From: Moheibacter lacus | Lineage (GTDB): Bacteria; Bacteroidota; Bacteroidia; Flavobacteriales; Weeksellaceae | DNA: 64,000 nucleotides | Reading direction: 5' to 3' | Assembly: GCF_014042165.1 (NCBI RefSeq) | Contig: NZ_JACDZE010000002.1 | Coordinates: 186,001-250,000, forward strand | Shown: piece by piece, positions 1 through 64,000 of the stretch | How the letters are laid out: each line of letters opens with the position of its first letter | Numbering within the stretch: the stretch's first letter is position 1 | Position numbers and translations under genes: made by a program | The notes under the pieces: model-generated | The model's database searches: none | What the model was told of the DNA's origin: nothing | The model's input: only the letters and a program-made list of their open reading frames with translations

Positions 1-766
1 ATCCAAAATTTTTAGCCAAAAATGGCCCCAAAGGAACATATTCCCATTTTTGCATATCACGAGCACTCCAATCGTTAAACAAAACCAATCCAAATATATG
101 TTCTTCTGCTTCCGCTGTAGAAACCGACTCTCCTAAATCTGTATAGGAGTTGGTGATAAATGCCACTTCCAATTCGAAGTCCAATCTTTTGGTAGGACCG
201 AAAACCGGAGCGCTCGCATCTGGAGGTAAAGTTTGTCCTTTTGGTCTGTGAATCGGCGTTCCGGAAACGACTATCGAAGAAGCACGTCCATGATAACCTA
301 CCGGAAGATGTTTCCAGTTGGGCAACAAAGCGTTTTCCGGATCACGGAACATTTTCCCTACATTGGTCGCATGTTCTATGCTGCTGTAAAAATCGGTATA
401 GTTGGGAACATGAACCGGTAATTGCATGGAAACGTTGTGTATCAAATGAAAAGCTTCTTTTTGCGTTGCTTCATCTTTTGATAATTCAGATCCTTCCAAT
501 AATAATTCCTGAATTCTTTCGCGAATGGGAACAGTAACGGATTTTCCAAGTGATATGAATTCATTTAAAGTAAAAGCTTCAAAAATATTTTCACCCAAAT
601 CAAATGCCTCAAAATATCCGTTATCATACAAAACAGCTAAATTGATGACGGTACTTCCAATTCTTGTTACACAACCAATTTCATCATCAGCAAAAATGGC
701 AACACCAAATGGAATGTTATGGATAGAAAAGTCAGAATGATCCTCGTACGGAATAAATGATTTCAT
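1..766 (-). CDS. fahA: fumarylacetoacetase, N-terminal part (cut by window edge)
   Basis: Last enzyme of tyrosine/phenylalanine breakdown through homogentisate: it cleaves 4-fumarylacetoacetate to fumarate and acetoacetate in the cytoplasm. The first 255 residues are visible; the family is about 420 residues, so the C-terminal part lies left of base 1. The metal and catalytic residues of the mammalian enzyme recur one position earlier: D125, H132 (SSMEHATNVG), E198 and E200 (LDFELEVAF) and D232 (NDWSARD), plus PVGYHGRASS at 156-164. The ATG at 766 follows a TAATTTTG box (791-798, minus strand). No other gene of the pathway is in the window. The family call is secure. Confidence 0.95.
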   Translation of the reverse strand, partial: MKSFIPYEDHSDFSIHNIPFGVAIFADDEIGCVTRIGSTVINLAVLYDNGYFEAFDLGENIFEAFTLNEFISLGKSVTVPIRERIQELLLEGSELSKDEATQKEAFHLIHNVSMQLPVHVPNYTDFYSSIEHATNVGKMFRDPENALLPNWKHLPVGYHGRASSIVVSGTPIHRPKGQTLPPDASAPVFGPTKRLDFELEVAFITNSYTDLGESVSTAEAEEHIFGLVLFNDWSARDMQKWEYVPLGPFLAKNFG

Positions 767-790
767 ATTTGTTTGTTTTTTTATGGATTC

Positions 791-798
791 CAAAATTA
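791..798 (-). promoter_or_regulatory. -7 box TAATTTTG upstream of fahA
   Basis: It matches the Bacteroidota TAnnTTTG -7 consensus on the minus strand and leaves a 24-base leader before the fahA ATG. No clear -33 TTG was found. Confidence 0.45.
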
Positions 799-811
799 CA
801 AATTATTATTG

Positions 812-1474
812 TCACCAATCAATTTCTGGTTGTCCTATTGATCGTAAAAATTGATTGGTTTGGGAAAAAGGCTTACTGCCAAAAAAACCATTGTATGCAG
901 ACAATGGAGATGGATGAGCCGACTTTAATACAAAATGTTTATCAGCATCGATGATGCTTCCTTTTTTCTGGGCATAAGCCCCCCAAAGAATGAAAACTAA
1001 ATTTTCTTTTTCATCTGACAACTTTTTGATCACTGCATCTGTAAAAGCTTCCCAACCTTTTTTTTGGTGAGAACCGGCTTGAGAAGCCCGAACCGTTAAC
1101 ATTGCATTGAGAAGAAAAACACCTTGATCTGCCCATCTTTCTAAATTTCCGGAAGAAGAAGGAATTTTCCCTAGGTCAGAGGCTATTTCTTTAAAAATAT
1201 TTCGCAAACTCGGTGGCAATCGGACTTCATCAGCTACAGAAAAACACAATCCATTGGCTTGGTTAGGTCCATGATAGGGATCTTGTCCTAAAATCACCAC
1301 TTTTACTTGTTCAAAAGGTGTATGATCAAAAGCCGAAAAAATTTTATTACCAGGTGGAAATACAGATTGCGTTCTGTATTCATTTTTGACAAATTCTACC
1401 AATTCTTTAAAATAGATTTTATCAAATTCTTCTTTTAATACTGCTTTCCAACTCGATTCTAAATTCACTTCCAT
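812..1474 (-). CDS. ung: uracil-DNA glycosylase, family 1
   Basis: Removes uracil from DNA as the first step of base-excision repair. The 220-residue length is normal for Ung. The water-activating motif GQDPYHG carries D65, and the minor-groove motif HPSPLS carries H187, the same number as in the E. coli enzyme. I chose the ATG at 1474 (MEVNLESSWK), which matches the usual N-terminus; an in-frame TTG at 1495 would add seven residues that fall in the leader. The gene is divergent from mutS2, and the two -7 boxes are only three bases apart. Confidence 0.96.
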   Translation of the reverse strand: MEVNLESSWKAVLKEEFDKIYFKELVEFVKNEYRTQSVFPPGNKIFSAFDHTPFEQVKVVILGQDPYHGPNQANGLCFSVADEVRLPPSLRNIFKEIASDLGKIPSSSGNLERWADQGVFLLNAMLTVRASQAGSHQKKGWEAFTDAVIKKLSDEKENLVFILWGAYAQKKGSIIDADKHFVLKSAHPSPLSAYNGFFGSKPFSQTNQFLRSIGQPEIDW

Positions 1475-1492
1475 TTTTTCAAACTCGGTTTC

Positions 1493-1500
1493 CAAATATA
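1493..1500 (-). promoter_or_regulatory. -7 box TATATTTG for ung
   Basis: A minus-strand match to TAnnTTTG, 18 bases before the ung ATG. It lies back to back with the plus-strand mutS2 box at 1504-1511. Confidence 0.5.
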
Positions 1501-1503
1501 AAG

Positions 1504-1511
1504 TATTTTTG
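1504..1511 (+). promoter_or_regulatory. -7 box TATTTTTG immediately upstream of mutS2
   Basis: Matches TAnnTTTG. Its final G is only five bases before the mutS2 ATG at 1517, so transcription would begin at or very near the start codon. Confidence 0.5.
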
Positions 1512-1516
1512 TACCA

Positions 1517-3664
1517 ATGCAGGTATCAGAACAGACTTTAAAAGACTTAGAATTTCCAAAAATATTGGAAAAAATTGCCGAACTGGCTTATAATGAAAGA
1601 ACAGCTCAGATTTTAACCGAATTAAAACCTTATGAAAATCAAGATCATTTGGTTCAGGATTTAAACGCAACAAACGAATTTCTTTCCAGTTTTCAATCTG
1701 GAAACAGAATTCCTTTTTCGGAGTTTTTTTACATGAGTGATTTTTTACCGAGATTGGAAATTGAAAATTATTATTTGAATGCGGAACAGTTTTTCCAAAT
1801 CAAATCCAATGCACTTCAAATCAAAGAAATAATAAAGTTTTTTGCAAATTTTGAAGAATATTTCCCGACTTTAAATGGATTGGTTACTGAGGTGATTTAC
1901 GAAAAACAAATCGTCAAAGAAATCGATGGTGTTTTTAATCGACATGGCGAAATAAAAGACGATGCCAGTCCGGAATTGTATGAAATCAGAAAACAAATCA
2001 AAATGATTTCTGCTCGTGTAGCTGATTTGTTTAAAAAATCAATCGCATATAATAGTCAATATCTGGATGATATCAAAGAAACAGTTGTGGATGATAAACG
2101 TGTTTTGGCTGTGATTTCATCGGTCAGAAAACGAGTAAAAGGTCGATTTTTAGGCACTTCCAAAACTGGTTCGATTTCATTTATAGAACCCGAATCGGTT
2201 CAAAAATCCAATCGGGAGTTGGAAGATTTAAAAGAAGAAGAAGGAAAAGAAATCATCAAAATTCTGCGTAATTTGACATCGGTTATTTCTGTCCATAAAG
2301 AACTTCTAGAAGATTATGAATCGCTTTTAGAATATTATGATTTCACACAAGCCAAGGCGCAATTTGCATTGAAAATCAATGGCATTCTTCCGGAAATCAA
2401 GGGAGATTCTGTCTTAAATTTGGTGGATGCCTATCATCCTTTGTTGTATTTATCCAATTCAGAAAAAAAATTAAATACCATTCCGCAAACTTTAAAATTG
2501 GATAAAAATCAACGGATCATCATTATTTCCGGTCCCAATGCCGGTGGAAAAAGTATCACGCTCAAGACCATTGGTCTGAACCAATTGATGATCCAAAGCG
2601 GCATTTTGATTCCAGTACACCCCAAATCTGAAATTGGATTTTTTGATAAAATCTTTACAGACATCGGTGACAATCAATCTATAGAAAATCAATTGAGTAC
2701 TTATAGTTATCGTTTAAAACAAATGTCTTATTTCATTAGAAATGTGGATGAAGGAACTTTATTGTTGGTGGATGAATTTGGAACTGGATCTGATCCGGAG
2801 TTGGGAGGTGCACTGGCAGAAGTGTTTTTTGAAGAATTTTATGAACGCAAGGCATTTGGGGTTTTCACCACGCATTACACCAATATCAAAATAGCGGCTG
2901 AGAATTTACCGGAAGCGATCAATGCGAGCATGTTGTTTGATGAAAAATCCTTAAATCCTTTGTATAAATTGGAAATCGGACAAGCAGGAAGTTCATTTAC
3001 ATTTGAAGTTGCGGAAAAAAACAAAATCCCATTTCGGTTGATCAATCGTGCCAAAAAGAAAGTGGAACAAGACAAAGTTCGTTTGGACAAAACGATTTTA
3101 AAGTTACAACAGGAAAAATTTGAAATTCAAAAAACCAAAAATCAAGTTCAAGAGTTAAAGGAAACTTCTGCCGAACAAAGCAAAGAATTGGAAACGACGC
3201 ATGAAAAAGTTAGGGAAAAGTTGGTGGATTTTCAATTGTTATATGACAATGAGTTAAAATCTCTTCAAGCCGGAAGAAAAATGAACGATTGGGCAGACGA
3301 TTATTTAAAATCACGGAATAAAAAGAAGCTCATCGGTGAGTTTTTAAAATGGGTGGAAATGGAGAATTCTAAGAAAACAGATAGTTTGGCTTTAGAAAAA
3401 GAAAAGGATAAAATCGTCAAAAAAGAGATTAAAAAAGAATTAAAAAGAAATCAAGAAAACATCATTGTCGAAAAGAAAAAAATAGAAGAGAAAAAAGAAA
3501 AAGAAGTCCAAATGTCGATAGACAATCTTAAAGTTGGGGATCGCGTTAAAATCAAAGATAGCAATAGTGTTGCGACAATAGAAAAAATAGAAGGAAAGTC
3601 AATTATATTAAATTATGGTCAATTTACGGCAAAAGTTTCTATATTTGATATCCGTAAAATTTAA
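1517..3664 (+). CDS. mutS2: MutS2-family ATPase without Smr nuclease domain
   Basis: MutS2 proteins are dimeric ATPases that bind branched DNA or collided ribosomes; they are distinct from mismatch-repair MutS. The 715-residue protein has the clamp/lever part first, the Walker A motif GPNAGGKS at 339-346, the Walker B segment LLLVDEFGTGSD from about 415, then a long charged coiled coil (about 500-665) and a short beta-rich KOW-like end (LKVGDRVKIKDS). The classical family is nearer 780-800 residues and ends in a Smr domain, which is absent here. The stop is followed after 14 bases by the S8 protease, so the two may be co-transcribed. Confidence 0.93.
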   Translation: MQVSEQTLKDLEFPKILEKIAELAYNERTAQILTELKPYENQDHLVQDLNATNEFLSSFQSGNRIPFSEFFYMSDFLPRLEIENYYLNAEQFFQIKSNALQIKEIIKFFANFEEYFPTLNGLVTEVIYEKQIVKEIDGVFNRHGEIKDDASPELYEIRKQIKMISARVADLFKKSIAYNSQYLDDIKETVVDDKRVLAVISSVRKRVKGRFLGTSKTGSISFIEPESVQKSNRELEDLKEEEGKEIIKILRNLTSVISVHKELLEDYESLLEYYDFTQAKAQFALKINGILPEIKGDSVLNLVDAYHPLLYLSNSEKKLNTIPQTLKLDKNQRIIIISGPNAGGKSITLKTIGLNQLMIQSGILIPVHPKSEIGFFDKIFTDIGDNQSIENQLSTYSYRLKQMSYFIRNVDEGTLLLVDEFGTGSDPELGGALAEVFFEEFYERKAFGVFTTHYTNIKIAAENLPEAINASMLFDEKSLNPLYKLEIGQAGSSFTFEVAEKNKIPFRLINRAKKKVEQDKVRLDKTILKLQQEKFEIQKTKNQVQELKETSAEQSKELETTHEKVREKLVDFQLLYDNELKSLQAGRKMNDWADDYLKSRNKKKLIGEFLKWVEMENSKKTDSLALEKEKDKIVKKEIKKELKRNQENIIVEKKKIEEKKEKEVQMSIDNLKVGDRVKIKDSNSVATIEKIEGKSIILNYGQFTAKVSIFDIRKI

Positions 3665-3678
3665 TAAAAATAAAGGGA

Positions 3679-5658
3679 ATGAAAAAAAATATACTTTTTG
3701 CTGCCTTGGCGCTTGGTGCGATAGTCAACGCACAAGATAAGGTAAACAAAGAAGAACTGCAAAAAATTGCAGCAGAAGCTCAATTAAAACATGATGAAGC
3801 AAAGGTTTATGAAGATACATACATCAAGCCTTACCATAATTTTCCGGAAGAAGTTTCTTATGAAGGAAAAACTTCAAATGGAATTCATGAATATTTATCA
3901 ATAGACAGTCAGACGCAAATCAATTCGATGAATGTGGATTATCTTCATGATGGAGGTATACCGGGCGTTTCCGTTTCGGGTGAAGGATTTAAAGCCTATA
4001 TTTGGGATGGCGGTGCTATCAGAACCACACACCAGGATTTTGAAGGAAGAGCGACCAATGAACAGACATCAGGTTCAGGATCGCACTCTACTCCGGTAGC
4101 AGGTGTCATCGTGGGGGCAGGGCTTAATCCAGCAGCAAAAGGAATGGCCTATCAAGCCAATGTGGTTGGATACAATTACACCAATAATATTCCGGAAATG
4201 ATCTATGAATCCAATAATCCTGAGAATGCAAATTATTTGATTTCAAATCATTCCTACGGTTCACTAGCAGGATGGTATTATAGTGGATCAACTTGGTACT
4301 GGTATGGATACCCAAATATTTCTCCTACAGAATCAGTATTGTTCGGATTTTATACTTCAACAGATGCTGCTTGGGATAATTTAGCTTATAATGCTCCTCA
4401 ACATACTATGTTCAAATCATCAGGAAACAACAGAAACGAGGGTCCGGGCACTACTGTTGACCATTATGCTTATGCACCTGATGGATCTTGGGAATTTTAC
4501 ACAGGTGTGAGTCGTCCAAATGATTGTATGACTCAAGGAGGATATGATTGTCTTTCTTTTTCAGGCTCTGTTGCTAAAAACACTATTTTAGTAGGAGCGA
4601 TTAATCCTCTGGGAGGAAATAACCGTTATGAAGACCCATCAGACGTAGTTGCAACTTCATTTACCAGTTATGGACCGACTGATGATGGAAGAATTAAGCC
4701 AGATGTTACCGCGATAGGTGCAGTAGTAATTGCAGCTAGTGGAAGTAGTGATACCCAATATTCCGGAAACAGCGGTACTTCTTTCTCCTCACCAGCTGCT
4801 GCAGGCGTTGGACTTTTATTACAACAAATAAAAAATGAAGCCGATGGTGGATATTTGCGTTCTGATATGATGAAAGCATTGTTGACCCACACTGCTTTTG
4901 AGTCAGGCTCAGATTTAGGTCCGGATTATAAATTTGGTTTTGGATTAATCAATGCTTTTGGTGCAGCTGAAACTTTGTTAAATGTCAATCAAAATGCTTT
5001 TGTCAGTAATTTGTCAATTGACAATGGCGGAACCTATGATGTTGAAGTTGTTGCAAATGGTGATGAACCTTTAAAAGTATCTATTGCATGGTTAGACCCT
5101 GCAGGTTCTCCACTTCCTGAATTGACTTTAAATGACAGAACTCCATTACTAGTCAATGACTTGGATGTTCGAGTAACCAATGGAGGAAATACTTATTATC
5201 CATGGAAATTGGATCCAGATAACCCTTCTGCAGCTGCAACCCAAGAAGACAATATCGTCGACAATGTTGAACAAGTTTATATCGAATCTCCTGTTGCAGG
5301 TCAAACTTATACCGTTACCGTAAGTCATAAAGGAACTCTAACAAACGGATCTCAGAATTTTGCTCTGGTGGTAACAGGAGTAGAATCTCCTTTAGCAACC
5401 ACTGATTTGGATTTAAACGAAATAATGGCTATTTATCCAAATCCGGTTGTAGATCAATTGAATATTCAATTGAGCAAACAATTGAATCATGCTGAAGTAA
5501 AAGTATTTAACCAAATGGGACAAATCGTCTATGGAAATAAATTTGATTCATTAAAGAACAAAGAATCCATCGATTTCAAATCTTTACCGGCTGGAACCTA
5601 TATGGTTTATATCAAATCTGATGAAGGTGTCATTACGAAAAAAGTAATCAAGAAATAA
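3679..5658 (+). CDS. T9SS-exported subtilisin-like (S8) serine protease
   Basis: A secreted serine endopeptidase of 659 residues. A signal peptide (MKKNILFAALALGAIVNA) is followed by a short propeptide-like segment and the S8 domain with the triad D110 (YIWDGG), H136 (GSHSTPVAG) and S368 (GTSFSSPAAAG). A beta-sandwich precedes the last ~75 residues, which form a type A sorting domain (IYPNPVVDQL ... GTYMVYI ... KKVIKK). That domain directs passage through the Por/T9SS outer-membrane machinery and is normally cleaved off at the surface. It ends at a strong terminator. The substrate is unknown; a role in feeding on protein is inferred. Confidence 0.93.
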   Translation: MKKNILFAALALGAIVNAQDKVNKEELQKIAAEAQLKHDEAKVYEDTYIKPYHNFPEEVSYEGKTSNGIHEYLSIDSQTQINSMNVDYLHDGGIPGVSVSGEGFKAYIWDGGAIRTTHQDFEGRATNEQTSGSGSHSTPVAGVIVGAGLNPAAKGMAYQANVVGYNYTNNIPEMIYESNNPENANYLISNHSYGSLAGWYYSGSTWYWYGYPNISPTESVLFGFYTSTDAAWDNLAYNAPQHTMFKSSGNNRNEGPGTTVDHYAYAPDGSWEFYTGVSRPNDCMTQGGYDCLSFSGSVAKNTILVGAINPLGGNNRYEDPSDVVATSFTSYGPTDDGRIKPDVTAIGAVVIAASGSSDTQYSGNSGTSFSSPAAAGVGLLLQQIKNEADGGYLRSDMMKALLTHTAFESGSDLGPDYKFGFGLINAFGAAETLLNVNQNAFVSNLSIDNGGTYDVEVVANGDEPLKVSIAWLDPAGSPLPELTLNDRTPLLVNDLDVRVTNGGNTYYPWKLDPDNPSAAATQEDNIVDNVEQVYIESPVAGQTYTVTVSHKGTLTNGSQNFALVVTGVESPLATTDLDLNEIMAIYPNPVVDQLNIQLSKQLNHAEVKVFNQMGQIVYGNKFDSLKNKESIDFKSLPAGTYMVYIKSDEGVITKKVIKK

Positions 5659-5676
5659 TTCAATTTCTATCCAAAC

Positions 5677-5704
5677 AAAAGCCCGGAAATTCCGGGCTTT
5701 TTTT
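5677..5704 (+). terminator. intrinsic terminator after the S8 protease
   Basis: The hairpin GCCCGGA (5681-5687) / TCCGGGC (5691-5697) has a 3-base loop, flanking A/T pairs and a run of T. Confidence 0.9.
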
Positions 5705-5938
5705 ATGAATCTATTTTCTAGCACTGCCATAAGCTATAGCAATGCATTTATTATTAACTACTTAAGCTGAATTTGAAATGAAAACATTAAGATTTAAAGT
5801 CAAAATGAATTAATTCGATTTATTAAGGATTATTAAGGAATCAACAAGTTGATATAAGAATAAAAGACTTCAATCATTCATTATCCTTTCAAAGCAATTT
5901 GTTTCAATTAATTTCTAATTGAATTTAACTTAGAATAT

Positions 5939-6655
5939 CTAAAATAACTTATACGTAATTCCCCAAAACATGCTGAAATTAATCGGCCCGATATCTTTTC
6001 CATACCCCGGAATCACAAGTGGATCCAGTCCTTCTTGCTTTTTACTTCCTGCATAAATTTCTGGTCGGACAGAAACATCTACATAAAAATTACCGATCAA
6101 CCGAACTCTAGCTCCCGCCAAAATTTCAACCCAATAAGCACTCACATTGGCTTCGGGCAAACTTCCGTATTCGTCCACTTGATTTCCTGAAACCCTGATC
6201 GGATACTGATTTACAGTCTGTTTGTATGCAGCATAGGCAAATCGGGCACCTGCATAAAAACCATTAGAAGCATCTTCATAGTCTTGAGAAAGAAAATAAT
6301 TAAATCCCAACTTAAAATACAAACCATTTACATCAATGTCCCAATCCAATTCATCATAATGGTTCTTTTCAAATCCAACTTCTGCAACCGCATTCCATTT
6401 TTTATAGACGTTATAGGAAACCATAGCTTGCCCTCCTTGTTTTTCTGTAAAAAAAGATACGGCCGGATTAAATATATCTACTCCGACAAATAATTTCCCG
6501 GCTCTTTTTTGCGGGTTTAACACAGTATCTTCTATGGCTTTTGTTTCCTCAACAACTGTCTCTGCTTCGATAGAAATCGAATCCTCTTGTCCTAAAACCG
6601 GAATGATCCCTAAATTAATTGCTAAGGCGAATGTATAAATTGGTAGTCGTTTCAT
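5939..6655 (-). CDS. DUF6048 family outer-membrane-like protein
   Basis: A 238-residue exported protein of unknown function. An N-terminal signal peptide (MKRLPIYTFALAINLGIIPVLG) is followed by an acidic stretch and then alternating aromatic/polar segments ending in WGITYKLF, the pattern of a small outer-membrane beta-barrel with a C-terminal aromatic residue. It is last in the operon rlmD-DUF6452-DUF6048, and its ATG lies 41 bases inside the preceding gene. The arrangement is one I recognise from flavobacteria. The family assignment is from memory of sequence and context. Confidence 0.75.
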   Translation of the reverse strand: MKRLPIYTFALAINLGIIPVLGQEDSISIEAETVVEETKAIEDTVLNPQKRAGKLFVGVDIFNPAVSFFTEKQGGQAMVSYNVYKKWNAVAEVGFEKNHYDELDWDIDVNGLYFKLGFNYFLSQDYEDASNGFYAGARFAYAAYKQTVNQYPIRVSGNQVDEYGSLPEANVSAYWVEILAGARVRLIGNFYVDVSVRPEIYAGSKKQEGLDPLVIPGYGKDIGPINFSMFWGITYKLF

Positions 6656-7100
6656 CTTTTAATTCGTTTGATTCACCCGGTTCTATGGCTTGAATGTAAT
6701 TAAATGTCGTATTGTAACCCAAATTTCCATAAGTCACCCGAAAACCACAAGCTTTTGAAACATATTCAGTTTGGGTCGAATAATTTACAGTAAGTACATC
6801 TGGAGTTGAGTTGCTTCTCCTTTTGATTCGGAAAAAAGTTTGGGTTTCATCCAGACCACCCAAAGGCAATTTTATGCTGTCCGTAAAACTTTTTAAATAA
6901 ATCGTGTCCGCATTTGCAAAATCAGCAGTCACATCTGATTCGATCGTTAACGTATCAGACCGATTTTCCGTATCCAAAGCATTTCTAAAAACAACAGTTA
7001 AATAAGGCGTTCCCTCTCCTACACAAACATCATCTTCTTCACAGGAAACTGCAAAAATCATCGGCAAGATTATTCCAAAAACCAAATATCGCTTTTTCAT
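6615..7100 (-). CDS. DUF6452 family lipoprotein
   Basis: A 161-residue predicted lipoprotein of unknown function. The start MKKRYLVFGIILP with lipobox FAVSC (C20) fixes the ATG at 7100; the longer in-frame opening upstream lies inside rlmD and would destroy the signal peptide. After the cysteine comes an acidic tether (EEDDVC) with a second Cys and a beta-rich body. The start is four bases after the rlmD stop, and the 3' end overlaps the DUF6048 gene by 41 bases, so the three are translated from one mRNA. A link to ribosome methylation is only positional. Confidence 0.78.
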   Translation of the reverse strand: MKKRYLVFGIILPMIFAVSCEEDDVCVGEGTPYLTVVFRNALDTENRSDTLTIESDVTADFANADTIYLKSFTDSIKLPLGGLDETQTFFRIKRRSNSTPDVLTVNYSTQTEYVSKACGFRVTYGNLGYNTTFNYIQAIEPGESNELKDETTTNLYIRLSN

Positions 7101-7104
7101 ATTT

Positions 7105-8520
7105 CTAATCAATTCGTTCCAAAAGTACAACATTTTCCACATGATGCGTCTGTGGAAACATATCCACCGGTTGAACTTTTTTGATCTCGTATTTTTCTTT
7201 CATCAATTCCAAATCTCGCGCCTGTGTAGCCGAATTACAACTCACATACACCACCCTTTCAGGATGAATTCGTAAAATGGTTTCCACTACATTTTTGTGC
7301 ATGCCATCACGTGGTGGATCTGTAATGATCACGTCGGGATGACCGTTTTCAGCGATAAATTCGTCCGTAAAAATGTCTTTCATATCACCACAATAAAAAG
7401 TACAATTCTCAATTCCGTTTCGCTCCGCATTTTCTTTTGCCGCATCGATGGCTTCCTGAACCGCCTCTACTCCTACTACTTTTTTGGCTTTTTTGGAAAC
7501 GAATTGCGCGATGGTTCCCGTTCCGGTATACAAATCATATACGACTTCATCTCCTTTTAAATCGGCAAAATCTCTAGTGATTTTATACAATTCATAAGCT
7601 TGTTCCGGATTGGTTTGGTAAAAACTTTTAGGACCGATTTTAAACTGCAAATCTTCCATTTCTTCCGTGATAAAATCCTGACCTGTATAATTTTGAATAT
7701 CCAAATCATAAATAGAATCATTTCCTTTTGGATTAATGGCATACAACAAAGAAACAATCTGCGGAAATTTCAATTTTAAATTCTCCAAAAAAGCTTCACG
7801 TTTTTCTTTGTCTTCCTTGAAAAATTGAACCAAAACCATAAATTCCCCTTTCTGTGTAGAACGAATCATCAAGGTGCGTAAAAATCCTTCCTGATTTTTC
7901 AAATCATAAAAATCATAACCGTTTTCGTTCGCAAACCGTTTGGCTTCCAATCGTATAGCATTGGATGGTTCTTTTTGCAAATGACAATTTTTGATGTCGA
8001 GCACTTTTGACCATTGCCCCGGAATATGGAATCCAAGCGCATTTCGGTCATAGGTTGCTTCTGTATTTCGGATTTCTTCCAGTGTCAACCATCGGGAATT
8101 AGAAAAAGTATATTCCAATTTATTTCGGTAATAATAGTCGTGTTCAGAACCCAAAATCGGTGTGATTTCCAAATCTTCAAATTTCCCGATTCGTTTCAGG
8201 TTATTTTCTACTTCATCTTGTTTGAATTTCAATTGGGCATCATAACTCAAATTCTGCCATTTGCAACCACCACAAATCCCGAAATGTTCACATTTGGGAT
8301 TGACACGATAAATTGATTTCTGTAGAATTTCAACTGCTTTCCCTTCAAGATAACTCGATTTCTTTTTGTAAACCGATACGTTGACTACATCACCCGGAAC
8401 GGCATCCTGAATCAAAACCGTTTTTCCATCATCAGATTTGCCTATGGAAATTCCCTTCGCTCCTGCACGAAGCACTTCTATATTTTCAAGAAAAATTTCT
8501 TTACGTTGTTTTCTTCCCAT
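7105..8520 (-). CDS. rlmD: 23S rRNA (uracil-1939-C5)-methyltransferase
   Basis: Uses SAM to methylate a uracil at C5 in 23S rRNA; the RumA/RlmD subfamily is the most likely of the TrmA-like group. The 471 residues hold an N-terminal TRAM RNA-binding domain (about 1-65), four cysteines for an iron-sulfur cluster (C77, C83, C86, C179), the SAM loop DLYTGTGT, a DPPRDG motif and the nucleophile C428 in YVSCNSATQ. It heads the operon with DUF6452 and DUF6048. The ATG at 8520 is only four bases downstream of a TAAATTTG box on the minus strand, suggesting a leaderless mRNA. Confidence 0.92.
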   Translation of the reverse strand: MGRKQRKEIFLENIEVLRAGAKGISIGKSDDGKTVLIQDAVPGDVVNVSVYKKKSSYLEGKAVEILQKSIYRVNPKCEHFGICGGCKWQNLSYDAQLKFKQDEVENNLKRIGKFEDLEITPILGSEHDYYYRNKLEYTFSNSRWLTLEEIRNTEATYDRNALGFHIPGQWSKVLDIKNCHLQKEPSNAIRLEAKRFANENGYDFYDLKNQEGFLRTLMIRSTQKGEFMVLVQFFKEDKEKREAFLENLKLKFPQIVSLLYAINPKGNDSIYDLDIQNYTGQDFITEEMEDLQFKIGPKSFYQTNPEQAYELYKITRDFADLKGDEVVYDLYTGTGTIAQFVSKKAKKVVGVEAVQEAIDAAKENAERNGIENCTFYCGDMKDIFTDEFIAENGHPDVIITDPPRDGMHKNVVETILRIHPERVVYVSCNSATQARDLELMKEKYEIKKVQPVDMFPQTHHVENVVLLERID

Positions 8521-8524
8521 GCCG

Positions 8525-8532
8525 CAAATTTA
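8525..8532 (-). promoter_or_regulatory. -7 box TAAATTTG immediately upstream of rlmD
   Basis: A minus-strand TAnnTTTG match four bases before the rlmD ATG. A TTG on the same strand (8554-8556) sits 21 bases further upstream and could be the -33 element. Confidence 0.5.
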
Positions 8533-8562
8533 AATTTAAATTGTGGAAAGGATCAACTATGA

Positions 8563-9831
8563 TCAGATTAATAATGCAATATTATCCGGCCATAGCCATA
8601 TAAGCAATACGGAAAATGCTACGGAAATCATGATGAACAATCCCAACCATTTGGCTAATCTTGCTTTTCCTATTACAGAAGCTATCAGGACTTTAAAAAT
8701 CATATTGGAAATGATGGCAGTCATAATCAGTCTCCAACCTAAATTTATATCCAATCCACTTCGAATTCTTCCAGACAAAGATAGTGTGATAGCATCTTTG
8801 TTTGCCAGTCCGCCTATGGCAGAGGCAACATACAATCCTTCATTACCAAATTCCTTTTCTGTAAATGCCACAAATACCATAATTGCAGCATAAATTCCTG
8901 CAAAAATAAGCGCACTTTTAAATTGAGCCGGATTTTTGGGTTCTGGTAATTCTTCTTCATTTTTATCCTTGATGATCAAAAAAAAGAATACAACACAAAG
9001 CAAAATCATGAAAACAAATAAAACGGCTATGGGCAAAATCACTTCCCATGATTTGTTCTTAACAACCACCATGATTTCAATTGCAACGCGAACCAATGAA
9101 ATAGTTACTGCCAAGAGAATGACAAAAGCGGCAAGTTTTCCTCCTCCACTACCAGCTTTTGTTTTTCTAGAAAAACTTACGGTTGTCGCTGTACTACTAA
9201 TTATTCCACCTAAAATACCGCTCGTTACCAATCCCGATTTATTTCCCATCCATTTGTATACAAAATAACCGAACACACTCATCCCAACAATTAAAGCAAC
9301 CATCATCCAGATGTTTCTTGGATTTAAAACTTCCATTGGACCGAAATTTTCGTCCGGTAAAATCGGCAGAATGATCAAAGTAATGCCTACAAAAGTCATG
9401 ATAGCCGAGATTTCTTTGTCTTTCAATTTATCGATGAAATCATGAAGACGTTCTTTGGCATACAGCATAACGGCCAGAATTCCTCCGACCATAATCCCAA
9501 CAACTCTTTCTCCCACAACCAAATAAGCACCAATTGAAAAAACCATTAATGCCGCAATTTCTGTCGTAATTCCAATGGATTTCACTTCTTTACTTTGAAT
9601 TTTACCCAAATTGGAAATGACCATCAAAATCACAATCCCAAATCCCATCGTAGGAATGATATAAGGATTTTCATAAGCTTCAGAAAGAAATCCACTAAGT
9701 GTACCCAGCAAAGTTATAAATGTAAATGTTCTGACTCCAGCCATTCCATTTTTAGTGGACTCTCTCTGTAAACCGACCAAAATTCCTATTCCAAAAGAAA
9801 TACCCAGCGTAATAATTGGTTCATAATCCAT
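8563..9831 (-). CDS. MgtC/SapB family membrane protein with DUF4010 domain
   Basis: A 422-residue polytopic inner-membrane protein. The N-terminus (ISFGIGILVGLQRES ... GVRTFTFITLLG) is the MgtC/SapB signature, with about four helices up to residue ~140. The rest (DUF4010-like) carries eight or so further hydrophobic segments. MgtC relatives are linked to magnesium stress and ATP-synthase control, but the long DUF4010 form is functionally uncharacterised. It appears to be monocistronic, transcribed toward rlmD. Start ATG at 9831. Confidence 0.85.
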   Translation of the reverse strand: MDYEPIITLGISFGIGILVGLQRESTKNGMAGVRTFTFITLLGTLSGFLSEAYENPYIIPTMGFGIVILMVISNLGKIQSKEVKSIGITTEIAALMVFSIGAYLVVGERVVGIMVGGILAVMLYAKERLHDFIDKLKDKEISAIMTFVGITLIILPILPDENFGPMEVLNPRNIWMMVALIVGMSVFGYFVYKWMGNKSGLVTSGILGGIISSTATTVSFSRKTKAGSGGGKLAAFVILLAVTISLVRVAIEIMVVVKNKSWEVILPIAVLFVFMILLCVVFFFLIIKDKNEEELPEPKNPAQFKSALIFAGIYAAIMVFVAFTEKEFGNEGLYVASAIGGLANKDAITLSLSGRIRSGLDINLGWRLIMTAIISNMIFKVLIASVIGKARLAKWLGLFIMISVAFSVLLIWLWPDNIALLI

Positions 9832-9940
9832 AGTCCATAAATTTCAGATTAATCCGAATTTACACTTTCTCATCGAGAGAATCAATTTCATGTTCAATTT
9901 CAATTCAAATAAACCCAAAAAATCTAGTTACTTTAGCCAA

Positions 9941-10531
9941 ATGAAAGCACTAATTATCGTTGACGTTCAGAACGACTTTTTAGAAAATGGAAGTCTAGCA
10001 GTACCAAATGGAAACCAAATCATACCGATCATTAACGAAATCCAAAATGATTTTGATTTGATTGTTGTTACTCAGGATTGGCATCCTTCCGACCACAAAA
10101 GTTTTGCAAAAGAACATCCGGGGAAAAAAGAATTTGAAACCATCGACTTAAATGGACTGGAACAAGTTCTCTGGCCGGTTCATTGTGTTCAAGGAAGTTT
10201 CGGGGCGGAATTTCATCAAGAATTAAACACAAATTCCGTAGAGGCCATTTTCCGAAAAGGAATGGACCCCGAAATCGACAGTTACAGCGGATTTTTTGAC
10301 AACGGCAAACGGAAAAACACGGGACTATTTGGTTATTTGAAAGACCGAAAGGTTTCGGAAGTATTTGTCTGCGGTTTAGCGGCTGATTTTTGTGTGTATT
10401 TTACGGCTCAGGATGCGCTCGATTTAGGTTTTCAAACCACCATTTTAAAAGAAGCAACAAAACCCATCAATGAAGAAAATTGGAAAATTATCCAAAAGAA
10501 ATTTCAAGAAAATGGAGGAGAAATTATCTAA
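9941..10531 (+). CDS. pncA: nicotinamidase
   Basis: Deamidates nicotinamide to nicotinic acid in the NAD salvage pathway. The 196 residues start at the ATG at 9941 (MKALIIVDVQNDF); the longer frame from 9890 adds a Lys/Asn/Ser-rich tail not seen in the family. The catalytic triad is D8, K106 (FRKGMDP) and C151 (GLAADFCVYFTAQD); metal ligands are D46, H48 and H52 (TQDWHPSDHKSF). It is convergent with the DUF2200 gene, six bases away. Confidence 0.94.
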   Translation: MKALIIVDVQNDFLENGSLAVPNGNQIIPIINEIQNDFDLIVVTQDWHPSDHKSFAKEHPGKKEFETIDLNGLEQVLWPVHCVQGSFGAEFHQELNTNSVEAIFRKGMDPEIDSYSGFFDNGKRKNTGLFGYLKDRKVSEVFVCGLAADFCVYFTAQDALDLGFQTTILKEATKPINEENWKIIQKKFQENGGEII

Positions 10532-10537
10532 CCCCTC

Positions 10538-10894
10538 CTATTCTCTTAATATTTTCTCCATCTTTTTGCCTTTAGCGAGTTCGTCGATTAATTTATCCAG
10601 ATACCGGATTTTCTGCATCAATTCGTCTTCGATTTCCTCTACCCGATAACCGCAAATGACGCCGGTAATTTTGGATACGTTTGGGTTAAGTTGTGGAGCT
10701 TCGGCAAAAAAAGTTTCAAAATTGATCTTTTCGTCCAAAATCTTTTGAAGACCTTTTTCATCATAACCGGTCAACCAAAAAATGATTTCGTGGACTTCTT
10801 CTTTGGTTCTGCCTTTTTTTTCTGCTTTTGCGATATAATGTGGATAAACACTCGCAAAAGACATTTTAAAAACTCTTGAATTGTCTGACTTCAT
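10538..10894 (-). CDS. DUF2200 domain-containing protein
   Basis: A small cytoplasmic protein of 118 residues, nearly all one DUF2200 domain. The typical block [20 protein letters not shown] at 11-30 is followed by a WLTGYD segment. No function is established for the family. It is eight bases downstream of the aldo/keto reductase stop on the same strand, so the pair probably forms an operon. Confidence 0.85.
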
Positions 10895-10902
10895 AACTTA
10901 AT

Positions 10903-11856
10903 TTAATACTCACTTGCTTCATTTAAACGCATCAAAGCTGATGAATTCAAATCCAATAAAGGCGCTTGTTTGATTGCTTCCATCTGACTCAAACTCGTCG
11001 CACTTACGATCGGTGCCGTTATCGATGGGCGATTTAAAAGCCAAGCTAAAGCTACCACTGCAGCCGTTGTTTTGTATTCAAATGAAATTTCGTCAAGAGC
11101 ATTTAAAATTCGGATGCCTCTTTCATCCAAATATTTTTGCACGTCTTTTCCTCTTTGACTTTGAGACAAATCGTTTGTTTTTCGGTACTTCCCTGTCAGA
11201 AATCCACTTGCGAGCGAATAATAATTCATCACGCTAAGTCCATTTTCTAAGGTAATGGCTTCGAATTTGGTTTCATAATTTTCACGCTCGTAAAGATTGT
11301 ATTCGGGTTGAAGCGTTTGGTATTTCGGAAGATTGTATTTCTCAGCAATTTCCAAAGATTCAACCAATCTTTCCGGGGAAATATTGGATGCTCCGATCCA
11401 TCTGATTTTCCCTTCTTTGATCAAATCTTGATAAGCAGATAGCGTTTCTTCAATTGGGGTTTTACCGTCATCATAGTGCGTTTGATACAAATCGATGTAA
11501 TCCGTTTGCAGTCGCATCAGAGACTTATCCACTTCCTCCATGATGTGCTTTCGGGTGGTGTTGGGATTGTCCATTTGTTTGTTTCGTCCGCCTACTTTTG
11601 TGGCGATGACTACTTTATCGCGAATTCTCCTCTTTTTCAACCAATTCCCAATGATTCGTTCCGATTCTCCTCCATCGTTTCCTTTAACCCAATACGAATA
11701 ATTATTGGCCGTATCAATTAAATTAAAACCAGAACCGACGAATTCGTCTATGATTTCAAATGATTTTTCTTGATCTATGGTCCACCCAAACACATTTCCA
11801 CCAAAGGCAATGGGTGCAACTTCCAGTTCCGTATTTCCTAATCTTCTTTTTTGCAT
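10903..11856 (-). CDS. aldo/keto reductase
   Basis: A soluble NADPH-dependent oxidoreductase with a TIM barrel, 317 residues. The catalytic tetrad is complete: D48 and Y53 (LIDTANNYSYW), K87 (IATKVGG) and H127 (LYQTHYDD). The sequence resembles the YajO/Tas-like general AKR group; the carbonyl substrate cannot be told from sequence. First gene of a likely two-gene unit with DUF2200. Confidence 0.9.
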   Translation of the reverse strand: MQKRRLGNTELEVAPIAFGGNVFGWTIDQEKSFEIIDEFVGSGFNLIDTANNYSYWVKGNDGGESERIIGNWLKKRRIRDKVVIATKVGGRNKQMDNPNTTRKHIMEEVDKSLMRLQTDYIDLYQTHYDDGKTPIEETLSAYQDLIKEGKIRWIGASNISPERLVESLEIAEKYNLPKYQTLQPEYNLYERENYETKFEAITLENGLSVMNYYSLASGFLTGKYRKTNDLSQSQRGKDVQKYLDERGIRILNALDEISFEYKTTAAVVALAWLLNRPSITAPIVSATSLSQMEAIKQAPLLDLNSSALMRLNEASEY

Positions 11857-11931
11857 TTCAATTTGATTTGAATACTAAATTAATAAAGTAATGGGAATCC
11901 CAACAGGAAATTTATCAGTAATTGATTTCAA

Positions 11932-12348
11932 TTATTTAGAACAAATCCTTGCACCAATTTTCCCACCTAACCAAGCCATCGGAATATAAGCCACTACCAA
12001 ATCCAAGACGATGAACCAAGCCGGAGCGGGAATCATAAAACAAGCTGCTATTCCTCCGATTAAAAATAAAACACCAATCGCCAAAGCAAATTTCATTTTG
12101 TGCGTCGCTGCAATTCCGGCCGCTACAATTGCCCCAACCAAAGTTCCAACAGCATGCGCTAGAAATGGAAAAATAAAATATTCCCCGCCCAAAGTATGCA
12201 AAGCATTGGCCAAGCCTTCCATGTCGTTGGGATCGATTCCGGGAATCAGCATGACTTTGTGGCCAAGCATCACGATGCCCATATTGACCGCTCCGCCGAT
12301 GAACCAACCTAAAATTACAGCTAATATGTTTCTGATAATTGGATGCAT
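11932..12348 (-). CDS. small four-helix membrane protein, function unknown
   Basis: A 138-residue protein with four hydrophobic segments (about 8-30, 60-85, 88-108, 112-132) and glycine-rich helices (GWFIGGAVNMG, GTLVGAIVAAGIA). Similar proteins occur widely in Bacteroidota as unnamed membrane proteins. I recognise no catalytic motif. ATG at 12348, 40 bases after the alcohol dehydrogenase stop on the same strand, so it could be read from that promoter. Confidence 0.8.
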   Translation of the reverse strand: MHPIIRNILAVILGWFIGGAVNMGIVMLGHKVMLIPGIDPNDMEGLANALHTLGGEYFIFPFLAHAVGTLVGAIVAAGIAATHKMKFALAIGVLFLIGGIAACFMIPAPAWFIVLDLVVAYIPMAWLGGKIGARICSK

Positions 12349-12388
12349 AGTTTTAAGATTTAGAATTAAAAAAGTAAATCTAAATTTT

Positions 12389-13444
12389 TTATTTCAAACT
12401 TTTCATATCAATTACGAAACGGTATTTCACGTCGCTTTTCAACATTCTTTCGTAGGCGTCATTGATGTTTTGGATATCGATCATTTCGATTTCCGAAACG
12501 ATATTTTTCTCACCACAGAAATCCAATAATTCTTGGGTTTCCGCAATTCCGCCAATCACAGAAGCGGCCACAGCACGTCTTCCCAAAATCATCGGAACCG
12601 TATTCAACAAAGATTTCACTTGACCTAAATAACCCACCAAAACCAATGTTCCATCTATCGCCAATGTAGAAATGTACGGATTCAAATCATGGTCATAAGG
12701 AACGGTATCAATGATCAAATCGAATTTCCCCATCGAAGATTTCATCTGATTTTCATCAGTGGAAATGATCACTTCATCACAACCCAAATCTTTTGCATCT
12801 TGCTCTTTGGAAGGCGTTCTGGAAAACAAAGAAACCTGTGCTCCCAAACCTTTTGCGAGTTTTATCGCCATGTGACCGAGTCCGCCCAAACCAACAACCG
12901 CAACTTTGCTTCCTTCTTTCACATTCCAATGACGAAGCGGTGACCAAGTCGTAATTCCCGCACAAAGAACCGGCGCAACTGCCGCCAAATCTAAATTTTC
13001 CGGCACACTCAAAACGAAATGTTCATCGACCACCACTTTTTCGGAATAACCTCCGTAGGTTCGGGAATTCAAATGTTTGTCAGGCGAATTGTACGTTCCC
13101 GTCATTCCGTTCAAACAATATTGTTCCAAATCCTTTTCGCAAGAACTGCAAGTTCGGCAAGAATCAACCATACAACCGACCGCAACGGTATCGCCAACTT
13201 TATGTTTGGTGACTTCAGAACCGATTGCCGTTACTTTTCCGACAATTTCGTGACCGGGAACAATGGGATATTGCGAACCGCCCCAATCGTTTCTCGCCGT
13301 ATGCAAATCAGAATGGCAAACGCCACAATACAAAATATCGATTTCTACATCCTTGGGTTGAACTTCTCTTCGTTCAATCATCATTTCGATTAAATCCGCA
13401 TCCTGAGCTTCTGTTCCAAATGCTTTAACTTTTGTTGTATTCAT
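12389..13444 (-). CDS. zinc-dependent alcohol dehydrogenase (cinnamyl alcohol dehydrogenase/YahK type)
   Basis: A medium-chain dehydrogenase of 351 residues that would reduce aldehydes with NADPH. Catalytic zinc ligands are C43 (GVCHSDLH), H65/E66 (PGHEIVG) and C161 (APVLCAG); structural zinc ligands are C96, C99, C102 and C110. The nucleotide fold shows VGLGGLG at 184-190. I start at the ATG at 13444 (MNTTKVKAFG); eleven further upstream codons are open from a TTG but look like the tail of an unrelated reading frame. The physiological substrate is unknown. Confidence 0.92.
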   Translation of the reverse strand: MNTTKVKAFGTEAQDADLIEMMIERREVQPKDVEIDILYCGVCHSDLHTARNDWGGSQYPIVPGHEIVGKVTAIGSEVTKHKVGDTVAVGCMVDSCRTCSSCEKDLEQYCLNGMTGTYNSPDKHLNSRTYGGYSEKVVVDEHFVLSVPENLDLAAVAPVLCAGITTWSPLRHWNVKEGSKVAVVGLGGLGHMAIKLAKGLGAQVSLFSRTPSKEQDAKDLGCDEVIISTDENQMKSSMGKFDLIIDTVPYDHDLNPYISTLAIDGTLVLVGYLGQVKSLLNTVPMILGRRAVAASVIGGIAETQELLDFCGEKNIVSEIEMIDIQNINDAYERMLKSDVKYRFVIDMKSLK

Positions 13445-13771
13445 TTTTATTTGATTAAGTTCATTTCTTGAAGCCAATTTACGACTTCTTTTTGCACATC
13501 TGTTTCTTTCTAGCTTGGCAAAGAAAATTACTTTTCTTTTGAAGTAATTTAAAATTTAAATCAATAAGGAAATGAGGATAAAAATTTAAATGTAGGAAAA
13601 TCGATTAATTCTCAAAAGATTCAACAAAAAAATCCTTCCGACTAGTGGAGGAAGGATTCACAATAATTAAATTATAGTAATTGAGGTTGGTTCGTTTGTA
13701 GGACAAAGTTATCTTCATTTTATTCAATTAAAAAAGGAAAAAGCACTTAAAATAAATAGGAAAAATCCCCT
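13445..13771. other. gene-free stretch between alcohol dehydrogenase and phosphoesterase
   Basis: 327 bases. It holds the upstream region of the dehydrogenase with a 21-codon open frame in a second minus-strand frame (13447-13509), an AT-rich middle, and a minus-strand terminator at 13626-13658. No TAnnTTTG box was found in front of the dehydrogenase. Confidence 0.6.
13626..13658 (-). terminator. intrinsic terminator of the phosphoesterase gene
   Basis: On the minus strand AATCCTTCC and GGAAGGATT form a 9-bp stem with a 10-base loop, followed by a T run (the A run at 13626-13632 on the plus strand). Confidence 0.85.
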
Positions 13772-14266
13772 TTATCCTCTTGTTCCTAATTCGATTACTT
13801 CAGGGCTTTCTATTTTTCCGTTCGATATTTCAAATCGGATCATGGTTCTGATCTTATGGAAACCGTAAATCCCACAAGCTCCAGGATTCATATGGATCAG
13901 ATTCAATTTTTTATCCGGCATAACTTTTAAAATATGGGAATGGCCGCAAATAAATAATTTCGGAGGATTTTGATACAATTCTTCTCTGATTGCCGGACTG
14001 TACTTCCCCGGATATCCACCTATATGCGTCATCAAAACATCCAATCCTTCTACCGAAAATCGATTATGCAAAGGGAATTCTCTGCGGATTTCGGCATTGT
14101 CTATGTTTCCATATACCGCTCTTAATTTGCTCAGTTTAGAAAGTTCGTCCGTTACTTTTAAATCTCCGATATCACCAGCATGCCATACTTCATCTGCTTT
14201 TTTGGCATAGTCGAGAATTCGTTCATCTATATAACTATGTGTATCTGAGAGCAAAAGGATTTTCAT
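13772..14266 (-). CDS. YfcE/MJ0936-family metallophosphoesterase
   Basis: A 164-residue calcineurin-like phosphodiesterase. Metal-binding motifs are in order: LLLSDTHSY (D8, H10), WHAGDIGD (D32), YGNID, LMTHIGGYPG and ICGHSHI, followed by NPGACG. Relatives hydrolyse phosphodiesters in vitro with no agreed physiological substrate. Start ATG at 14266. Its own terminator lies downstream, so it is a single-gene unit. Confidence 0.9.
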   Translation of the reverse strand: MKILLLSDTHSYIDERILDYAKKADEVWHAGDIGDLKVTDELSKLSKLRAVYGNIDNAEIRREFPLHNRFSVEGLDVLMTHIGGYPGKYSPAIREELYQNPPKLFICGHSHILKVMPDKKLNLIHMNPGACGIYGFHKIRTMIRFEISNGKIESPEVIELGTRG

Positions 14267-14417
14267 TTAAAAAAGAAATTTTGATAGAATTGATCACGAA
14301 AATAATAGAAATTTAATTTCTTTTGAATTAAAACGAATGAATCGCTGAATAAATTAGAATAAAAATGAATTTTAAATTTTACCTACCATGAAAATGATAA
14401 ACCTATTGAAGTATCTT

Positions 14418-14425
14418 ACATTTGC
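14418..14425 (+). promoter_or_regulatory. -7 box TACATTTG upstream of truA
   Basis: A TAnnTTTG match with an 18-base leader to the truA TTG start. No good -33 element is visible. Confidence 0.45.
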
Positions 14426-14443
14426 ATTTCTAACAATTTTACA

Positions 14444-15190
14444 TTGCGTTATTTTTTAGAATTGGCTTATAATGGAAAGAATTATTATGGTTGGCAAGTG
14501 CAACCCAATCAAATTTCTGTACAAGAAGTTTTGGAGAAATCGCTCTCTACCCTATTGCGAGAAAATATTGCCATAACAGGAGCCGGAAGAACCGATACCG
14601 GCGTTCATGCCAAAAAAATGTTCGCCCATTTTGATTTTGAAGGAAAAATACCAGATGATTTGGTACATCGCATGAATTCATTTCTACCAAAAGACATTTG
14701 CATTTATCAAATTCACAAAGTAACCGCTGAGGCACATGCGAGATTTGATGCTAAAGGTCGTACTTATCATTATTTTGTTCAAATCGGAAAAGATCCATTT
14801 AATTTTGATGCAGCTTGGCAAATTCATTTCGACTTAAACGTAGAAAAAATGAACCAAGCTGCCGAATACTTATTGGGTACAAAAGATTTCAGCAGTTTTG
14901 CCAAAATCCATACCGATGTGAAAACGCATATTTGTGATGTAAAATTTGCTAAATGGGAAAAATCAGGAAAAGAATTAAAATTCACCATAACTGCAGACCG
15001 ATTTTTACGCAATATGGTTAGAGCGATCGTCGGAACTTTGGTCGATGTAGGAAAAGGAAAAATCAGTTTAGAAGAATTTAACACCATCATTGCTCAAAAA
15101 GACCGTAGTTTTGCAAGTGGTTCTGCTCCTGCACAAGGACTTTACTTGGCAGATGTCAAATACCCAAAATCAATTTTCATCAATGAGTGA
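14444..15190 (+). CDS. truA: tRNA pseudouridine(38-40) synthase
   Basis: Converts uridines 38-40 of the tRNA anticodon arm to pseudouridine. The 248 residues show the catalytic aspartate in GAGRTDTGVHA (about residue 51) and the RFLRNMVRAIVG segment of TruA. The start is a TTG: MRYFLELAYNGKNY matches the family N-terminus exactly at this codon, and upstream ATGs (14388, 14394) are out of frame. The stop overlaps the ATG of the ABC transporter by eight bases, so translation of the two is coupled. Confidence 0.95.
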   Translation: MRYFLELAYNGKNYYGWQVQPNQISVQEVLEKSLSTLLRENIAITGAGRTDTGVHAKKMFAHFDFEGKIPDDLVHRMNSFLPKDICIYQIHKVTAEAHARFDAKGRTYHYFVQIGKDPFNFDAAWQIHFDLNVEKMNQAAEYLLGTKDFSSFAKIHTDVKTHICDVKFAKWEKSGKELKFTITADRFLRNMVRAIVGTLVDVGKGKISLEEFNTIIAQKDRSFASGSAPAQGLYLADVKYPKSIFINE

Positions 15191-16967
15191 ATCCAATAAG
15201 TTCGATTTCAGCGGATTAAAACGTGTAGTTAAAATAGGTGTCAGTTACCGAGGATTGTTTTTTTCTGTGGTAATTTTTGCGATTTTAAGTGCTATCGTTT
15301 CTTCGTTGCGACCTTATTTGGTAGGAAATTCAATCGATCAATACATTTTGTTATTTGATCAAAACAACAATCCAATCGCTCCGGATTTGGATGGATTGTT
15401 TATTTTCTTGCTGATTTTAGCCGGAATTCTATTGATAGAGGTTTTATTGAGTTTTTCCGTTATTTATTTGGCCAATAAAATTGCGCAACGCGTCATCCGG
15501 TATTTACGTGTCAGACTGTTTGATCATATCATCAAATTCAAATTGGGTTATTTTGACCGAACGCCAAACGGCGTTTTGGTAACGCGTTCCGTGTCGGATA
15601 TCGAAACCATCGCTGAGATTTTTAACAATGGAATTTTGACTTTGATGGTGGATTCACTCCGGATTATTTTCATCATCAGCATCATGTATTATATGAACTG
15701 GATGGTGGCTTCAGTTGTGATCATCATTTTACCGTTGATGGTCATCATTACCAATTTATTTCAGAAAGCCCTTAAAAAAGTTTACCAAGCAGAAAGAACG
15801 GTTACAGCAAAATTAAATACTTATGTTCAAGAACGATTGAGTGGCATGACCATCGTTCAACTTTTCAATCGTGAAGAAAGAGAATTTGAAGGATTTAAAT
15901 CCATCAACAAAGAATTGCGCACCGCATTTTTAAAAACCAATTTGTATTTCGCTTTGCTATTTCCAGTTGTAGACGTGGTTTCAGCTTTGGCGATCGGATT
16001 GCTTTTATGGTTTGGTGGATTGCGAACTGCTGTTCATGGAGACGTTTCTGTGGGTGAAGTCATGGCGTTTATATCTTATATCACGATGTTGACACAGCCT
16101 ATGCGTCAAATTGCAGACCGATTCAATTCGATCCAAAGAGGATTAATCGGTGCAGATCGGGTATTTAAAATTCTGGATGATGACCAAACTTTACCAAATC
16201 ATGGTAAAGAAATTTTAACAGATGTAAAAGGTAAAATTGAATTTGAAAATGTCTTCTTTTCTTATATTCCGGACAACCCGGTTTTAAAAGGAATTTCCTT
16301 TCAGACCGAACCCGGACAAACCATCGCCATCGTCGGTGCAACGGGAGCAGGAAAATCGACGATTATCAATCTTTTGAGTCGGTTTTACGATATCGATTCC
16401 GGTGACATTAAAATTGATAATAAAAGCATATACTCACTGGATATAAGCAACTTAAGGAGTCATATTGCAGTAGTACTACAAGATGTGTTTTTGTTCAATT
16501 CTACGATTTACGAAAACATCATTTTGGGCAATGAGGAAATCAGTCTGGAACAAGTCCAACAAGCTGCAAAAGAAATCGGTATCCATGATTTCATCCTAAA
16601 TTTACCAAAAGGCTATCATTCCGAAGTCAGTGAAAGAGGTGCCAGTCTTTCAGTAGGACAGCGCCAATTGATTTCCTTTCTACGCGCTTATGTTTACAAT
16701 CCGGAAATTTTGGTATTGGATGAAGCGACTTCCTCTATCGATACGGAATCAGAAACACTGATTCAAAATGCGACGGACAAATTGACAAAAGGAAGGACTT
16801 CAGTTGTCATTGCACATAGATTGGCAACTATCCAACAAGCCGATCAAATCATCGTCATGGACGATGGGAAAATCGTAGAAAAAGGAACACATCAAGAGCT
16901 TCTGGACAAAGAAGGATATTACCATAAACTCTATGAAGTTCAATTCCAATCCAATGAATACAGTTGA
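15183..16967 (+). CDS. ABC transporter, fused membrane and ATPase domains (MsbA-like exporter)
   Basis: A 594-residue half-transporter expected to work as a homodimeric exporter in the inner membrane. A six-helix type-1 transmembrane domain fills about residues 25-330. The ATPase domain has Walker A GATGAGKST near 385, the signature LSVGQRQ and Walker B LVLDEATSSID near 509. I start at the ATG at 15183 (MSESNKFDFSG); the open frame continues upstream into truA but without family similarity. Substrate unknown: lipid or drug export is typical of this group. Confidence 0.92.
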   Translation: MSESNKFDFSGLKRVVKIGVSYRGLFFSVVIFAILSAIVSSLRPYLVGNSIDQYILLFDQNNNPIAPDLDGLFIFLLILAGILLIEVLLSFSVIYLANKIAQRVIRYLRVRLFDHIIKFKLGYFDRTPNGVLVTRSVSDIETIAEIFNNGILTLMVDSLRIIFIISIMYYMNWMVASVVIIILPLMVIITNLFQKALKKVYQAERTVTAKLNTYVQERLSGMTIVQLFNREEREFEGFKSINKELRTAFLKTNLYFALLFPVVDVVSALAIGLLLWFGGLRTAVHGDVSVGEVMAFISYITMLTQPMRQIADRFNSIQRGLIGADRVFKILDDDQTLPNHGKEILTDVKGKIEFENVFFSYIPDNPVLKGISFQTEPGQTIAIVGATGAGKSTIINLLSRFYDIDSGDIKIDNKSIYSLDISNLRSHIAVVLQDVFLFNSTIYENIILGNEEISLEQVQQAAKEIGIHDFILNLPKGYHSEVSERGASLSVGQRQLISFLRAYVYNPEILVLDEATSSIDTESETLIQNATDKLTKGRTSVVIAHRLATIQQADQIIVMDDGKIVEKGTHQELLDKEGYYHKLYEVQFQSNEYS

Positions 16968-16998
16968 TAAATAATTAAAATTCCTAAAATATTTTTCT

Positions 16999-17006
16999 TA
17001 ATTTTG
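16999..17006 (+). promoter_or_regulatory. -7 box TAATTTTG upstream of the small lipoprotein
   Basis: A TAnnTTTG match 28 bases before the ATG at 17035. No convincing -33 partner. Confidence 0.4.
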
Positions 17007-17034
17007 ATACAATTAAACCGTAAAAAATTACAAA

Positions 17035-17442
17035 ATGAAAAAACTTTTTTTAGCTATTACCGTAATGGGATTGGTTTCTTTAACTTCTTGTAAAAAGGAA
17101 GAAGCAAAAGTAGAAGATGCTACAGAACAAGCAACTGAAGATGCAACTGATACTGCTGAAGAAGCGGCTGAAGTTGTAGATAATGCTGCTGCTGCAGTTT
17201 CTGATATTCCACAGTTCAGCAGTCCTGAAATTCAGAAATTTGCTGAGGAATATGCTGCTTATTTCAATGAAGTGACGGAAGCTACCAAATCTGGTGATGC
17301 TGCAAAAATTCAGGAGTTGTCTGCAAAAAGCGTAGAGTGGACGAAAAAAGCGTCTGAATGGACACAAAAAATGACCGCTGAAGATGCTCAGAAATGGGTA
17401 GAATGGTCACAAAAAATCGCTCAAGCTGCTTCAGGACAATAA
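17035..17442 (+). CDS. small alanine/glutamate-rich lipoprotein, function unknown
   Basis: A 135-residue protein with a lipoprotein signal (MKKLFLAITVMGLVSLTSC, C19). A helical, acidic, low-complexity stretch (AEEAAEVVDNAAAAV) precedes a C-terminal helical part with repeated WT/WS-x-K elements (SVEWTKKASEWTQKM, KWVEWSQKI). The composition suggests a periplasm-facing helical rod or spacer. I do not recognise a family. It has its own box and a strong terminator, so it is monocistronic. Confidence 0.85.
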   Translation: MKKLFLAITVMGLVSLTSCKKEEAKVEDATEQATEDATDTAEEAAEVVDNAAAAVSDIPQFSSPEIQKFAEEYAAYFNEVTEATKSGDAAKIQELSAKSVEWTKKASEWTQKMTAEDAQKWVEWSQKIAQAASGQ

Positions 17443-17468
17443 TTCCCGAACATTAAGATTTTTTACCT

Positions 17469-17495
17469 ATCCCGCTCATGTAGCGGGATTTTTTT
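17469..17495 (+). terminator. intrinsic terminator after the small lipoprotein
   Basis: The stem ATCCCGCT (17469-17476) / AGCGGGAT (17482-17489) has a 5-base loop, followed by T residues. Confidence 0.92.
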
Positions 17496-17512
17496 ATTTG
17501 ATGAATTGATGC

Positions 17513-17520
17513 TATTTTTG
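17513..17520 (+). promoter_or_regulatory. -7 box TATTTTTG upstream of the M28 peptidase
   Basis: A TAnnTTTG match 22 bases before the ATG at 17543, just after the preceding terminator. Confidence 0.45.
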
Positions 17521-17542
17521 AGCAAATTCAATTTTCTTACGT

Positions 17543-18568
17543 ATGAAATTTTCATCACTCCTTGTCTGGATTTCAATTGGTTTAATTTCCCTGCAATGCT
17601 CATCTCAAAAACAATTGACCAAAGAAGATTACGACAAAGCACTTCCCAAATACATCGAATCCATCAAAGCCAATTCACTGAAAGATCATCTCTATATCTT
17701 TGCTTCAGATGAATTTGAGGGACGAGACACCGGTGAGGAAGGTCAGAAAAAAGCCGCCAATTATATCCGTGATTTCTATATAAAAAATAATATCGAATCA
17801 CCTGAAAGTCCATTTGTCGAAAATTACTTTCAACATATTCCTGCCAAAACCTATCCGAGAATCAACAAAGACACTGAAAATGTTTTGGGATTTATACAAG
17901 GAAGCGAAAAACCGGAAGAAATCATCGTCATTTCTGCACATTATGATCATGTGGGTGTGAAAAATGGTGAAGTCTATAATGGTGCGGATGATGACGGCTC
18001 TGGGAGCGTTGCCATTTTAGAAATAGCAAATGCCTTTAAAAAAGCAGAAAAAGCCGGATTTCAACCCAAAAGATCAATTTTATTTCTCCATGTAACCGCC
18101 GAAGAAATCGGTCTACTCGGTTCTAAGTTTTATACCGATATGCAGCCCGTTTTTCCGCTTGAAAATACAGTAGCCAATCTCAATACGGACATGATTGGGA
18201 GAATTGATGATGCACATTTGGGAAATGAAAATTATGTGTATTTAATCGGATCTGACAAATTGAGTAAGGAATTGCATAAACTTTCAGAAGAAATCAATCA
18301 AAAATACGTAGGATTGGAATTGGATTATACCTATAACGATGAAAACGATCCCAATCGTTTTTATTATCGTTCAGACCATTATAATTTCGCTAAAAACTAT
18401 ATCCCTATCATTTTTTATTTCAATGGTGTTCATGCAGATTATCATCAGCCGTCCGATACGCCTGATAAAATCAATTATAATGCACTCGCAAAAAGAACCA
18501 AACTCATTTTTGCAACCGCTTGGGAATTGGCCAATAGAGAAAATAGAATTCTTGTCGATAAAAAATAA
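17543..18568 (+). CDS. M28 family zinc aminopeptidase, membrane-anchored or secreted
   Basis: A 341-residue exported metallopeptidase that would trim N-terminal residues from peptides. Co-catalytic zinc ligands are in place: H133 (VISAHYDHVG), D149-151 (NGADDDGSG), E187/E188 (TAEEIGLLG), the aspartate in NTDMIG and the histidine in DYHQPSDTPD. The N-terminus is a hydrophobic signal ending LISLQCSS. C19 could be a lipidation site, but glutamine at -1 is unusual for a lipobox. Single-gene unit with its own -7 box. Confidence 0.9.
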   Translation: MKFSSLLVWISIGLISLQCSSQKQLTKEDYDKALPKYIESIKANSLKDHLYIFASDEFEGRDTGEEGQKKAANYIRDFYIKNNIESPESPFVENYFQHIPAKTYPRINKDTENVLGFIQGSEKPEEIIVISAHYDHVGVKNGEVYNGADDDGSGSVAILEIANAFKKAEKAGFQPKRSILFLHVTAEEIGLLGSKFYTDMQPVFPLENTVANLNTDMIGRIDDAHLGNENYVYLIGSDKLSKELHKLSEEINQKYVGLELDYTYNDENDPNRFYYRSDHYNFAKNYIPIIFYFNGVHADYHQPSDTPDKINYNALAKRTKLIFATAWELANRENRILVDKK

Positions 18569-18586
18569 TTTTCACTTCTGATTCTT

Positions 18587-18616
18587 TTTGAATCATTTGG
18601 AAATTATGTAGATTTG
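18587..18616 (+). promoter_or_regulatory. promoter of the YciO-like gene (TTTG, 18 bases, TAGATTTG)
   Basis: TTTG at 18587-18590 and TAGATTTG at 18609-18616 are spaced by 18 bases, matching both halves of the Bacteroidota promoter. The leader to the ATG at 18633 is 16 bases. Confidence 0.6.
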
Positions 18617-18632
18617 ATCAAAACCAAAAAAT

Positions 18633-19256
18633 ATGGCAAAAATCATCAAAGTACATCCGGAAAATCCTCACGAAAGAGCCATTGAGCAAATCGTAGAAGT
18701 CTTAAAAAATGGTGGTTTGATCATTTATCCTTCTGATACGGTTTATGGATTGGGTTGTGATATCACCAATTCAAAAGCGATGGAAAAACTTTGTCGACTG
18801 AAAAACATCAAACCGGAAAAAGCGCAGTTTTCTTTTGTTTGTAATGATTTGAGCCATCTTTCTCAGTATACCAAACCGATTTCCAATTCCAATTTCAAAT
18901 TGTTAAAACGTGCGCTACCCGGTCCTTTTACATTTGTACTGGAAGCCTCAAACAACTTACCCAATACTTTTAAAAACCGAAAAACAGTAGGAATCCGTGT
19001 TCCAGATCATATGGTACCGCAAATGATCGTTGAAAAACTGGGAAATCCCATCGCTTCTACCTCTATCCGTGATGAGGATGAAATCATCGAATACACCACT
19101 GATCCTGAGTTGATTGCAGAGAAGTTTGATAAATTGGTCGATCTGGTTGTGGACAGCGGAATGGGCGACAATGTAGCTTCTTCTGTCATCGATTTAAGCA
19201 GTGATGAAGTAATTGTTTTGCGGGAAGGAAAGGGTGATATAGATGCGTTTTTGTAA
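18633..19256 (+). CDS. YciO-type Sua5/YrdC family protein
   Basis: 207 residues with the YrdC RNA-binding fold. It is often labelled L-threonylcarbamoyladenylate synthase (tRNA t6A pathway), but details fit the YciO branch: YPSDTVYGLGCD at the start, FSFVCNDLSHLSQY, LPGPFTFVLEA, RVPDHMVPQMIVEKLG and ASTSIRDEDEIIEYTTDP. The activity of YciO proteins is less well defined than that of TsaC, so I leave the symbol blank. The gene ends three bases from the convergent hypothetical gene. Confidence 0.85.
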   Translation: MAKIIKVHPENPHERAIEQIVEVLKNGGLIIYPSDTVYGLGCDITNSKAMEKLCRLKNIKPEKAQFSFVCNDLSHLSQYTKPISNSNFKLLKRALPGPFTFVLEASNNLPNTFKNRKTVGIRVPDHMVPQMIVEKLGNPIASTSIRDEDEIIEYTTDPELIAEKFDKLVDLVVDSGMGDNVASSVIDLSSDEVIVLREGKGDIDAFL

Positions 19257-19259
19257 AAT

Positions 19260-19883
19260 TTAATAGAATTGAAAATTTAATTTTTCCGGTAATTCAATTT
19301 TTAAATCCAATTTTTCAATTTTCACTTCTGAGTTTACTGTCGTTTTTTCTGATTTGCACTGATAGGATTTTATTTTGAAGTGTTTATAGGATTCCAACTG
19401 TTCTTTAATCAATCCAACTATTTGATGATTTCTAATCAGACTTTTTTCAAAAGGAACATAAATAAAGGGAGTGTTAGATTCTTCTAATTGAAGCGTGTAT
19501 TCATACACACTTTTTTTCTTTCTCTTATTTTTAAATTTTTTAACTTCAAATTCCTTTTCATTTATTTTTGTGATTTCTACTAAACCTAAATTGAACTTTT
19601 CACCTTTGAGCAACTTTTTACTACGATTATATTCAAAAGAATGATGTTTATCCAGAGATTTTTTATTTGAAAAAGTAAAAATGTGCAATTCGTTTGAATC
19701 ATAATCCCTTATTACTCCTCCTTCATTATTTATATACATAGCATAGTTTGGACTTTCATCATTCATTAAAGTCATACTTGGATATTTGTCTGACTCTATT
19801 ATTACCGCGCTTTCAAACGAATAACTCTGAGAAAAAGCAAAAAAAGAAAGCGAAAAAATAAAAACGGATATTACTTTTTTCAA
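19260..19883 (-). CDS. exported protein of unknown function
   Basis: 207 residues with a clear signal peptide (MKKVISVFIFSLSFFAFSQ). The mature part is lysine-rich and beta-prone (KKFKNKRKKKSVYEYTL), ending in a run of alternating Lys/Glu/Leu (KIEKLDLKIELPEKLNF). No motif or family recognised. ATG at 19883; it lies alone between two plus-strand genes. Confidence 0.8.
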   Translation of the reverse strand: MKKVISVFIFSLSFFAFSQSYSFESAVIIESDKYPSMTLMNDESPNYAMYINNEGGVIRDYDSNELHIFTFSNKKSLDKHHSFEYNRSKKLLKGEKFNLGLVEITKINEKEFEVKKFKNKRKKKSVYEYTLQLEESNTPFIYVPFEKSLIRNHQIVGLIKEQLESYKHFKIKSYQCKSEKTTVNSEVKIEKLDLKIELPEKLNFQFY

Positions 19884-19934
19884 AACATCAATAGATTAGA
19901 AAACAAAACTAAAGAATTATTATATTTTTACAGC

Positions 19935-20693
19935 ATGAAAATCTTATTGTCCCCTGCCAAATTGATGTCGCTGGAAACAAACGGAAATTGGAACAAATCC
20001 AGTTCGCCTAAATTTATTTCTCAGTCCGAAATCGTCATGGAAAAACTAAAATCTTTGAACACCAAAGACTTAGAAAAACTGATGCATATTTCTAAAGATT
20101 TAGCCGAAATGAACATCGAACGAAATGCAGTTTGGAAAACCAAACCTACCGCAAAAAAGAGCGTTCAAGCCGCATTGGCATTTAAAGGCGAAGTTTACAG
20201 AGGTTTGGACGCAGAGACTTTAAGTGAATCGGCGCAAACTTATCTGAACCAACACCTTTTTATCCTTTCCGGTTTATACGGTATTTTGAAGCCAAGCGAT
20301 AAAGTCATGTTGTATCGTTTGGAAATGGGAAGCAAATTGGATGTTCAGGGTTCAAAAAATCTCTATGGGTTTTGGAAAGAAACTTTAACCGATTTTGTCA
20401 ATTCCAAATTGAAGAAAAACGAAATTCTATTGAATTTAGCCAGTAACGAATACGCCAAAGTACTGGACGACAAAAAACTAAAATCTCCAAAAATCGATGT
20501 TGAATTTCTCGATTTTAAAAACGGACAACTCAAACCGATCATGGTTTTCTTCAAACAAGCAAGAGGAATGATGGCAAGATATTGCGCTGAAAATGAGGTC
20601 ACTGATTTGGACGAAGTAAAATTATTCAACGAAAATAATTATGCTTTTGATGAAAAATTGTCTACAGATTCTAAATTGGTCTTTGTGCGATAA
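19935..20693 (+). CDS. yaaA: peroxide stress protein YaaA (UPF0246)
   Basis: A 252-residue cytoplasmic protein. In E. coli YaaA lowers free iron and protects DNA during peroxide stress. The family signature is visible at the start (MKILLSPAKLM), in LFILSGLYGILKPSD near 115 and in YRLEMGSKL. Length is typical. Tail to tail with the ankyrin gene, two bases apart. Confidence 0.92.
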   Translation: MKILLSPAKLMSLETNGNWNKSSSPKFISQSEIVMEKLKSLNTKDLEKLMHISKDLAEMNIERNAVWKTKPTAKKSVQAALAFKGEVYRGLDAETLSESAQTYLNQHLFILSGLYGILKPSDKVMLYRLEMGSKLDVQGSKNLYGFWKETLTDFVNSKLKKNEILLNLASNEYAKVLDDKKLKSPKIDVEFLDFKNGQLKPIMVFFKQARGMMARYCAENEVTDLDEVKLFNENNYAFDEKLSTDSKLVFVR

Positions 20694-20695
20694 AT

Positions 20696-21160
20696 TTATT
20701 TCAAAAGCGCAACAATTTCTTTAAAACCCTGTGATTCTGCCTGTTGCAAAGCGGTCATTCCACGATTGTCTCGGATGGATTGATCGGCACCGGCTTCGAT
20801 CAGCATTTTGACGATTTCTACTTTGTTGAACATAGCAGCAAATGAAAGCGCCGTTCCTCCCATTCCATTTTGAATATTTACATCTGCTCCGGAATCAATT
20901 AATTTTTGGGCGATTTCATCATGACCTTTAAAACAAACGCCCATCAAAGCTGTATTTCCAGAACCATCTTTTTCATTTAATTCAGGATTTAGACTCAAAA
21001 GAAATTCAACTATGGATTTGAAACCATAATAAGTTGCCAACAACAAAGGTGTAGAACCTCTTTGGTCTTTCGTATTGATCAATGAAGGTGTTTCTTTCAA
21101 GGTTTCTTTAACCGTTTCCAAATCTTCACTTCTGATGGCATAAAACAACTTTTCTGACAT
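20696..21160 (-). CDS. ankyrin-repeat protein
   Basis: 154 residues consisting of about four ankyrin repeats, with the TPLLLATYYG, TALMGVCFKG, TALSFAAMFN and TALQQAE helices regularly spaced by 33 residues. No signal peptide, so probably cytoplasmic. Such proteins bind other proteins; the partner is unknown. Confidence 0.9.
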   Translation of the reverse strand: MSEKLFYAIRSEDLETVKETLKETPSLINTKDQRGSTPLLLATYYGFKSIVEFLLSLNPELNEKDGSGNTALMGVCFKGHDEIAQKLIDSGADVNIQNGMGGTALSFAAMFNKVEIVKMLIEAGADQSIRDNRGMTALQQAESQGFKEIVALLK

Positions 21161-21249
21161 ATTGTTATTATTTTTATGGCTAAAACTACAAAAAAATCAG
21201 AAAATTGAAAGGGATTTATTTTATAGACAAACAAACCTAGGAATTGCCT

Positions 21250-21257
21250 TAACTTTG
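21250..21257 (+). promoter_or_regulatory. -7 box TAACTTTG immediately upstream of the helicase
   Basis: A TAnnTTTG match ending four bases before the helicase ATG. Confidence 0.5.
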
Positions 21258-21261
21258 CCCC

Positions 21262-22569
21262 ATGGAATTAAATTCGATCTTCAAAAAATTGCAGATTCAA
21301 GACATGAATCAAATGCAAAAGTCAATCTATAAATCTTCTGAAAACAACCAAGACATCATCCTTCTTTCACCGACAGGTTCTGGAAAAACATTGGGTTTTT
21401 TGTTTCCATTGTTAAGAAATTTAGATCAAAATATAGATGGAATCCAAGCCATAGTGATGGTTCCGGCGAGAGAATTGGCTTTACAAATCGAACAGGTTTT
21501 TAAATCCATGGGAACCGATTTTAAAGTTTCTGTTTGCTATGGCGGTCATAATAAAAAGATTGAAATCAATAATTTCATAGAACCGCCTGCTCTTTTAATC
21601 GGCACACCGGGTAGAATTGCGTATCATTTAAAAAATGAAAATTTCGACCCATCTACCATTAAAACCCTCGTTTTGGATGAATTTGACAAATCTCTTGAGT
21701 TTGGTTTTCAGGAAGATATGCAGTTCATCATCCAGAACTTGAAAAACCTTTCTCAAAGGATTTTGACTTCTGCTACAGCCATGAAAGAAATCCCTGAATT
21801 TGCCGGTTTAGTCGAGGAAAAAGTCATCGATTTTTTAAAAATGGCAGATGCTCAACCGGATATTCAGTTGAGAAAAGTAATGACCAGTTCTGAAGAAAAA
21901 TTAGATACTTTATTTAATTTGATTTGTAAAATTGGTAACAAAAGGACATTGATTTTTTGTAACCACCGAGATGCTGTAGATAGAATTTCAGATTTGCTTT
22001 ATGAAAAAGGAATTGACCGTGAGAATTTTCATGGCGGAATGGAGCAGGATGAACGAGAACGCTCCTTATTAAAATTCAGAAATGATTCTTCAAGAATACT
22101 GATTACCACTGATTTAGCTTCCAGAGGGTTGGATATTCCCGAAGTTGAATCAATCGTTCATTATCAATTACCACCAAAGGAAGACGCTTTTATTCATAGA
22201 AACGGTCGTACGGCGCGTATGAGTGCCAAAGGTTTTGCATATCTGATCATGACGCCGGAAGAGAATTTTCCATTTATTAAAAATGATACAGCTGAGGAGT
22301 CGGTTAAAGGATACAACAAAGTACCGGAAAATTCTGCTTGGCAGACGATTTATATCAGCGCTGGAAAAAAGGACAAAGTCAACAAAGTGGACATCGTAGG
22401 TTATTTGATAAAAAAAGGAGAATTGACAAAAGATGATATTGGATTAATTGAAGTCAAAGACAACACTTCTTATGTAGCGATAAACCGTAAAAAAGTAAAA
22501 AATGTTTTGAATAAATTGGCGCATGTCAAGTTGAAAAACAAAAAAGTGAAAATGGAAGTGGCTTATTGA
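21262..22569 (+). CDS. DbpA-like ATP-dependent RNA helicase
   Basis: 435 residues; unwinds RNA, probably during 50S subunit assembly if it behaves like DbpA. Motif I is SPTGSGKT (36-43), motif II is DEFD (139-142) instead of DEAD, motif III is SAT and motif VI is HRNGRTARM. The last ~75 residues (ISAGKKDKVNKVDIVGYL ... DIGLIEVKDNTSYVAI) match the DbpA RNA-binding domain, which recognises hairpin 92 of 23S rRNA. The ATG is four bases after a -7 box, so the mRNA may be leaderless. Confidence 0.9.
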   Translation: MELNSIFKKLQIQDMNQMQKSIYKSSENNQDIILLSPTGSGKTLGFLFPLLRNLDQNIDGIQAIVMVPARELALQIEQVFKSMGTDFKVSVCYGGHNKKIEINNFIEPPALLIGTPGRIAYHLKNENFDPSTIKTLVLDEFDKSLEFGFQEDMQFIIQNLKNLSQRILTSATAMKEIPEFAGLVEEKVIDFLKMADAQPDIQLRKVMTSSEEKLDTLFNLICKIGNKRTLIFCNHRDAVDRISDLLYEKGIDRENFHGGMEQDERERSLLKFRNDSSRILITTDLASRGLDIPEVESIVHYQLPPKEDAFIHRNGRTARMSAKGFAYLIMTPEENFPFIKNDTAEESVKGYNKVPENSAWQTIYISAGKKDKVNKVDIVGYLIKKGELTKDDIGLIEVKDNTSYVAINRKKVKNVLNKLAHVKLKNKKVKMEVAY

Positions 22570-22584
22570 AGTAATTCCTTAATA

Positions 22585-22666
22585 GTGAACTTTGCGTAGA
22601 AAATCTTGTGAATCTTGTGGTAAGATTTTAAACACCACGAACACAAAGTTAATTCACAAAGGACAC
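22585..22666. repeat. degenerate inverted-repeat element (TTTGTG type)
   Basis: A non-coding imperfect palindrome: GTGAACTTTGCGT on the left faces TCACAAAGGACAC on the right, and CTTGTGAATCTTGTGGT faces ACCACGAACACAAAG. The element at 32394-32504 has the same words. Likely a dispersed intergenic repeat. Confidence 0.5.
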
Positions 22667-22672
22667 AATTAA

Positions 22673-23125
22673 TTAATTAATCAGTTTCTCCAAAATAGCT
22701 TTTAAATCTTGCGTTTTAATTAATCCTTCGTATTCAAAAATAATTTCCAAATCAGGATTGATGATGACCCAAGCCGGATATGCCGATTTTCCCTTTAAAA
22801 TTTCTTCTGCAAATTCATGGATTTTGTTTTTTCCGGGTTCAAAGGTTTTACCGAATAATTGAAAAGTTTCGGTGGATTCAGCGTCAAAATCGATATAATA
22901 AAAACGATCATTCAATAACTTGATCAACTCTTCATTTTTTTGAATTTTCTTATCCTGAATTGCACAAATTCCACACCAATCTGTTTGAAATTTAATTATC
23001 AGATTTTTAAGTGATTGAGATAATTTACCTTCAATTTCACTTAAAGAATATTTTTGTTGTGCATTTAGGTCATAAATGCAAAAAAACAAATCCATTAACA
23101 TCAAAATTCTTTTCATAAAATTCAT
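22673..23125 (-). CDS. exported thioredoxin-fold protein
   Basis: 150 residues: signal peptide (MKRILMLMDLFFCIYDLNAQ; start M1 or M4), then a thioredoxin fold with active site DWCGIC (C51, C54) and a cis-Pro-like SAYPAWVIINPD segment. Probably a periplasmic disulfide reductase; the partner is unknown. Single minus-strand gene. Confidence 0.87.
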   Translation of the reverse strand: MNFMKRILMLMDLFFCIYDLNAQQKYSLSEIEGKLSQSLKNLIIKFQTDWCGICAIQDKKIQKNEELIKLLNDRFYYIDFDAESTETFQLFGKTFEPGKNKIHEFAEEILKGKSAYPAWVIINPDLEIIFEYEGLIKTQDLKAILEKLIN

Positions 23126-23233
23126 CCATTATCTCAATACACTTAAAAAAATGAGGACTAAAATAAATTATACCTAATCCCTATAAAACCAAGAATTCCT
23201 TGAAAAGAGGCCTAGTCTAACAAATTTATTTGA

Positions 23234-23953
23234 TTAATATTTTAATTCAATTTCTTTGTGTTGATAAGCGTTGATTTTTTTGTCTTCTAAATTTTCTATG
23301 ACCAACCTTCCTTTACCGTCTACTTCTCTAATGATTCCTTGAAACTCAATTTGATTTTTGATGAAAGTAGAAACTTGATTGCGTCTAAAAAGATGTTGAT
23401 TGTAAGAATTTTTAATGTTTTCCCAATTCTTATTTTCAATTTCCAAATAAGCATTTTCCAATTCTGTCATAAAACCTGACAAAATTTCCTCTAAATTAAA
23501 TTTACGATGCAATTCACTTGCCAGAGAGCCCGCTTTTGGTAAAGAACCAAAATCCAATTGATTAACGTTTAACCCTACCCCCAATATGATATTCAACTCA
23601 CTATCAGCTTTATGCGTTTCGATTAGAATACCTGCAATTTTCTTGTTTTTCAGAATGATGTCATTGGGCCATTTGATCCATAGATCATTTGAAAACTGAC
23701 TGAGGAATTGAAATAAAACGACAGAGATCCATTGGTTAAAGTAAATCAACTCATCGTATTTTAAAACGCTCTTTATCAACACACTGACTGCAATATTCCG
23801 GTCTTTTTCAGAAACCCAATTACTTCCGGCATAGCCTTTTCCGGCAGTTTGGTGAGATGTCCAAACGACCGTCCATGATTTGGCATTTTTTTTGGACAAT
23901 TCTAAAAGTTCAGAATTGGTACTTGAGAGAGCGTCATAACGATAAATTTCCAT
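23234..23953 (-). CDS. birA: biotin--[acetyl-CoA-carboxylase] ligase, monofunctional
   Basis: Activates biotin to biotinyl-AMP and attaches it to the carboxylase carrier protein. 239 residues without the N-terminal DNA-binding domain of E. coli BirA, so it is not a repressor. Motifs: SSTN near 10, the biotin loop TAGKGYAGSNW (36-46), KWPNDI and KIAGILIE near 93-112. The loop normally reads GRGRxG; here GKGYAG replaces both arginines. Divergent from rsfS. Confidence 0.93.
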   Translation of the reverse strand: MEIYRYDALSSTNSELLELSKKNAKSWTVVWTSHQTAGKGYAGSNWVSEKDRNIAVSVLIKSVLKYDELIYFNQWISVVLFQFLSQFSNDLWIKWPNDIILKNKKIAGILIETHKADSELNIILGVGLNVNQLDFGSLPKAGSLASELHRKFNLEEILSGFMTELENAYLEIENKNWENIKNSYNQHLFRRNQVSTFIKNQIEFQGIIREVDGKGRLVIENLEDKKINAYQHKEIELKY

Positions 23954-23973
23954 CAGTTCAGAATTAAATTGAG

Positions 23974-23981
23974 CAAAGCTA
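23974..23981 (-). promoter_or_regulatory. -7 box TAGCTTTG for birA
   Basis: A minus-strand TAnnTTTG match 20 bases before the birA ATG. Confidence 0.45.
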
Positions 23982-24019
23982 AATTATTTTAAAATTTAAG
24001 ATTTTAGCCCATAATTCAC

Positions 24020-24027
24020 TAATTTTG
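24020..24027 (+). promoter_or_regulatory. -7 box TAATTTTG for the rsfS-ftsH cluster
   Basis: A TAnnTTTG match 18 bases before the rsfS ATG, diverging from the birA box. Confidence 0.45.
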
Positions 24028-24045
24028 CAAATTATCAAAAAAAGA

Positions 24046-24408
24046 ATGAGTAATAAAGTAGATACCAAAATAATCATCGATACGATAATTGATTCGATTT
24101 CAGACCTAAAGGGTGAAGAAATCGTTTTGTTGGATTTAAGAGAAATTGAAAATGCTTTTTGTGAGTATTTCATTTTATGTACCGGAAATTCCAACACCCA
24201 TGTTTCTTCCATCGCCGGGGCGATTGAACGGAAAGTTAGAAACGAAACAAAAGAAAGACCTTGGCATGTAGAAGGAACTGATAATGCGCAGTGGATTTTG
24301 TTGGACTACACCAACATCATCGTCCATGTATTTCAGAAACAATATCGGGAATACTATGATATCGAAAGTCTATGGGGAGATGCCAAGGAAATAGCCATAA
24401 CCATTTAA
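24046..24408 (+). CDS. rsfS: ribosome silencing factor RsfS
   Basis: 120 residues; binds L14 on the 50S subunit and blocks subunit joining when nutrients are short. The DUF143 signature is clear (VLLDLREIENAFCEYFILCTG and RPWHVEGTDNAQWILLDY). ATG at 24046, MSNKVDTKII; a TTG seven codons upstream lies in the leader next to the -7 box and is unlikely. First gene of the rsfS-ftsH-LUD-cdsA-psd series. Confidence 0.95.
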   Translation: MSNKVDTKIIIDTIIDSISDLKGEEIVLLDLREIENAFCEYFILCTGNSNTHVSSIAGAIERKVRNETKERPWHVEGTDNAQWILLDYTNIIVHVFQKQYREYYDIESLWGDAKEIAITI

Positions 24409-24421
24409 AAAAAACAGAAAA

Positions 24422-26434
24422 TTGGATAATAATAACAATCAGAAAAAACCAAATACAACTGGCGGATTTAACCCCATGTGGATTTATGCCACGGTGGGCT
24501 TTTTGTTGATCGGATTTTGGTTTTTCTCCAGTAGCATGGCTACTGAGTCTAAACGACTGGAAAGGGGAACTTTTTTTGAATATCTGAAAGAAGGATACGT
24601 TAAAAATGTAAGATTAAATCTGGAAGAAAATAAAGTCGATGTTTATTTGACCGACGAAGCTTTAAAATTGGACCAATTCAAACAATTCAAAGATACCGGT
24701 TCCAATATGACTGCTTTTTCGCAACCAGCACCAAATTATTCTTTCATTGTTGCGGACAACGCCAACTTTGAAACCGAAATCGAAAAAGCCATTCAAGAAA
24801 ATAATTTAGCAACGAAATATTCAAATATTCCGCCGGATAAATTCAGCAGTATATTTTGGAATATATTGATTTGGATTTTGATTTTCGGTGCGATTTGGTA
24901 TTTCATGTTCCGTCGTTTAGGAGCTGCTGCAGGTGGACCAGGCGGACAGATTTTCAACATCGGGAAATCCCGAGCCAAATTATTTGACGAAAACGATAAA
25001 GTGCGCGTAACCTTTAAAGATGTTGCCGGACTTGAAGGTGCAAAAGAGGAAGTAGAAGAAATCGTTGAATTCCTTAAAAATCCAGAGAAATTCACCAAAT
25101 TGGGTGGTAAAATCCCTAAAGGAGCACTTTTGGTAGGCCCTCCGGGAACCGGAAAAACCTTATTGGCAAAAGCCGTTGCTGGTGAAGCAAAAGTTCCTTT
25201 TTTCTCACTTTCGGGTTCAGATTTCGTGGAAATGTTTGTGGGCGTTGGAGCTTCCAGAGTTCGGGATTTGTTTAAAAATGCAAAAGATAAAGCACCTGCG
25301 ATTATCTTCATCGACGAAATCGATGCCATAGGTCGTGCCCGCGGGAAAAATAATTTCACCGGAGGAAATGACGAACGTGAAAATACACTAAATCAATTAC
25401 TTACCGAAATGGATGGTTTTGGTACTGACACTAACGTTATCGTACTGGCAGCTACCAACCGTGCAGATGTTCTAGACAAAGCCTTGATGCGTGCCGGAAG
25501 ATTTGATCGATTGATCCATGTAGATTTACCGGAATTAAATGAAAGAAAAGAAATCTTTGATGTGCATTTGAAGCCTTTGAAATTGGGTACAGATGTAGAT
25601 TCTGAATTTTTATCTAAACAAACACCTGGATTCAGTGGAGCAGATATTGCCAATGTTTGTAATGAAGCAGCCCTTGTAGCAGCGAGAAAAAATAAGGAAG
25701 TCATTGAAAAACAAGACTTTCTTGATGCTGTCGATCGAATCGTAGGTGGTTTGGAGAAGAAAAATAAATTGATCAAACCAAAAGAAAAACGCAGAATTGC
25801 TTATCATGAAGCAGGTCACGCCACGATCGGTTGGTTATTGCCACATGCGGCTCCATTGGTAAAAGTAACCATCGTTCCGAGAGGAAAATCACTTGGTGCA
25901 GCTTGGTATTTACCGGAAGAAAGACAAATCACCACCACAGAGCAAATGCTAGATGAAATGGCTGCTACAATGGGTGGTAGAGCGGCTGAGGAAGTCGTTT
26001 TTGGAGATATTTCAACTGGTGCTTTGAGTGATTTGGAACGTGTGACCAAACAAGCTTCTGCTATGGTCAGTATTTATGGTTTGAACGATAAAATAGGGAA
26101 TATTTCCTATTATGATTCTACAGGTCAAAATGAATATGGGTTTGGAAAACCTTATTCGGAAGAAACCGCTAAAACCATCGATGCAGAAGTTTCAAAAATG
26201 ATCGAAGGTCAGTATGAAAGAGCCAAAGATTTGTTGGCAAAACATAGATCACAACTGGATCAATTGGCCGATAAATTATTGGAAAAAGAAGTGATTTTCC
26301 GTGAGGATTTGGTTGAAATCTTTGGTGAAAGAATTTTTGAGGACGATGAAAACTTAGAACCTCCGGGAAATGCAGTTTCTTCATTGAACGCAGAACCAGT
26401 TGTCAGTGAAGAATCTGTTGATAAAAAGGATTAA
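24422..26434 (+). CDS. ftsH: ATP-dependent zinc metalloprotease FtsH
   Basis: Inner-membrane AAA+ protease, 670 residues, that degrades misfolded membrane and regulatory proteins. Two N-terminal helices (about 19-36 and 141-160) flank a periplasmic domain. The AAA domain has GPPGTGKT near 239, FIDEIDAIG and the SRH arginines in MRAGRFDR. The zinc site HEAGH begins near 462. The start is TTG at 24422 ([10 protein letters not shown]), 13 bases after rsfS; the first ATG, M19, would remove the short cytoplasmic tail usual in flavobacterial FtsH. Confidence 0.96.
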
Positions 26435-26482
26435 GTAATAGAGACATTTCGTAGAATTTAATTATTTTCGCTAAACATCACC

Positions 26483-27082
26483 ATGATGAGTATGTGGAAA
26501 AAGATAAAACAACTTATTGTTCCCCCATCCGATGAAACGGAAAACGAAGAATCTGATTTGGAATTTGTAACTTTTCAATCCAAAGAACCTATCGACGTTT
26601 TGTTTACCCGAAATTTCGTCAATGGTGGTGGTCATTTTTTCTATTGTGAAAATGAACAAGAAGCACTTGAGAATTTAAAGGATATCGTTGACAATGAGCA
26701 AATTGATGAGGTAATTTGTTTCGACAACAAATTAAAATCCTTGTTGAATCGATTGAATGTCAATCAAATTCAAAATTTCAAATCATTTTCAAATTTTGCA
26801 TTTATTGAATGTGAATATTTAGTAGCATTTGATGGTGCGATCATGCTTTCCTCCCATCAAACCAATGGAAGAAAGCAAGAAGACATTCCAAATAATGTGA
26901 TCGTTTATGCAAGTCCGGGGCAATTGGTTTCCAATATAAGTGAAGCGCTTCAGAGGTTAAAATCCTCCAAAAACGAAAATCTACCAACCAATATAACCTC
27001 TATACGCGGAAAAAATCTACATAACGTCGATTCTTCTGCCAATGCAAAAAATATTTATTTGCTTTTGGTTGAACAGATTTAA
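26483..27082 (+). CDS. LUD domain protein (LutC/YkgG-like)
   Basis: 199 residues with a LUD domain over most of the length (VICFDNKLKSLLNRL ... FAFIECEYLVAFDGAIMLSS ... IVYASPGQLV). LUD proteins take part in lactate use when next to lutA/lutB, which are absent here. This stand-alone form sits between ftsH and cdsA in flavobacteria and has no assigned role. Starts MMSM, so the exact ATG (26483, 26486 or 26492) is open. Confidence 0.82.
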   Translation: MMSMWKKIKQLIVPPSDETENEESDLEFVTFQSKEPIDVLFTRNFVNGGGHFFYCENEQEALENLKDIVDNEQIDEVICFDNKLKSLLNRLNVNQIQNFKSFSNFAFIECEYLVAFDGAIMLSSHQTNGRKQEDIPNNVIVYASPGQLVSNISEALQRLKSSKNENLPTNITSIRGKNLHNVDSSANAKNIYLLLVEQI

Positions 27083-27111
27083 ATTCTCTACCAAAATATG
27101 AAACAGATCAA

Positions 27112-27945
27112 ATGAAAGATTTATTACCCCGCATCCTTTCGGGGAGCGTTTATATAGGATTGGTAGTTTTGGGAACGACGATGGGACCTTGGTTTTTTGC
27201 CGGTCTTATGGCGCTTTTTCTCGTTTTATGTTTGATGGAATACATTTCTATCACGGAACTTTCCGACAAATTGTATATCGCTTTGGCCGTTATTGGCTCA
27301 GCCGGTATTTTTTATTTTTTCTCAGATTATTTATTCAATCAGCATAGCGCATTTGTTCTTCAATCCTTAAGTTTTGCAGGACCGGTCTTGTTTTTATTGG
27401 CTTGTTTTACCATTCTTTTTTCTACCAAAGAATTGTATGTCGAATTTGGAAATGCAACAATTGCTGTGATTTACATCGCCGTTCCATTTTCATTGGCATT
27501 GACCATTCCTCAGATTTCTTATGATTTAGGTAAAGAAGTGATTTCAAATGAGATATTGTTTATTTTCATTTTGATATGGATCAGCGACATCATGGCATAT
27601 GTGGTGGGAAGTCTTTGGGGAAAACATAAATTGGTCCCAAAAATTTCGAATGGAAAAACATGGGAAGGAGCCATCGGCGGTTTTTTGTTTACATTGATCG
27701 TCGGATATGTTTTGGAATTTCACATTTTCCCGGAAAGCCGATTTAACTGGATGATCATCAGCATGATCGTCGCTATAGCTGCTCCAATTGGAGATATCGT
27801 TGAGTCGAAATTGAAGCGAAGTTTCAATACGAAAGACAGTGGAAAATGGATTCCGGGTCATGGTGGTTTTTTAGATAGATTGGATAGTTTTATATTTGTC
27901 ATCCCGATGGTTTATTTGTATTTGCTAATTACCGGTATTTGGTAA
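27112..27945 (+). CDS. cdsA: phosphatidate cytidylyltransferase
   Basis: Makes CDP-diacylglycerol from phosphatidate and CTP, the branch point of phospholipid synthesis. 277 residues, about eight membrane helices. The CTP_transf_1 signature is present: SDIMAYVVGSLWGKHKL, SNGKTWEGAIGG and APIGDIVESKLKRSF ... DSGKWIPGHGGFLDRLDS. It precedes psd by 53 bases, so the unit carries two steps toward phosphatidylethanolamine. Confidence 0.95.
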   Translation: MKDLLPRILSGSVYIGLVVLGTTMGPWFFAGLMALFLVLCLMEYISITELSDKLYIALAVIGSAGIFYFFSDYLFNQHSAFVLQSLSFAGPVLFLLACFTILFSTKELYVEFGNATIAVIYIAVPFSLALTIPQISYDLGKEVISNEILFIFILIWISDIMAYVVGSLWGKHKLVPKISNGKTWEGAIGGFLFTLIVGYVLEFHIFPESRFNWMIISMIVAIAAPIGDIVESKLKRSFNTKDSGKWIPGHGGFLDRLDSFIFVIPMVYLYLLITGIW

Positions 27946-27998
27946 ATGAATTTTTAAATAAAACCTTGAAAAACAGTTTTTTACTAAATTAAGAATTG

Positions 27999-28652
27999 AT
28001 GAAGTTACACAAAGAAGGTAGAATGATATTGATCGGATTTTTTCTGGCATTTCTACTGATAAGCATTGCTTTGTATGTATTTGTTCCGGCTTATTATTCG
28101 TATATTTTAATGCTTCCCTTTTGGATTTTATTCGGATTTATCGTTTGGTTTTTCCGAAATCCTGAAAGATTTGGAGAATCGACCGTTTATGATGTGATTG
28201 CTCCGGTAGATGGTAAAGTTGTGGTAATCGAAGAAGTAGAAGAAAAAGAATTCATCAAAGGAAAATGTATCCAACTTTCTATTTTCATGTCGCCTTTAAA
28301 TGTTCATGTAAATCGATATCCTGTTTCCGGGAAAGTAATCTATACAAAATACCATCCCGGTAAATATTTGGTAGCCTTTCATCCCAAATCTTCAGAACTA
28401 AATGAAAGAACTACTGTCGTTGTAGAAACTGAAAATAAGGCCAATGTGCTTTTCCGTCAAATCGCCGGAGCTGTTGCCAGACGAATCGTGCTTTATGCAA
28501 AAGAAGGCGATGATGCCAACGCCGGTGTCGAATATGGATTTATAAAATTTGGTTCTAGGTTGGATATCTTTTTACCGTTAGGAACCGAAATTTTGGTGAA
28601 AATTGGCGATAAAACCAAAGGCGGAATCCAGAAAATTGCAGAATTAAAATAA
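27999..28652 (+). CDS. psd: phosphatidylserine decarboxylase, short soluble-domain type
   Basis: Forms phosphatidylethanolamine. 217 residues, the compact Psd form, with an N-terminal membrane segment pair (10-50) and the body APVDGKVVVIEE ... FMSPLNVHVNRYPVSG. The self-cleavage site lies in KFGSRLD; its serine becomes the pyruvoyl group. ATG at 27999 (MKLHKEGR), preceded by an in-frame TTG that I reject. Confidence 0.94.
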   Translation: MKLHKEGRMILIGFFLAFLLISIALYVFVPAYYSYILMLPFWILFGFIVWFFRNPERFGESTVYDVIAPVDGKVVVIEEVEEKEFIKGKCIQLSIFMSPLNVHVNRYPVSGKVIYTKYHPGKYLVAFHPKSSELNERTTVVVETENKANVLFRQIAGAVARRIVLYAKEGDDANAGVEYGFIKFGSRLDIFLPLGTEILVKIGDKTKGGIQKIAELK

Positions 28653-28683
28653 GTTAGAAATATTAAGCATAAAAAAATTAAAC

Positions 28684-28941
28684 ATGAAAAAATTTGGACT
28701 ATTAATCGCAGGAGCATTTATTTTGGCAAGTTGTGATGCTACTCCAGGTGGTAATCAAAACGTATTGCCGGTTGTGCATGAGGGAGTTGCGGAAGAAATG
28801 GATCATCATGGTGGAGATCATGCACACGAAGGACATGAAGCGCAAAAGGAGCATGTAGATCCTGCACATGCCACAGAGAAATCGGATTCTACTACGGCTC
28901 ATGATCATGCTACGGCTGAGCCAAAGGATTCTGCACACTAA
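28684..28941 (+). CDS. small histidine-rich lipoprotein
   Basis: 85 residues: lipoprotein signal MKKFGLLIAGAFILASC (C17), then a low-complexity tail with 11 histidines, many as HH, HAH and HDH, mixed with Asp/Glu/Ala. This composition would bind transition metals such as Zn, Ni or Cu, which is inference. It follows psd by 31 bases and is the last gene of the cluster. Its stop overlaps that of the convergent glycosyltransferase by four bases. Family unknown. Confidence 0.82.
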   Translation: MKKFGLLIAGAFILASCDATPGGNQNVLPVVHEGVAEEMDHHGGDHAHEGHEAQKEHVDPAHATEKSDSTTAHDHATAEPKDSAH

Positions 28942-30005
28942 ATCTTCACCGGTCCCGAATCGCCAATTATCACATCCATCGCTTTGGGTTGAATGAAAAA
29001 TTGTATTCCGGGTTTTGCATGATTTGAGATGATTTCCAACATTTCACCATGCGTAAAAATATTTCCGTCCAATAAAATTTGGGCGGAATTTTCTTTTATG
29101 TCCTCTACCGAATTGATTCGTTCCAAAGAATCCAGCTCCACTCCAAGTTTTTCCTTTTTATCTTCCGGCTTAAATGCACCGTTCAGATTCGCCCAAAAAT
29201 ACCGGAGTTTGAGCCCTAAACTGAAAATTTGATAGCGAAAGAAATGTTTTCCATAATATTTTTTAATGAAAATTTCCATCGCACCAAAAAAGATTTTCAA
29301 GTATTTTTTGTCCTTTCTTGTGCTTTCTCCTTTGTAATGCAAAACGGAAATTTCGCCAAAATAATAATTGGTAAAACCGTTTAATTCCAAGGAATAACTC
29401 AAATCGATGTCTTCACCATACATGAAATACCGTTCATCAAATCCGCCTACTTTTTCATAAACCGATTTTTTCAAAAACATAAATGCACCGACCAAGACTT
29501 CTGCAGGAGCTATATCCAATTCGCCAACATTTGATTTATAATAACCTTTTGCATTCTTTTTATCAATCAACGTCCCAAATAATTTCCCAAAGGTATTTTG
29601 TAAAGTAGGAATATTTCGTTTGCTTTCCGGATGAAAATTCCCGTTGGCATCGATAAGTCTGACACCCAAAGCGCCCATTTTAACATTGGCATCTGCAAAT
29701 GGAATTATCTTTTCAAATAAATTTTCAGGAACCAAGGTATCTGGATTTAAAATCAAGACATATTCGCCTTTTGCTTTTTTTACACCGAGATTATTGGCTT
29801 TTGCAAAGCCTAAATTTTCTTTTGATTCGATGAATTGAACATTTGGAAAATGATTTCGGATGAAATCAATCGGTTTTTCAGGCGAATCATTGTCCACAAC
29901 GATGATTTCTCCTTCAATGTTTTCTAATGCTTTTTCAACACTGTAAAGACATTGTTCCAAATAATACCGGGCATTATAACTGACGATTACGACTGAAACT
30001 TTCAT
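28938..30005 (-). CDS. glycosyltransferase family 2 (rhamnosyltransferase-like)
   Basis: 355 residues; transfers a sugar from a nucleotide donor to a surface glycan. GT-A fold with VSVVIVSYN at the start, VVDNDS (36-41), the metal-binding NPDT (87-90), and [20 protein letters not shown] typical of WbbL-type enzymes. The last ~80 residues are an extra domain I do not recognise. The ATG overlaps the recR stop by four bases (coupled translation). Donor and acceptor unknown. Confidence 0.9.
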
Positions 30006-30622
30006 CCTTTCAACGTTGATTCAACATAAGGAATTCGGTTTTGGATAGAGCGTACAAGTGTCGCTTCATCTGCATATTCCAGCTCATCTCCTACTCCAAT
30101 TCCTCTTGCGATGGTTGAAAAATTGACATTGAAATCTTTTAAAACTTTGTACAGATAAAAAGCCGTTGTATCTCCTTCCATTGTAGAACTTAATGCAAAA
30201 ATCAATTCTCCAACTGACTCATTTTCAATTCTTTTCAACAATGATTCGATTTGTAATTGTCCCGGACCGATTCCATCCATCGGCGAAATTCTCCCACCCA
30301 AAACATGGTAAACACCTTTGAACTGTCCAGTGTTTTCAATCGCCATCACATCACGTACATCTTCCACCACACAAATCACAGATGAATCACGAAGTGGATT
30401 GGCACAAATCTGACAAATATGCGCATCTGAAATAGTATGGCATTTTTCACAATATTGGATATCCTGAACGAGATGATTCAGCGCATTTGCCAAATTTTCA
30501 GTTTGGGAAACAGGACGGTTCAACATATGCAAAACCAAACGCAATGCCGTCCTTTTCCCGATCCCCGGTAGATGTGAGATTTCTTCCACTGCGCGCTCCA
30601 AAACTTTACTTGGGTAGTTCAT
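30002..30622 (-). CDS. recR: recombination protein RecR
   Basis: Works with RecF/RecO to load RecA at gaps. 206 residues with the N-terminal helix-hairpin-helix ([15 protein letters not shown]), the zinc finger C58, C61, C70, C73 ([16 protein letters not shown]) and the Toprim domain ([12 protein letters not shown]). Operon leader of recR-glycosyltransferase. Divergent from the symporter. Confidence 0.96.
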
Positions 30623-30740
30623 TTTCCTTTTTCCCTAAATTGGATGTAAAGATACACAACCATAGCGAATCCAAAAAGGCTTTGGTTTCTGCTTTGGGAA
30701 TACAAAATAAATTCTCTGTTTCATTCCAATTGAAAAATAC

Positions 30741-30748
30741 TATTTTTG
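30741..30748 (+). promoter_or_regulatory. -7 box TATTTTTG for the symporter
   Basis: A TAnnTTTG match 19 bases before the ATG at 30768. Confidence 0.45.
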
Positions 30749-30767
30749 GATGAAATTTTGATCCAAT

Positions 30768-32330
30768 ATGAATTCAACCATCATTTTAATTTGCGTAGTT
30801 ATCTATTTCGTAGGACTACTTTTTATCGCCTATAGAACCAGTAAAAACGCTGATAATCAATCCTTTTTTATAGGAAATCGAAAAAGCAAATGGTGGTTGG
30901 TAGCATTTGGGATGATCGGAACGAGTTTAAGTGGTGTCACTTTTATTTCTGTGCCGGGAACAGTCGGGAAACTTACCGGAACGGAATATGTCTACGGCGG
31001 ATTTGAATATTACATGATGGTCGTCGGATTTTTTCTAGGGTATTTCATTGTGGCATTTATCCTTCTTCCACTTTATTATCGGATGAATCTAACTTCGATT
31101 TATACTTATTTAGGCAGGAGATTCAATGTGGAAGCACACAAAACCGGATCCATCTTTTTTATTATTTCAAGAGGAATTGGCGCTACAGCTCGTTTATTCC
31201 TGGTAATCAATGTTTTACAAATATTCTTATTGGACCAAATCGGAATTCCATTTTGGTTGACGACGTTGGTTATTTTATTGATGATCGTGCTCTATACGTA
31301 TGAAGGCGGTGTGAAAACCATCGTGGTGACAGATACTTTACAGACGACTTTCATGTTGTTGAGTTTGGTGATTTGTATCATTTATGTGTTGACACAATTG
31401 GATATGTCGGCCTCGGAAGGTTATACAAAATTAGCAGAATACAATTATACACATTTGATGAATTTTGATGGAAATTCGGCGACTTATTTTCTAAAATCCT
31501 TGATAGGCGGAATGTTTATTACGATTGCAATGACAGGATTGGATCAGGAAATGATGCAAAAAAATATCAGTGTTGACAATCTATACAATTCCAAAAAGAA
31601 TATGCTGACGTTTGCCGGAACGCTTTTGATTGTGAATTTTGCCTTTTTGTTTTTGGGTGGTTTGTTGTATCTCTATTCGATGCAAAACGGAGCGGTTTAT
31701 GGAGATGGGGTTTTTGGATTTAAAAACGCAGCCGGAGAAATCCAAAACATCATGGGCGATGACATCTTCCCTGCTCTTTCCCTTCAAGGATTTTTCCCAT
31801 TGTTCATTGCGGTCATTTTTATCATCGGATTGATTTCCGCTTTGTTTCCATCAGCTGATGGAGCTTTGACATCACTGACAAGTTCATTTTGTGTGGATTT
31901 ATTGAAGATGAATGATAACGAAAAAATGTCTGAATCACAGAAAAAGAAAACCCGAATCACAGTACATTTGGTTTTTACCGTCATTTTCTTTTTGTTGATA
32001 TTAATTTTCAAATGGATCAACGATAAATCTATTGTTTATCTTATCATGAACGTTGCAGGATATACTTATGGACCGCTTTTAGGATTATTTGCATTTGGGA
32101 TTTTAACCAAAAGAACCATTTCGCTAAAGTTTGCCATTTTAAGTGTGGCTTTAATCGCTCCGGTTATTACCTATACGATCAATGAATTGTTTATTCAATT
32201 TACCGATTACCGAATCGGCGTAGAATTAATTGTTCTGAACGGTTTGTTGACATTCATCGGGCTTTGGTTGATCAGTAAAAAGAAAAATTCCCAAGAGAAA
32301 TTAGAACCTATAAATCAAGAATTTAACTAA
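30768..32330 (+). CDS. sodium:solute symporter (SSS family)
   Basis: 520 residues, about 13 membrane helices. SSS marks: NADNQSFFIGNRKSKWW after helix 1, GMIGTSLSGVTFISVPG in helix 2 and GLISALFPSADGALTSLTSS in the sodium-site helix 8. The family imports sugars, amino acids or other organic solutes with Na+; the substrate is not readable from sequence. Single gene with its own -7 box, followed by a repeat-rich stretch. Confidence 0.92.
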   Translation: MNSTIILICVVIYFVGLLFIAYRTSKNADNQSFFIGNRKSKWWLVAFGMIGTSLSGVTFISVPGTVGKLTGTEYVYGGFEYYMMVVGFFLGYFIVAFILLPLYYRMNLTSIYTYLGRRFNVEAHKTGSIFFIISRGIGATARLFLVINVLQIFLLDQIGIPFWLTTLVILLMIVLYTYEGGVKTIVVTDTLQTTFMLLSLVICIIYVLTQLDMSASEGYTKLAEYNYTHLMNFDGNSATYFLKSLIGGMFITIAMTGLDQEMMQKNISVDNLYNSKKNMLTFAGTLLIVNFAFLFLGGLLYLYSMQNGAVYGDGVFGFKNAAGEIQNIMGDDIFPALSLQGFFPLFIAVIFIIGLISALFPSADGALTSLTSSFCVDLLKMNDNEKMSESQKKKTRITVHLVFTVIFFLLILIFKWINDKSIVYLIMNVAGYTYGPLLGLFAFGILTKRTISLKFAILSVALIAPVITYTINELFIQFTDYRIGVELIVLNGLLTFIGLWLISKKKNSQEKLEPINQEFN

Positions 32331-32393
32331 ATTACCATCGCCTGATGGCGAAGAGTTGAGAAGGTCGACTGAAGCTGACTAAATAAAACAATA

Positions 32394-32504
32394 GTGTTCT
32401 TTGTGTCCGCCGCGGCGGATGTGACCATTTGTGGTTAAAAGTTCATGAACTAAGTCGAAGGGTTTACCACCAAGAACACAAAGCAAAATGCACAAAGTTC
32501 ACAA
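32394..32504. repeat. inverted-repeat element with GC-rich core palindrome
   Basis: Outer arms GTGTTCTTTGTGTCC and TTTGTGGTTAAA are answered by TTTACCACCAAGAACACAAAG and CACAAAGTTCACA. Inside lie two perfect palindromes, TCCGCCGCGGCGGA (32406-32419) and AGTTCATGAACT (32440-32451). It shares its words with 22585-22666. Confidence 0.55.
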
Positions 32505-32570
32505 AAAAACAAACTAACGGTGAGGGATTTTCTCTCGGATGGAAACATTAAGTTTGATTCAAATTGGATC

Positions 32571-32605
32571 AAAAAAGCCGCTTCAAAATCTGAAACGACT
32601 TTTTT
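32571..32605 (-). terminator. intrinsic terminator of the gamma carbonic anhydrase gene
   Basis: On the minus strand GTCGTTTCA pairs with TGAAGCGGC using two G-U pairs, flanked by A and T runs. The plus-strand transcript would have C-A mismatches at the same places, so the minus strand is the functional one. Confidence 0.8.
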
Positions 32606-32653
32606 ATTATTTCTAATTACCAATTACTATTTACCAATTACCAATCACTAAAA

Positions 32654-33166
32654 TCACTTGTACCAACTACTATATTTCACATAATTATTGGCAATTCGTT
32701 CGATTTCTCCTTCTTTTAAGTTTTGAGAAACCATCCCGATTTTTTTCGCTGGAATTCCGGCCCAAAGCTCTCCTTCTTTGATATGCGTGTTTTGGGTAAC
32801 CACAGCTCCAGCCGCCACGATCGAATAAGACTCTACGACACAATCGTCCATCACGATAGCGCCCATTCCAATCAATACATTGTCATGGATCGTACAACCA
32901 TGAACGATAGCGTTATGCCCGATAGAAACATGATTGCCAATGTTCGTTGGAGACTTTTGGTAGGTACAATGTACCATTGCGTTATCTTGAATATTGACTT
33001 TATCGCCCATCTTGATATAATGTACATCGCCCCGCAAAACCGCATTGTACCATATACTACAGTCCTTTCCCATGACCACATCACCGATGATGACAGCCGT
33101 TTCTGCCAAATAACAATTCTCTCCAAATTGAGGTTCTTTCTCGTTTAATTTCTTAATTAGCGCCAT
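32654..33166 (-). CDS. gamma carbonic anhydrase family protein
   Basis: 170 residues forming a left-handed beta-helix of hexapeptide repeats (IGDVVMGKDCSIWYNAVLRGD ...). Zinc ligands H66 (AMVHCTY), H84 and H89 (SIGHNAIVHG) are conserved, as is the RGD stretch. The YrdA/PaaY-like members have weak or thioesterase-like activities, so true CO2 hydration is not certain. ATG at 33166. Confidence 0.92.
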   Translation of the reverse strand: MALIKKLNEKEPQFGENCYLAETAVIIGDVVMGKDCSIWYNAVLRGDVHYIKMGDKVNIQDNAMVHCTYQKSPTNIGNHVSIGHNAIVHGCTIHDNVLIGMGAIVMDDCVVESYSIVAAGAVVTQNTHIKEGELWAGIPAKKIGMVSQNLKEGEIERIANNYVKYSSWYK

Positions 33167-33300
33167 TGTAATTTTATGTTTTCTGTCTAATTGTGCAATT
33201 TACACCTGTTCTGATAAAAAATTGATTTAGATCGAAAATTTCTAATCATTAGATTAGTTTTAAATATGATATTCTGACCGATTTAAATATATAAATGCCG

Positions 33301-33308
33301 TAAATTTG
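33301..33308 (+). promoter_or_regulatory. -7 box TAAATTTG immediately upstream of nifU
   Basis: A TAnnTTTG match ending five bases before the ATG at 33314 (eight before the second ATG). Confidence 0.5.
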
Positions 33309-33313
33309 CCCTC

Positions 33314-34192
33314 ATGATGAGAGTTTATATTGATACAACACCCAATCCAAATATTTTAAAATTTGTTTGTGACGAAACCTTAACGACGGGTGCGCTAGAG
33401 TTGGGGAAAGATGATCCAGCAACCGATTCATTATTGGCTCAGGAAATCCTTCAATTCCCCTTTGTTTCAAAGGTTTACATTACGGCGAATTTTGTTGCCG
33501 TCCAAAAAACAGATGCCGTCGAATGGGAAATGGTAGCAGATGAATTGAAACAAATCGTCAACCAACATTTGATTGATGGTACGATTTTGATGTCAGCGCA
33601 AGAAGAAGATCCTTTCACGCTTTATGTAGAAATGACGCCTAATCCTGCCGTAATGAAATTTGTGACCAATAAATTGCTTTACAATGGAATAGCCGAGTCA
33701 AAAAATGCAGAAGATACAGCGCATTTTCCACTAGCTAAAGCCTTGTACCAATTTGATTATGTAAAAGAAGTTTTTGTTTCTGAGAATTATATTTCGATTA
33801 CGAAAATAGAAACAGCCGACTGGAACGAACTCGCACTTGAATTGCGTTATTTCCTTTTGGAATATTTACAAAAAGGTGATGAAATCGTAGGAAGTGAATA
33901 TGTTCCTCTGCAAAATCCATTTGAAAAAGAATTCATCAAAAAAGAATATACAGATGTCGAAATGCAAATCAAAGACATCATCACCGAATACATCCAACCG
34001 GCTGTCGCAGGGGATGGAGGAAATATCCAATTGATTGAATTTGAAGAAGATACAAAAACCGCCCGCATGCTGCTTCAAGGCGCTTGTTCAGGCTGTCCTT
34101 CTTCTACCATTACGCTAAAAAACGGGATCGAATCCATGTTGAAACAAATGATGCCCGGAAAAGTAGAAAACGTAGAAGCGGTAAATGGATAA
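33314..34192 (+). CDS. NifU/Nfu-type iron-sulfur scaffold with duplicated N domain
   Basis: 292 residues; carries and transfers Fe-S clusters. Two copies of the Nfu N-terminal domain are visible, each starting with TPNPN/A..KFV (about 9-95 and 108-195). The NifU-like domain follows, with the cluster-binding GACSGCPSS (C258, C261). The ATG is doubled (MM). It ends in a strong terminator that lies inside the first codons of the next gene. Confidence 0.93.
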   Translation: MMRVYIDTTPNPNILKFVCDETLTTGALELGKDDPATDSLLAQEILQFPFVSKVYITANFVAVQKTDAVEWEMVADELKQIVNQHLIDGTILMSAQEEDPFTLYVEMTPNPAVMKFVTNKLLYNGIAESKNAEDTAHFPLAKALYQFDYVKEVFVSENYISITKIETADWNELALELRYFLLEYLQKGDEIVGSEYVPLQNPFEKEFIKKEYTDVEMQIKDIITEYIQPAVAGDGGNIQLIEFEEDTKTARMLLQGACSGCPSSTITLKNGIESMLKQMMPGKVENVEAVNG

Positions 34193-35537
34193 TATGAATT
34201 CAAATCCGATCAAAAAACCTTGTCAAATTCTAAACTTGACAAGGTTTTTTCATTTTTTAATATTTCTTTCTTTTTCAAATTTTCTTTTTGCCCAAGAAAT
34301 ATCCGCTTCTTTAATTGAGCCGAAAAACACCATTTCAATTTTAACCTCACCCGAATTTTCCGGTCGCGGATATGTTGAAAATGGAATGGGGAAATCAGCC
34401 GATTTCATCGCTGATCAATTTGATAAAATAGGATTAGAAAAAATAAATAGCTCTTATTTTCAGGAATTTACGATGCCTATCAACATCATCAAAGATGCTG
34501 CACTTAAAATCAACAACCAAAAATTGCGCTATGGAATCGATTTCATCGTAAAACCCAATTCCAAATCAATTTCATTTCATGAAAACCCAAATTACATATT
34601 CGATCCTTTGGATTTTGAAAATGCATTAAAATCTGAAAATGCATTAATTGATTTCATCCAACGGGATATGTTGGCACAGAACTCCAAAAATGTGGTATTT
34701 CCGCCGCATCATTTTGAAGTGGACTCGCTCAATCAATATTATAAAAATTGGCCAAGTTTTTATCGACCGGAAGAAAACCGAAACCGTGCGATTTTCTTTT
34801 TCACAAAAGAAAAATTGACCGCTTCCCTATCCCAAGTTCAAGACAGCATTTCAGAATTTTTCATCGACGGAAAATATTTTTCCAATGATTTGAAAATCAA
34901 TGACTACAAAATTGAAACTGAATTTCAAAATAATTTCAAAGCGAAAAATGTAATCGGTAAAATCGAAGGAACAAACAAAGATTCTTTAATCGTTATTACA
35001 GCGCATTATGACCATTTGGGGAAAGTGGGTGATGTATATTTTCCCGGTGCGAGTGACAACGCAAGTGGTGTCGCATTTCTACTCGAATTGGCTAAATACT
35101 ATAAAAAAAATTTACCCAAATATTCATTGGTTTTCATCGCTTTTGCCGCTGAAGAAGCAGGTTTGCTGGGTTCTACTTATTTTGTAGAAAATCCATTGGT
35201 AGATTTAAGTAAAATTAAATTTCTATTGAATTTTGACATCATGGGCGCTGGCGAAGACGGCATCCAAATCGTAAACAGTTCGATTTTCACCAAAGAATTT
35301 GAACTTTTAAATCAAATTAATTCCAAACAAAATTTAGTCAAACAAATCAAAAAACGTGGCGAAGCTTGTAATTCTGACCATTGTCCGTTTTATGAAAAAG
35401 GCGTTCCCTCCTATTTTGTGTATACGCTGGGGGGGCCGGGTCATTATCACGATATTTTTGACAAAGGCGAATCTTTGAATCTCGCTGAATTTGAGGATTT
35501 ACAGAAATTGTTTGTAGAATTTATCAACCAGTTTTAA
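34185..35537 (+). CDS. exported M28 family zinc peptidase
   Basis: About 450 residues; secreted aminopeptidase. Zinc ligands: ITAHYDHLG, GASDNASG, AAEEAGLLG, NFDIMG and GHYHDIFD. The start is unsettled. The ATG at 34185 overlaps the nifU stop by eight bases and gives a 20-residue polar lead before the signal peptide. An in-frame TTG at 34236 gives a compact signal, MTRFFHFLIFLSFSNFLFAQ. A perfect terminator (34212-34250) lies between the two. Its 3' end overlaps the convergent methyltransferase by 14 bases. Confidence 0.88.
   Translation: MDNMNSNPIKKPCQILNLTRFFHFLIFLSFSNFLFAQEISASLIEPKNTISILTSPEFSGRGYVENGMGKSADFIADQFDKIGLEKINSSYFQEFTMPINIIKDAALKINNQKLRYGIDFIVKPNSKSISFHENPNYIFDPLDFENALKSENALIDFIQRDMLAQNSKNVVFPPHHFEVDSLNQYYKNWPSFYRPEENRNRAIFFFTKEKLTASLSQVQDSISEFFIDGKYFSNDLKINDYKIETEFQNNFKAKNVIGKIEGTNKDSLIVITAHYDHLGKVGDVYFPGASDNASGVAFLLELAKYYKKNLPKYSLVFIAFAAEEAGLLGSTYFVENPLVDLSKIKFLLNFDIMGAGEDGIQIVNSSIFTKEFELLNQINSKQNLVKQIKKRGEACNSDHCPFYEKGVPSYFVYTLGGPGHYHDIFDKGESLNLAEFEDLQKLFVEFINQF
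34212..34250 (+). terminator. perfect 15-bp terminator hairpin inside the start of the M28 gene
   Basis: AAAAAACCTTGTCAA (34212-34226) and TTGACAAGGTTTTTT (34236-34250) are exact inverse complements with a 9-base loop and a T tail. It would end the nifU transcript on the plus strand, and the A/T arms make it usable in both directions. Confidence 0.88.
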
Positions 35538-36321
35538 TCGCTTGAATCGCATAGAGCAACGGCAATTTATTCCCGAACTTTTTTATTTGAAATTTACCTG
35601 ATTGGACTTCTTCCATTTCGGGAAAAATATTGTACGGCGAATGATCAAATTCTTCCAAACATCTAATTTCTAAATTATTTTTAATCAATGAATTAACAAC
35701 TTCACTTACACTATGATTCCAACTGATTTCAGAAATTGTTTCCGCCAATTTTCCTTCGGTATAAGATTCATCTTTTGTCTCTATAATCGCTTCACCTTTG
35801 AAATAATTGTACTGAATTTTTTCAAATTCGTTATCAAACATCCAAACGAAAGGATGAAATTCTACAAAAACAAATTGACCATTTGGTTTTAAAAATTCTG
35901 CAATAATTTTTGCCCATTTATCCAAATCCGGTAACCATCCGATCGTTCCATAAGAAGTAAAAACGATATCAAATTTTTCATCCAAATGATAGGGTAAATC
36001 ATAGATATCGGAACAAATAAATTGGGCGGAAGAATTTGCTTTTTGCGCTAATTCTATAGCCAATTCAATGGCTTTGTCAGACAAATCTACGCCTGTCACC
36101 TCGGCTCCCAACCGGTTCAAAGAAATCGAATCCTGTCCGAAATGACATTGCAGATGCAGTATGGATTTCCCTTTCACATCTCCCAATAATTCCAATTCGA
36201 TCGGGTTCAGGGATGACTTCCCATTTAAAAAACCTTCTACATCATAAAATGCCGATGAGAAGTGTAATTCAGAACGTTTGTTCCAAGCATTTCGGTTTTT
36301 CTCAATGTAGTTTTCCTCCAT
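35524..36321 (-). CDS. class I SAM-dependent methyltransferase
   Basis: 265 residues from the ATG at 36321 (MEENYIEKNRNAWNKRSELH). The SAM-binding motif is the variant ILHLQCHFGQDS (54-65) with GVDLS after it; then FDIVFTSYGTIGWLPD and FVFVEFHPF. Resembles UbiE/Tam-like small-molecule methyltransferases; the acceptor is unknown. It begins ten bases after the GH92 stop and is probably co-transcribed with it. The open frame upstream of the ATG overlaps GH92 and is not used. Confidence 0.88.
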   Translation of the reverse strand: MEENYIEKNRNAWNKRSELHFSSAFYDVEGFLNGKSSLNPIELELLGDVKGKSILHLQCHFGQDSISLNRLGAEVTGVDLSDKAIELAIELAQKANSSAQFICSDIYDLPYHLDEKFDIVFTSYGTIGWLPDLDKWAKIIAEFLKPNGQFVFVEFHPFVWMFDNEFEKIQYNYFKGEAIIETKDESYTEGKLAETISEISWNHSVSEVVNSLIKNNLEIRCLEEFDHSPYNIFPEMEEVQSGKFQIKKFGNKLPLLYAIQAIKTG

Positions 36322-36331
36322 TTGACTTAAT

Positions 36332-38605
36332 TTATTTTTCGTTGGACAATGAATAAGGTACATCATCTTTTGCAGAAGCCCAATTTTTATTGGGCTCATC
36401 TTTCATTTCCACATAAAATATTCCTCCGTTAACGATGTCCTGATAATTCATATAGTTTTTTTCGTATTTTTTTCCGTTAAACCAAGTTTTATTTATATAG
36501 CGGTTTTCCGCCGAATTCCCATCGGCCTGGATCACAAAATAATTTCCATTTTCCAATTCTAAAATTGCTTTTTTAAAGAGTGGCGCGCCTATAACATATT
36601 GGTTAACACCCGGCGTAACGGGATAAAAACCCAAAGCACTGAAAACATACCAGGCGGAAGTCTGTCCATTGTCTTCATCACCACAATATCCATCCGGAGA
36701 AGAATGATACAATCTGTTCATCACTTCACGTGCCCAAAACTGCGTTTTATAAGGTTCTCCTGCATAATTGTACAAATAAATCATGTGTTGAATGGGTTGG
36801 TTACCATGCGCATATTGTCCCATGTTGACGATCTGCATTTCACGTATTTCATGGATAACTTGACCATAATAGGAATCATCAAAAATCGGTGGTGTTTCAA
36901 AAATTTCGTCGAGTTTATTCAGAAATTTCTTGTTTCCACCCATTAGATCAATTAAGCCTTGAACATCGTGAAAAACCGACCAAGTATAATGCAAACTATT
37001 TCCTTCCGTAAATGCATCGCCCCATTTGTAAGGATTAAAAGGAGTTTGAAAACTGCCGTTCTGATTTTTACCACGCATCCAACCGCTTTCTTTGTCAAAT
37101 AAATTTCGGTAATTCAAACTTCTTTGTTTGAATATTTCAATCTCTGAATCCGGTTTTCCTAACACTTTTCCCAATTTCCAAATACAAAAATCGGCATAAG
37201 CATACTCAAGCGTTCTCGCAGCATTTTCATTGATGTCCACATCATAAGGAACATAGCCGAGTGAATTGTAAAACCCAACGCCTTTTCTTCCTACAGCCGA
37301 AACTGGACCTTCATGATTGGCTCCGTGAATTACTGCTTTCCAAAGGGTTTCGATGTCATATTCGCCTCCATTTTTGATAAAAGCGTCTGCTACGACTGAA
37401 GCCGAATTATTTCCAATCATAATGTCCGCATAACCCGGACTTGACCATTCGGGAAGAAATCCACCTTCCTTGAAATCATTGACCAATCCTTCTTGCATTT
37501 CTTGATTGATCGACGGATAAACCAAATTCAACAAGGGATAAAGCGCTCTGAACGTATCCCAAAATCCGGTTCCGGCAAACATTTTTCCGGAGAGGACTTG
37601 ACCGTTATACGGACTCCAATGTACAATTTTATCCTTTTCATTGATTTCGTATAATTTATTTGGAAATAATAAAGTCCGATACAAACAAGAATAAAATGTT
37701 TTCATTTGTTCTTCCGTTCCGCCTTCTACTTTGATTTTGCTCAACTTTTCATTCCAAACATTTTTAGCATTTTCCATCGTTTCGTCAAAATCATCAGAAC
37801 CGATTTCGCGTTTTAAATTTAATTCCGCCTGCTCAAAACTGATAAAGGATGAAGCGACTTTGGCGTGAATTTCTTCTCCTTTTTTTGTTTTAAACCGAAC
37901 AGCCGCAATGGAATGATTGGCCGTAATTTCCGTTTTTCCCGATTGAATTTTCTTTCCATCCCAAACCCGAAAATCCATTATTTTTTCATCAAATTCGATG
38001 ACAAAATAATTCTTAAAATTGATCAAATTTCCACGACTGTACCTTGTGGAATACCCGATGATTTTCCGTTCTTCCGGAATGATTTTCACATACGAATTTT
38101 TATCAAATGCATCTACGACGATCCATGCATCTTCGCTTTCGGGAAAAGTAAATCGGAATTGTGCCGCACGTTCGGTCGGTGTGATTTCTGTCGTGATGTC
38201 GTGATCAGCTAAATACACTTGGTAATAATACGGCTTACTGATTTCGGCTTTGTGAGAAAACCAACTTTCTCGCTCTGTTTCCGTCATTTTCAAACCAATC
38301 GTCGGCATAATGGAAAATTGTCCGTAATCATTCATCCAAGGCGATGGTTGATGCGTTTGTTTGAACCCTTTGATTTTGTTTGCGGTGTAAGTGTACATCC
38401 AACCATCGCCCATTTTTCCGGTTTGTGGCGACCAATAATTCATGCCCCAAGGAACGCCAATTGCGGGATAAGTATTTCCGTTGGATAATTCGTAGCTGGA
38501 TTGCGTTCCCATCAAAGGATTGACGAAATCCACATAAGAAATTTCATCTTGTGAAAAGGCAAATTGCCAAAGGAAAATTAAAATAAAGGAAAAGTAAAAG
38601 CGCAT
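36332..38605 (-). CDS. exported GH92 family glycoside hydrolase (alpha-mannosidase type)
   Basis: 757 residues with signal peptide MRFYFSFILIFLWQFAFSQ. GH92 enzymes are calcium-dependent exo-alpha-mannosidases. The N-terminal beta-sandwich (DFVNPLMGTQ ... GFKQTHQPSPWM) is followed by the (alpha/alpha)6 domain with GFWDTFRALYPL, the proton donor in FTEGNSLHYTW (near 532) and the base region GDEDNGQTSAWYVFSALGFYPV. Linkage specificity cannot be read; the HGNQP site differs from alpha-1,2 enzymes I remember. No SusC/SusD pair is nearby. Confidence 0.92.
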   Translation of the reverse strand: MRFYFSFILIFLWQFAFSQDEISYVDFVNPLMGTQSSYELSNGNTYPAIGVPWGMNYWSPQTGKMGDGWMYTYTANKIKGFKQTHQPSPWMNDYGQFSIMPTIGLKMTETERESWFSHKAEISKPYYYQVYLADHDITTEITPTERAAQFRFTFPESEDAWIVVDAFDKNSYVKIIPEERKIIGYSTRYSRGNLINFKNYFVIEFDEKIMDFRVWDGKKIQSGKTEITANHSIAAVRFKTKKGEEIHAKVASSFISFEQAELNLKREIGSDDFDETMENAKNVWNEKLSKIKVEGGTEEQMKTFYSCLYRTLLFPNKLYEINEKDKIVHWSPYNGQVLSGKMFAGTGFWDTFRALYPLLNLVYPSINQEMQEGLVNDFKEGGFLPEWSSPGYADIMIGNNSASVVADAFIKNGGEYDIETLWKAVIHGANHEGPVSAVGRKGVGFYNSLGYVPYDVDINENAARTLEYAYADFCIWKLGKVLGKPDSEIEIFKQRSLNYRNLFDKESGWMRGKNQNGSFQTPFNPYKWGDAFTEGNSLHYTWSVFHDVQGLIDLMGGNKKFLNKLDEIFETPPIFDDSYYGQVIHEIREMQIVNMGQYAHGNQPIQHMIYLYNYAGEPYKTQFWAREVMNRLYHSSPDGYCGDEDNGQTSAWYVFSALGFYPVTPGVNQYVIGAPLFKKAILELENGNYFVIQADGNSAENRYINKTWFNGKKYEKNYMNYQDIVNGGIFYVEMKDEPNKNWASAKDDVPYSLSNEK

Positions 38606-38669
38606 CCGGAAAAAATTTAATCGGAAAGCTACAAATTTTCAAGGTTTTCGAGAAACAATTGACTTGAAT

Positions 38670-39380
38670 TTAAGAAACCTTCGTTTCAAAAACTTCTTCG
38701 AAATAAAGTTTGACTTTTGCTTTGACTTCATCCATCGGGACAGGATTTCCCAATTCTCTTTCGAGTGAAGTCACGGCTTTGTCTTTGATGCCGCAAGGAA
38801 TGATGTATTCAAAATATTTCAAATCGGGGTTTACATTCAGCGCAAATCCATGCATTGTCACCCAACGAGAAGCTTTTACACCCATCGCACAAATCTTTCT
38901 GGCAAAAGGTTTCCCGACATCCAACCAAACGCCCGTTTCGCCTTTTGAACGTTCGCCTTTCAGTCCAAAATCGTTAAGGGTTTTGATGATGACTTCTTCC
39001 AAACTCCGCATGTACCAATGGATATCCGGCTTAAAATTCTCCAAATCCAAAATCGGATAACCGACCAATTGTCCCGGTCCATGATAGGTGATATCGCCTC
39101 CCCGATTGGTTTTCACAAAAGTTGCTTGGATTTGATTTAGATAATCTTGGTTCGCCAAAAGGTTTTCCATGTGTCCGCTTTTTCCCAAAGTATAAACGTG
39201 CGGATGTTCCACAAAAAGCAGATGATTTTTAGTTGGTTCAAAATCGATTTCTCCGTTTTTTTCTCTGGTTCTGTTACGCATTTTCACGGCAACACTTTCC
39301 GCCAAAAGTTTTTCCTGAAAGTCCCAGGTTTTTTGGTAATCTTGGTTTTCGCCTAAATCTTTAAAAAAAATCTCCTTCAT
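38670..39380 (-). CDS. lipB: octanoyl-ACP:protein N-octanoyltransferase
   Basis: Transfers octanoate from ACP to lipoyl domains, the first step of lipoate synthesis. 236 residues with VEHPHVYTLGKSG, GGDITYHGPGQLVGYP, GVKAS (K169) and the nucleophile C196 in YIIPCGI. Follows the yqaE gene by 22 bases, so it may be read through from that promoter. lipA is not in the window. Confidence 0.95.
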   Translation of the reverse strand: MKEIFFKDLGENQDYQKTWDFQEKLLAESVAVKMRNRTREKNGEIDFEPTKNHLLFVEHPHVYTLGKSGHMENLLANQDYLNQIQATFVKTNRGGDITYHGPGQLVGYPILDLENFKPDIHWYMRSLEEVIIKTLNDFGLKGERSKGETGVWLDVGKPFARKICAMGVKASRWVTMHGFALNVNPDLKYFEYIIPCGIKDKAVTSLERELGNPVPMDEVKAKVKLYFEEVFETKVS

Positions 39381-39402
39381 TTTCTTGTCTAATTCTTAAT
39401 AA

Positions 39403-39561
39403 TTAACGGTTCGGATTATTTAAAATAACCAAGGCAGCAATCACACCCGGAATCCAACCCAAAAAAGTCAGAATTGTAACGATGATGATCGAACCACAGC
39501 CTTTATCTAGAACTGCTAACGGTGGAAAAATAATGGACAAAATAACCCTTCCTATGCCCAT
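39403..39561 (-). CDS. YqaE/Pmp3 family small membrane protein
   Basis: A 52-residue gene easily missed because of its size. The sequence runs MGIGRVILSIIFPPLAVLD, then KGCGSIIIVTILTFLGWIPG and VIAALVILNN: two hydrophobic helices joined by a short DKGCGS turn, the complete UPF0057/Pmp3 pattern. Yeast and plant members affect membrane potential and salt tolerance. The ATG is three bases after the upstream lipoprotein stop, so it is translated from the same mRNA. Confidence 0.92.
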   Translation of the reverse strand: MGIGRVILSIIFPPLAVLDKGCGSIIIVTILTFLGWIPGVIAALVILNNPNR

Positions 39562-39564
39562 GAA

Positions 39565-40305
39565 TTATTCAAATTCAACCGTAAAATTATATTTTTCCGG
39601 ATTTTCCATCAATTCACTCATCGGAACTTCTACAGTCATCGTTTTTCCATCTAGACTATAAGTTGCATTTTCAATGTTAGAAGATTTGATTCTTTTAGGG
39701 AAATGGTATTCCAATTTGTATTCAAACATCCCCATCATTTCCTGGGCAGCCATAGAAACGCTATCATCTTTTTCACCAAATAATTGATCTACTTCGCCCG
39801 CTATTCTTTGGAATTTTTTTCCATCATATTTGATTTCCATGGTTTTCAAAAGACCTGATTGAGCCAAATTTTTAGCTGCTTCAGGATCTTCTTTCACCAA
39901 TTTATCACTCGATTCCTGTACCTTCTTCAAATAAGCATTGAAACTTTTCACATCTTTTTCCTCCAAACCTATGCTCATCAAGGCTTGCGTTTCATCCATC
40001 TTCATCCTTACGCGCATTTTATCCAAAGATTGCATGAATTCTCTTTCTGCATCGCTGATACTATCATTTCCTAATTCTGAATAATTTTCCAAATCAGCGA
40101 TCTTCATCAAAGTATCCACCGGAAATTCACCGATTTGACGGAGGGAATCTCTTTTGTTTTCCGGGAAAATAAATCCTGACATCTGCGAAAAGTCAAATTC
40201 AGTTTCGTATTTCACACCGCCGTTTTCTTGTAAATAAACGCGTTCCGTTATCTGACAAGAAACCAGAAATACGGAAAGAAAAAAGAATAAAAAGGAATTT
40301 TTCAT
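39565..40305 (-). CDS. lipoprotein of unknown function
   Basis: 246 residues: signal MKNSFLFFFLSVFLVSC (C17), a predicted mostly helical middle rich in Asp/Glu/Lys/Met (DKMRVRMKMDETQALMSIG), and beta-strand ends (MTVEVPMSELMENPEKYNFTVEFE). I recognise no family. First gene of lipoprotein-yqaE-lipB. Its upstream region carries a structured inverted-repeat leader (40340-40390). Confidence 0.85.
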   Translation of the reverse strand: MKNSFLFFFLSVFLVSCQITERVYLQENGGVKYETEFDFSQMSGFIFPENKRDSLRQIGEFPVDTLMKIADLENYSELGNDSISDAEREFMQSLDKMRVRMKMDETQALMSIGLEEKDVKSFNAYLKKVQESSDKLVKEDPEAAKNLAQSGLLKTMEIKYDGKKFQRIAGEVDQLFGEKDDSVSMAAQEMMGMFEYKLEYHFPKRIKSSNIENATYSLDGKTMTVEVPMSELMENPEKYNFTVEFE

Positions 40306-40339
40306 GAGTTAATATTTATTGTTTTTAACGGTCACATGG

Positions 40340-40390
40340 AACACCTAAATTAACATTCCGCTCTATGATTTTAGCTTAATCATAGGTGTT
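40340..40390 (-). promoter_or_regulatory. structured leader upstream of the lipoprotein-yqaE-lipB unit
   Basis: On the minus strand AACACCTA (40390-40383) can pair with TAGGTGTT (40347-40340), enclosing a second hairpin TATGATT/AATCATA (40384-40378 with 40370-40364). The two stems share two bases, so they compete slightly. No -7 box identified upstream. Confidence 0.35.
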
Positions 40391-40581
40391 TCATTTGAAT
40401 AAATTAGACGGTAAAATTAGAATTTTTTGAACAAATACTTGAATTCGATTGACAATAAAATGAAAGAAAACCTATCAGGTTTATAATGCTAATTCAATTC
40501 TTCTGTTAAATGATTCAATTTTAACATAAATTAACATAATTAATTGTAATTTAAGCACGCTAATAATTCAAAATTTACATT

Positions 40582-42633
40582 ATGAAAAAAAATTTACTCT
40601 TTTTAGGGTTTTTGATTTTACTGGCAATTCAATCTTTTTCACAAGAAAAAATTGCAGTCGTCCAAGATCCTTTTGTTTTATTGTTAAATGCCGAGACGGG
40701 AGAAGTTGAAGACCCTGAATTCATCGATCTTACTGCACTGAACCCTGGAACGCCTAAAGGAATTCGACAAGTGGGAGAAGAAATTTGGATTTCAGATCAA
40801 AATGAAGACATGATTTTTCGCTTTGATTTGGATGGAAATTTCATCAGCAGTATCAGCGGAGCAATGGATAACATCAAAGGATTTGATTTGATCAATGACT
40901 CTGAAGTTTGGGTTTCCAATGCAGGGTCCAATAATGGAGCTCCAGGTAATGGTATCGTGAAAATTGGAACAGATGGTACAATTACCGGTAACTTTTTGAC
41001 ACCTACTGGTTCATCATTTGATGTGCTGGACAATGGAAATGGTGAAGTTTATATTTCTTTTATCAACGGTGGTTCACCTATTGAGAGATGGGATTATGAT
41101 GGAAATTTCATCGATAATTTAGTAGATCCTGGTGTGCTCAACTTTGCGCAGCAAATGTGGATGACGCAAGATGGAGATTTATTGGTTGCCAATTTCAGTT
41201 CTCCGGGAGGAATCTATCTATTTGATATTGAAACTGGAACGCAATTGGAATACTGGGCTCAATCCAATTCAAGAGGAGTTATCGAAACAGCTGATGGCAA
41301 TATTTTATGGTCCAATTCCAACGGTGTCCATCGTTTGGACCCAACTTCTGGCGTTTCTACTACCATTTCAAGTGGTAACGCTCAGTATTTTGCTCTATTA
41401 TTTGCAGATGAAAATACGGAATGTACAGACCCAACACTTTCTGTCGAAACTCCAGATCCCGTTTGTGAAGGAACATCTACAACCATAACCGCAACTTCAG
41501 ATGCTGATGAAGTCAATTGGTATGATACTGCCGATGGAACAACGCCGATATTTACCGGACTTGAGTTTGAAACCCCGGAATTAACGGAGGCAACATCTTA
41601 TTGGGTTCAAGCATTCAATCAAGGAAATGGAGGAGGCGAAATCATAGAAGGTGGAGCCAGAGTAGCACCAAGCACCAATTCACAATCCACAGTTGTGGAT
41701 GTAACCACGCCATGGGGCTTGAGTTTTGATACGACAGCAGACTTTACGATAACGGCTGTTGATGTATATTTAACCGATGCTAATCCTGGAAATGTCATCG
41801 TTCAACTACTCGATGTAAACTGGGCTGTACTTGACGAAACCACTATCGCCGTTCCGGCCGGAAACTCTACCAATCCGGTTCAACATGAATTGAGTTTAGA
41901 TTTTTCTGTGGAAGCCGGAAATACGTATCGACTTGTAGCCGCTTTTCCAAGTGTGGAAATGGTTAGAGAATTTTCATCTGAACACCCGGGATTCCCTTAC
42001 CCAATTGGTGATGTAGGATCAGTAACCGGAGGAACGATCAATAATTCCAATACCAACAATTCTGTATATTATTTCTTCTACAATTGGACGGTAGAAACAT
42101 CAACCGGAGGAACTTGTGAGTCGGAAAGAATCCAAGTCGATGTAAGTGTCAACCCAGCTCCAGAAGCACCAATGGCCGTTGGTGATTTCTTTTTCCAAGA
42201 TGGAGAAACACTCGCAGATTTGGAAGATGATCTCGATTTCACAGGAACTTTAACTTGGTATGCAGACGAAGCTTTGACTACGGTTTTACCAGATACAACT
42301 TTAATTGAGGACGAAACAACTTATTGGGTTACCCAGACTATTGATGGTTGTGAAAGCGAAGCCCTTGCAGTTCTGGTAGAGGAATTAGGTCTAAGCGAAA
42401 TCGATGGACAAATGTTCAGCATTTATCCAAATCCGGTGAAAAACTTGCTGAATATCGATGGAAAAAAACAGATTGATCAAATTGAAATTTTTGATATGAC
42501 CGGAAGGAAAATCAGTTCAATTTCAAATCTTCAAAACAACCAAATCGATTTTAGCGGATTTGAAAAAGGAACTTATTTAATCAGAATACATGCTGAAAAT
42601 CAAATTATAGTCAATAAAGTAATCAAAAACTAA
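40582..42633 (+). CDS. T9SS-exported protein with beta-propeller and Ig-like repeats
   Basis: 683 residues. Signal peptide (MKKNLLFLGFLILLAIQSFS), a propeller-like N-terminal half (GIRQVGEEIWISDQNED, DLLVANFSSPGGIYLF), then an Ig-like domain (DPVCEGTSTTITATSDADEV ... TSYWVQAF), a beta-jelly-roll-like middle and a second Ig-like repeat (TLTWYADEALTTVL ... TYWVTQT). It ends in a type A T9SS sorting domain (FSIYPNPVKNLLNID ... VNKVIKN). Surface or secreted; no catalytic motif seen, so binding or adhesion is the best guess. Confidence 0.9.
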   Translation: MKKNLLFLGFLILLAIQSFSQEKIAVVQDPFVLLLNAETGEVEDPEFIDLTALNPGTPKGIRQVGEEIWISDQNEDMIFRFDLDGNFISSISGAMDNIKGFDLINDSEVWVSNAGSNNGAPGNGIVKIGTDGTITGNFLTPTGSSFDVLDNGNGEVYISFINGGSPIERWDYDGNFIDNLVDPGVLNFAQQMWMTQDGDLLVANFSSPGGIYLFDIETGTQLEYWAQSNSRGVIETADGNILWSNSNGVHRLDPTSGVSTTISSGNAQYFALLFADENTECTDPTLSVETPDPVCEGTSTTITATSDADEVNWYDTADGTTPIFTGLEFETPELTEATSYWVQAFNQGNGGGEIIEGGARVAPSTNSQSTVVDVTTPWGLSFDTTADFTITAVDVYLTDANPGNVIVQLLDVNWAVLDETTIAVPAGNSTNPVQHELSLDFSVEAGNTYRLVAAFPSVEMVREFSSEHPGFPYPIGDVGSVTGGTINNSNTNNSVYYFFYNWTVETSTGGTCESERIQVDVSVNPAPEAPMAVGDFFFQDGETLADLEDDLDFTGTLTWYADEALTTVLPDTTLIEDETTYWVTQTIDGCESEALAVLVEELGLSEIDGQMFSIYPNPVKNLLNIDGKKQIDQIEIFDMTGRKISSISNLQNNQIDFSGFEKGTYLIRIHAENQIIVNKVIKN

Positions 42634-42666
42634 CCAAAACCTTCAACATCCCTAAACAATTTTACC

Positions 42667-42695
42667 AAAAGGGGTTCCTTTACGGAACCCTTTTT
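42667..42695 (+). terminator. intrinsic terminator after the T9SS Ig-like protein
   Basis: AAAAGGGGTTCC (42667-42678) pairs with GGAACCCTTTTT (42684-42695), with one G-U pair and a 5-base loop. Confidence 0.9.
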
Positions 42696-42713
42696 CATTC
42701 GTATAAATTTATG

Positions 42714-42721
42714 TAGTTTTG
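42714..42721 (+). promoter_or_regulatory. -7 box TAGTTTTG for the S46 peptidase
   Basis: A TAnnTTTG match 19 bases before the ATG at 42741. Confidence 0.45.
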
Positions 42722-42740
42722 AAAATTGAATTTTTAAAAG

Positions 42741-44885
42741 ATGAAATTACATTTAGCAGTACTTAGCACAATTTTAGCGATGGGTCTTTCCTTTGCCCAA
42801 CAAGGAGGAGGAATGTGGATTCCGACAGAACTCAACGAGTCCGAAATGAAACAAATGGGAATGCAGATTTCCGCCGAAGATATTTTTACACCAAACGCAC
42901 CGAGCATTAAAGATGCAATCGCGCATTTCGGTGGAGGATGTACTTCTGAAGTAATTTCTTCAAAAGGATTATTATTGACCAACCATCATTGTGGTTATGG
43001 CCAAATCCAATCCCATTCCAGTTTGGAAAATGATTATTTGAAAAATGGATTTTGGGCGATGAACAACAGCGAAGAATTGCCCAACAAAGGCTTGACCGCT
43101 ACTTTCATTGTGGATATTAAAGACGTTACAGATAAAATCCTTCAAGGTATTTCAGATGAAATGACAGAGGAAAAAAGACAGGAATTTGTTAAATCCAACA
43201 TCGAAATCATCTCTAAAAATGTCGTAAAAGAAGCTTATCAAGATGTTTTCATCCGAGCATTTTACAAAGGAAATAAATACTACCAATTCATCACAGAAAC
43301 CTACAAAGATGTCCGATTGGTCGGCGCTCCGCCTTCTGCCATCGGAAATTTTGGGATGGACACAGACAACTGGTCTTGGCCGCGTCATACCGGAGATTTC
43401 TCATTGTTCAGAATTTATGCCGACAAAAACAACAAACCAGCTGAATATTCGCCAGACAACGTTCCCTACACACCCAAACATTTCTTACCGGTTTCGATCA
43501 AAGGAATCAAAGAAGGAGATTTTACCTTTGTGTTTGGATTTCCGGGAAGTACGGACGAATACCTTCCCGCTTCTGCACTGGATCAAATTTTGAAAACAAC
43601 CAATCCGGCGAGAATTGGAATCCGTGACGTCGCATTGAAAATTTTAAATGCCAAAATGCGTCAGGACAATGCTACGCGAATTAAATATGCTTCCAAATAC
43701 GCCCGAATCTCCAATTACCATAAAAAATGGTCAGGAGAAAGTTTGGGATTGAAAAAATCAAATGCCGTTGAAAAAAGAAAAGAATTTGAAACAGAATTCA
43801 CCAAAAGAATTGCTGCGAATTCCAATTGGAACAAAAACTATGGCAGTCTTTTAAACGAAATGGATGAGTTGTATACGTTTCAAGCGCCGTATCAAACTGC
43901 CGAGATTTATTTTGATGAAGCGATTTACAGAAACTCTGAAACTTTCCGTGTTGCGCTTTTGGTTCAAAACCTGATCAAAGCAAAAGGAACACCTGAGTTT
44001 TCGGATTTGAAAAACCGTTACATCAATTATTTAAAAGGATTGTACAAAGATTATGATGCAGATTTGGATCAAGAAGTTTCATTGGCTTTGATCGATTTGT
44101 ACAAAAAAAATGTGCCGGCTGAATTTTTACCGGAAACCGCCATTCATATCAATGCTTCTACTTTCCAAAGTTCGGTTCTAACCGGAAAAGAAAGAATAAA
44201 CGGTGTGAGCATCATTGAAGACACAGAAAAAGCTTTTGAAAACGATGAAGTGTTGATCGCAGCTTTGGAAAATGATCCATTGGTTCAAGAAATCGGATTG
44301 ATTCAAAAAGCGTATGAACAAAAAGTTTCTCCTAAATTTACCGCTACGCAAAACCAATTGAACCAATTGCAAAGAACATATATGAAAGCGCAATTGGAAG
44401 TTTTTCCTGATAAAAAATTCTTTCCAGACGCCAATTCGACTTTGCGTGTCACTTATGGAAAAGTAGACGGATACAAGCCGGAAGACAAACCGCGTTATCC
44501 TTATCAAACTTATTTGGATGGTGTGATCGAGAAATATGTTCCGGGCGATTATGAATTTGATTTGCCGCAGAAGTTGATCGATTTGGAGAAATCAAAAGAT
44601 TTTGGAATTTATGGTGAAGGCAAAAAGAAAAAAGCCAAAATGCCGGTAAATTTCATTGCAACCAATCATACAACTGGTGGAAATTCTGGAAGTCCTGCGT
44701 TGGACAAAGACGGAAATCTGATCGGATTGAACTTCGACCGTGTTTGGGAGGGAACGATGAGTGATTTGAATTATGATCCTGAAATCTGTAGAAACATCAT
44801 GGTAGATGCAAGATACATCCTTTTCATCATCGATAAATTTGCCGGAGCCGGTTATTTGTTAGACGAAATGAAAATTGTGAAATAA
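42741..44885 (+). CDS. S46 family dipeptidyl-peptidase, DPP11-like (Asp/Glu-specific)
   Basis: 714 residues; periplasmic exopeptidase releasing dipeptides. Signal peptide MKLHLAVLSTILAMGLSFA. Triad: His in LLLTNHHCGY (82-83), Asp in WPRHTGDFSLF, Ser649 in TGGNSGSPAL. Eighteen residues after the serine comes R667 (GLNFDRVWEG). In the Porphyromonas enzymes this position is Arg in DPP11 (acidic P1) and Gly in DPP7 (hydrophobic P1), so acidic specificity is inferred. Own box and terminator. Confidence 0.92.
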   Translation: MKLHLAVLSTILAMGLSFAQQGGGMWIPTELNESEMKQMGMQISAEDIFTPNAPSIKDAIAHFGGGCTSEVISSKGLLLTNHHCGYGQIQSHSSLENDYLKNGFWAMNNSEELPNKGLTATFIVDIKDVTDKILQGISDEMTEEKRQEFVKSNIEIISKNVVKEAYQDVFIRAFYKGNKYYQFITETYKDVRLVGAPPSAIGNFGMDTDNWSWPRHTGDFSLFRIYADKNNKPAEYSPDNVPYTPKHFLPVSIKGIKEGDFTFVFGFPGSTDEYLPASALDQILKTTNPARIGIRDVALKILNAKMRQDNATRIKYASKYARISNYHKKWSGESLGLKKSNAVEKRKEFETEFTKRIAANSNWNKNYGSLLNEMDELYTFQAPYQTAEIYFDEAIYRNSETFRVALLVQNLIKAKGTPEFSDLKNRYINYLKGLYKDYDADLDQEVSLALIDLYKKNVPAEFLPETAIHINASTFQSSVLTGKERINGVSIIEDTEKAFENDEVLIAALENDPLVQEIGLIQKAYEQKVSPKFTATQNQLNQLQRTYMKAQLEVFPDKKFFPDANSTLRVTYGKVDGYKPEDKPRYPYQTYLDGVIEKYVPGDYEFDLPQKLIDLEKSKDFGIYGEGKKKKAKMPVNFIATNHTTGGNSGSPALDKDGNLIGLNFDRVWEGTMSDLNYDPEICRNIMVDARYILFIIDKFAGAGYLLDEMKIVK

Positions 44886-44907
44886 TTGGTTTTCAAACAA
44901 TCAATAT

Positions 44908-44940
44908 AAATGGTGGCTTTGTTAAGGCCACCATTTTTTA
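44908..44940 (+). terminator. intrinsic terminator after the S46 peptidase
   Basis: AAATGGTGGC and GCCACCATTT form a 10-bp stem with a 9-base loop, then T residues. Confidence 0.9.
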
Positions 44941-45005
44941 TGTTAATATTGAAAAGAAAATCGTAAAATTATTGAATATTTTAATTTAAAATAATACAAA
45001 CTCAA

Positions 45006-45227
45006 ATGAAAGCTAAAACCCTCCCCATCCTCCTCACCTATTTCCTATTCGCATCTTTTACCACAGCACCGGAAACCAGCGTTTACCTCTGCAACAGTTC
45101 CGGTGGTAAAAGATATCATTTTTCGGAAAATTGTCGTGGACTTTCCAATTGCCAACACCCAATCATCAAAGTCAGCCTGCAAGAAGCCAAAAAAAGAGGA
45201 AAAACCATCTGCGGATACGAAGATTGA
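45006..45227 (+). CDS. small exported four-cysteine protein
   Basis: 73 residues: signal peptide to about 22, then YLCNSSGGKRYHFSENCRGL, SNCQHPIIKVSLQEAKKRG and KTICGYED. Four cysteines and conserved His/Cys spacing (C..YH...C.GL..C ... C) suggest a small metal- or disulfide-stabilised domain. Similar short proteins occur in Bacteroidota, often without a name. It is 48 bases ahead of the thermonuclease gene, same strand. Confidence 0.82.
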   Translation: MKAKTLPILLTYFLFASFTTAPETSVYLCNSSGGKRYHFSENCRGLSNCQHPIIKVSLQEAKKRGKTICGYED

Positions 45228-45275
45228 GCGAATGTCATTATTTTTGATGGCTTGAAAAATCAACAATAATTCAAC

Positions 45276-45839
45276 ATGAAACTTTCTAAAATCAAACTTT
45301 TATTCATTCTCCTCAATCTCTGTTTCGTCCAGTGCGGAAGAGCTTATTCCGAGGGAAATTGCTTTGATTTATACAATTCTGAGAATGCGGAAGTCTCAAA
45401 TGACAAAGGGATCGATGCGCCATCTTCCGATAAAAATCTCTATACCGCAAAAGTCATCCGAATCGTCGATGGCGATACGCTGGAAGTACTTTTTCATGAA
45501 TTGCCCGTGATGATTCGCCTGGCGCACATTGATACACCGGAAAAGAAACAAGCCTTTGGAAAACGTGCCAAACAAGCATTGTCAGACCTTTGTTTCGGGC
45601 AGGAAATCCAATTTGAATTTGATAAAAAAGACCGAAATGGCCGATACATCTGCGTCATTTACGATGCAAATGGTAAAAATCTGAACCAAGAAATGATCAA
45701 ACTCGGCATGGCTTGGCATTTCAAGAAATATTCTGAGGACAATACCTATGCTGAATTGGAAAAAGAAGCAAGAGAAAGTAAAATCGGACTCTGGAAAGAT
45801 CCCAATCCAATTGCGCCTTGGAACTGGCGGAAGAACTGA
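45276..45839 (+). CDS. exported thermonuclease (SNase-like)
   Basis: 187 residues; calcium-dependent nuclease of DNA/RNA. All staphylococcal nuclease residues have counterparts: D65 and D67 (RIVDGDTLE), R81, D86, T87 and E89 (RLAHIDTPEKK) and R123 (DRNGRYIC). The signal ends CFVQC (C20), so it is either lipid-anchored with an odd Gln at -1 or cleaved nearby. Ends with the family-typical GLWKDPNPIAPWNWRK. Confidence 0.92.
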   Translation: MKLSKIKLLFILLNLCFVQCGRAYSEGNCFDLYNSENAEVSNDKGIDAPSSDKNLYTAKVIRIVDGDTLEVLFHELPVMIRLAHIDTPEKKQAFGKRAKQALSDLCFGQEIQFEFDKKDRNGRYICVIYDANGKNLNQEMIKLGMAWHFKKYSEDNTYAELEKEARESKIGLWKDPNPIAPWNWRKN

Positions 45840-45886
45840 TGCTTGGATGTTGGATGAATTTTTAGATTTGAAACCTCAAGCCCAAT

Positions 45887-46984
45887 TCACTCAAAAACCT
45901 TATCGATGAATTTAGAATTCAACAGCCTCGCAACCGCCATATAATTGGGTGTGAAACTGATTTGGTCACCCACTTTATAAACCTGATTTCCTTCTTCATC
46001 CAAATTATCACCTAAATCTACCACGATCATATCGGAAGTTATCCCCACAAAATCCAAAGCTGTATTCAGCGGTTCGATGTCTTCCCGATTCACATCCAGC
46101 ATCCCAAAATCCAAAATGGCTTTTACTGATGATTCTCCTCTTTTTTCTTGATCAAACTCCGCTGTATGACCGATGTTCCCATCGCTGATTACACCATCCG
46201 GAACGGTTTGTTTAATTTCGAGTTCGATGATGTTGGCTTTGAATTCAAAGGTATCGACCGACAAACCTTCAAATTTTTCATTGTCATAAGGTGATACCCC
46301 AAAAAATGCTGCTTCGCCAATTCTAAAATGGTTGATTTCAGGCGGAATCGTTCCTTGATTGATCAAAGGTAAAGTGATCGAAGAACCACCAGAAATCAAA
46401 GGTAAATTTTTATTGAATTTGGCAGAAATCAATTCTTTGTACAAGACCAAATGCAATAATTTGTCTTGTGTCGGGATGATTCCGTACATACAACCGAGAT
46501 TTGAACCTAACCCAATCACCTCAATATTGGACAATTCAAATACTTTTTCATAAAAATCCATCACATCATTTCGGTTGATGCCTTCGCGCAATTCTCCCAA
46601 TTCGATCATGATGATGATTTGGTGGGTTTTGTTCATCTTTTTGGCCGATTCATTGAGCGCTTGAATTGTTTCATAAGATGAATTCAAAGAAATATCGGCA
46701 TACTCGACCACTTGATCTGCATAGATTTTTGCAGGTGGTTTGATGTAAATGGTTTTCATTTCCGGATTGACTTCTTTCAAATTCTTCAAACTGGTCAACC
46801 GAGAATCTCCAACTGAATTGATATGCTGAATCACTTCAGGCGTCAACACATTTTCAAGAAAGGTTTTATCGCCGGAAAATACCTTGGTGATCAAACTCCA
46901 TTGGATATTGTTTTTCGAAAGAAATTGGCTCAAATACTGAATATTTTCTTGTATTTTTTTGGTTCGAATGATTAATTCTGCCAT
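45887..46984 (-). CDS. PLP-dependent alanine/ornithine racemase family protein
   Basis: 365 residues, fold-type III. The PLP lysine is K34 in SLITKVFSGD; LGSNLGCMYG and the phosphate-binding SGGSS follow. This is the long alanine-racemase-like group that includes ornithine racemase, not Alr of the cell wall. Amino acid specificity unknown. The ATG lies 13 bases inside the symporter gene, so the pair is coupled and the symporter may bring in the substrate. Confidence 0.87.
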   Translation of the reverse strand: MAELIIRTKKIQENIQYLSQFLSKNNIQWSLITKVFSGDKTFLENVLTPEVIQHINSVGDSRLTSLKNLKEVNPEMKTIYIKPPAKIYADQVVEYADISLNSSYETIQALNESAKKMNKTHQIIIMIELGELREGINRNDVMDFYEKVFELSNIEVIGLGSNLGCMYGIIPTQDKLLHLVLYKELISAKFNKNLPLISGGSSITLPLINQGTIPPEINHFRIGEAAFFGVSPYDNEKFEGLSVDTFEFKANIIELEIKQTVPDGVISDGNIGHTAEFDQEKRGESSVKAILDFGMLDVNREDIEPLNTALDFVGITSDMIVVDLGDNLDEEGNQVYKVGDQISFTPNYMAVARLLNSKFIDKVFE

Positions 46985-48420
46985 GTTTTTTGTTTATAAT
47001 TTGAATAATTTTGGACTACTATAAAGCTAATTGTTGCGATTAAAATTCCAAAGAAATTGGCATCGAGGGAAAAAGGTAATTCTATTTTACTTAAAATTAA
47101 AATCAAAGTTGTTCCTCCTCCCAAAATCATCGCGATCAAAGCTGCTTTTGAAGATGGTTTTTTACAAATCAAAGCACCCAAAACAGGAACTAGTAGCCCA
47201 GAAACCATAAAAGCATACGAATAAAGCATGAGGTCCAAAACGTTTTGCATCATCGTGGCCAATACAATCGCCAAAGCACCGATGATTAAGGTGACAAATT
47301 GAGACAAACGGACTTGATTGTACTTTCCTTCTCCTTTGAAATATCCCAAAATATCAGTCATGAAATTACCGGAAGCCGCCATCAAACAACTATCAGCCGT
47401 AGACATGATCGCTGAAAAATAAGCTGACATCATCAGTCCGATGAATCCGATCGGTAAAACCGTGGTCAACAATAATGGCAAACCCAATTCTGCGTCCATT
47501 TCTGAACCGGGAGCATACCCAATTCCCGTAAACATTCCTTGATTAAATGCAACTCTGGCAAACATTCCTAGAATTACGCCCATAAAAGCCATCACAGGCC
47601 ACTCAAAAAGTCCGGCGATTTTCCATGCTTTTTTTGCGGTTTTCTCATCTCGGCAAGCATAAATCCTTTGGTACAAAGTCATACCCACAAACCAAATCGG
47701 GACGATGGTGATGAGCCAATTGAAAAGAGTGAGCCAAGAAACATTGGTAAATGATAAAAATTCCGCAGGTAAGCTTTGTTGAATCACATCCCAACCGCCG
47801 ATTTTAAAATAAGCGATTGGAATTCCTATGAAACACAATCCGACCATTAAGATCATCCACTGAATCGTATCGGTATAAATTACGGCTTTGATCCCGCCGA
47901 TTACGGTATAGACAACTGCGATCACACCCATGAGTAGAGCCGCTTCTTTGATCGTAAAATTTGGGAAAGTTGCAGAAGCCAGTTTGGCTCCGGCGAGAAT
48001 CTGGGAACTCGTAAACCCGATGTAGCCGATGAGCGAAATGATTCCGGCGACCAGTGCTACTTTTTTGTTATAATGAAAATTTAATGTTTCAGGAAAGGTT
48101 AAAAATTGATGTTTTTTGGCAATCGGATAAATTTTGGGAATGAGAAAAACCACACTTAACCAAGCTCCGATCAATCCTGAAAAAAGCATCCAACTCCCAG
48201 ATAATCCCATCACGAAACCCAAACCTCCTAAACCGATGGAAAATCCACCGCCTACGTCTGTCGCAACGACAGAAAGACCGATATGACCAGCGCTCATATT
48301 ACGACCACCTACGAAATAATCCTCGTTGGATTTGTTTTTTCGCATGAAATAAATTCCCACACCGATCATTGCGATCATGTACAACACAAAAATCGATAAA
48401 TCTAGTAGATGAATCTGCAT
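46972..48420 (-). CDS. sodium:solute symporter (SSS family)
   Basis: 482 residues with 13 membrane helices. SSS hallmarks: NKSNEDYFVGGRNM, GLSVVATDVGGGFSIGLGG and SAYFSAIMSTADSCLMAASG. The ATG (48420-48418) shares one base with the rpsU stop (TGATG), and the 3' end overlaps the racemase start. Import of an amino acid for the racemase is plausible but unproven. Confidence 0.92.
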   Translation of the reverse strand: MQIHLLDLSIFVLYMIAMIGVGIYFMRKNKSNEDYFVGGRNMSAGHIGLSVVATDVGGGFSIGLGGLGFVMGLSGSWMLFSGLIGAWLSVVFLIPKIYPIAKKHQFLTFPETLNFHYNKKVALVAGIISLIGYIGFTSSQILAGAKLASATFPNFTIKEAALLMGVIAVVYTVIGGIKAVIYTDTIQWMILMVGLCFIGIPIAYFKIGGWDVIQQSLPAEFLSFTNVSWLTLFNWLITIVPIWFVGMTLYQRIYACRDEKTAKKAWKIAGLFEWPVMAFMGVILGMFARVAFNQGMFTGIGYAPGSEMDAELGLPLLLTTVLPIGFIGLMMSAYFSAIMSTADSCLMAASGNFMTDILGYFKGEGKYNQVRLSQFVTLIIGALAIVLATMMQNVLDLMLYSYAFMVSGLLVPVLGALICKKPSSKAALIAMILGGGTTLILILSKIELPFSLDANFFGILIATISFIVVQNYSNYKQKTWQN

Positions 48421-48617
48421 CAGATTTCGTTTTGCTCGTTCAAAAATTGCTGTTTATAAACCGCTTTTTTTCTTTGTTCCCTTTTTTCTATGGATTTTTT
48501 GATGAATTGTTGATTTGCTCTGATTTGCTTTAAGACTTTGGTTCGTTGGTATTTTTTCCGGTATCTTTTAATGGCTTTGTCTATACTTTCTGATTCTTTT
48601 ACTTGTACTATTAACAA
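48420..48617 (-). CDS. rpsU: 30S ribosomal protein bS21
   Basis: 65 residues, basic, matching bS21 (SESIDKAIKRYRKKYQRTKV ... RANQQFIKKSIEKREQRKKA). In Flavobacteriia bS21 helps hide the anti-Shine-Dalgarno end of 16S rRNA. The frame contains no ATG. TTG at 48617 gives MLIVQVK, aligning with the usual MLI start; a stop codon lies two codons upstream. No purine-rich Shine-Dalgarno is visible. It is followed, one base overlapping, by a symporter gene, an unusual neighbour. Confidence 0.93.
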   Translation of the reverse strand: MLIVQVKESESIDKAIKRYRKKYQRTKVLKQIRANQQFIKKSIEKREQRKKAVYKQQFLNEQNEI

Positions 48618-48673
48618 AATTTAGTTTTTAAATTAAACATGTATTGAATTGATTCTAAATGAAATCAATCCAC

Positions 48674-49108
48674 TTATCTTTTCAATCTCATTTCCAAATA
48701 AGGATTGGTAAATCCATATTTTTCATATAAAAATTTGGCAGGATTGTCTTTCTCAACGTGAAGTGCGATATCACCTTTACAGTTGGCGATGGTGTGTTCC
48801 ATCAGTAATTTCCCAACTCCGGTTCCACGGTGTTCTTTATGAACAGCGATATAGACCAAAATGTTATCCGGAATGTATTCATCCATTCCCGTTTTATTGA
48901 CGATAACCGCTCCGGCGATTTCGCCGTCTTTTTCTGCCGTAAAAACATAACCTCCTAAACTTGCACGCTCTTTCATGGCATATTCGATCGCTTTTCTGAT
49001 GGCAGACTTGGTATCGCCATACTGGTCTAGATTTTCATATAAGAAATTGACGATCCGTTCAACATCAATCGGCGATAGTTGGTTATGGGTTTTGACTTTG
49101 TAGTTCAT
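48674..49108 (-). CDS. GNAT family N-acetyltransferase
   Basis: 144 residues with the GNAT fold. The acetyl-CoA loop is HKEHRGTGVGKLLME (about 94-108) and the C-terminal strand is DNPAKFLYEKYGF. The substrate is unknown: a small amine or protein N-terminus. First of GNAT-rpsU-symporter-racemase, 56 bases before rpsU. Confidence 0.9.
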   Translation of the reverse strand: MNYKVKTHNQLSPIDVERIVNFLYENLDQYGDTKSAIRKAIEYAMKERASLGGYVFTAEKDGEIAGAVIVNKTGMDEYIPDNILVYIAVHKEHRGTGVGKLLMEHTIANCKGDIALHVEKDNPAKFLYEKYGFTNPYLEMRLKR

Positions 49109-49295
49109 TTATCGTTTTTTAGTTTACCCCCATTATAACCCATTTGGGAAACTGACAAAATAATTACAGTAAAAATTTTAAATGTACTGATCAAATTTAT
49201 CCATGACATCATCATTTCTACTTTTTATAACATCTGTATCGAATAAGGCAATTGCCGTATTTTGGGGTGTTTAACTGTAGATTTCCTTTAAAATA

Positions 49296-49321
49296 ATTTC
49301 GAATCAAAAAATTTCGAATCA
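49296..49321. repeat. tandem direct repeat upstream of the secreted unknown gene
   Basis: ATTTCGAATCA occurs twice (49296-49306 and 49311-49321), 15 bases apart start to start and 31-56 bases before the ATG at 49352. Each copy contains the palindrome TTCGAA. A binding site for a regulator is possible. Confidence 0.5.
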
Positions 49322-49351
49322 TATTTACTGAAAATTCTAAAAACTAAAATT

Positions 49352-50122
49352 ATGAAAACTAAATTCCTTTCTATGGTTCTATTGGTTTGTTTTGGTTTGT
49401 CTTATGCGCAAGACAAAGTGAAATACACGGACGAAGAGTTAAAAATGTTGAAAACCTATTATTTCAACGAAGGATTTAATAAACCTGCCACCCAAAAAGT
49501 TTCTACCGTCATCATGAAAGATGGAACGAAACACAGAGGTTATTGTAAAACCATCATTACCAAAAAGGGTCAAATCGCCCAAATGGTTTTCAAAGACAGC
49601 ATCACCGATAAAAAAGAAACCTATGATGCAGATCAAATCAAAGAAGCTTTTTTATATGCAAGTGGATTTGAGAAATACAATAAGGTAACGGAAAAATTCA
49701 GCAATTATGGAATGGGAAAACGAAATAGCTTAAAAAAAATTACTTCCAATGATCAAATTTACTTTGTAAACCAAACCGTTTCTTTAAAGAATAAAAAGGA
49801 CGATAAAGAATTTTTGATGCAATTGATCAATCCTGATTTCAGTGATTATATAGATGTTTACCATGATCCATTTGCCAAAGAAACACAAGGAGTGAAATTT
49901 GGCGCAGCGCCTAGAATTGGTGGTGGAATCATTAAATCTTATTATGTAAAAAAAGGAGATAAAGTCCTTTGGTTACACAAAGCTGATTTTGAAGAAAATT
50001 ATGATTTTTTATTTGGTGACAGTCCTGAGTTTATGGCAAAATACCCTTATAAATCGGTAGATTGGGATTGGTTCAGCGGTTTGGTAGTTGCTTATACCAA
50101 AATGCGCATAGATGCGATGTAA
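49352..50122 (+). CDS. exported protein of unknown function
   Basis: 256 residues with signal peptide MKTKFLSMVLLVCFGLSYA. The mature protein is Lys/Tyr-rich; one part (STVIMKDGTKHRGYCKTIIT) looks like a small beta-barrel repeat, and a later part (DPFAKETQGVKFGAAPRIGG) is glycine-rich. No catalytic motif or family recognised. Strong terminator downstream, direct repeats upstream. Confidence 0.83.
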   Translation: MKTKFLSMVLLVCFGLSYAQDKVKYTDEELKMLKTYYFNEGFNKPATQKVSTVIMKDGTKHRGYCKTIITKKGQIAQMVFKDSITDKKETYDADQIKEAFLYASGFEKYNKVTEKFSNYGMGKRNSLKKITSNDQIYFVNQTVSLKNKKDDKEFLMQLINPDFSDYIDVYHDPFAKETQGVKFGAAPRIGGGIIKSYYVKKGDKVLWLHKADFEENYDFLFGDSPEFMAKYPYKSVDWDWFSGLVVAYTKMRIDAM

Positions 50123-50140
50123 TATAAAATTCTAACCAAC

Positions 50141-50178
50141 AAAAAGGGTGGCTGAATCATTTCCAGTCACCCTTTTTT
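50141..50178 (+). terminator. bidirectional intrinsic terminator
   Basis: AAAAAGGGTGGCTG pairs with CCAGTCACCCTTTTT (one G-U pair). It lies between convergent genes, and both strands end in a T run. Confidence 0.88.
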
Positions 50179-50197
50179 ATTTTTCAAATTAATCTTT

Positions 50198-51172
50198 CTA
50201 CTGCCCTAAAATCCATGCGAAAATCAGCGGTGCAACAATCGTTGCATCTGATTCTACGATGAATTTCGGTGTATTGATGTCCAATTTCCCCCAAGTGATT
50301 TTTTCGTTGGGAACTGCTCCCGAATACGATCCATAAGAAGTCGTCGAATCGGAAATCTGACAGAAATAAGACCAAAAAGGAACATCTGTCCATTCCAAAT
50401 CCTGGTACATCATCGGTACAACGCAGATCGGGAAATCACCTGCAATTCCTCCACCGATTTGGAAGAAACCTACTCCTTTTCCACCTGAATTGGCTCTGTA
50501 CCATTCGGTGAGCCATACCATATATTCGATTCCCGATTTTACGGTTGAAGCTTTTAATTTTCCTTTGATCACGTTGGAAGCAAAAATATTTCCGGTCGTA
50601 GAATCTTCCCATCCCGGAACGACGATCGGAATGTTTTTCTCAGCCGCAGCCACGATCCATGAATCCTTTGGATCGATTTCATAATATTGCTCCAAAACAC
50701 CTGAATTCACCACTTGGTATAAAAATTCATGTGGGAAATACCGTTCGCCATTTGCTTCAGCTTTGTACCAAACGTCTTCCAAATGTTTTTGCAATCTTCT
50801 GAAAGCTTCTTCTTCCGGAATACATGTATCGGTCACGCGATTGTAATGGTTTTCAAGCAAATCCCATTCGTCTTGCGGCGTCAAATCACGGTAATTTGGG
50901 ACGCGCTTGTAATGCGAATGCGCTACCAAATTCATCACATCTTCTTCCAAATTGGCTCCAGTACAAGAAATGATGTCTACTTTTCCTTGTCTGATCATTT
51001 CAGCAAGAGAAATTCCCAACTCGGCAGTACTCATGGCTCCAGCAAGGGAAACGAGCATTTTTCCACCTTCGTTGATATGGGTTTCATATCCTTTCGCAGC
51101 ATCAACTAAAGCCGCTGCGTTGAAATGTCTGTAATTGTGTTCGATGAACTGACTGATCGGTCCTTTGCTCAT
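50198..51172 (-). CDS. deoxyhypusine synthase family protein
   Basis: 324 residues, NAD-dependent fold of deoxyhypusine synthase. The active-site lysine is kept (K296 in ITWGKLD), with GAMSTAELG, SCTGANLEED, FASNVIKGK and GGGIAGDFPI. Bacteria lack the eIF5A target; characterised bacterial relatives include homospermidine synthases, so a polyamine aminobutyl transfer is the best guess. The ATG overlaps the arginine decarboxylase stop by four bases. Confidence 0.9.
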   Translation of the reverse strand: MSKGPISQFIEHNYRHFNAAALVDAAKGYETHINEGGKMLVSLAGAMSTAELGISLAEMIRQGKVDIISCTGANLEEDVMNLVAHSHYKRVPNYRDLTPQDEWDLLENHYNRVTDTCIPEEEAFRRLQKHLEDVWYKAEANGERYFPHEFLYQVVNSGVLEQYYEIDPKDSWIVAAAEKNIPIVVPGWEDSTTGNIFASNVIKGKLKASTVKSGIEYMVWLTEWYRANSGGKGVGFFQIGGGIAGDFPICVVPMMYQDLEWTDVPFWSYFCQISDSTTSYGSYSGAVPNEKITWGKLDINTPKFIVESDATIVAPLIFAWILGQ

Positions 51173-52605
51173 TTTGTTTTGGTTTTTTTATTTGTTTGAA
51201 TTTGTTTTTTTGAGGTATGAAATTGATTGTATCCGAGGATATCCAACACATCTTCATGGGATTGTTGTTCGGAAAACACTTCGACATCGTGATTCTCGTC
51301 GATCAATAAATATTTGGGTTGCGGTATCAAACAATGGTGAATGCCTCCAAATCCGCCAATGTTGTCCTGATAGGCTCCTGTATTGAAAAACCCGACGTAC
51401 AACGGTTTATTTTGGTTGAATTTCGGGAGATAAATCGCATTGACATGCTGTTCAGAATTATAATAATCGTCACTGTCACAAGTTAGTCCACCGAGTAAAA
51501 CCCGTTCATATCGGTCCTGCCAACGGTTGATTGGAAACAACACAAAACGTTTATTGATCGCCCAAGCGTCCGGTAAAGTTGTCATAAATGATGAATCAAT
51601 CATGTTCCAAGACTCCCGGTCATTTTGCTTTTTTTGTTGCAAAACTTTATAAATCATCGCACCGCTCTCGCCTACTGTAAAACTACCGAATTCGGTAAAA
51701 ATGTTCGGCACCGGAACTTCCCAATCGTCGCAGATGATTTTGATTTGGTTCAAAATTTCTTCGACCATATAAGCATAATCGAACTCGAAACTTGGAGAAT
51801 TTTTCACCGGAAATCCACCACCGATGTTCAAACTATCCAACGTCGGACAAACTTCCTTCAATTTCACATACACCTGCAAACATTTGTTGAGTTCGTTCCA
51901 ATAATAAGAATTATCCTTAATCCCTGTATTGATAAAGAAATGCAGCATTTTCAGTTTGACATTTTTCTCGTCTTTCACATAATTGTTATAAAACGGAACG
52001 ATGTCTTTGTACCCAATTCCCAAACGAGAAGTATAGAATTCAAATTTCGGTTCTTCTTCAGATGCAATTCGGATTCCGATTTCAAATTTCTTATCGGTCG
52101 CTTCAAGTAACAACGGCAATTCTTCATAATTATCGATCACAGGCATCACTTTTTTATGACCGTTGTTGAGGAGTCTTGCGATGTTTTCGATGTATTGGGC
52201 TCGTTTAAATCCATTGCAGATGACATATTGGTCTTTGGTCAATAGTCCTTCGTCCAAAAGACTTTCCACAATGTTGATGTCATAAGCAGAAGAAGTTTCG
52301 ATGTGAATATCGTTTTTGAGTGCTTCTTCAAGAATATGATGAAAATGCGAACTTTTGGTACAATAACAATAATTGTATTTTCCTTTGTAACCCAACTTTT
52401 TCCTTGCCGATTCAAACCAAAATTTCGCTCGTTGGATATTTTGAGAAATTTTGGGTAAATAAGTGAATTTCAATGGAGTACCATGTTCTTCAATCAATTT
52501 CATCAGATCGATTCCATGAAATTGAAGATTTCCGTCTACCAGGGTAAATTCTTCCGTAGGAAAATAAAAAGATTGTTCGATAAGGTCTAAATAGCGTGTG
52601 TTCAT
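51169..52605 (-). CDS. speA: arginine decarboxylase, biosynthetic PLP type
   Basis: 478 residues; makes agmatine from arginine, the entry to polyamines. The PLP lysine is K84 (YCYCTKSSHF), the sugar-phosphate glycines are in NIGGGFPV and the catalytic Cys region is LTCDSDDYY. The compact flavobacterial form is shorter than E. coli SpeA (about 650). Decarboxylation of a related diamino acid is possible. First of the speA-DHS operon. Confidence 0.88.
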   Translation of the reverse strand: MNTRYLDLIEQSFYFPTEEFTLVDGNLQFHGIDLMKLIEEHGTPLKFTYLPKISQNIQRAKFWFESARKKLGYKGKYNYCYCTKSSHFHHILEEALKNDIHIETSSAYDINIVESLLDEGLLTKDQYVICNGFKRAQYIENIARLLNNGHKKVMPVIDNYEELPLLLEATDKKFEIGIRIASEEEPKFEFYTSRLGIGYKDIVPFYNNYVKDEKNVKLKMLHFFINTGIKDNSYYWNELNKCLQVYVKLKEVCPTLDSLNIGGGFPVKNSPSFEFDYAYMVEEILNQIKIICDDWEVPVPNIFTEFGSFTVGESGAMIYKVLQQKKQNDRESWNMIDSSFMTTLPDAWAINKRFVLFPINRWQDRYERVLLGGLTCDSDDYYNSEQHVNAIYLPKFNQNKPLYVGFFNTGAYQDNIGGFGGIHHCLIPQPKYLLIDENHDVEVFSEQQSHEDVLDILGYNQFHTSKKQIQTNKKTKTK

Positions 52606-52928
52606 TTTTTCTAATGCGTTTGTTTAAAGTAATTTTTGATTTGGTCAATATGATTCATAAATCTTTAAACCCTTAATAAACACCGGACTTCAAATAAAAT
52701 TGCTTCGTTTAAAATCCACTCTTTAAAATATAATTTTCTCAATTCTAAAGTCTATTTTTTAAATTATGTATAGATGATTCAATTTAAAGAAACAAATATA
52801 TAGATTTTCAGATGTGATTTTAATGATAATCCTATAAGAATTTAAAGAAATTGGATGAATTGAAGAATTGACAGTCAAAATTAACGAAAAAGGTCTTTGT
52901 AGCTTGATCATTATTCTAAATTTGCAAA
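52606..52928. other. gene-free AT-rich divergent spacer between speA and clc
   Basis: 323 bases. Apart from the clc promoter at its right end I see no open frame, hairpin or repeat of note. No clear TAnnTTTG box precedes speA. Confidence 0.6.
52896..52924 (+). promoter_or_regulatory. promoter of clc (TTTG, 17 bases, TAAATTTG)
   Basis: TTTG at 52896-52899 and TAAATTTG at 52917-52924 match both halves of the Bacteroidota consensus. The box ends four bases before the GTG start. Confidence 0.65.
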
Positions 52929-54227
52929 GTGAAACTGAAACAAAAAAGAAAGTTAATCACCTACCTGAACATTTTGGATCAACCCATACGGTTTAATCCT
53001 TTTGTGTTTAGCCGGATGTTTCTTTTATGGGCTTTTCTCGGATTATTGGGCGGAATCATCGCAGGATTGTATTGGTTAGGATTGGAATATTTAACCCATT
53101 TGTTGGGTGTATTCCAGGGATGGTTGGTCATTCCGCTTATGGCAATTTGTGGACTGGCAGCGGGTTTGATCATTCATTTTATAGGAGATCCCGGTGAAAT
53201 TCATCTGATCGTAAACAACATTCGTTTCAACAAAGGAAAATTGGATCCCAAAAACAATCCTTCCATGATCCTTTCTTCTTTACTTTGTGTAGCCAGCGGA
53301 GGAAGTTTGGGGCCGGAAGCTCCATTGGTGCAAGTTACGGGTTCCACGGGAAGTTATATAGGAAAACTCTTACGATTAAAAGGCGAGGAATTGCGATCGC
53401 TGAGCATTGCAGGAATGGCATCCGGGTTTACGGCGCTTTTCGGTGCGCCACTTGGCGGTAGTTTATTTTCATTGGAAATTTTACACCATAAACATGCGGT
53501 CCAATATTACAAAGCGATCATTCCGGCATTGGTTTCGAGCTGTTTTAGTTATGTAGTTTTTGCTTTTATCATCCAAACCGGTTTGGGCGCTATTTGGGAT
53601 TTACCGGAATATCAATATTCAAATGTTTTTGATTTTGGTTATGCCATTTTATTTGGATTGGTAGGGGTTTTGGTGGCTTGGTTTTTTATTTATGCTACGA
53701 AATTTTTAAAAAAATTATTTGAATTCTATCCGCTGCCGATTTATATCAAAACCCTGATCGGAGGTGTTATTTTGGGACTAATTGCCTTTTATTTCCCGAT
53801 CACTCGATACTTTGGGCATCATCAAATCAACCATTTGATTCAGGAAGATTTTGCGCTGGCACCTTTGTTGGCCATTTTGATTTTCAAAATCATCGCGATT
53901 TCCGTTACGGTGACCTCGGGTTGGCGCGGCGGATTTATCATTCCCTTATTTTTTACAGGAGCTGCAGTAGGATTGATTATTCATCATTTTTTCCCGGGAT
54001 TAAATTTAGGATTAACCATCGTTTGCTGCATGGCTGCCATAAATTCCTGTGTAACGAGAACCCCGATGAGTACTACGATTCTCCTTACGACTTTGACAGG
54101 ATTTGATTATCTGACACTCATCCTTTTTGCCAGTCTTACAGGATATTTTCTCGCACCCCGCATCCCCTTTATTTCCTCCCAAATGGATAAATCTGAGTTG
54201 AAAATAAATAAAATTCAAAATAGATAA
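52929..54227 (+). CDS. CLC family chloride channel/transporter
   Basis: 432 residues, 10 or more membrane helices. The gating motif GREGP appears as GPEAPLVQ with the glutamate at E130; the C-terminal pore motif is WRGGFIIPLFFTGAAVG. The GSGIPE selectivity loop is replaced by GDPGEI, so ion preference is uncertain. Start GTG at 52929 sits four bases after a full promoter. Taking M28 instead would delete the polar N-terminus but leave helix 1 intact. No CBS domains. Confidence 0.88.
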   Translation: MKLKQKRKLITYLNILDQPIRFNPFVFSRMFLLWAFLGLLGGIIAGLYWLGLEYLTHLLGVFQGWLVIPLMAICGLAAGLIIHFIGDPGEIHLIVNNIRFNKGKLDPKNNPSMILSSLLCVASGGSLGPEAPLVQVTGSTGSYIGKLLRLKGEELRSLSIAGMASGFTALFGAPLGGSLFSLEILHHKHAVQYYKAIIPALVSSCFSYVVFAFIIQTGLGAIWDLPEYQYSNVFDFGYAILFGLVGVLVAWFFIYATKFLKKLFEFYPLPIYIKTLIGGVILGLIAFYFPITRYFGHHQINHLIQEDFALAPLLAILIFKIIAISVTVTSGWRGGFIIPLFFTGAAVGLIIHHFFPGLNLGLTIVCCMAAINSCVTRTPMSTTILLTTLTGFDYLTLILFASLTGYFLAPRIPFISSQMDKSELKINKIQNR

Positions 54228-54229
54228 TT

Positions 54230-54237
54230 TACCTTTG
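54230..54237 (+). promoter_or_regulatory. -7 box TACCTTTG immediately upstream of the thioredoxin-like gene
   Basis: A TAnnTTTG match ending five bases before the ATG at 54243, in the 15-base gap after the clc stop. Confidence 0.45.
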
Positions 54238-54242
54238 ACTGT

Positions 54243-54734
54243 ATGAAAAATACCATCTTAGTTTTGGGATTCCTATTGGGAATCCAATTCGGAAATGCAC
54301 AAGAAAAATTTAGTGTTTATCACCCGGAAGCTGACGCCAAAGCCGAAATCGCCAACGCCGTTTCAAAAGCAAATGCGGAAGGCAAACATGTATTCTTACA
54401 ATTGGGTGGAAACTGGTGCGGCTGGTGTAAATTGTTTCATGAACTGACCACGACCGACGAAGAACTCAAAAAATACATCGCTGAAAATTATGAAGTGGTT
54501 CATGTGAATTACAGCAAGGAAAATCAGAATCTGGACGTTTTGAAAACTTTGGATTATCCGCAGCGATTTGGGTTTCCGGTATTTGTAATTCTGGATGGTA
54601 AAGGAAATCGGATCCACACCCAAAGTTCAGGATATCTCGAAGAAGGAAAAGGCCATAGTCAGAAAAAAGTAATGGAATTTTTGCAACAATGGTCACCGAG
54701 CGCTTTGGATCCTGCTAATTATGAGAAGAAATAA
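54243..54734 (+). CDS. exported thioredoxin-like protein
   Basis: 163 residues: signal peptide MKNTILVLGFLLGIQFGNA, then a thioredoxin fold with GNWCGWCKLF (C59, C62) and cis-Pro in FGFPVFVILDG. DsbD-gamma/DUF255-like reductase expected in the periplasm. Second thioredoxin-like protein of the window; the first is at 22673-23125. The partner is unknown. Confidence 0.9.
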   Translation: MKNTILVLGFLLGIQFGNAQEKFSVYHPEADAKAEIANAVSKANAEGKHVFLQLGGNWCGWCKLFHELTTTDEELKKYIAENYEVVHVNYSKENQNLDVLKTLDYPQRFGFPVFVILDGKGNRIHTQSSGYLEEGKGHSQKKVMEFLQQWSPSALDPANYEKK

Positions 54735-54780
54735 TTAGATCAACGCACTAGTAATATTGATTGTTAATAAATTACACAAC

Positions 54781-54819
54781 GAAAGCTCTGTAGGAGTTAT
54801 GTGTTGGTAGAACTTGTCC
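54781..54819. repeat. possible degenerate dispersed palindrome
   Basis: AGCTCTGTAGGAGTT can form a 5-bp stem and is followed by a TTGGTAGAA stretch. It resembles, from memory, the GCTCCGTAGGAGC elements scattered in many Bacteroidota genomes. Only one copy here. Confidence 0.3.
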
Positions 54820-54836
54820 ATTATAAAAAGTAAACA

Positions 54837-54882
54837 TTTTGTCATGATTTTTGATGTAAAACAATTAAAAATCATGACAAAA
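54837..54882. terminator. perfect 16-bp inverted repeat between convergent genes
   Basis: TTTTGTCATGATTTTT (54837-54852) and AAAAATCATGACAAAA (54867-54882) are exact inverse complements with a 14-base loop. The position between two convergent stops suggests a bidirectional terminator, although the stem is AT-rich. Confidence 0.55.
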
Positions 54883-54906
54883 CCCTAATTAATAATGTAC
54901 TACGAA

Positions 54907-55851
54907 TTAAAATATTGTATTAAAATCTAGCTTCAATTCTCTGATTTCGGTTAACAACTCTTTAAAAACTTCTTCCACCGAAACCACCGAATCAATCAAG
55001 GAAGCTACTTGTCCGATTTCCAATTCTCCATTTTTTAAATCCCCTTCAAACATTCCTTTCTTCGCTCTTGCCCTCCCCAAAAGTTGAATCAAATCTTCTT
55101 TTGTCGCTGCATTTTCATAGGCTTTTTTTACTTCTTCGTAAAAACCATTTTTAATTAATCGGACCGGTGCCAATTCTTTTAAAGTCAATTCTGTTCCACC
55201 CTCAATTGTATCAACAATGGTTTCTTTAAAAGCATTATGTGATGAAGACTCATAAGTCGCCGCAAATCGACTCCCGATCTGTACACCATCTGCACCAAGT
55301 ACCATCGCTGCCACCACTTGACGACCTGTTGCGATTCCCCCTGCAGCAATCAAAGGAATCTCGATTTTCCGCCGTACATCAGGAATCAGACAAAAAGTCG
55401 TGGTTTCATCTCTGCCATTATGTCCGCCCGCTTCAAATCCTTCTGCCACAACAGCGTCTACTCCGGCTTCTTCTGATTTTAATGCAAATTTGGCACTGCT
55501 CACCACATGAACCACCGTAATCCCTTCTTTTTTAAGTGTTTCCGTCCAAGTTTTTGGATTTCCTGCTGATGTAAAAACGATGGGAACTTTATTTTCAATG
55601 ATGGTTTGGATGTGTTGATCGATGTCCGGATACAACATCGGAAGGTTGACACCAAAGGGTTTGTCGGTCGCCAATTTGCATTTGATGATGTGCTCTCTTA
55701 AAACATCGGGATACATACTTCCGGCTCCCAACAGCCCCAAACCACCTTGATTGCTAACGGCTGAGGCCAGTTTCCACCCACTATTCCAAATCATTCCGGC
55801 TTGAACAATCGGATATTGAATTTTGAATAAATTACTTATTTTATTTGTCAT
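54907..55851 (-). CDS. nitronate monooxygenase family FMN enzyme
   Basis: 314 residues, TIM barrel binding FMN (PIVQAGMIWNSGWKLASAVS, GFEAGGHNG, PLIAAGGIATGRQV, GADGVQIGSRF). The family covers nitronate oxidation and FabK-type enoyl-ACP reductases; the HNG histidine and overall sequence fit the nitronate group better, but FabK is not excluded. Single gene with a TATTTTTG box 19 bases upstream. Confidence 0.87.
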   Translation of the reverse strand: MTNKISNLFKIQYPIVQAGMIWNSGWKLASAVSNQGGLGLLGAGSMYPDVLREHIIKCKLATDKPFGVNLPMLYPDIDQHIQTIIENKVPIVFTSAGNPKTWTETLKKEGITVVHVVSSAKFALKSEEAGVDAVVAEGFEAGGHNGRDETTTFCLIPDVRRKIEIPLIAAGGIATGRQVVAAMVLGADGVQIGSRFAATYESSSHNAFKETIVDTIEGGTELTLKELAPVRLIKNGFYEEVKKAYENAATKEDLIQLLGRARAKKGMFEGDLKNGELEIGQVASLIDSVVSVEEVFKELLTEIRELKLDFNTIF

Positions 55852-55870
55852 TTTTTTCGATACATTTGCC

Positions 55871-55878
55871 CAAAAATA
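55871..55878 (-). promoter_or_regulatory. -7 box TATTTTTG for the nitronate monooxygenase gene
   Basis: A minus-strand TAnnTTTG match 19 bases before the ATG at 55851. Confidence 0.45.
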
Positions 55879-56006
55879 AAAAAATTCGAAACAAAACCTG
55901 ACAACCTCGTTTTTGGCAAATTATTTGATTCGGGAAAACCGCCTGATTTTCAGACAGGCAAAAGAAAAATTTAGTAAAAAAATAAACGATAAATAAAGTT
56001 TAGAAT

Positions 56007-56228
56007 ATGTATTGGACTTTAGAATTAGCATCTTATTTAAGTGATGCACCTTGGCCGGCAACAAAGGATGAATTGATTGATTACGCCATCCGTACCGGCG
56101 CCCCACTTGAAGTTGTGGAAAACCTTCAATCCATAGAAGACGAAGGTGATTCTTATGAAAGTATAGAAGAAATCTGGTCTGACTACCCTACAGACGATGA
56201 TTTCCTATGGAACGAAGATGAATATTAA
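56007..56228 (+). CDS. DUF2795 domain protein
   Basis: A 73-residue acidic cytoplasmic protein (MYWTLELASYLSDAPWPATK ... FLWNEDEY). DUF2795 is widely conserved in Bacteroidota with no known role. It is 102 bases before secA but separated from it by a terminator. Confidence 0.88.
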   Translation: MYWTLELASYLSDAPWPATKDELIDYAIRTGAPLEVVENLQSIEDEGDSYESIEEIWSDYPTDDDFLWNEDEY

Positions 56229-56233
56229 ACACC

Positions 56234-56257
56234 AAAGCCCAAATTAGGGCTTTTTTT
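56234..56257 (+). terminator. intrinsic terminator after the DUF2795 gene
   Basis: AAAGCCC (56234-56240) and GGGCTTT (56247-56253) with a 6-base loop and a T run. Confidence 0.88.
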
Positions 56258-56330
56258 CATAAAAAAATAAACCTTTTCACGGACTGATTTTCACAATGAA
56301 CAATCAAGTCCTTGATGAAAAAAATGAATC

Positions 56331-59300
56331 ATGAGTATTATTGAAAAAGTATTAAAAGGTTTTTTAGGCGATAAAAATCAAAAAGACGTAAAAGAATTAC
56401 AAAAATATGCCGACAAGGCATTACAGGCTGAAAAGCAAATTGAGCAATTGTCTAATGACCAATTGAGAGAAAAATCTGTCGAATTCAAATCCAAATTGGC
56501 TGAAGGAACACAAGCGCAGAAAGCTGAAATTGCCGAATTAAAATCCAAAGCGGAATCTCTGGAAAATTTCGATGAGAAAGAAGCCATTTTTGAACAAATC
56601 GACAAAATCAATAAAGAAGCCTACGAAATCGAAGAAAAAATCCTGATGGACATTCTTCCAGAAGCTTTTGCTGTCGTAAAAGAAACCGCAAAACGTTTCA
56701 CTAACAATCCTGAAATCCAAGTAAAAGCTACCGCTTTTGACCGCGAACTATCCGCTACAAAAGATTATGTCCAAGTTGTAGACGATGAAAATGTCATCTG
56801 GAAAAATTCATGGGATGCGGCCGGAAAAGAAGTGGTTTGGGATATGGTGCACTATGACGTTCAGTTGATCGGTGGTACAGCGCTTCATCAAGGAAAAATC
56901 GCCGAAATGCAAACCGGTGAAGGTAAAACCCTAGTGGCAACTCTTCCGGTTTATCTAAATGCACTAACCGGACGTGGTGTACACTTGGTAACGGTTAATG
57001 ATTACCTCGCCAAACGTGACTCCGCTTGGATGGCTCCTATATTTGAATTCCATGGTTTGCGTGTGGATTGTATCGATTACCACCAACCGAATTCTGAAGG
57101 ACGTAAAAATGCTTACAAAGCAGATATCGTATATGGAACCAATAATGAATTTGGTTTTGATTACCTGCGTGACAACATGGCCAATACGCCGGAGAGTTTG
57201 GTGCAAAGAGAATTGAATTTCGCGATCGTCGATGAGGTCGATTCGGTTTTGATCGATGATGCCCGTACGCCTTTGATCATTTCAGGTCCAGTGCCGCAAG
57301 GAGATCGTCAGGAATTCGATGCTTTGAAACCGAAAATTGAAAAATTATTCAACGTTCAAAGAGAAGAATTGGGTAAAACCCTGAACAAAGCCAAAAAATT
57401 ATTTGACGAAGGAAATAAAAAAGACGGTGGATTTCATTTGTACCAAGTTTTCAGAGGATTACCAAAATACAAACCTTTGATCAAATTCCTAAGTCAAGAA
57501 GGAATCCGTACCCAATTGCAAAAAACAGAAGGCATTTACATCGCCGACAACAACCGCGAAATGCCACAAGTAGACCAACATCTATATTTCGTCATCGACG
57601 AGAAAAACAACCAGGTTGATTTGACCGATAAAGGGATCGAATACATGTCACAAGGTATGGAAGATCCAAACTTCTTTATTTTGCCTGATGTTTCGACCAA
57701 AATCGGGGAAATCGAATCAAAAAATCTTCCAAAAGAAGAAGAAGTGGCGGAAAAAGAAGAATTCTTCCGAGAATTCTCCATCAAATCAGAACGCATCCAT
57801 ACTTTGACCCAATTGCTAAAAGCCTATACCCTATTTGAAAAAGACAACGAGTATGTGGTAATGGATGGTCAGGTAAAAATCGTAGACGAACAAACGGGTC
57901 GTATCATGGACGGTCGTCGCTATTCGGATGGATTGCACCAAGCGATTGAAGCCAAAGAAAATGTAAAAATCGAAGCGGCAACCCAAACTTTTGCGACCAT
58001 TACTTTACAGAATTATTTCCGTATGTACAACAAATTGGCGGGAATGACCGGTACAGCAGAAACAGAAGCAGGCGAATTCTGGGAAATCTACAAATTGGAC
58101 GTTGTAGCGATTCCGACCAATCGACCAATTGCCCGACAAGATTTACAAGACAAAGTATACAAAACGAACCGTGAGAAGTTCAATGCAGTAATCGAGGACA
58201 TCGTCGATTTGGCAGAAAACCAAAAACGTCCGGTGCTTGTGGGAACCACAAACGTTGAAACTTCAGAATTGTTAAGTCGCGCTTTGCAATTGCGTAAGAT
58301 CCAACACAACGTTCTCAACGCCAAATTACACAAAAAAGAAGCCGATATCGTAACGGAAGCCGGTCGTTCAGGCGTTGTAACCATCGCTACCAACATGGCG
58401 GGTCGTGGTACGGACATCAAATTGACACCGGAAGTAAAAGAAGCCGGAGGTTTGGCGATCATAGGTACGGAAAGACATGATTCGAGACGGGTTGACCGTC
58501 AGTTGAGAGGGCGATCCGGTCGTCAGGGAGATCCTGGAAGTTCGCTTTTCTATGTTTCGCTAGAGGATAATTTGATGCGTTTATTTGGGTCTGAAAGGAT
58601 TTCCAAATTGATGGACCGTATGGGACATAAAGACGGAGACATGATCCAACATTCGATGATTTCGAAATCCATAGAACGTGCGCAACGAAAAGTGGAGGAA
58701 AACAATTTCGGAATCCGTAAGCGTTTGCTCGAATACGATGATGTGATGAACAAACAAAGAGAGGTGATTTACCGTCGTCGTAAAAATGCTTTGTTTGGGG
58801 AAAGACTAGATGTGGACATCGCCAATATGATTTATGATACGGCTGCGTCCATCGTAGGTGAAGCCAAAAACAATGAGAATTTCAAACAATTGGAATTTGA
58901 TTTGATCAAATATTTCACCATGGATACACCGATTTCTGAAGGTGAATTCAAATCGATTTCTACACGTGATTTAACCGAAAAAGTTTATCATGCTGCAGTT
59001 GCCGATTATCAACGACACGTAGAACGTCAAGCTGAAAAAGCTTTCCCGTTGATCGCTCATGTTTATGAAAATCCGAACAATCAATTTACCCGAATTCAAG
59101 TTCCTTTTACCGACGGTACAAAAACGCTGATGGTGGTAACTGATATGAAGGAGTCTTATGAATCTCAAGGTAAAAAATTGATCAAAGATTTTGAAAAAGG
59201 AATCGTTTTAAGTTTGATCGATGAACACTGGAAAGAACATTTACGCGATGTGGATGATTTACGTCGTTCCGTTCAAAATGCTGTTTATGAGCAGAAAGAT

Positions 59301-59714
59301 CCATTGGTGATTTACAAACAGGAGTCCTTTTTTGTATTCCAACGCATGTTAGATCGCGTAAACAAAGAAATCATTTCTTTCTTGTTCAAAGGTGAAATCC
59401 CAACACCAGATCCTGAACAAATCCAACAAGCGCGTCAACAGGTTAAACAAGAAAAAGTAGAAACCAATCGAGGTGCAGAAGATAGTTCTTCTTCATCTTC
59501 CAACAACAACGGATATTACAGCAGTTCAACTTCTTCTACCGGTGCTCCCGCGCAACAACGTCAAGAAGTAACCGCTCCGAGAAGTGTGGTTAAAATCTTA
59601 CCCAACGACAAAGTAGCGATCCGAAATATTTCTACTGGAGAAAAACAAGAGATGAAATACAAAGTAGCAAAACCCAAAATCGATAGTGGCGAATGGGTTT
59701 TGGTTGAAAACTAA
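56331..59714 (+). CDS. secA: preprotein translocase ATPase SecA
   Basis: 1127 residues, the long Bacteroidota form, driving export through SecYEG. Walker [15 protein letters not shown] near 193-206, Walker B with [18 protein letters not shown], the preprotein cross-linking domain enlarged by insertions (about 340-480), helicase motifs [10 protein letters not shown] and [10 protein letters not shown]. The C-terminus is Ser/Asn-rich and ends ... GEWVLVEN. The cysteine zinc motif that binds SecB is missing. Start [15 protein letters not shown]. Confidence 0.97.
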
Positions 59715-60018
59715 ATTGATTATTCAATAATTTGATTTGAAACGGATATCTGAAAAGATGTCCGTTTTTTTGATTATAAAATTATTATTTAATCATGCAC
59801 TACTATTTAATTTAGCTTAAATTTGATTTAATCAATACACTGACAATTAAATACTTGACATTTCACCCAAAATAATTATTTCAAAAGCCAACTTTGTAGA
59901 TGAATGGATGTTTAGTTCTGAAAATTTGTTTTTTCATATCATGATTGAAACTAAAGAGAAACAGATGATTTAAAAAATATAGCTCATTATATTCGAATTC
60001 TACTAAAAAATAACCACC
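59715..60018. other. gene-free stretch between secA and the SDR gene
   Basis: 304 bases. The secA terminator lies at the left end; the rest is AT-rich with no box, repeat or open frame that I trust. Confidence 0.6.
59740..59771 (+). terminator. intrinsic terminator after secA
   Basis: AAACGGATATC (59740-59750) pairs with GATGTCCGTTT (59757-59767), one G-U pair, loop of six, followed by T. Confidence 0.9.
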
Positions 60019-60819
60019 ATGAATAAAAATCAAAACCAAGTTATTTGGATAACAGGCGCATCTTCCGGAATCGGAAAAGCATTATCTTTTGAATGGGCAA
60101 AATTAGGATACATCGTAATTCTTTCATCAAGACGCAAAGAACTGCTGGATCAAGTAGCAGAAGAAATCAAACAATCTGGAGGAAAATCTTATGTAATTAC
60201 TTGTGATATCATGGATGAGAAAGAAATTGAAAAAACGATACAAGTAATCATCAAAAATTTTGGAAGACTCGATGTAGTGATTGCCAATGCAGGATTTGGG
60301 GTTTTTGGGAGTTTGGAAAATCTAACTGCTGAAAATTGGAACCGACAATTTCAAGGCAATGTGACCGGATTGGCTTTGACGGTGAAATATGCATTGCCCT
60401 ATTTGAAACAAACCAAAGGCAGAATCGGTTTGGTCGGTAGTGTTGGTGCTTTTTTACCTAGTCCAAATTTAGGAGCTTATGGCGCTTCAAAAGCTGCTGT
60501 AAATTCAATTGGACAAACTTTGCAAATAGAATTAATGGGCACAGGAGTGAGTTGTACTACCATGCATCCCGGATTTGTTCAATCAGAAATCACAAGAATC
60601 GACAACGATGGGAATTGGCATCCGGAGAGACCTGATCCGCGACCAGCCAATTTGATTTGGCCTGCAGAAAAAGCTGCAAAAAAGATGACCAAAGCCATTT
60701 TACAACGCAAAAGAAATTATGTTTTTACCGGTCATGGAAAATTATTTGTCTGTATCCAAAGATGGTTTCCGGGTTTGATGCGGAAAATAATCGCCAAAAG
60801 TCCCAAGCCGGAAGCTTAA
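60019..60819 (+). CDS. short-chain dehydrogenase/reductase
   Basis: 266 residues, classical SDR. NAD(P) motif TGASSGIG (12-19), NAG (90-92) and catalytic S141, Y154, K158 (YGASK). SSRRK after strand 2 favours NADP(H). The C-terminal end is basic and amphipathic (HGKLFVCIQRWFPGLMRKII), suggesting membrane contact as in the DltE/YqjQ-like group. Substrate unknown. Confidence 0.9.
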   Translation: MNKNQNQVIWITGASSGIGKALSFEWAKLGYIVILSSRRKELLDQVAEEIKQSGGKSYVITCDIMDEKEIEKTIQVIIKNFGRLDVVIANAGFGVFGSLENLTAENWNRQFQGNVTGLALTVKYALPYLKQTKGRIGLVGSVGAFLPSPNLGAYGASKAAVNSIGQTLQIELMGTGVSCTTMHPGFVQSEITRIDNDGNWHPERPDPRPANLIWPAEKAAKKMTKAILQRKRNYVFTGHGKLFVCIQRWFPGLMRKIIAKSPKPEA

Positions 60820-60963
60820 ATTCCTTTAAATTATTTTAGAAATTTCATCCAGAATTTTAATTTTTTACTGTTCATTTTTGTGAAAATTAATTTCTGATTG
60901 ATTCTTGGTATTCCAGGAAAATAAATTCTCCCCTATTCCATTTTTCATTTACCCAAATTCCCT

Positions 60964-60971
60964 TAATTTTG
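60964..60971 (+). promoter_or_regulatory. -7 box TAATTTTG for yebC
   Basis: A TAnnTTTG match 21 bases before the ATG at 60993. Confidence 0.45.
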
Positions 60972-60992
60972 CAACGCTAAAAACCTCAAAAC

Positions 60993-61706
60993 ATGGGAAG
61001 AGCCTTTGAATTTAGAAAAGGAAGAAAAATGAAACGTTGGGCCACGATGGCCAAAACCTTTACACGCATCGGAAAAGACATCGCCATGGCGGTAAAAGAC
61101 GGTGGTCCTAACCCGGAAGCCAATTCCCGCCTTCGCGCCGTGATCCAAAATGCCAAGGCTGCCAATATGCCGAAGGAAAACGTAGAGCGCGCTATCAAAA
61201 AAGCATCTGATAAAGATACCGCGGACTATAAAGAAGTACTTTTTGAAGGTTATGGATTACATGGAATTGCCGTTCTGATTGAAACCGCAACGGACAACAA
61301 CAACCGTACGGTTGCCAACATCAGAAGTTATTTCAATAAAACCGGCGGAACGTTGGGAACCCAGGGTTCGGTCGAATTTATGTTTGACCATATTTGCAAT
61401 TTCACGGTCAACGGCGAAGGATTGGATATGGAAGAATTGGAATTGGAATTGATCGACTACGGTGCAGAAGAATTGTTTGAAGAAGAAGGAAATGTGGTGA
61501 TTTATGCGCCATTTGAAAGCTTTGGACAATTGCAGAAATATTTCGAAGAAAACAACATCGAAATCATTTCCAGCGGTTTTGACCGCATTCCCCAAGTCAC
61601 CAAAGAATTGACCGAAGAACAACAAGCCGATTTGGACAAATTATTGGAAAAAATCGAAGAAGATGACGACGTTCAAAACGTTTTTACCACCATTGCCAAC
61701 AATTAA
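60993..61706 (+). CDS. YebC/PmpR family protein
   Basis: 237 residues with the conserved start MGRAFEFRKGRKMKRWATMA and block GPNPEANSRLRAVIQNAK. Family members act as transcription regulators and, in recent work, as factors that relieve ribosome stalling at prolines. Which role applies here cannot be told. Separated from argS by a repeat-like spacer. Confidence 0.93.
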   Translation: MGRAFEFRKGRKMKRWATMAKTFTRIGKDIAMAVKDGGPNPEANSRLRAVIQNAKAANMPKENVERAIKKASDKDTADYKEVLFEGYGLHGIAVLIETATDNNNRTVANIRSYFNKTGGTLGTQGSVEFMFDHICNFTVNGEGLDMEELELELIDYGAEELFEEEGNVVIYAPFESFGQLQKYFEENNIEIISSGFDRIPQVTKELTEEQQADLDKLLEKIEEDDDVQNVFTTIANN

Positions 61707-61746
61707 TTTTAAATGCTAAATGTTGAATTTTAAATTAATTCGAAAC

Positions 61747-61834
61747 TTCTCGTCACTTCGACTAGGAATTTTGTAGAAATTCTGTATCGAGAAAAAAATT
61801 GAATCGTTTTCGATACACCAAATCAAAGATTTGG
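61747..61834. repeat. palindromic dispersed-repeat-like spacer between yebC and argS
   Basis: Nested pairs TTCTCG/CGAGAA (61747-61752 with 61788-61793) around GAATTT/AAATTC (61766-61771 with 61777-61782), then a perfect hairpin CCAAATC/GATTTGG (61818-61834). The sequence CTTCTCGTCACTTCGACT resembles scattered repeats of flavobacterial genomes that I remember. Confidence 0.45.
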
Positions 61835-61892
61835 CACTCAAATAGACAAAATTTCATTTAAAAATTATCATTCAACATTCAAAATAAAAAAA

Positions 61893-63662
61893 ATGAATCT
61901 CAAACAAAAAACAGCAGAAATCCTTTCCAACTCTATTTCCGAAATTTTTAACTATGTTCCGGAACGGCTTGAGATTCAAAATACCCGAAAGGAATTTGAC
62001 GGCCAATACACATTGGTTACTTTTCCGCTGATCAAAGAACTCAAAAAGAGTCCGGAAGAAATAGGAAGTACCATCGGAAATCATTTAAAAGACCAAGGCA
62101 TCATCATCGATTTTAATGTCGTAAAAGGCTTTTTGAATTTGGATTTCCCCAAATACTTTTGGTTGGAAAATTTAGAAGAAAATGCAAAGAATCCTGAATT
62201 TGGTTTTATAAAATCGAATTCAAATTCTAAATCGGTAATGGTGGAATATTCCTCTCCCAACACCAATAAACCGATTCACCTCGGGCACATCCGAAACAAT
62301 TTGTTGGGCTATTCGGTTGCGGAAATCAATAAAGCGGCCGGAAACAAAGTCCAAAAAATCCAAATCATCAATGACCGGGGAATTCATATCTGCAAATCGA
62401 TGATCGCTTGGGAAAAATTCGGAAACAGTGAAACGCCTGAAACTTCAGGGTTAAAAGGCGATCATTTGGTGGGGAAATACTATGTCGAATATGACAAACA
62501 TTACCGCGAAGAAATCAAAAAATTGGTCGCCGAAGGACAATCTGAAGAAGATGCAAAAAAGAATGCTCCTCTTTTTCTAGAAGCCCAAGAAATGCTCCGA
62601 AAATGGGAAACCGGAGATGAAAAGGTGCGTGAACTTTGGGCCAAAATGAACGGTTGGGTGTATGCCGGATTTGGTGAAACGTATAAAAGATTGGGTGTGG
62701 ATTTTGACCATGTTCAGTACGAAAGCAATACCTATTTATTAGGGAAAGATTTGATCCAAAAAGGATTGGATTCCGGCGTATTTTATCAAAAAGAAGATGG
62801 TTCGGTTTGGATTGATTTGACGGAAGACGGACTAGATGAAAAATTGGTTTTGCGTTCAGACGGAACTTCTGTTTACATGACGCAAGATTTGGGAACGGCA
62901 GTAGAAAGATTTGGAACATTTGACATCGATAAATTAATCTATGTCGTTGGAAATGAACAAGATTACCATTTTAAAGTCTTGTTTCTCATTCTCCAAAAAT
63001 TGGGATACAAATGGGCAGATCAATTGGAACATCTTTCCTATGGAATGGTCAATTTGCCTGATGGAAAAATGAAATCTCGTGAAGGAACCGTCGTAGATGC
63101 AGATGAATTGATGGAAGATATGTTCCAAACGGCCAAAGAAATTTCGGCTGAATTGGGAAAACTCGAAGGCTATTCAGATGAAGAAAAAGACAAACTATAC
63201 GAAATCATAGGAATGGGCGCCTTGAAATATTATATTTTAAAGGTTGATCCAAAAAAAGGAATTCTATTTGACCCCAAAGAAAGTGTAGACTTCAATGGAA
63301 ATACAGGACCATTTATCCAGTATACATTTGCGCGAATTCAATCCATTTTAAGAAAAGAATCACCGAAAGCATTTGATTCTAAAGAATTTGAAATCAATGA
63401 ATCAGAAATTGAAATCATCCGACATTTGCATAATTTTGAAGAAACGATTCAAAAAGCAGCAGAAGAATTAAGCCCTGCTTTGATCGCCAATTATGTTTAT
63501 GATTTAGTTAAAATATTTAACTCTTTTTACCAGAATCATTCGGTTTTAAAAGCAGAAAATGATGATTTAAAGTCATTCAGACTTTCTCTTAGTCAATGGG
63601 TTGCAAAATCGATTGAAAATTCACTGTCATTATTGGGGATTGCTGCCCCTGAAAAAATGTAG
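61893..63662 (+). CDS. argS: arginyl-tRNA synthetase
   Basis: 589 residues, class I. N-terminal additional domain to about 110, HIGH motif as NKPIHLGHIRNN (H129-H132), KMSKS replaced by KMKSREGT near 392, then the DALR anticodon-binding domain (GPFIQYTFARIQSIL ... KSIENSLSLLGI). Ends ... APEKM. No promoter box identified upstream. Confidence 0.96.
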   Translation: MNLKQKTAEILSNSISEIFNYVPERLEIQNTRKEFDGQYTLVTFPLIKELKKSPEEIGSTIGNHLKDQGIIIDFNVVKGFLNLDFPKYFWLENLEENAKNPEFGFIKSNSNSKSVMVEYSSPNTNKPIHLGHIRNNLLGYSVAEINKAAGNKVQKIQIINDRGIHICKSMIAWEKFGNSETPETSGLKGDHLVGKYYVEYDKHYREEIKKLVAEGQSEEDAKKNAPLFLEAQEMLRKWETGDEKVRELWAKMNGWVYAGFGETYKRLGVDFDHVQYESNTYLLGKDLIQKGLDSGVFYQKEDGSVWIDLTEDGLDEKLVLRSDGTSVYMTQDLGTAVERFGTFDIDKLIYVVGNEQDYHFKVLFLILQKLGYKWADQLEHLSYGMVNLPDGKMKSREGTVVDADELMEDMFQTAKEISAELGKLEGYSDEEKDKLYEIIGMGALKYYILKVDPKKGILFDPKESVDFNGNTGPFIQYTFARIQSILRKESPKAFDSKEFEINESEIEIIRHLHNFEETIQKAAEELSPALIANYVYDLVKIFNSFYQNHSVLKAENDDLKSFRLSLSQWVAKSIENSLSLLGIAAPEKM

Positions 63663-63704
63663 GTTAATTTTATCTTAATATTTTTTTTATAAAAAATTAA
63701 TCCT

Positions 63705-63712
63705 TAAATTTG
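63705..63712 (+). promoter_or_regulatory. -7 box TAAATTTG of a candidate small RNA
   Basis: A TAnnTTTG match 42 bases after the argS stop and not positioned in front of any open frame. A transcript would start near 63717-63720. Confidence 0.45.
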
Positions 63713-63718
63713 TACACA

Positions 63719-63800
63719 TAAAAGCTTAATAGCTTTTTCATAGGTTTAGGTTGGTTAAGGTTAGCTCCTCATTCGTAAGAAAGAGGAGTTACTTTTTTTT
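63719..63800 (+). ncRNA. candidate small RNA between argS and aminopeptidase P
   Basis: About 80 bases from a -7 box to a terminator with no credible open frame. It contains a 5' hairpin AAAAGCT/AGCTTTT (63720-63737), a run with four GGTT words (63743-63763) and the terminator stem. I do not recognise an RNA family. An attenuated leader of the next gene is the alternative. Confidence 0.45.
63762..63800 (+). terminator. intrinsic terminator of the candidate small RNA
   Basis: TAGCTCCTC (63762-63770) pairs with GAGGAGTTA (63783-63791), one G-U pair and a 12-base loop, followed by eight T (63793-63800). Confidence 0.85.
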
Positions 63801-63836
63801 ATAAGGGTTTCCTTTTCCATTTTGCCTCAAGTTCGT

Positions 63837-63844
63837 TACATTTG
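63837..63844 (+). promoter_or_regulatory. -7 box TACATTTG for aminopeptidase P
   Basis: A TAnnTTTG match 19 bases before the ATG at 63864. Confidence 0.45.
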
Positions 63845-63863
63845 TTTTGCAAAAACAAATTTT

Positions 63864-64000
63864 ATGACGACAAAATACGAGCAAATTCCTTCTTCCTTAT
63901 TTATTGAAAACAGAAAGAAATTTGCAAATGCCATTCAACCCAAATCTCTCGCAGTATTCAATTCCAATGACATTTATCCAGTAAGTGCAGACAGCATGCT
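63864..64000 (+). CDS. Xaa-Pro aminopeptidase, N-terminal fragment (cut by window edge)
   Basis: 45 residues visible: MTTKYEQIPSSLFIENRKKF followed by AVFNSNDIYPVSADSM. This is the start of the aminopeptidase P N-terminal domain in flavobacteria (RKKF ... SLAVFNSNDIYP). The enzyme removes the first residue from peptides with proline second. The metal-binding domain lies to the right of the window, so the call rests on the N-domain only. Confidence 0.82.
   Translation, partial: MTTKYEQIPSSLFIENRKKFANAIQPKSLAVFNSNDIYPVSADSM

Follow-up and report, generated by a model that had tools for sequence, protein, structure and literature searches.

Gene content of the locus

Here we describe a bS21 gene that lies within a metabolic gene cluster of Moheibacter lacus, in a 64,000-nucleotide stretch of DNA referred to as the window. 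The window genome is denoted G000, the other genomes compared carry G numbers, and the loci that were read carry L numbers. The cluster runs along one strand in the order GNAT acetyltransferase, bS21, SSF symporter and racemase, with the last three genes overlapping. Its features, including candidate start signals and the absence or presence of a Shine-Dalgarno (SD) sequence, are as follows.

48674..49108, minus strand: GNAT acetyltransferase, first gene of the cluster (PF13508, PF00583)
48618..48673, minus strand: A+T-rich leader of 56 nt (GC 0.196) from the GNAT stop to the TTG, without an SD for the genome's own 16S tail
48611..48640, minus strand: out-of-frame ATG frame of 9 codons, its TAA overlapping the TTG region (identified by eye)
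48621..48623, minus strand: in-frame stop TAA that closes the bS21 frame upstream (in-frame codons)
48618..48620, minus strand: ATT, sole alternative start possible downstream of the stop (an AUU, compare infC; in-frame codons)
48615..48617, minus strand: TTG, the likeliest start codon (opposite the bS21 initiator Met in the model alignment)
48420..48617, minus strand: bS21 paralogue gene of 65 codons, TTG start and TGA stop (ORF listing and profile matches)
48418..48422, minus strand: TGATG, in which the bS21 stop overlaps the symporter start by one base (ORF listing and codons)
46972..48420, minus strand: SSF sodium:solute symporter, 482 aa (PF00474, 156.2 bits)
45887..46984, minus strand: PLP racemase-like protein (PF01168), overlapping the symporter gene by 13 bases

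The closest NCBIfam model of the racemase-like protein is ornithine racemase Orr, at 278.5 bits and thus below the curated 480. Of the two genes flanking the cluster, one encodes a nuclease domain and the other has no Pfam match. The order of genes differs among relatives: in the sister species (G001), the GNAT and racemase genes are adjacent, without bS21 and symporter between them, and in G041 the GNAT and symporter genes are adjacent, again without bS21. These arrangements indicate a variable operon, to which bS21 was added or in which it has remained. A close symporter homologue is found in 29 of the 395 genomes of the order, and within fetched flanks of up to 1.5 kb a bS21 frame lies nearby only in G000 and in G523. 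The latter genome belongs to another family and has a second bS21 gene directly before GNAT, symporter and racemase genes.

A block reading TTTTGTCAGTTTC ... AATGGGG (window 49128-49160, minus strand) is located 5' of the GNAT gene and also precedes the GNAT gene of G001 (L127). Judged by eye, it differs from the typical promoter of flavobacteria, and it may be a promoter under regulation.

Start codon and leader of the window bS21 gene

The 65-residue product scores above the curated cut-offs of both bS21 families over the domain (PF01165, 49.1 bits with a cut-off of 27; TIGR00030, 45.6 bits with a cut-off of 28.95). All 65 codons are open and Tyr54 is kept. The G+C content of the gene is 0.303, compared with 0.368 for the window.

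A preliminary description of this DNA had proposed that the frame contains no ATG, that it starts at TTG or at the ATT before it, and that no SD precedes it, and each of these points was borne out. No ATG occurs among the in-frame codons of 48420-48617 (minus strand). The codons at the 5' side read ...TAA TTT AAA AAC TAA ATT TTG TTA, leaving TTG 48617, two codons past an in-frame TAA, as the sole usual start. Because this stop directly precedes the ATT, the start must be either TTG 48617 or ATT 48620. When aligned to a bS21 model of ten sequences, the window protein among them, the TTG lines up with the initiator Met at model position 1, and it has an A at -3; on these two grounds the ATT is probably the less likely start. 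As to an IF3-like AUU start, an ATT stands in frame at 48620, but the alignment of TTG with the Met makes its use less likely.

Pairing of the leader (-22..-4) with the genome's own 16S tail reaches only -0.8 kcal/mol, a value equalled or bettered by 509 of 1000 shuffles, so that no SD was found in this leader. The start region also folds more weakly than its shuffles (z 1.26, with folding at least as stable in 185 of 200), so that no hidden structure is present there. A search of the whole window against Rfam at gathering scores gave no match. The 9-codon ATG frame (48611..48640, minus strand) could possibly act as a competitor of bS21 translation or feed it by re-initiation. A -1 frameshift from this short frame into the bS21 frame, and a promoter inside the 56-nt leader, were both considered and rejected by eye only.

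With one duplicate left out, 191 of 192 other bS21 sequences start with ATG (29/30, 36/36, 48/48 and 78/78 in the four sets counted), and the sole exception, from a 0.3-Mb genome, has a wrongly placed model start, an ATG lying just before it. The TTG start is therefore private to the window gene among the bS21 sequences counted. The scarcity of Met is itself less unusual. The ordinary rpsU of G000 has Met at residue 1 only, which means that the window copy differs from it by one codon in Met content. Internal Met residues are common in bS21 (45/48 ordinary and 75/79 paralogue sequences of other families; 18/30 in the sample of relatives), and they sit within the domain, where they would not start a whole protein. 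A control role for the TTG is conjectural, and the change from ATG to TTG could also mark early decay of the gene.

The ordinary rpsU and the altered anti-SD of G000

A search of the whole genome revealed two bS21 genes in G000, the window copy and a copy on contig C1. The C1 copy (G000:C1:1456639) is the ordinary rpsU, with 65.1 bits as opposed to 48.3 for the window copy, an ATG start, and on its 3' side a XerC-type integrase-family gene, a gene for an S30AE-domain hibernation factor and tRNA-Thr. The two proteins share 53% identity. Of the features of an SD-autoregulated rpsU, the window gene lacks the extended SD, the ATG and the xerC neighbor, while the C1 copy has the ATG and xerC. The earlier assumption that the window gene is the genome's ordinary rpsU is thus incorrect.

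The 16S tail of G000 is AACAUCUCUUAUAU, and the 16S gene ends in ...GGCTGGAACATCTCTTATAT, an altered anti-SD with a UCUCU core. By its sequence, this anti-SD belongs to the type described for Chryseobacteria and their relatives (UCUCA), which suggests, short of proof, a place among the Weeksellaceae. At the 3' end of the G000 16S gene (L032:1501-3019, G000:C9) the tail is AACATCTCTTATAT, as opposed to AACACCTCCTTTCT in G041. G003 and G004, of the same genus, and G022 share the UCUCU core, which G020 has with one more change, and UCUCA occurs in 10 of the 15 genomes of the window family for which the 16S tail was read.

The ordinary rpsU carries a short, modest SD whose pairing with this altered tail, at -6.3 kcal/mol, is equalled or bettered by 12 of 1000 shuffles. 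The preliminary description had suggested setting rpsU upstream regions against the 16S 3' end of this genome and its relatives. In this comparison the window copy lacks an SD and the ordinary rpsU has one. Since an SD-bearing rpsU exists elsewhere in the genome, the missing SD of the window gene represents no loss of known control from rpsU; it is the normal condition in a separate class of bS21 paralogues, described below.

With the G000-type tail, pairing of the ordinary rpsU is -7.0 kcal/mol in G001, -2.0 in G002, -0.9 in G003, -7.0 in G004 and -9.9 in G005; in this genus, own 16S tails were read for G000, G003 and G004 only. Pairing with own tails amounts to -14.4 to -14.6 kcal/mol in the relatives G006, G022 and G009. 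The range of -0.9 to -9.9 against about -14.5 indicates that the rpsU SD itself is weak in the window genus. Being both weak and variable there (L001:1479-1494, L004, L006, L008, L019, L020), it may signify that rpsU autoregulation is fading in this genus. Separately, a His replaces Tyr at position 54 in 7 of 30 ordinary bS21 sequences of the relatives sample, all within the window family (L009, L010, L016, L017, L023, L025, L031).

A class of SD-less bS21 paralogues

In other families we read 127 bS21 sequences (one of them a duplicate) and assigned 79 to a paralogue type and 48 to the ordinary type by a residue motif around positions 24-28 (Arg24-Asn/Asp25). Most were taken from the top-scoring positions of a paralogue profile, and the 79:48 ratio therefore does not reflect how frequent the two types are. 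Using one common tail throughout, that of G041 (own tails, where used, begin one base further 5'), pairing of -10 kcal/mol or stronger was found in none of the 79 paralogue sequences and in 40 of the 48 ordinary ones. The only paralogue past -7 is L186, at -9.8 kcal/mol. All eight ordinary sequences without a strong SD come from two other families, in which 1 of 9 has one, and in the family of G523 it is present in 39 of 39. The same stretch encodes a XerC homologue in 46 of the 48 ordinary cases and in none of the 79 paralogue cases.

All 78 distinct paralogues have an ATG start and Tyr54. The two types are separated by 18 alignment columns, 10 of them at positions 23-37. Arg24 is present in all unique paralogue sequences and Asn25 in 94%. 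Asn35 occurs in 45/78 paralogues and 0/114 ordinary sequences, and Lys27 in 77/78 and 2/114, respectively, although the latter count is partly circular because Lys27 belongs to the motif used for class assignment.

Two gene contexts recur. In 46 of the 79 cases the paralogue is preceded by an RpoD-like sigma gene in the same orientation, and in 41 of these the gap is at most 44 nt. Where this gene is directly upstream (for example L194, L203, L253-L255, L257, L258, L293-L300), the pair is a possible operon of an alternative sigma factor and an alternative ribosomal protein. The 27 genomes with such a pair that were checked all have two or three RpoD-like genes, counted at E <= 1e-50 and perhaps including other sigma genes. 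By the same count, 19 of the 25 paralogue genomes without a sigma gene seen alongside have one RpoD-like gene and 6 have two, and 12 of 21 single-bS21 genomes (not of paralogue type where read) have two or more. A second RpoD and the paralogue are therefore often found together, without being tied to each other. In the other context, a GNAT gene directly follows the paralogue in nine genomes (G523, G870, G676, G876, G658, G664, G863, G868, G672), with the symporter in the same stretch in five and the racemase seen in three.

Distribution of additional bS21 genes

In the window family, bS21 was matched in 314 of 320 genomes, and two matches were found only in G000; among the other 319, there is one match in 313 and none in 6. 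No ortholog of the window copy was detected in the other five genomes of the genus, two of which are 76-81% complete. The family of G523 differs in that bS21 is found in 377 of 397 genomes, with two matches in 125 and three in 13 (138/397 in all, counted by eye from the scan table, with some of these second copies read). A GTDB scan with the window protein returned 37 loci, of which 36 are bS21 genes, all of the ordinary type with an ATG and a XerC homologue in the fetched flank; the remaining locus, L105, is a long unrelated frame. There were also three plasmid matches. Of the two that were opened, one is an rpsU-xerC-raiA-tuf block and the second has rpsU and raiA. These Bacteroides records (L303, L304), filed as plasmids of 39-40 kb, thus carry what look like chromosomal core genes.

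In seven genomes that are at least 99% complete, the single bS21 found is of the paralogue type (G720, G901, G965, G809, G903, G519, G355), although only G901 is a single contig and assembly gaps are possible in the rest. An eighth such genome, G658, is 88% complete. The ordinary rpsU appears to be missing from the seven near-complete genomes (L195, L196, L198, L199, L214, L220, L228). We count the seven genomes in favor of a ribosomal role for the paralogues, as the paralogue would be their sole bS21.

Affiliation and origin of the window copy

That the window gene is a second, divergent bS21 beside the ordinary rpsU is directly observed, and we refer to it locally as bS21-B. It likely, though not provably, belongs to the SD-less class. 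Like the class, it has Lys27 and Asn35 and no SD, and it has Lys41, as do 15 of the 78 paralogues. It also shares the linkage to GNAT, symporter and racemase seen in the nine genomes above; however, the order differs, with bS21 behind GNAT in G000 and in front of it elsewhere. The class motif Arg24-Asn/Asp25 is replaced by Gln24-Arg25, and the residue is of the ordinary type at the discriminating columns 3, 5, 25, 26, 31 and 55. The ordinary bS21 profile scores higher than the paralogue model (85.3 and 70.3 bits). In the tree the window copy groups with paralogues (support 89/96) on a long branch (1.73) and with a bootstrap that had not settled, and an AU test does not reject its grouping with ordinary bS21 (p = 0.227). 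Its nearest sequences by tree path are the paralogues L187 and L233, the latter also giving the highest identity (56%). When phage bS21 sequences are added, the tree does not resolve its placement.

We consider it most probable, at roughly 0.6, that the window gene is a bS21 paralogue that lacks an SD, has escaped rpsU autoregulation and is expressed as part of its operon. An unlikely alternative is that it is a recent duplicate of the genome's own rpsU that inserted by chance into the operon and is drifting, the loss of the ATG being the start of decay. The restriction of the second copy to one genome of the family, the TTG start and the low G+C content agree with such a history, as do the AU test and the higher score with the ordinary model. 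Against it stand the 53% identity to the genome's own rpsU, with 65 open codons and an intact Tyr54, and the presence of Lys27, Asn35 and Lys41. In addition, a random insertion would hardly hit the same cluster in which paralogues of another family reside.

Acquisition from a phage, which we regard as similarly improbable, would account for the SD-less leader and Lys27, both shared with phage bS21 proteins, which often have a KKS motif as well. The best phage match of the window protein has 52.3% identity over 98% (LR756502), with KKSI-KREQ common to both. Among 126 phage sequences with an ATG, retrieved for the most part with a single phage query and a single paralogue query and hence not a random sample, 118 have Lys27, 73 have KKS and 125 have no strong SD. 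The tree is too poor to speak against such a source. Against this, the GNAT, symporter and racemase neighbors belong to metabolic and transport families rather than to phage genes, the nearest sequences by path are the cellular paralogues L187 and L233, and a scan of IMG/VR for close relatives of the window protein found none. A separate phage record of 735 kb, LR756501 (L305:79-103), encodes an ordinary-type bS21 (KPS, no Asn35) and is the sole one of the 126 with a strong SD (AAAGGAGG, -12.1 kcal/mol).

Finally, we regard as very unlikely the reading in which the window gene is the cell's rpsU and control has passed from the SD to a UUG or AUU start. In its favor, the TTG and the missing SD are real, and the TTG is private among the bS21 genes counted. 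Against it, G000 has a better-scoring rpsU with ATG, xerC neighbor and a fitting SD, and SD-less paralogues elsewhere use ATG in 78 of 78 cases. For this last reason, a missing SD does not call for a rare start. The earlier proposal that a rare start takes over from the SD thus does not hold as a rule, but for the window gene alone it may still apply.

Proposed expression and function of bS21-B

The biology of Flavobacterium bS21 and its SD, to which the preliminary description had turned, proved to be the right frame for the window gene. In F. johnsoniae, bS21-free ribosomes prefer the rpsU mRNA owing to its SD (McNutt et al. 2023, PMC9976891). The window gene would be transcribed together with the GNAT gene, and SD-independent initiation at UUG would receive no feedback from bS21-free ribosomes. 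We infer that, for want of an SD, it escapes the loop in which such ribosomes translate rpsU. The protein would then be made whenever the operon is transcribed, at a rate kept low by the UUG start and perhaps in part through re-initiation, and translation of the symporter would be coupled to that of bS21-B through the TGATG overlap. Tyr54 helps hold the anti-SD in F. johnsoniae bS21. In some 30S subunits, bS21-B may replace ordinary bS21 so that the anti-SD stays hidden while a different segment, around residues 23-37, is presented near the mRNA path. Incorporation of bS21 paralogues into ribosomes has been reported for Francisella (PMC9578407).

A broader generalization is more tentative, and we would give it somewhat less than even odds: that Flavobacteriales possess an overlooked SD-less bS21 through which a portion of the bS21 supply is released from the rpsU loop, that in one family it often sits behind a second RpoD in an operon that could supply both, that it replaces ordinary bS21 in some genomes, and that in G000 it is tied to the transport/racemase operon, with the UUG keeping its level low, so that the composition of the ribosomes would track the state of this operon. 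Widespread SD-less bS21 genes would bypass the rpsU loop and offer natural material for testing bS21 composition against mRNA choice, namely genomes with both bS21 types and genomes in which only the SD-less type was found.

Comparison with known systems

Multiple bS21 genes, phage bS21, altered anti-SDs and a second RpoD are each already known. In the literature searched, mainly outside subscription journals and supplementary tables, we found no report of SD-less bS21 paralogues in Flavobacteriales or Bacteroidota, whether behind a second RpoD or before GNAT. Likewise, the accessible portion of the ribosomal-protein census of Yutin et al. 2012 (PMC3353972) reports no such paralogues, though a table entry may exist, and the organisms with extra bS21 genes named in the available text of McNutt et al. 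2023 (PMC9976891) include no Bacteroidota.

In Francisella tularensis, as in G000, there is more than one bS21 gene per genome, and ribosome heterogeneity was shown there (PMC9578407). However, Francisella belongs to another phylum in which mRNAs commonly have SDs, so that escape from SD autoregulation is not at issue. The bS21 proteins of Bacteroidota phages also keep an aromatic residue at position 54, and they are reported to diverge at Arg21, Phe23, Asp25 and Thr28, close to the segment in which the paralogue class differs (PMC9723584). In contrast to the window copy, which resides in a chromosomal metabolic cluster, their genes lie close to structural genes in phage genomes. Dokdonia is known to have a second RpoD (PMC3587595). 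This resembles the second RpoD-like gene that precedes the paralogue by no more than 44 nt in 41 of 79 sequences, whereas in G000 the single RpoD-like gene is on another contig and the window locus has no sigma gene.

The alternative anti-SD UCUCA of Chryseobacteria and relatives, with a covarying rpsU SD, was described by Jha et al. 2021, according to PMC8710568. G000 has an altered tail of that kind and its ordinary rpsU fits it, but the core is UCUCU and rpsU pairing in the genus is weak (-0.9 to -9.9 kcal/mol). A further comparison is with the autoregulated rpsU of F. johnsoniae (PMC9976891), whose product likewise has Tyr54. That gene has an extended SD and an ATG, whereas the window gene has neither and exists alongside an ordinary rpsU in the same genome.
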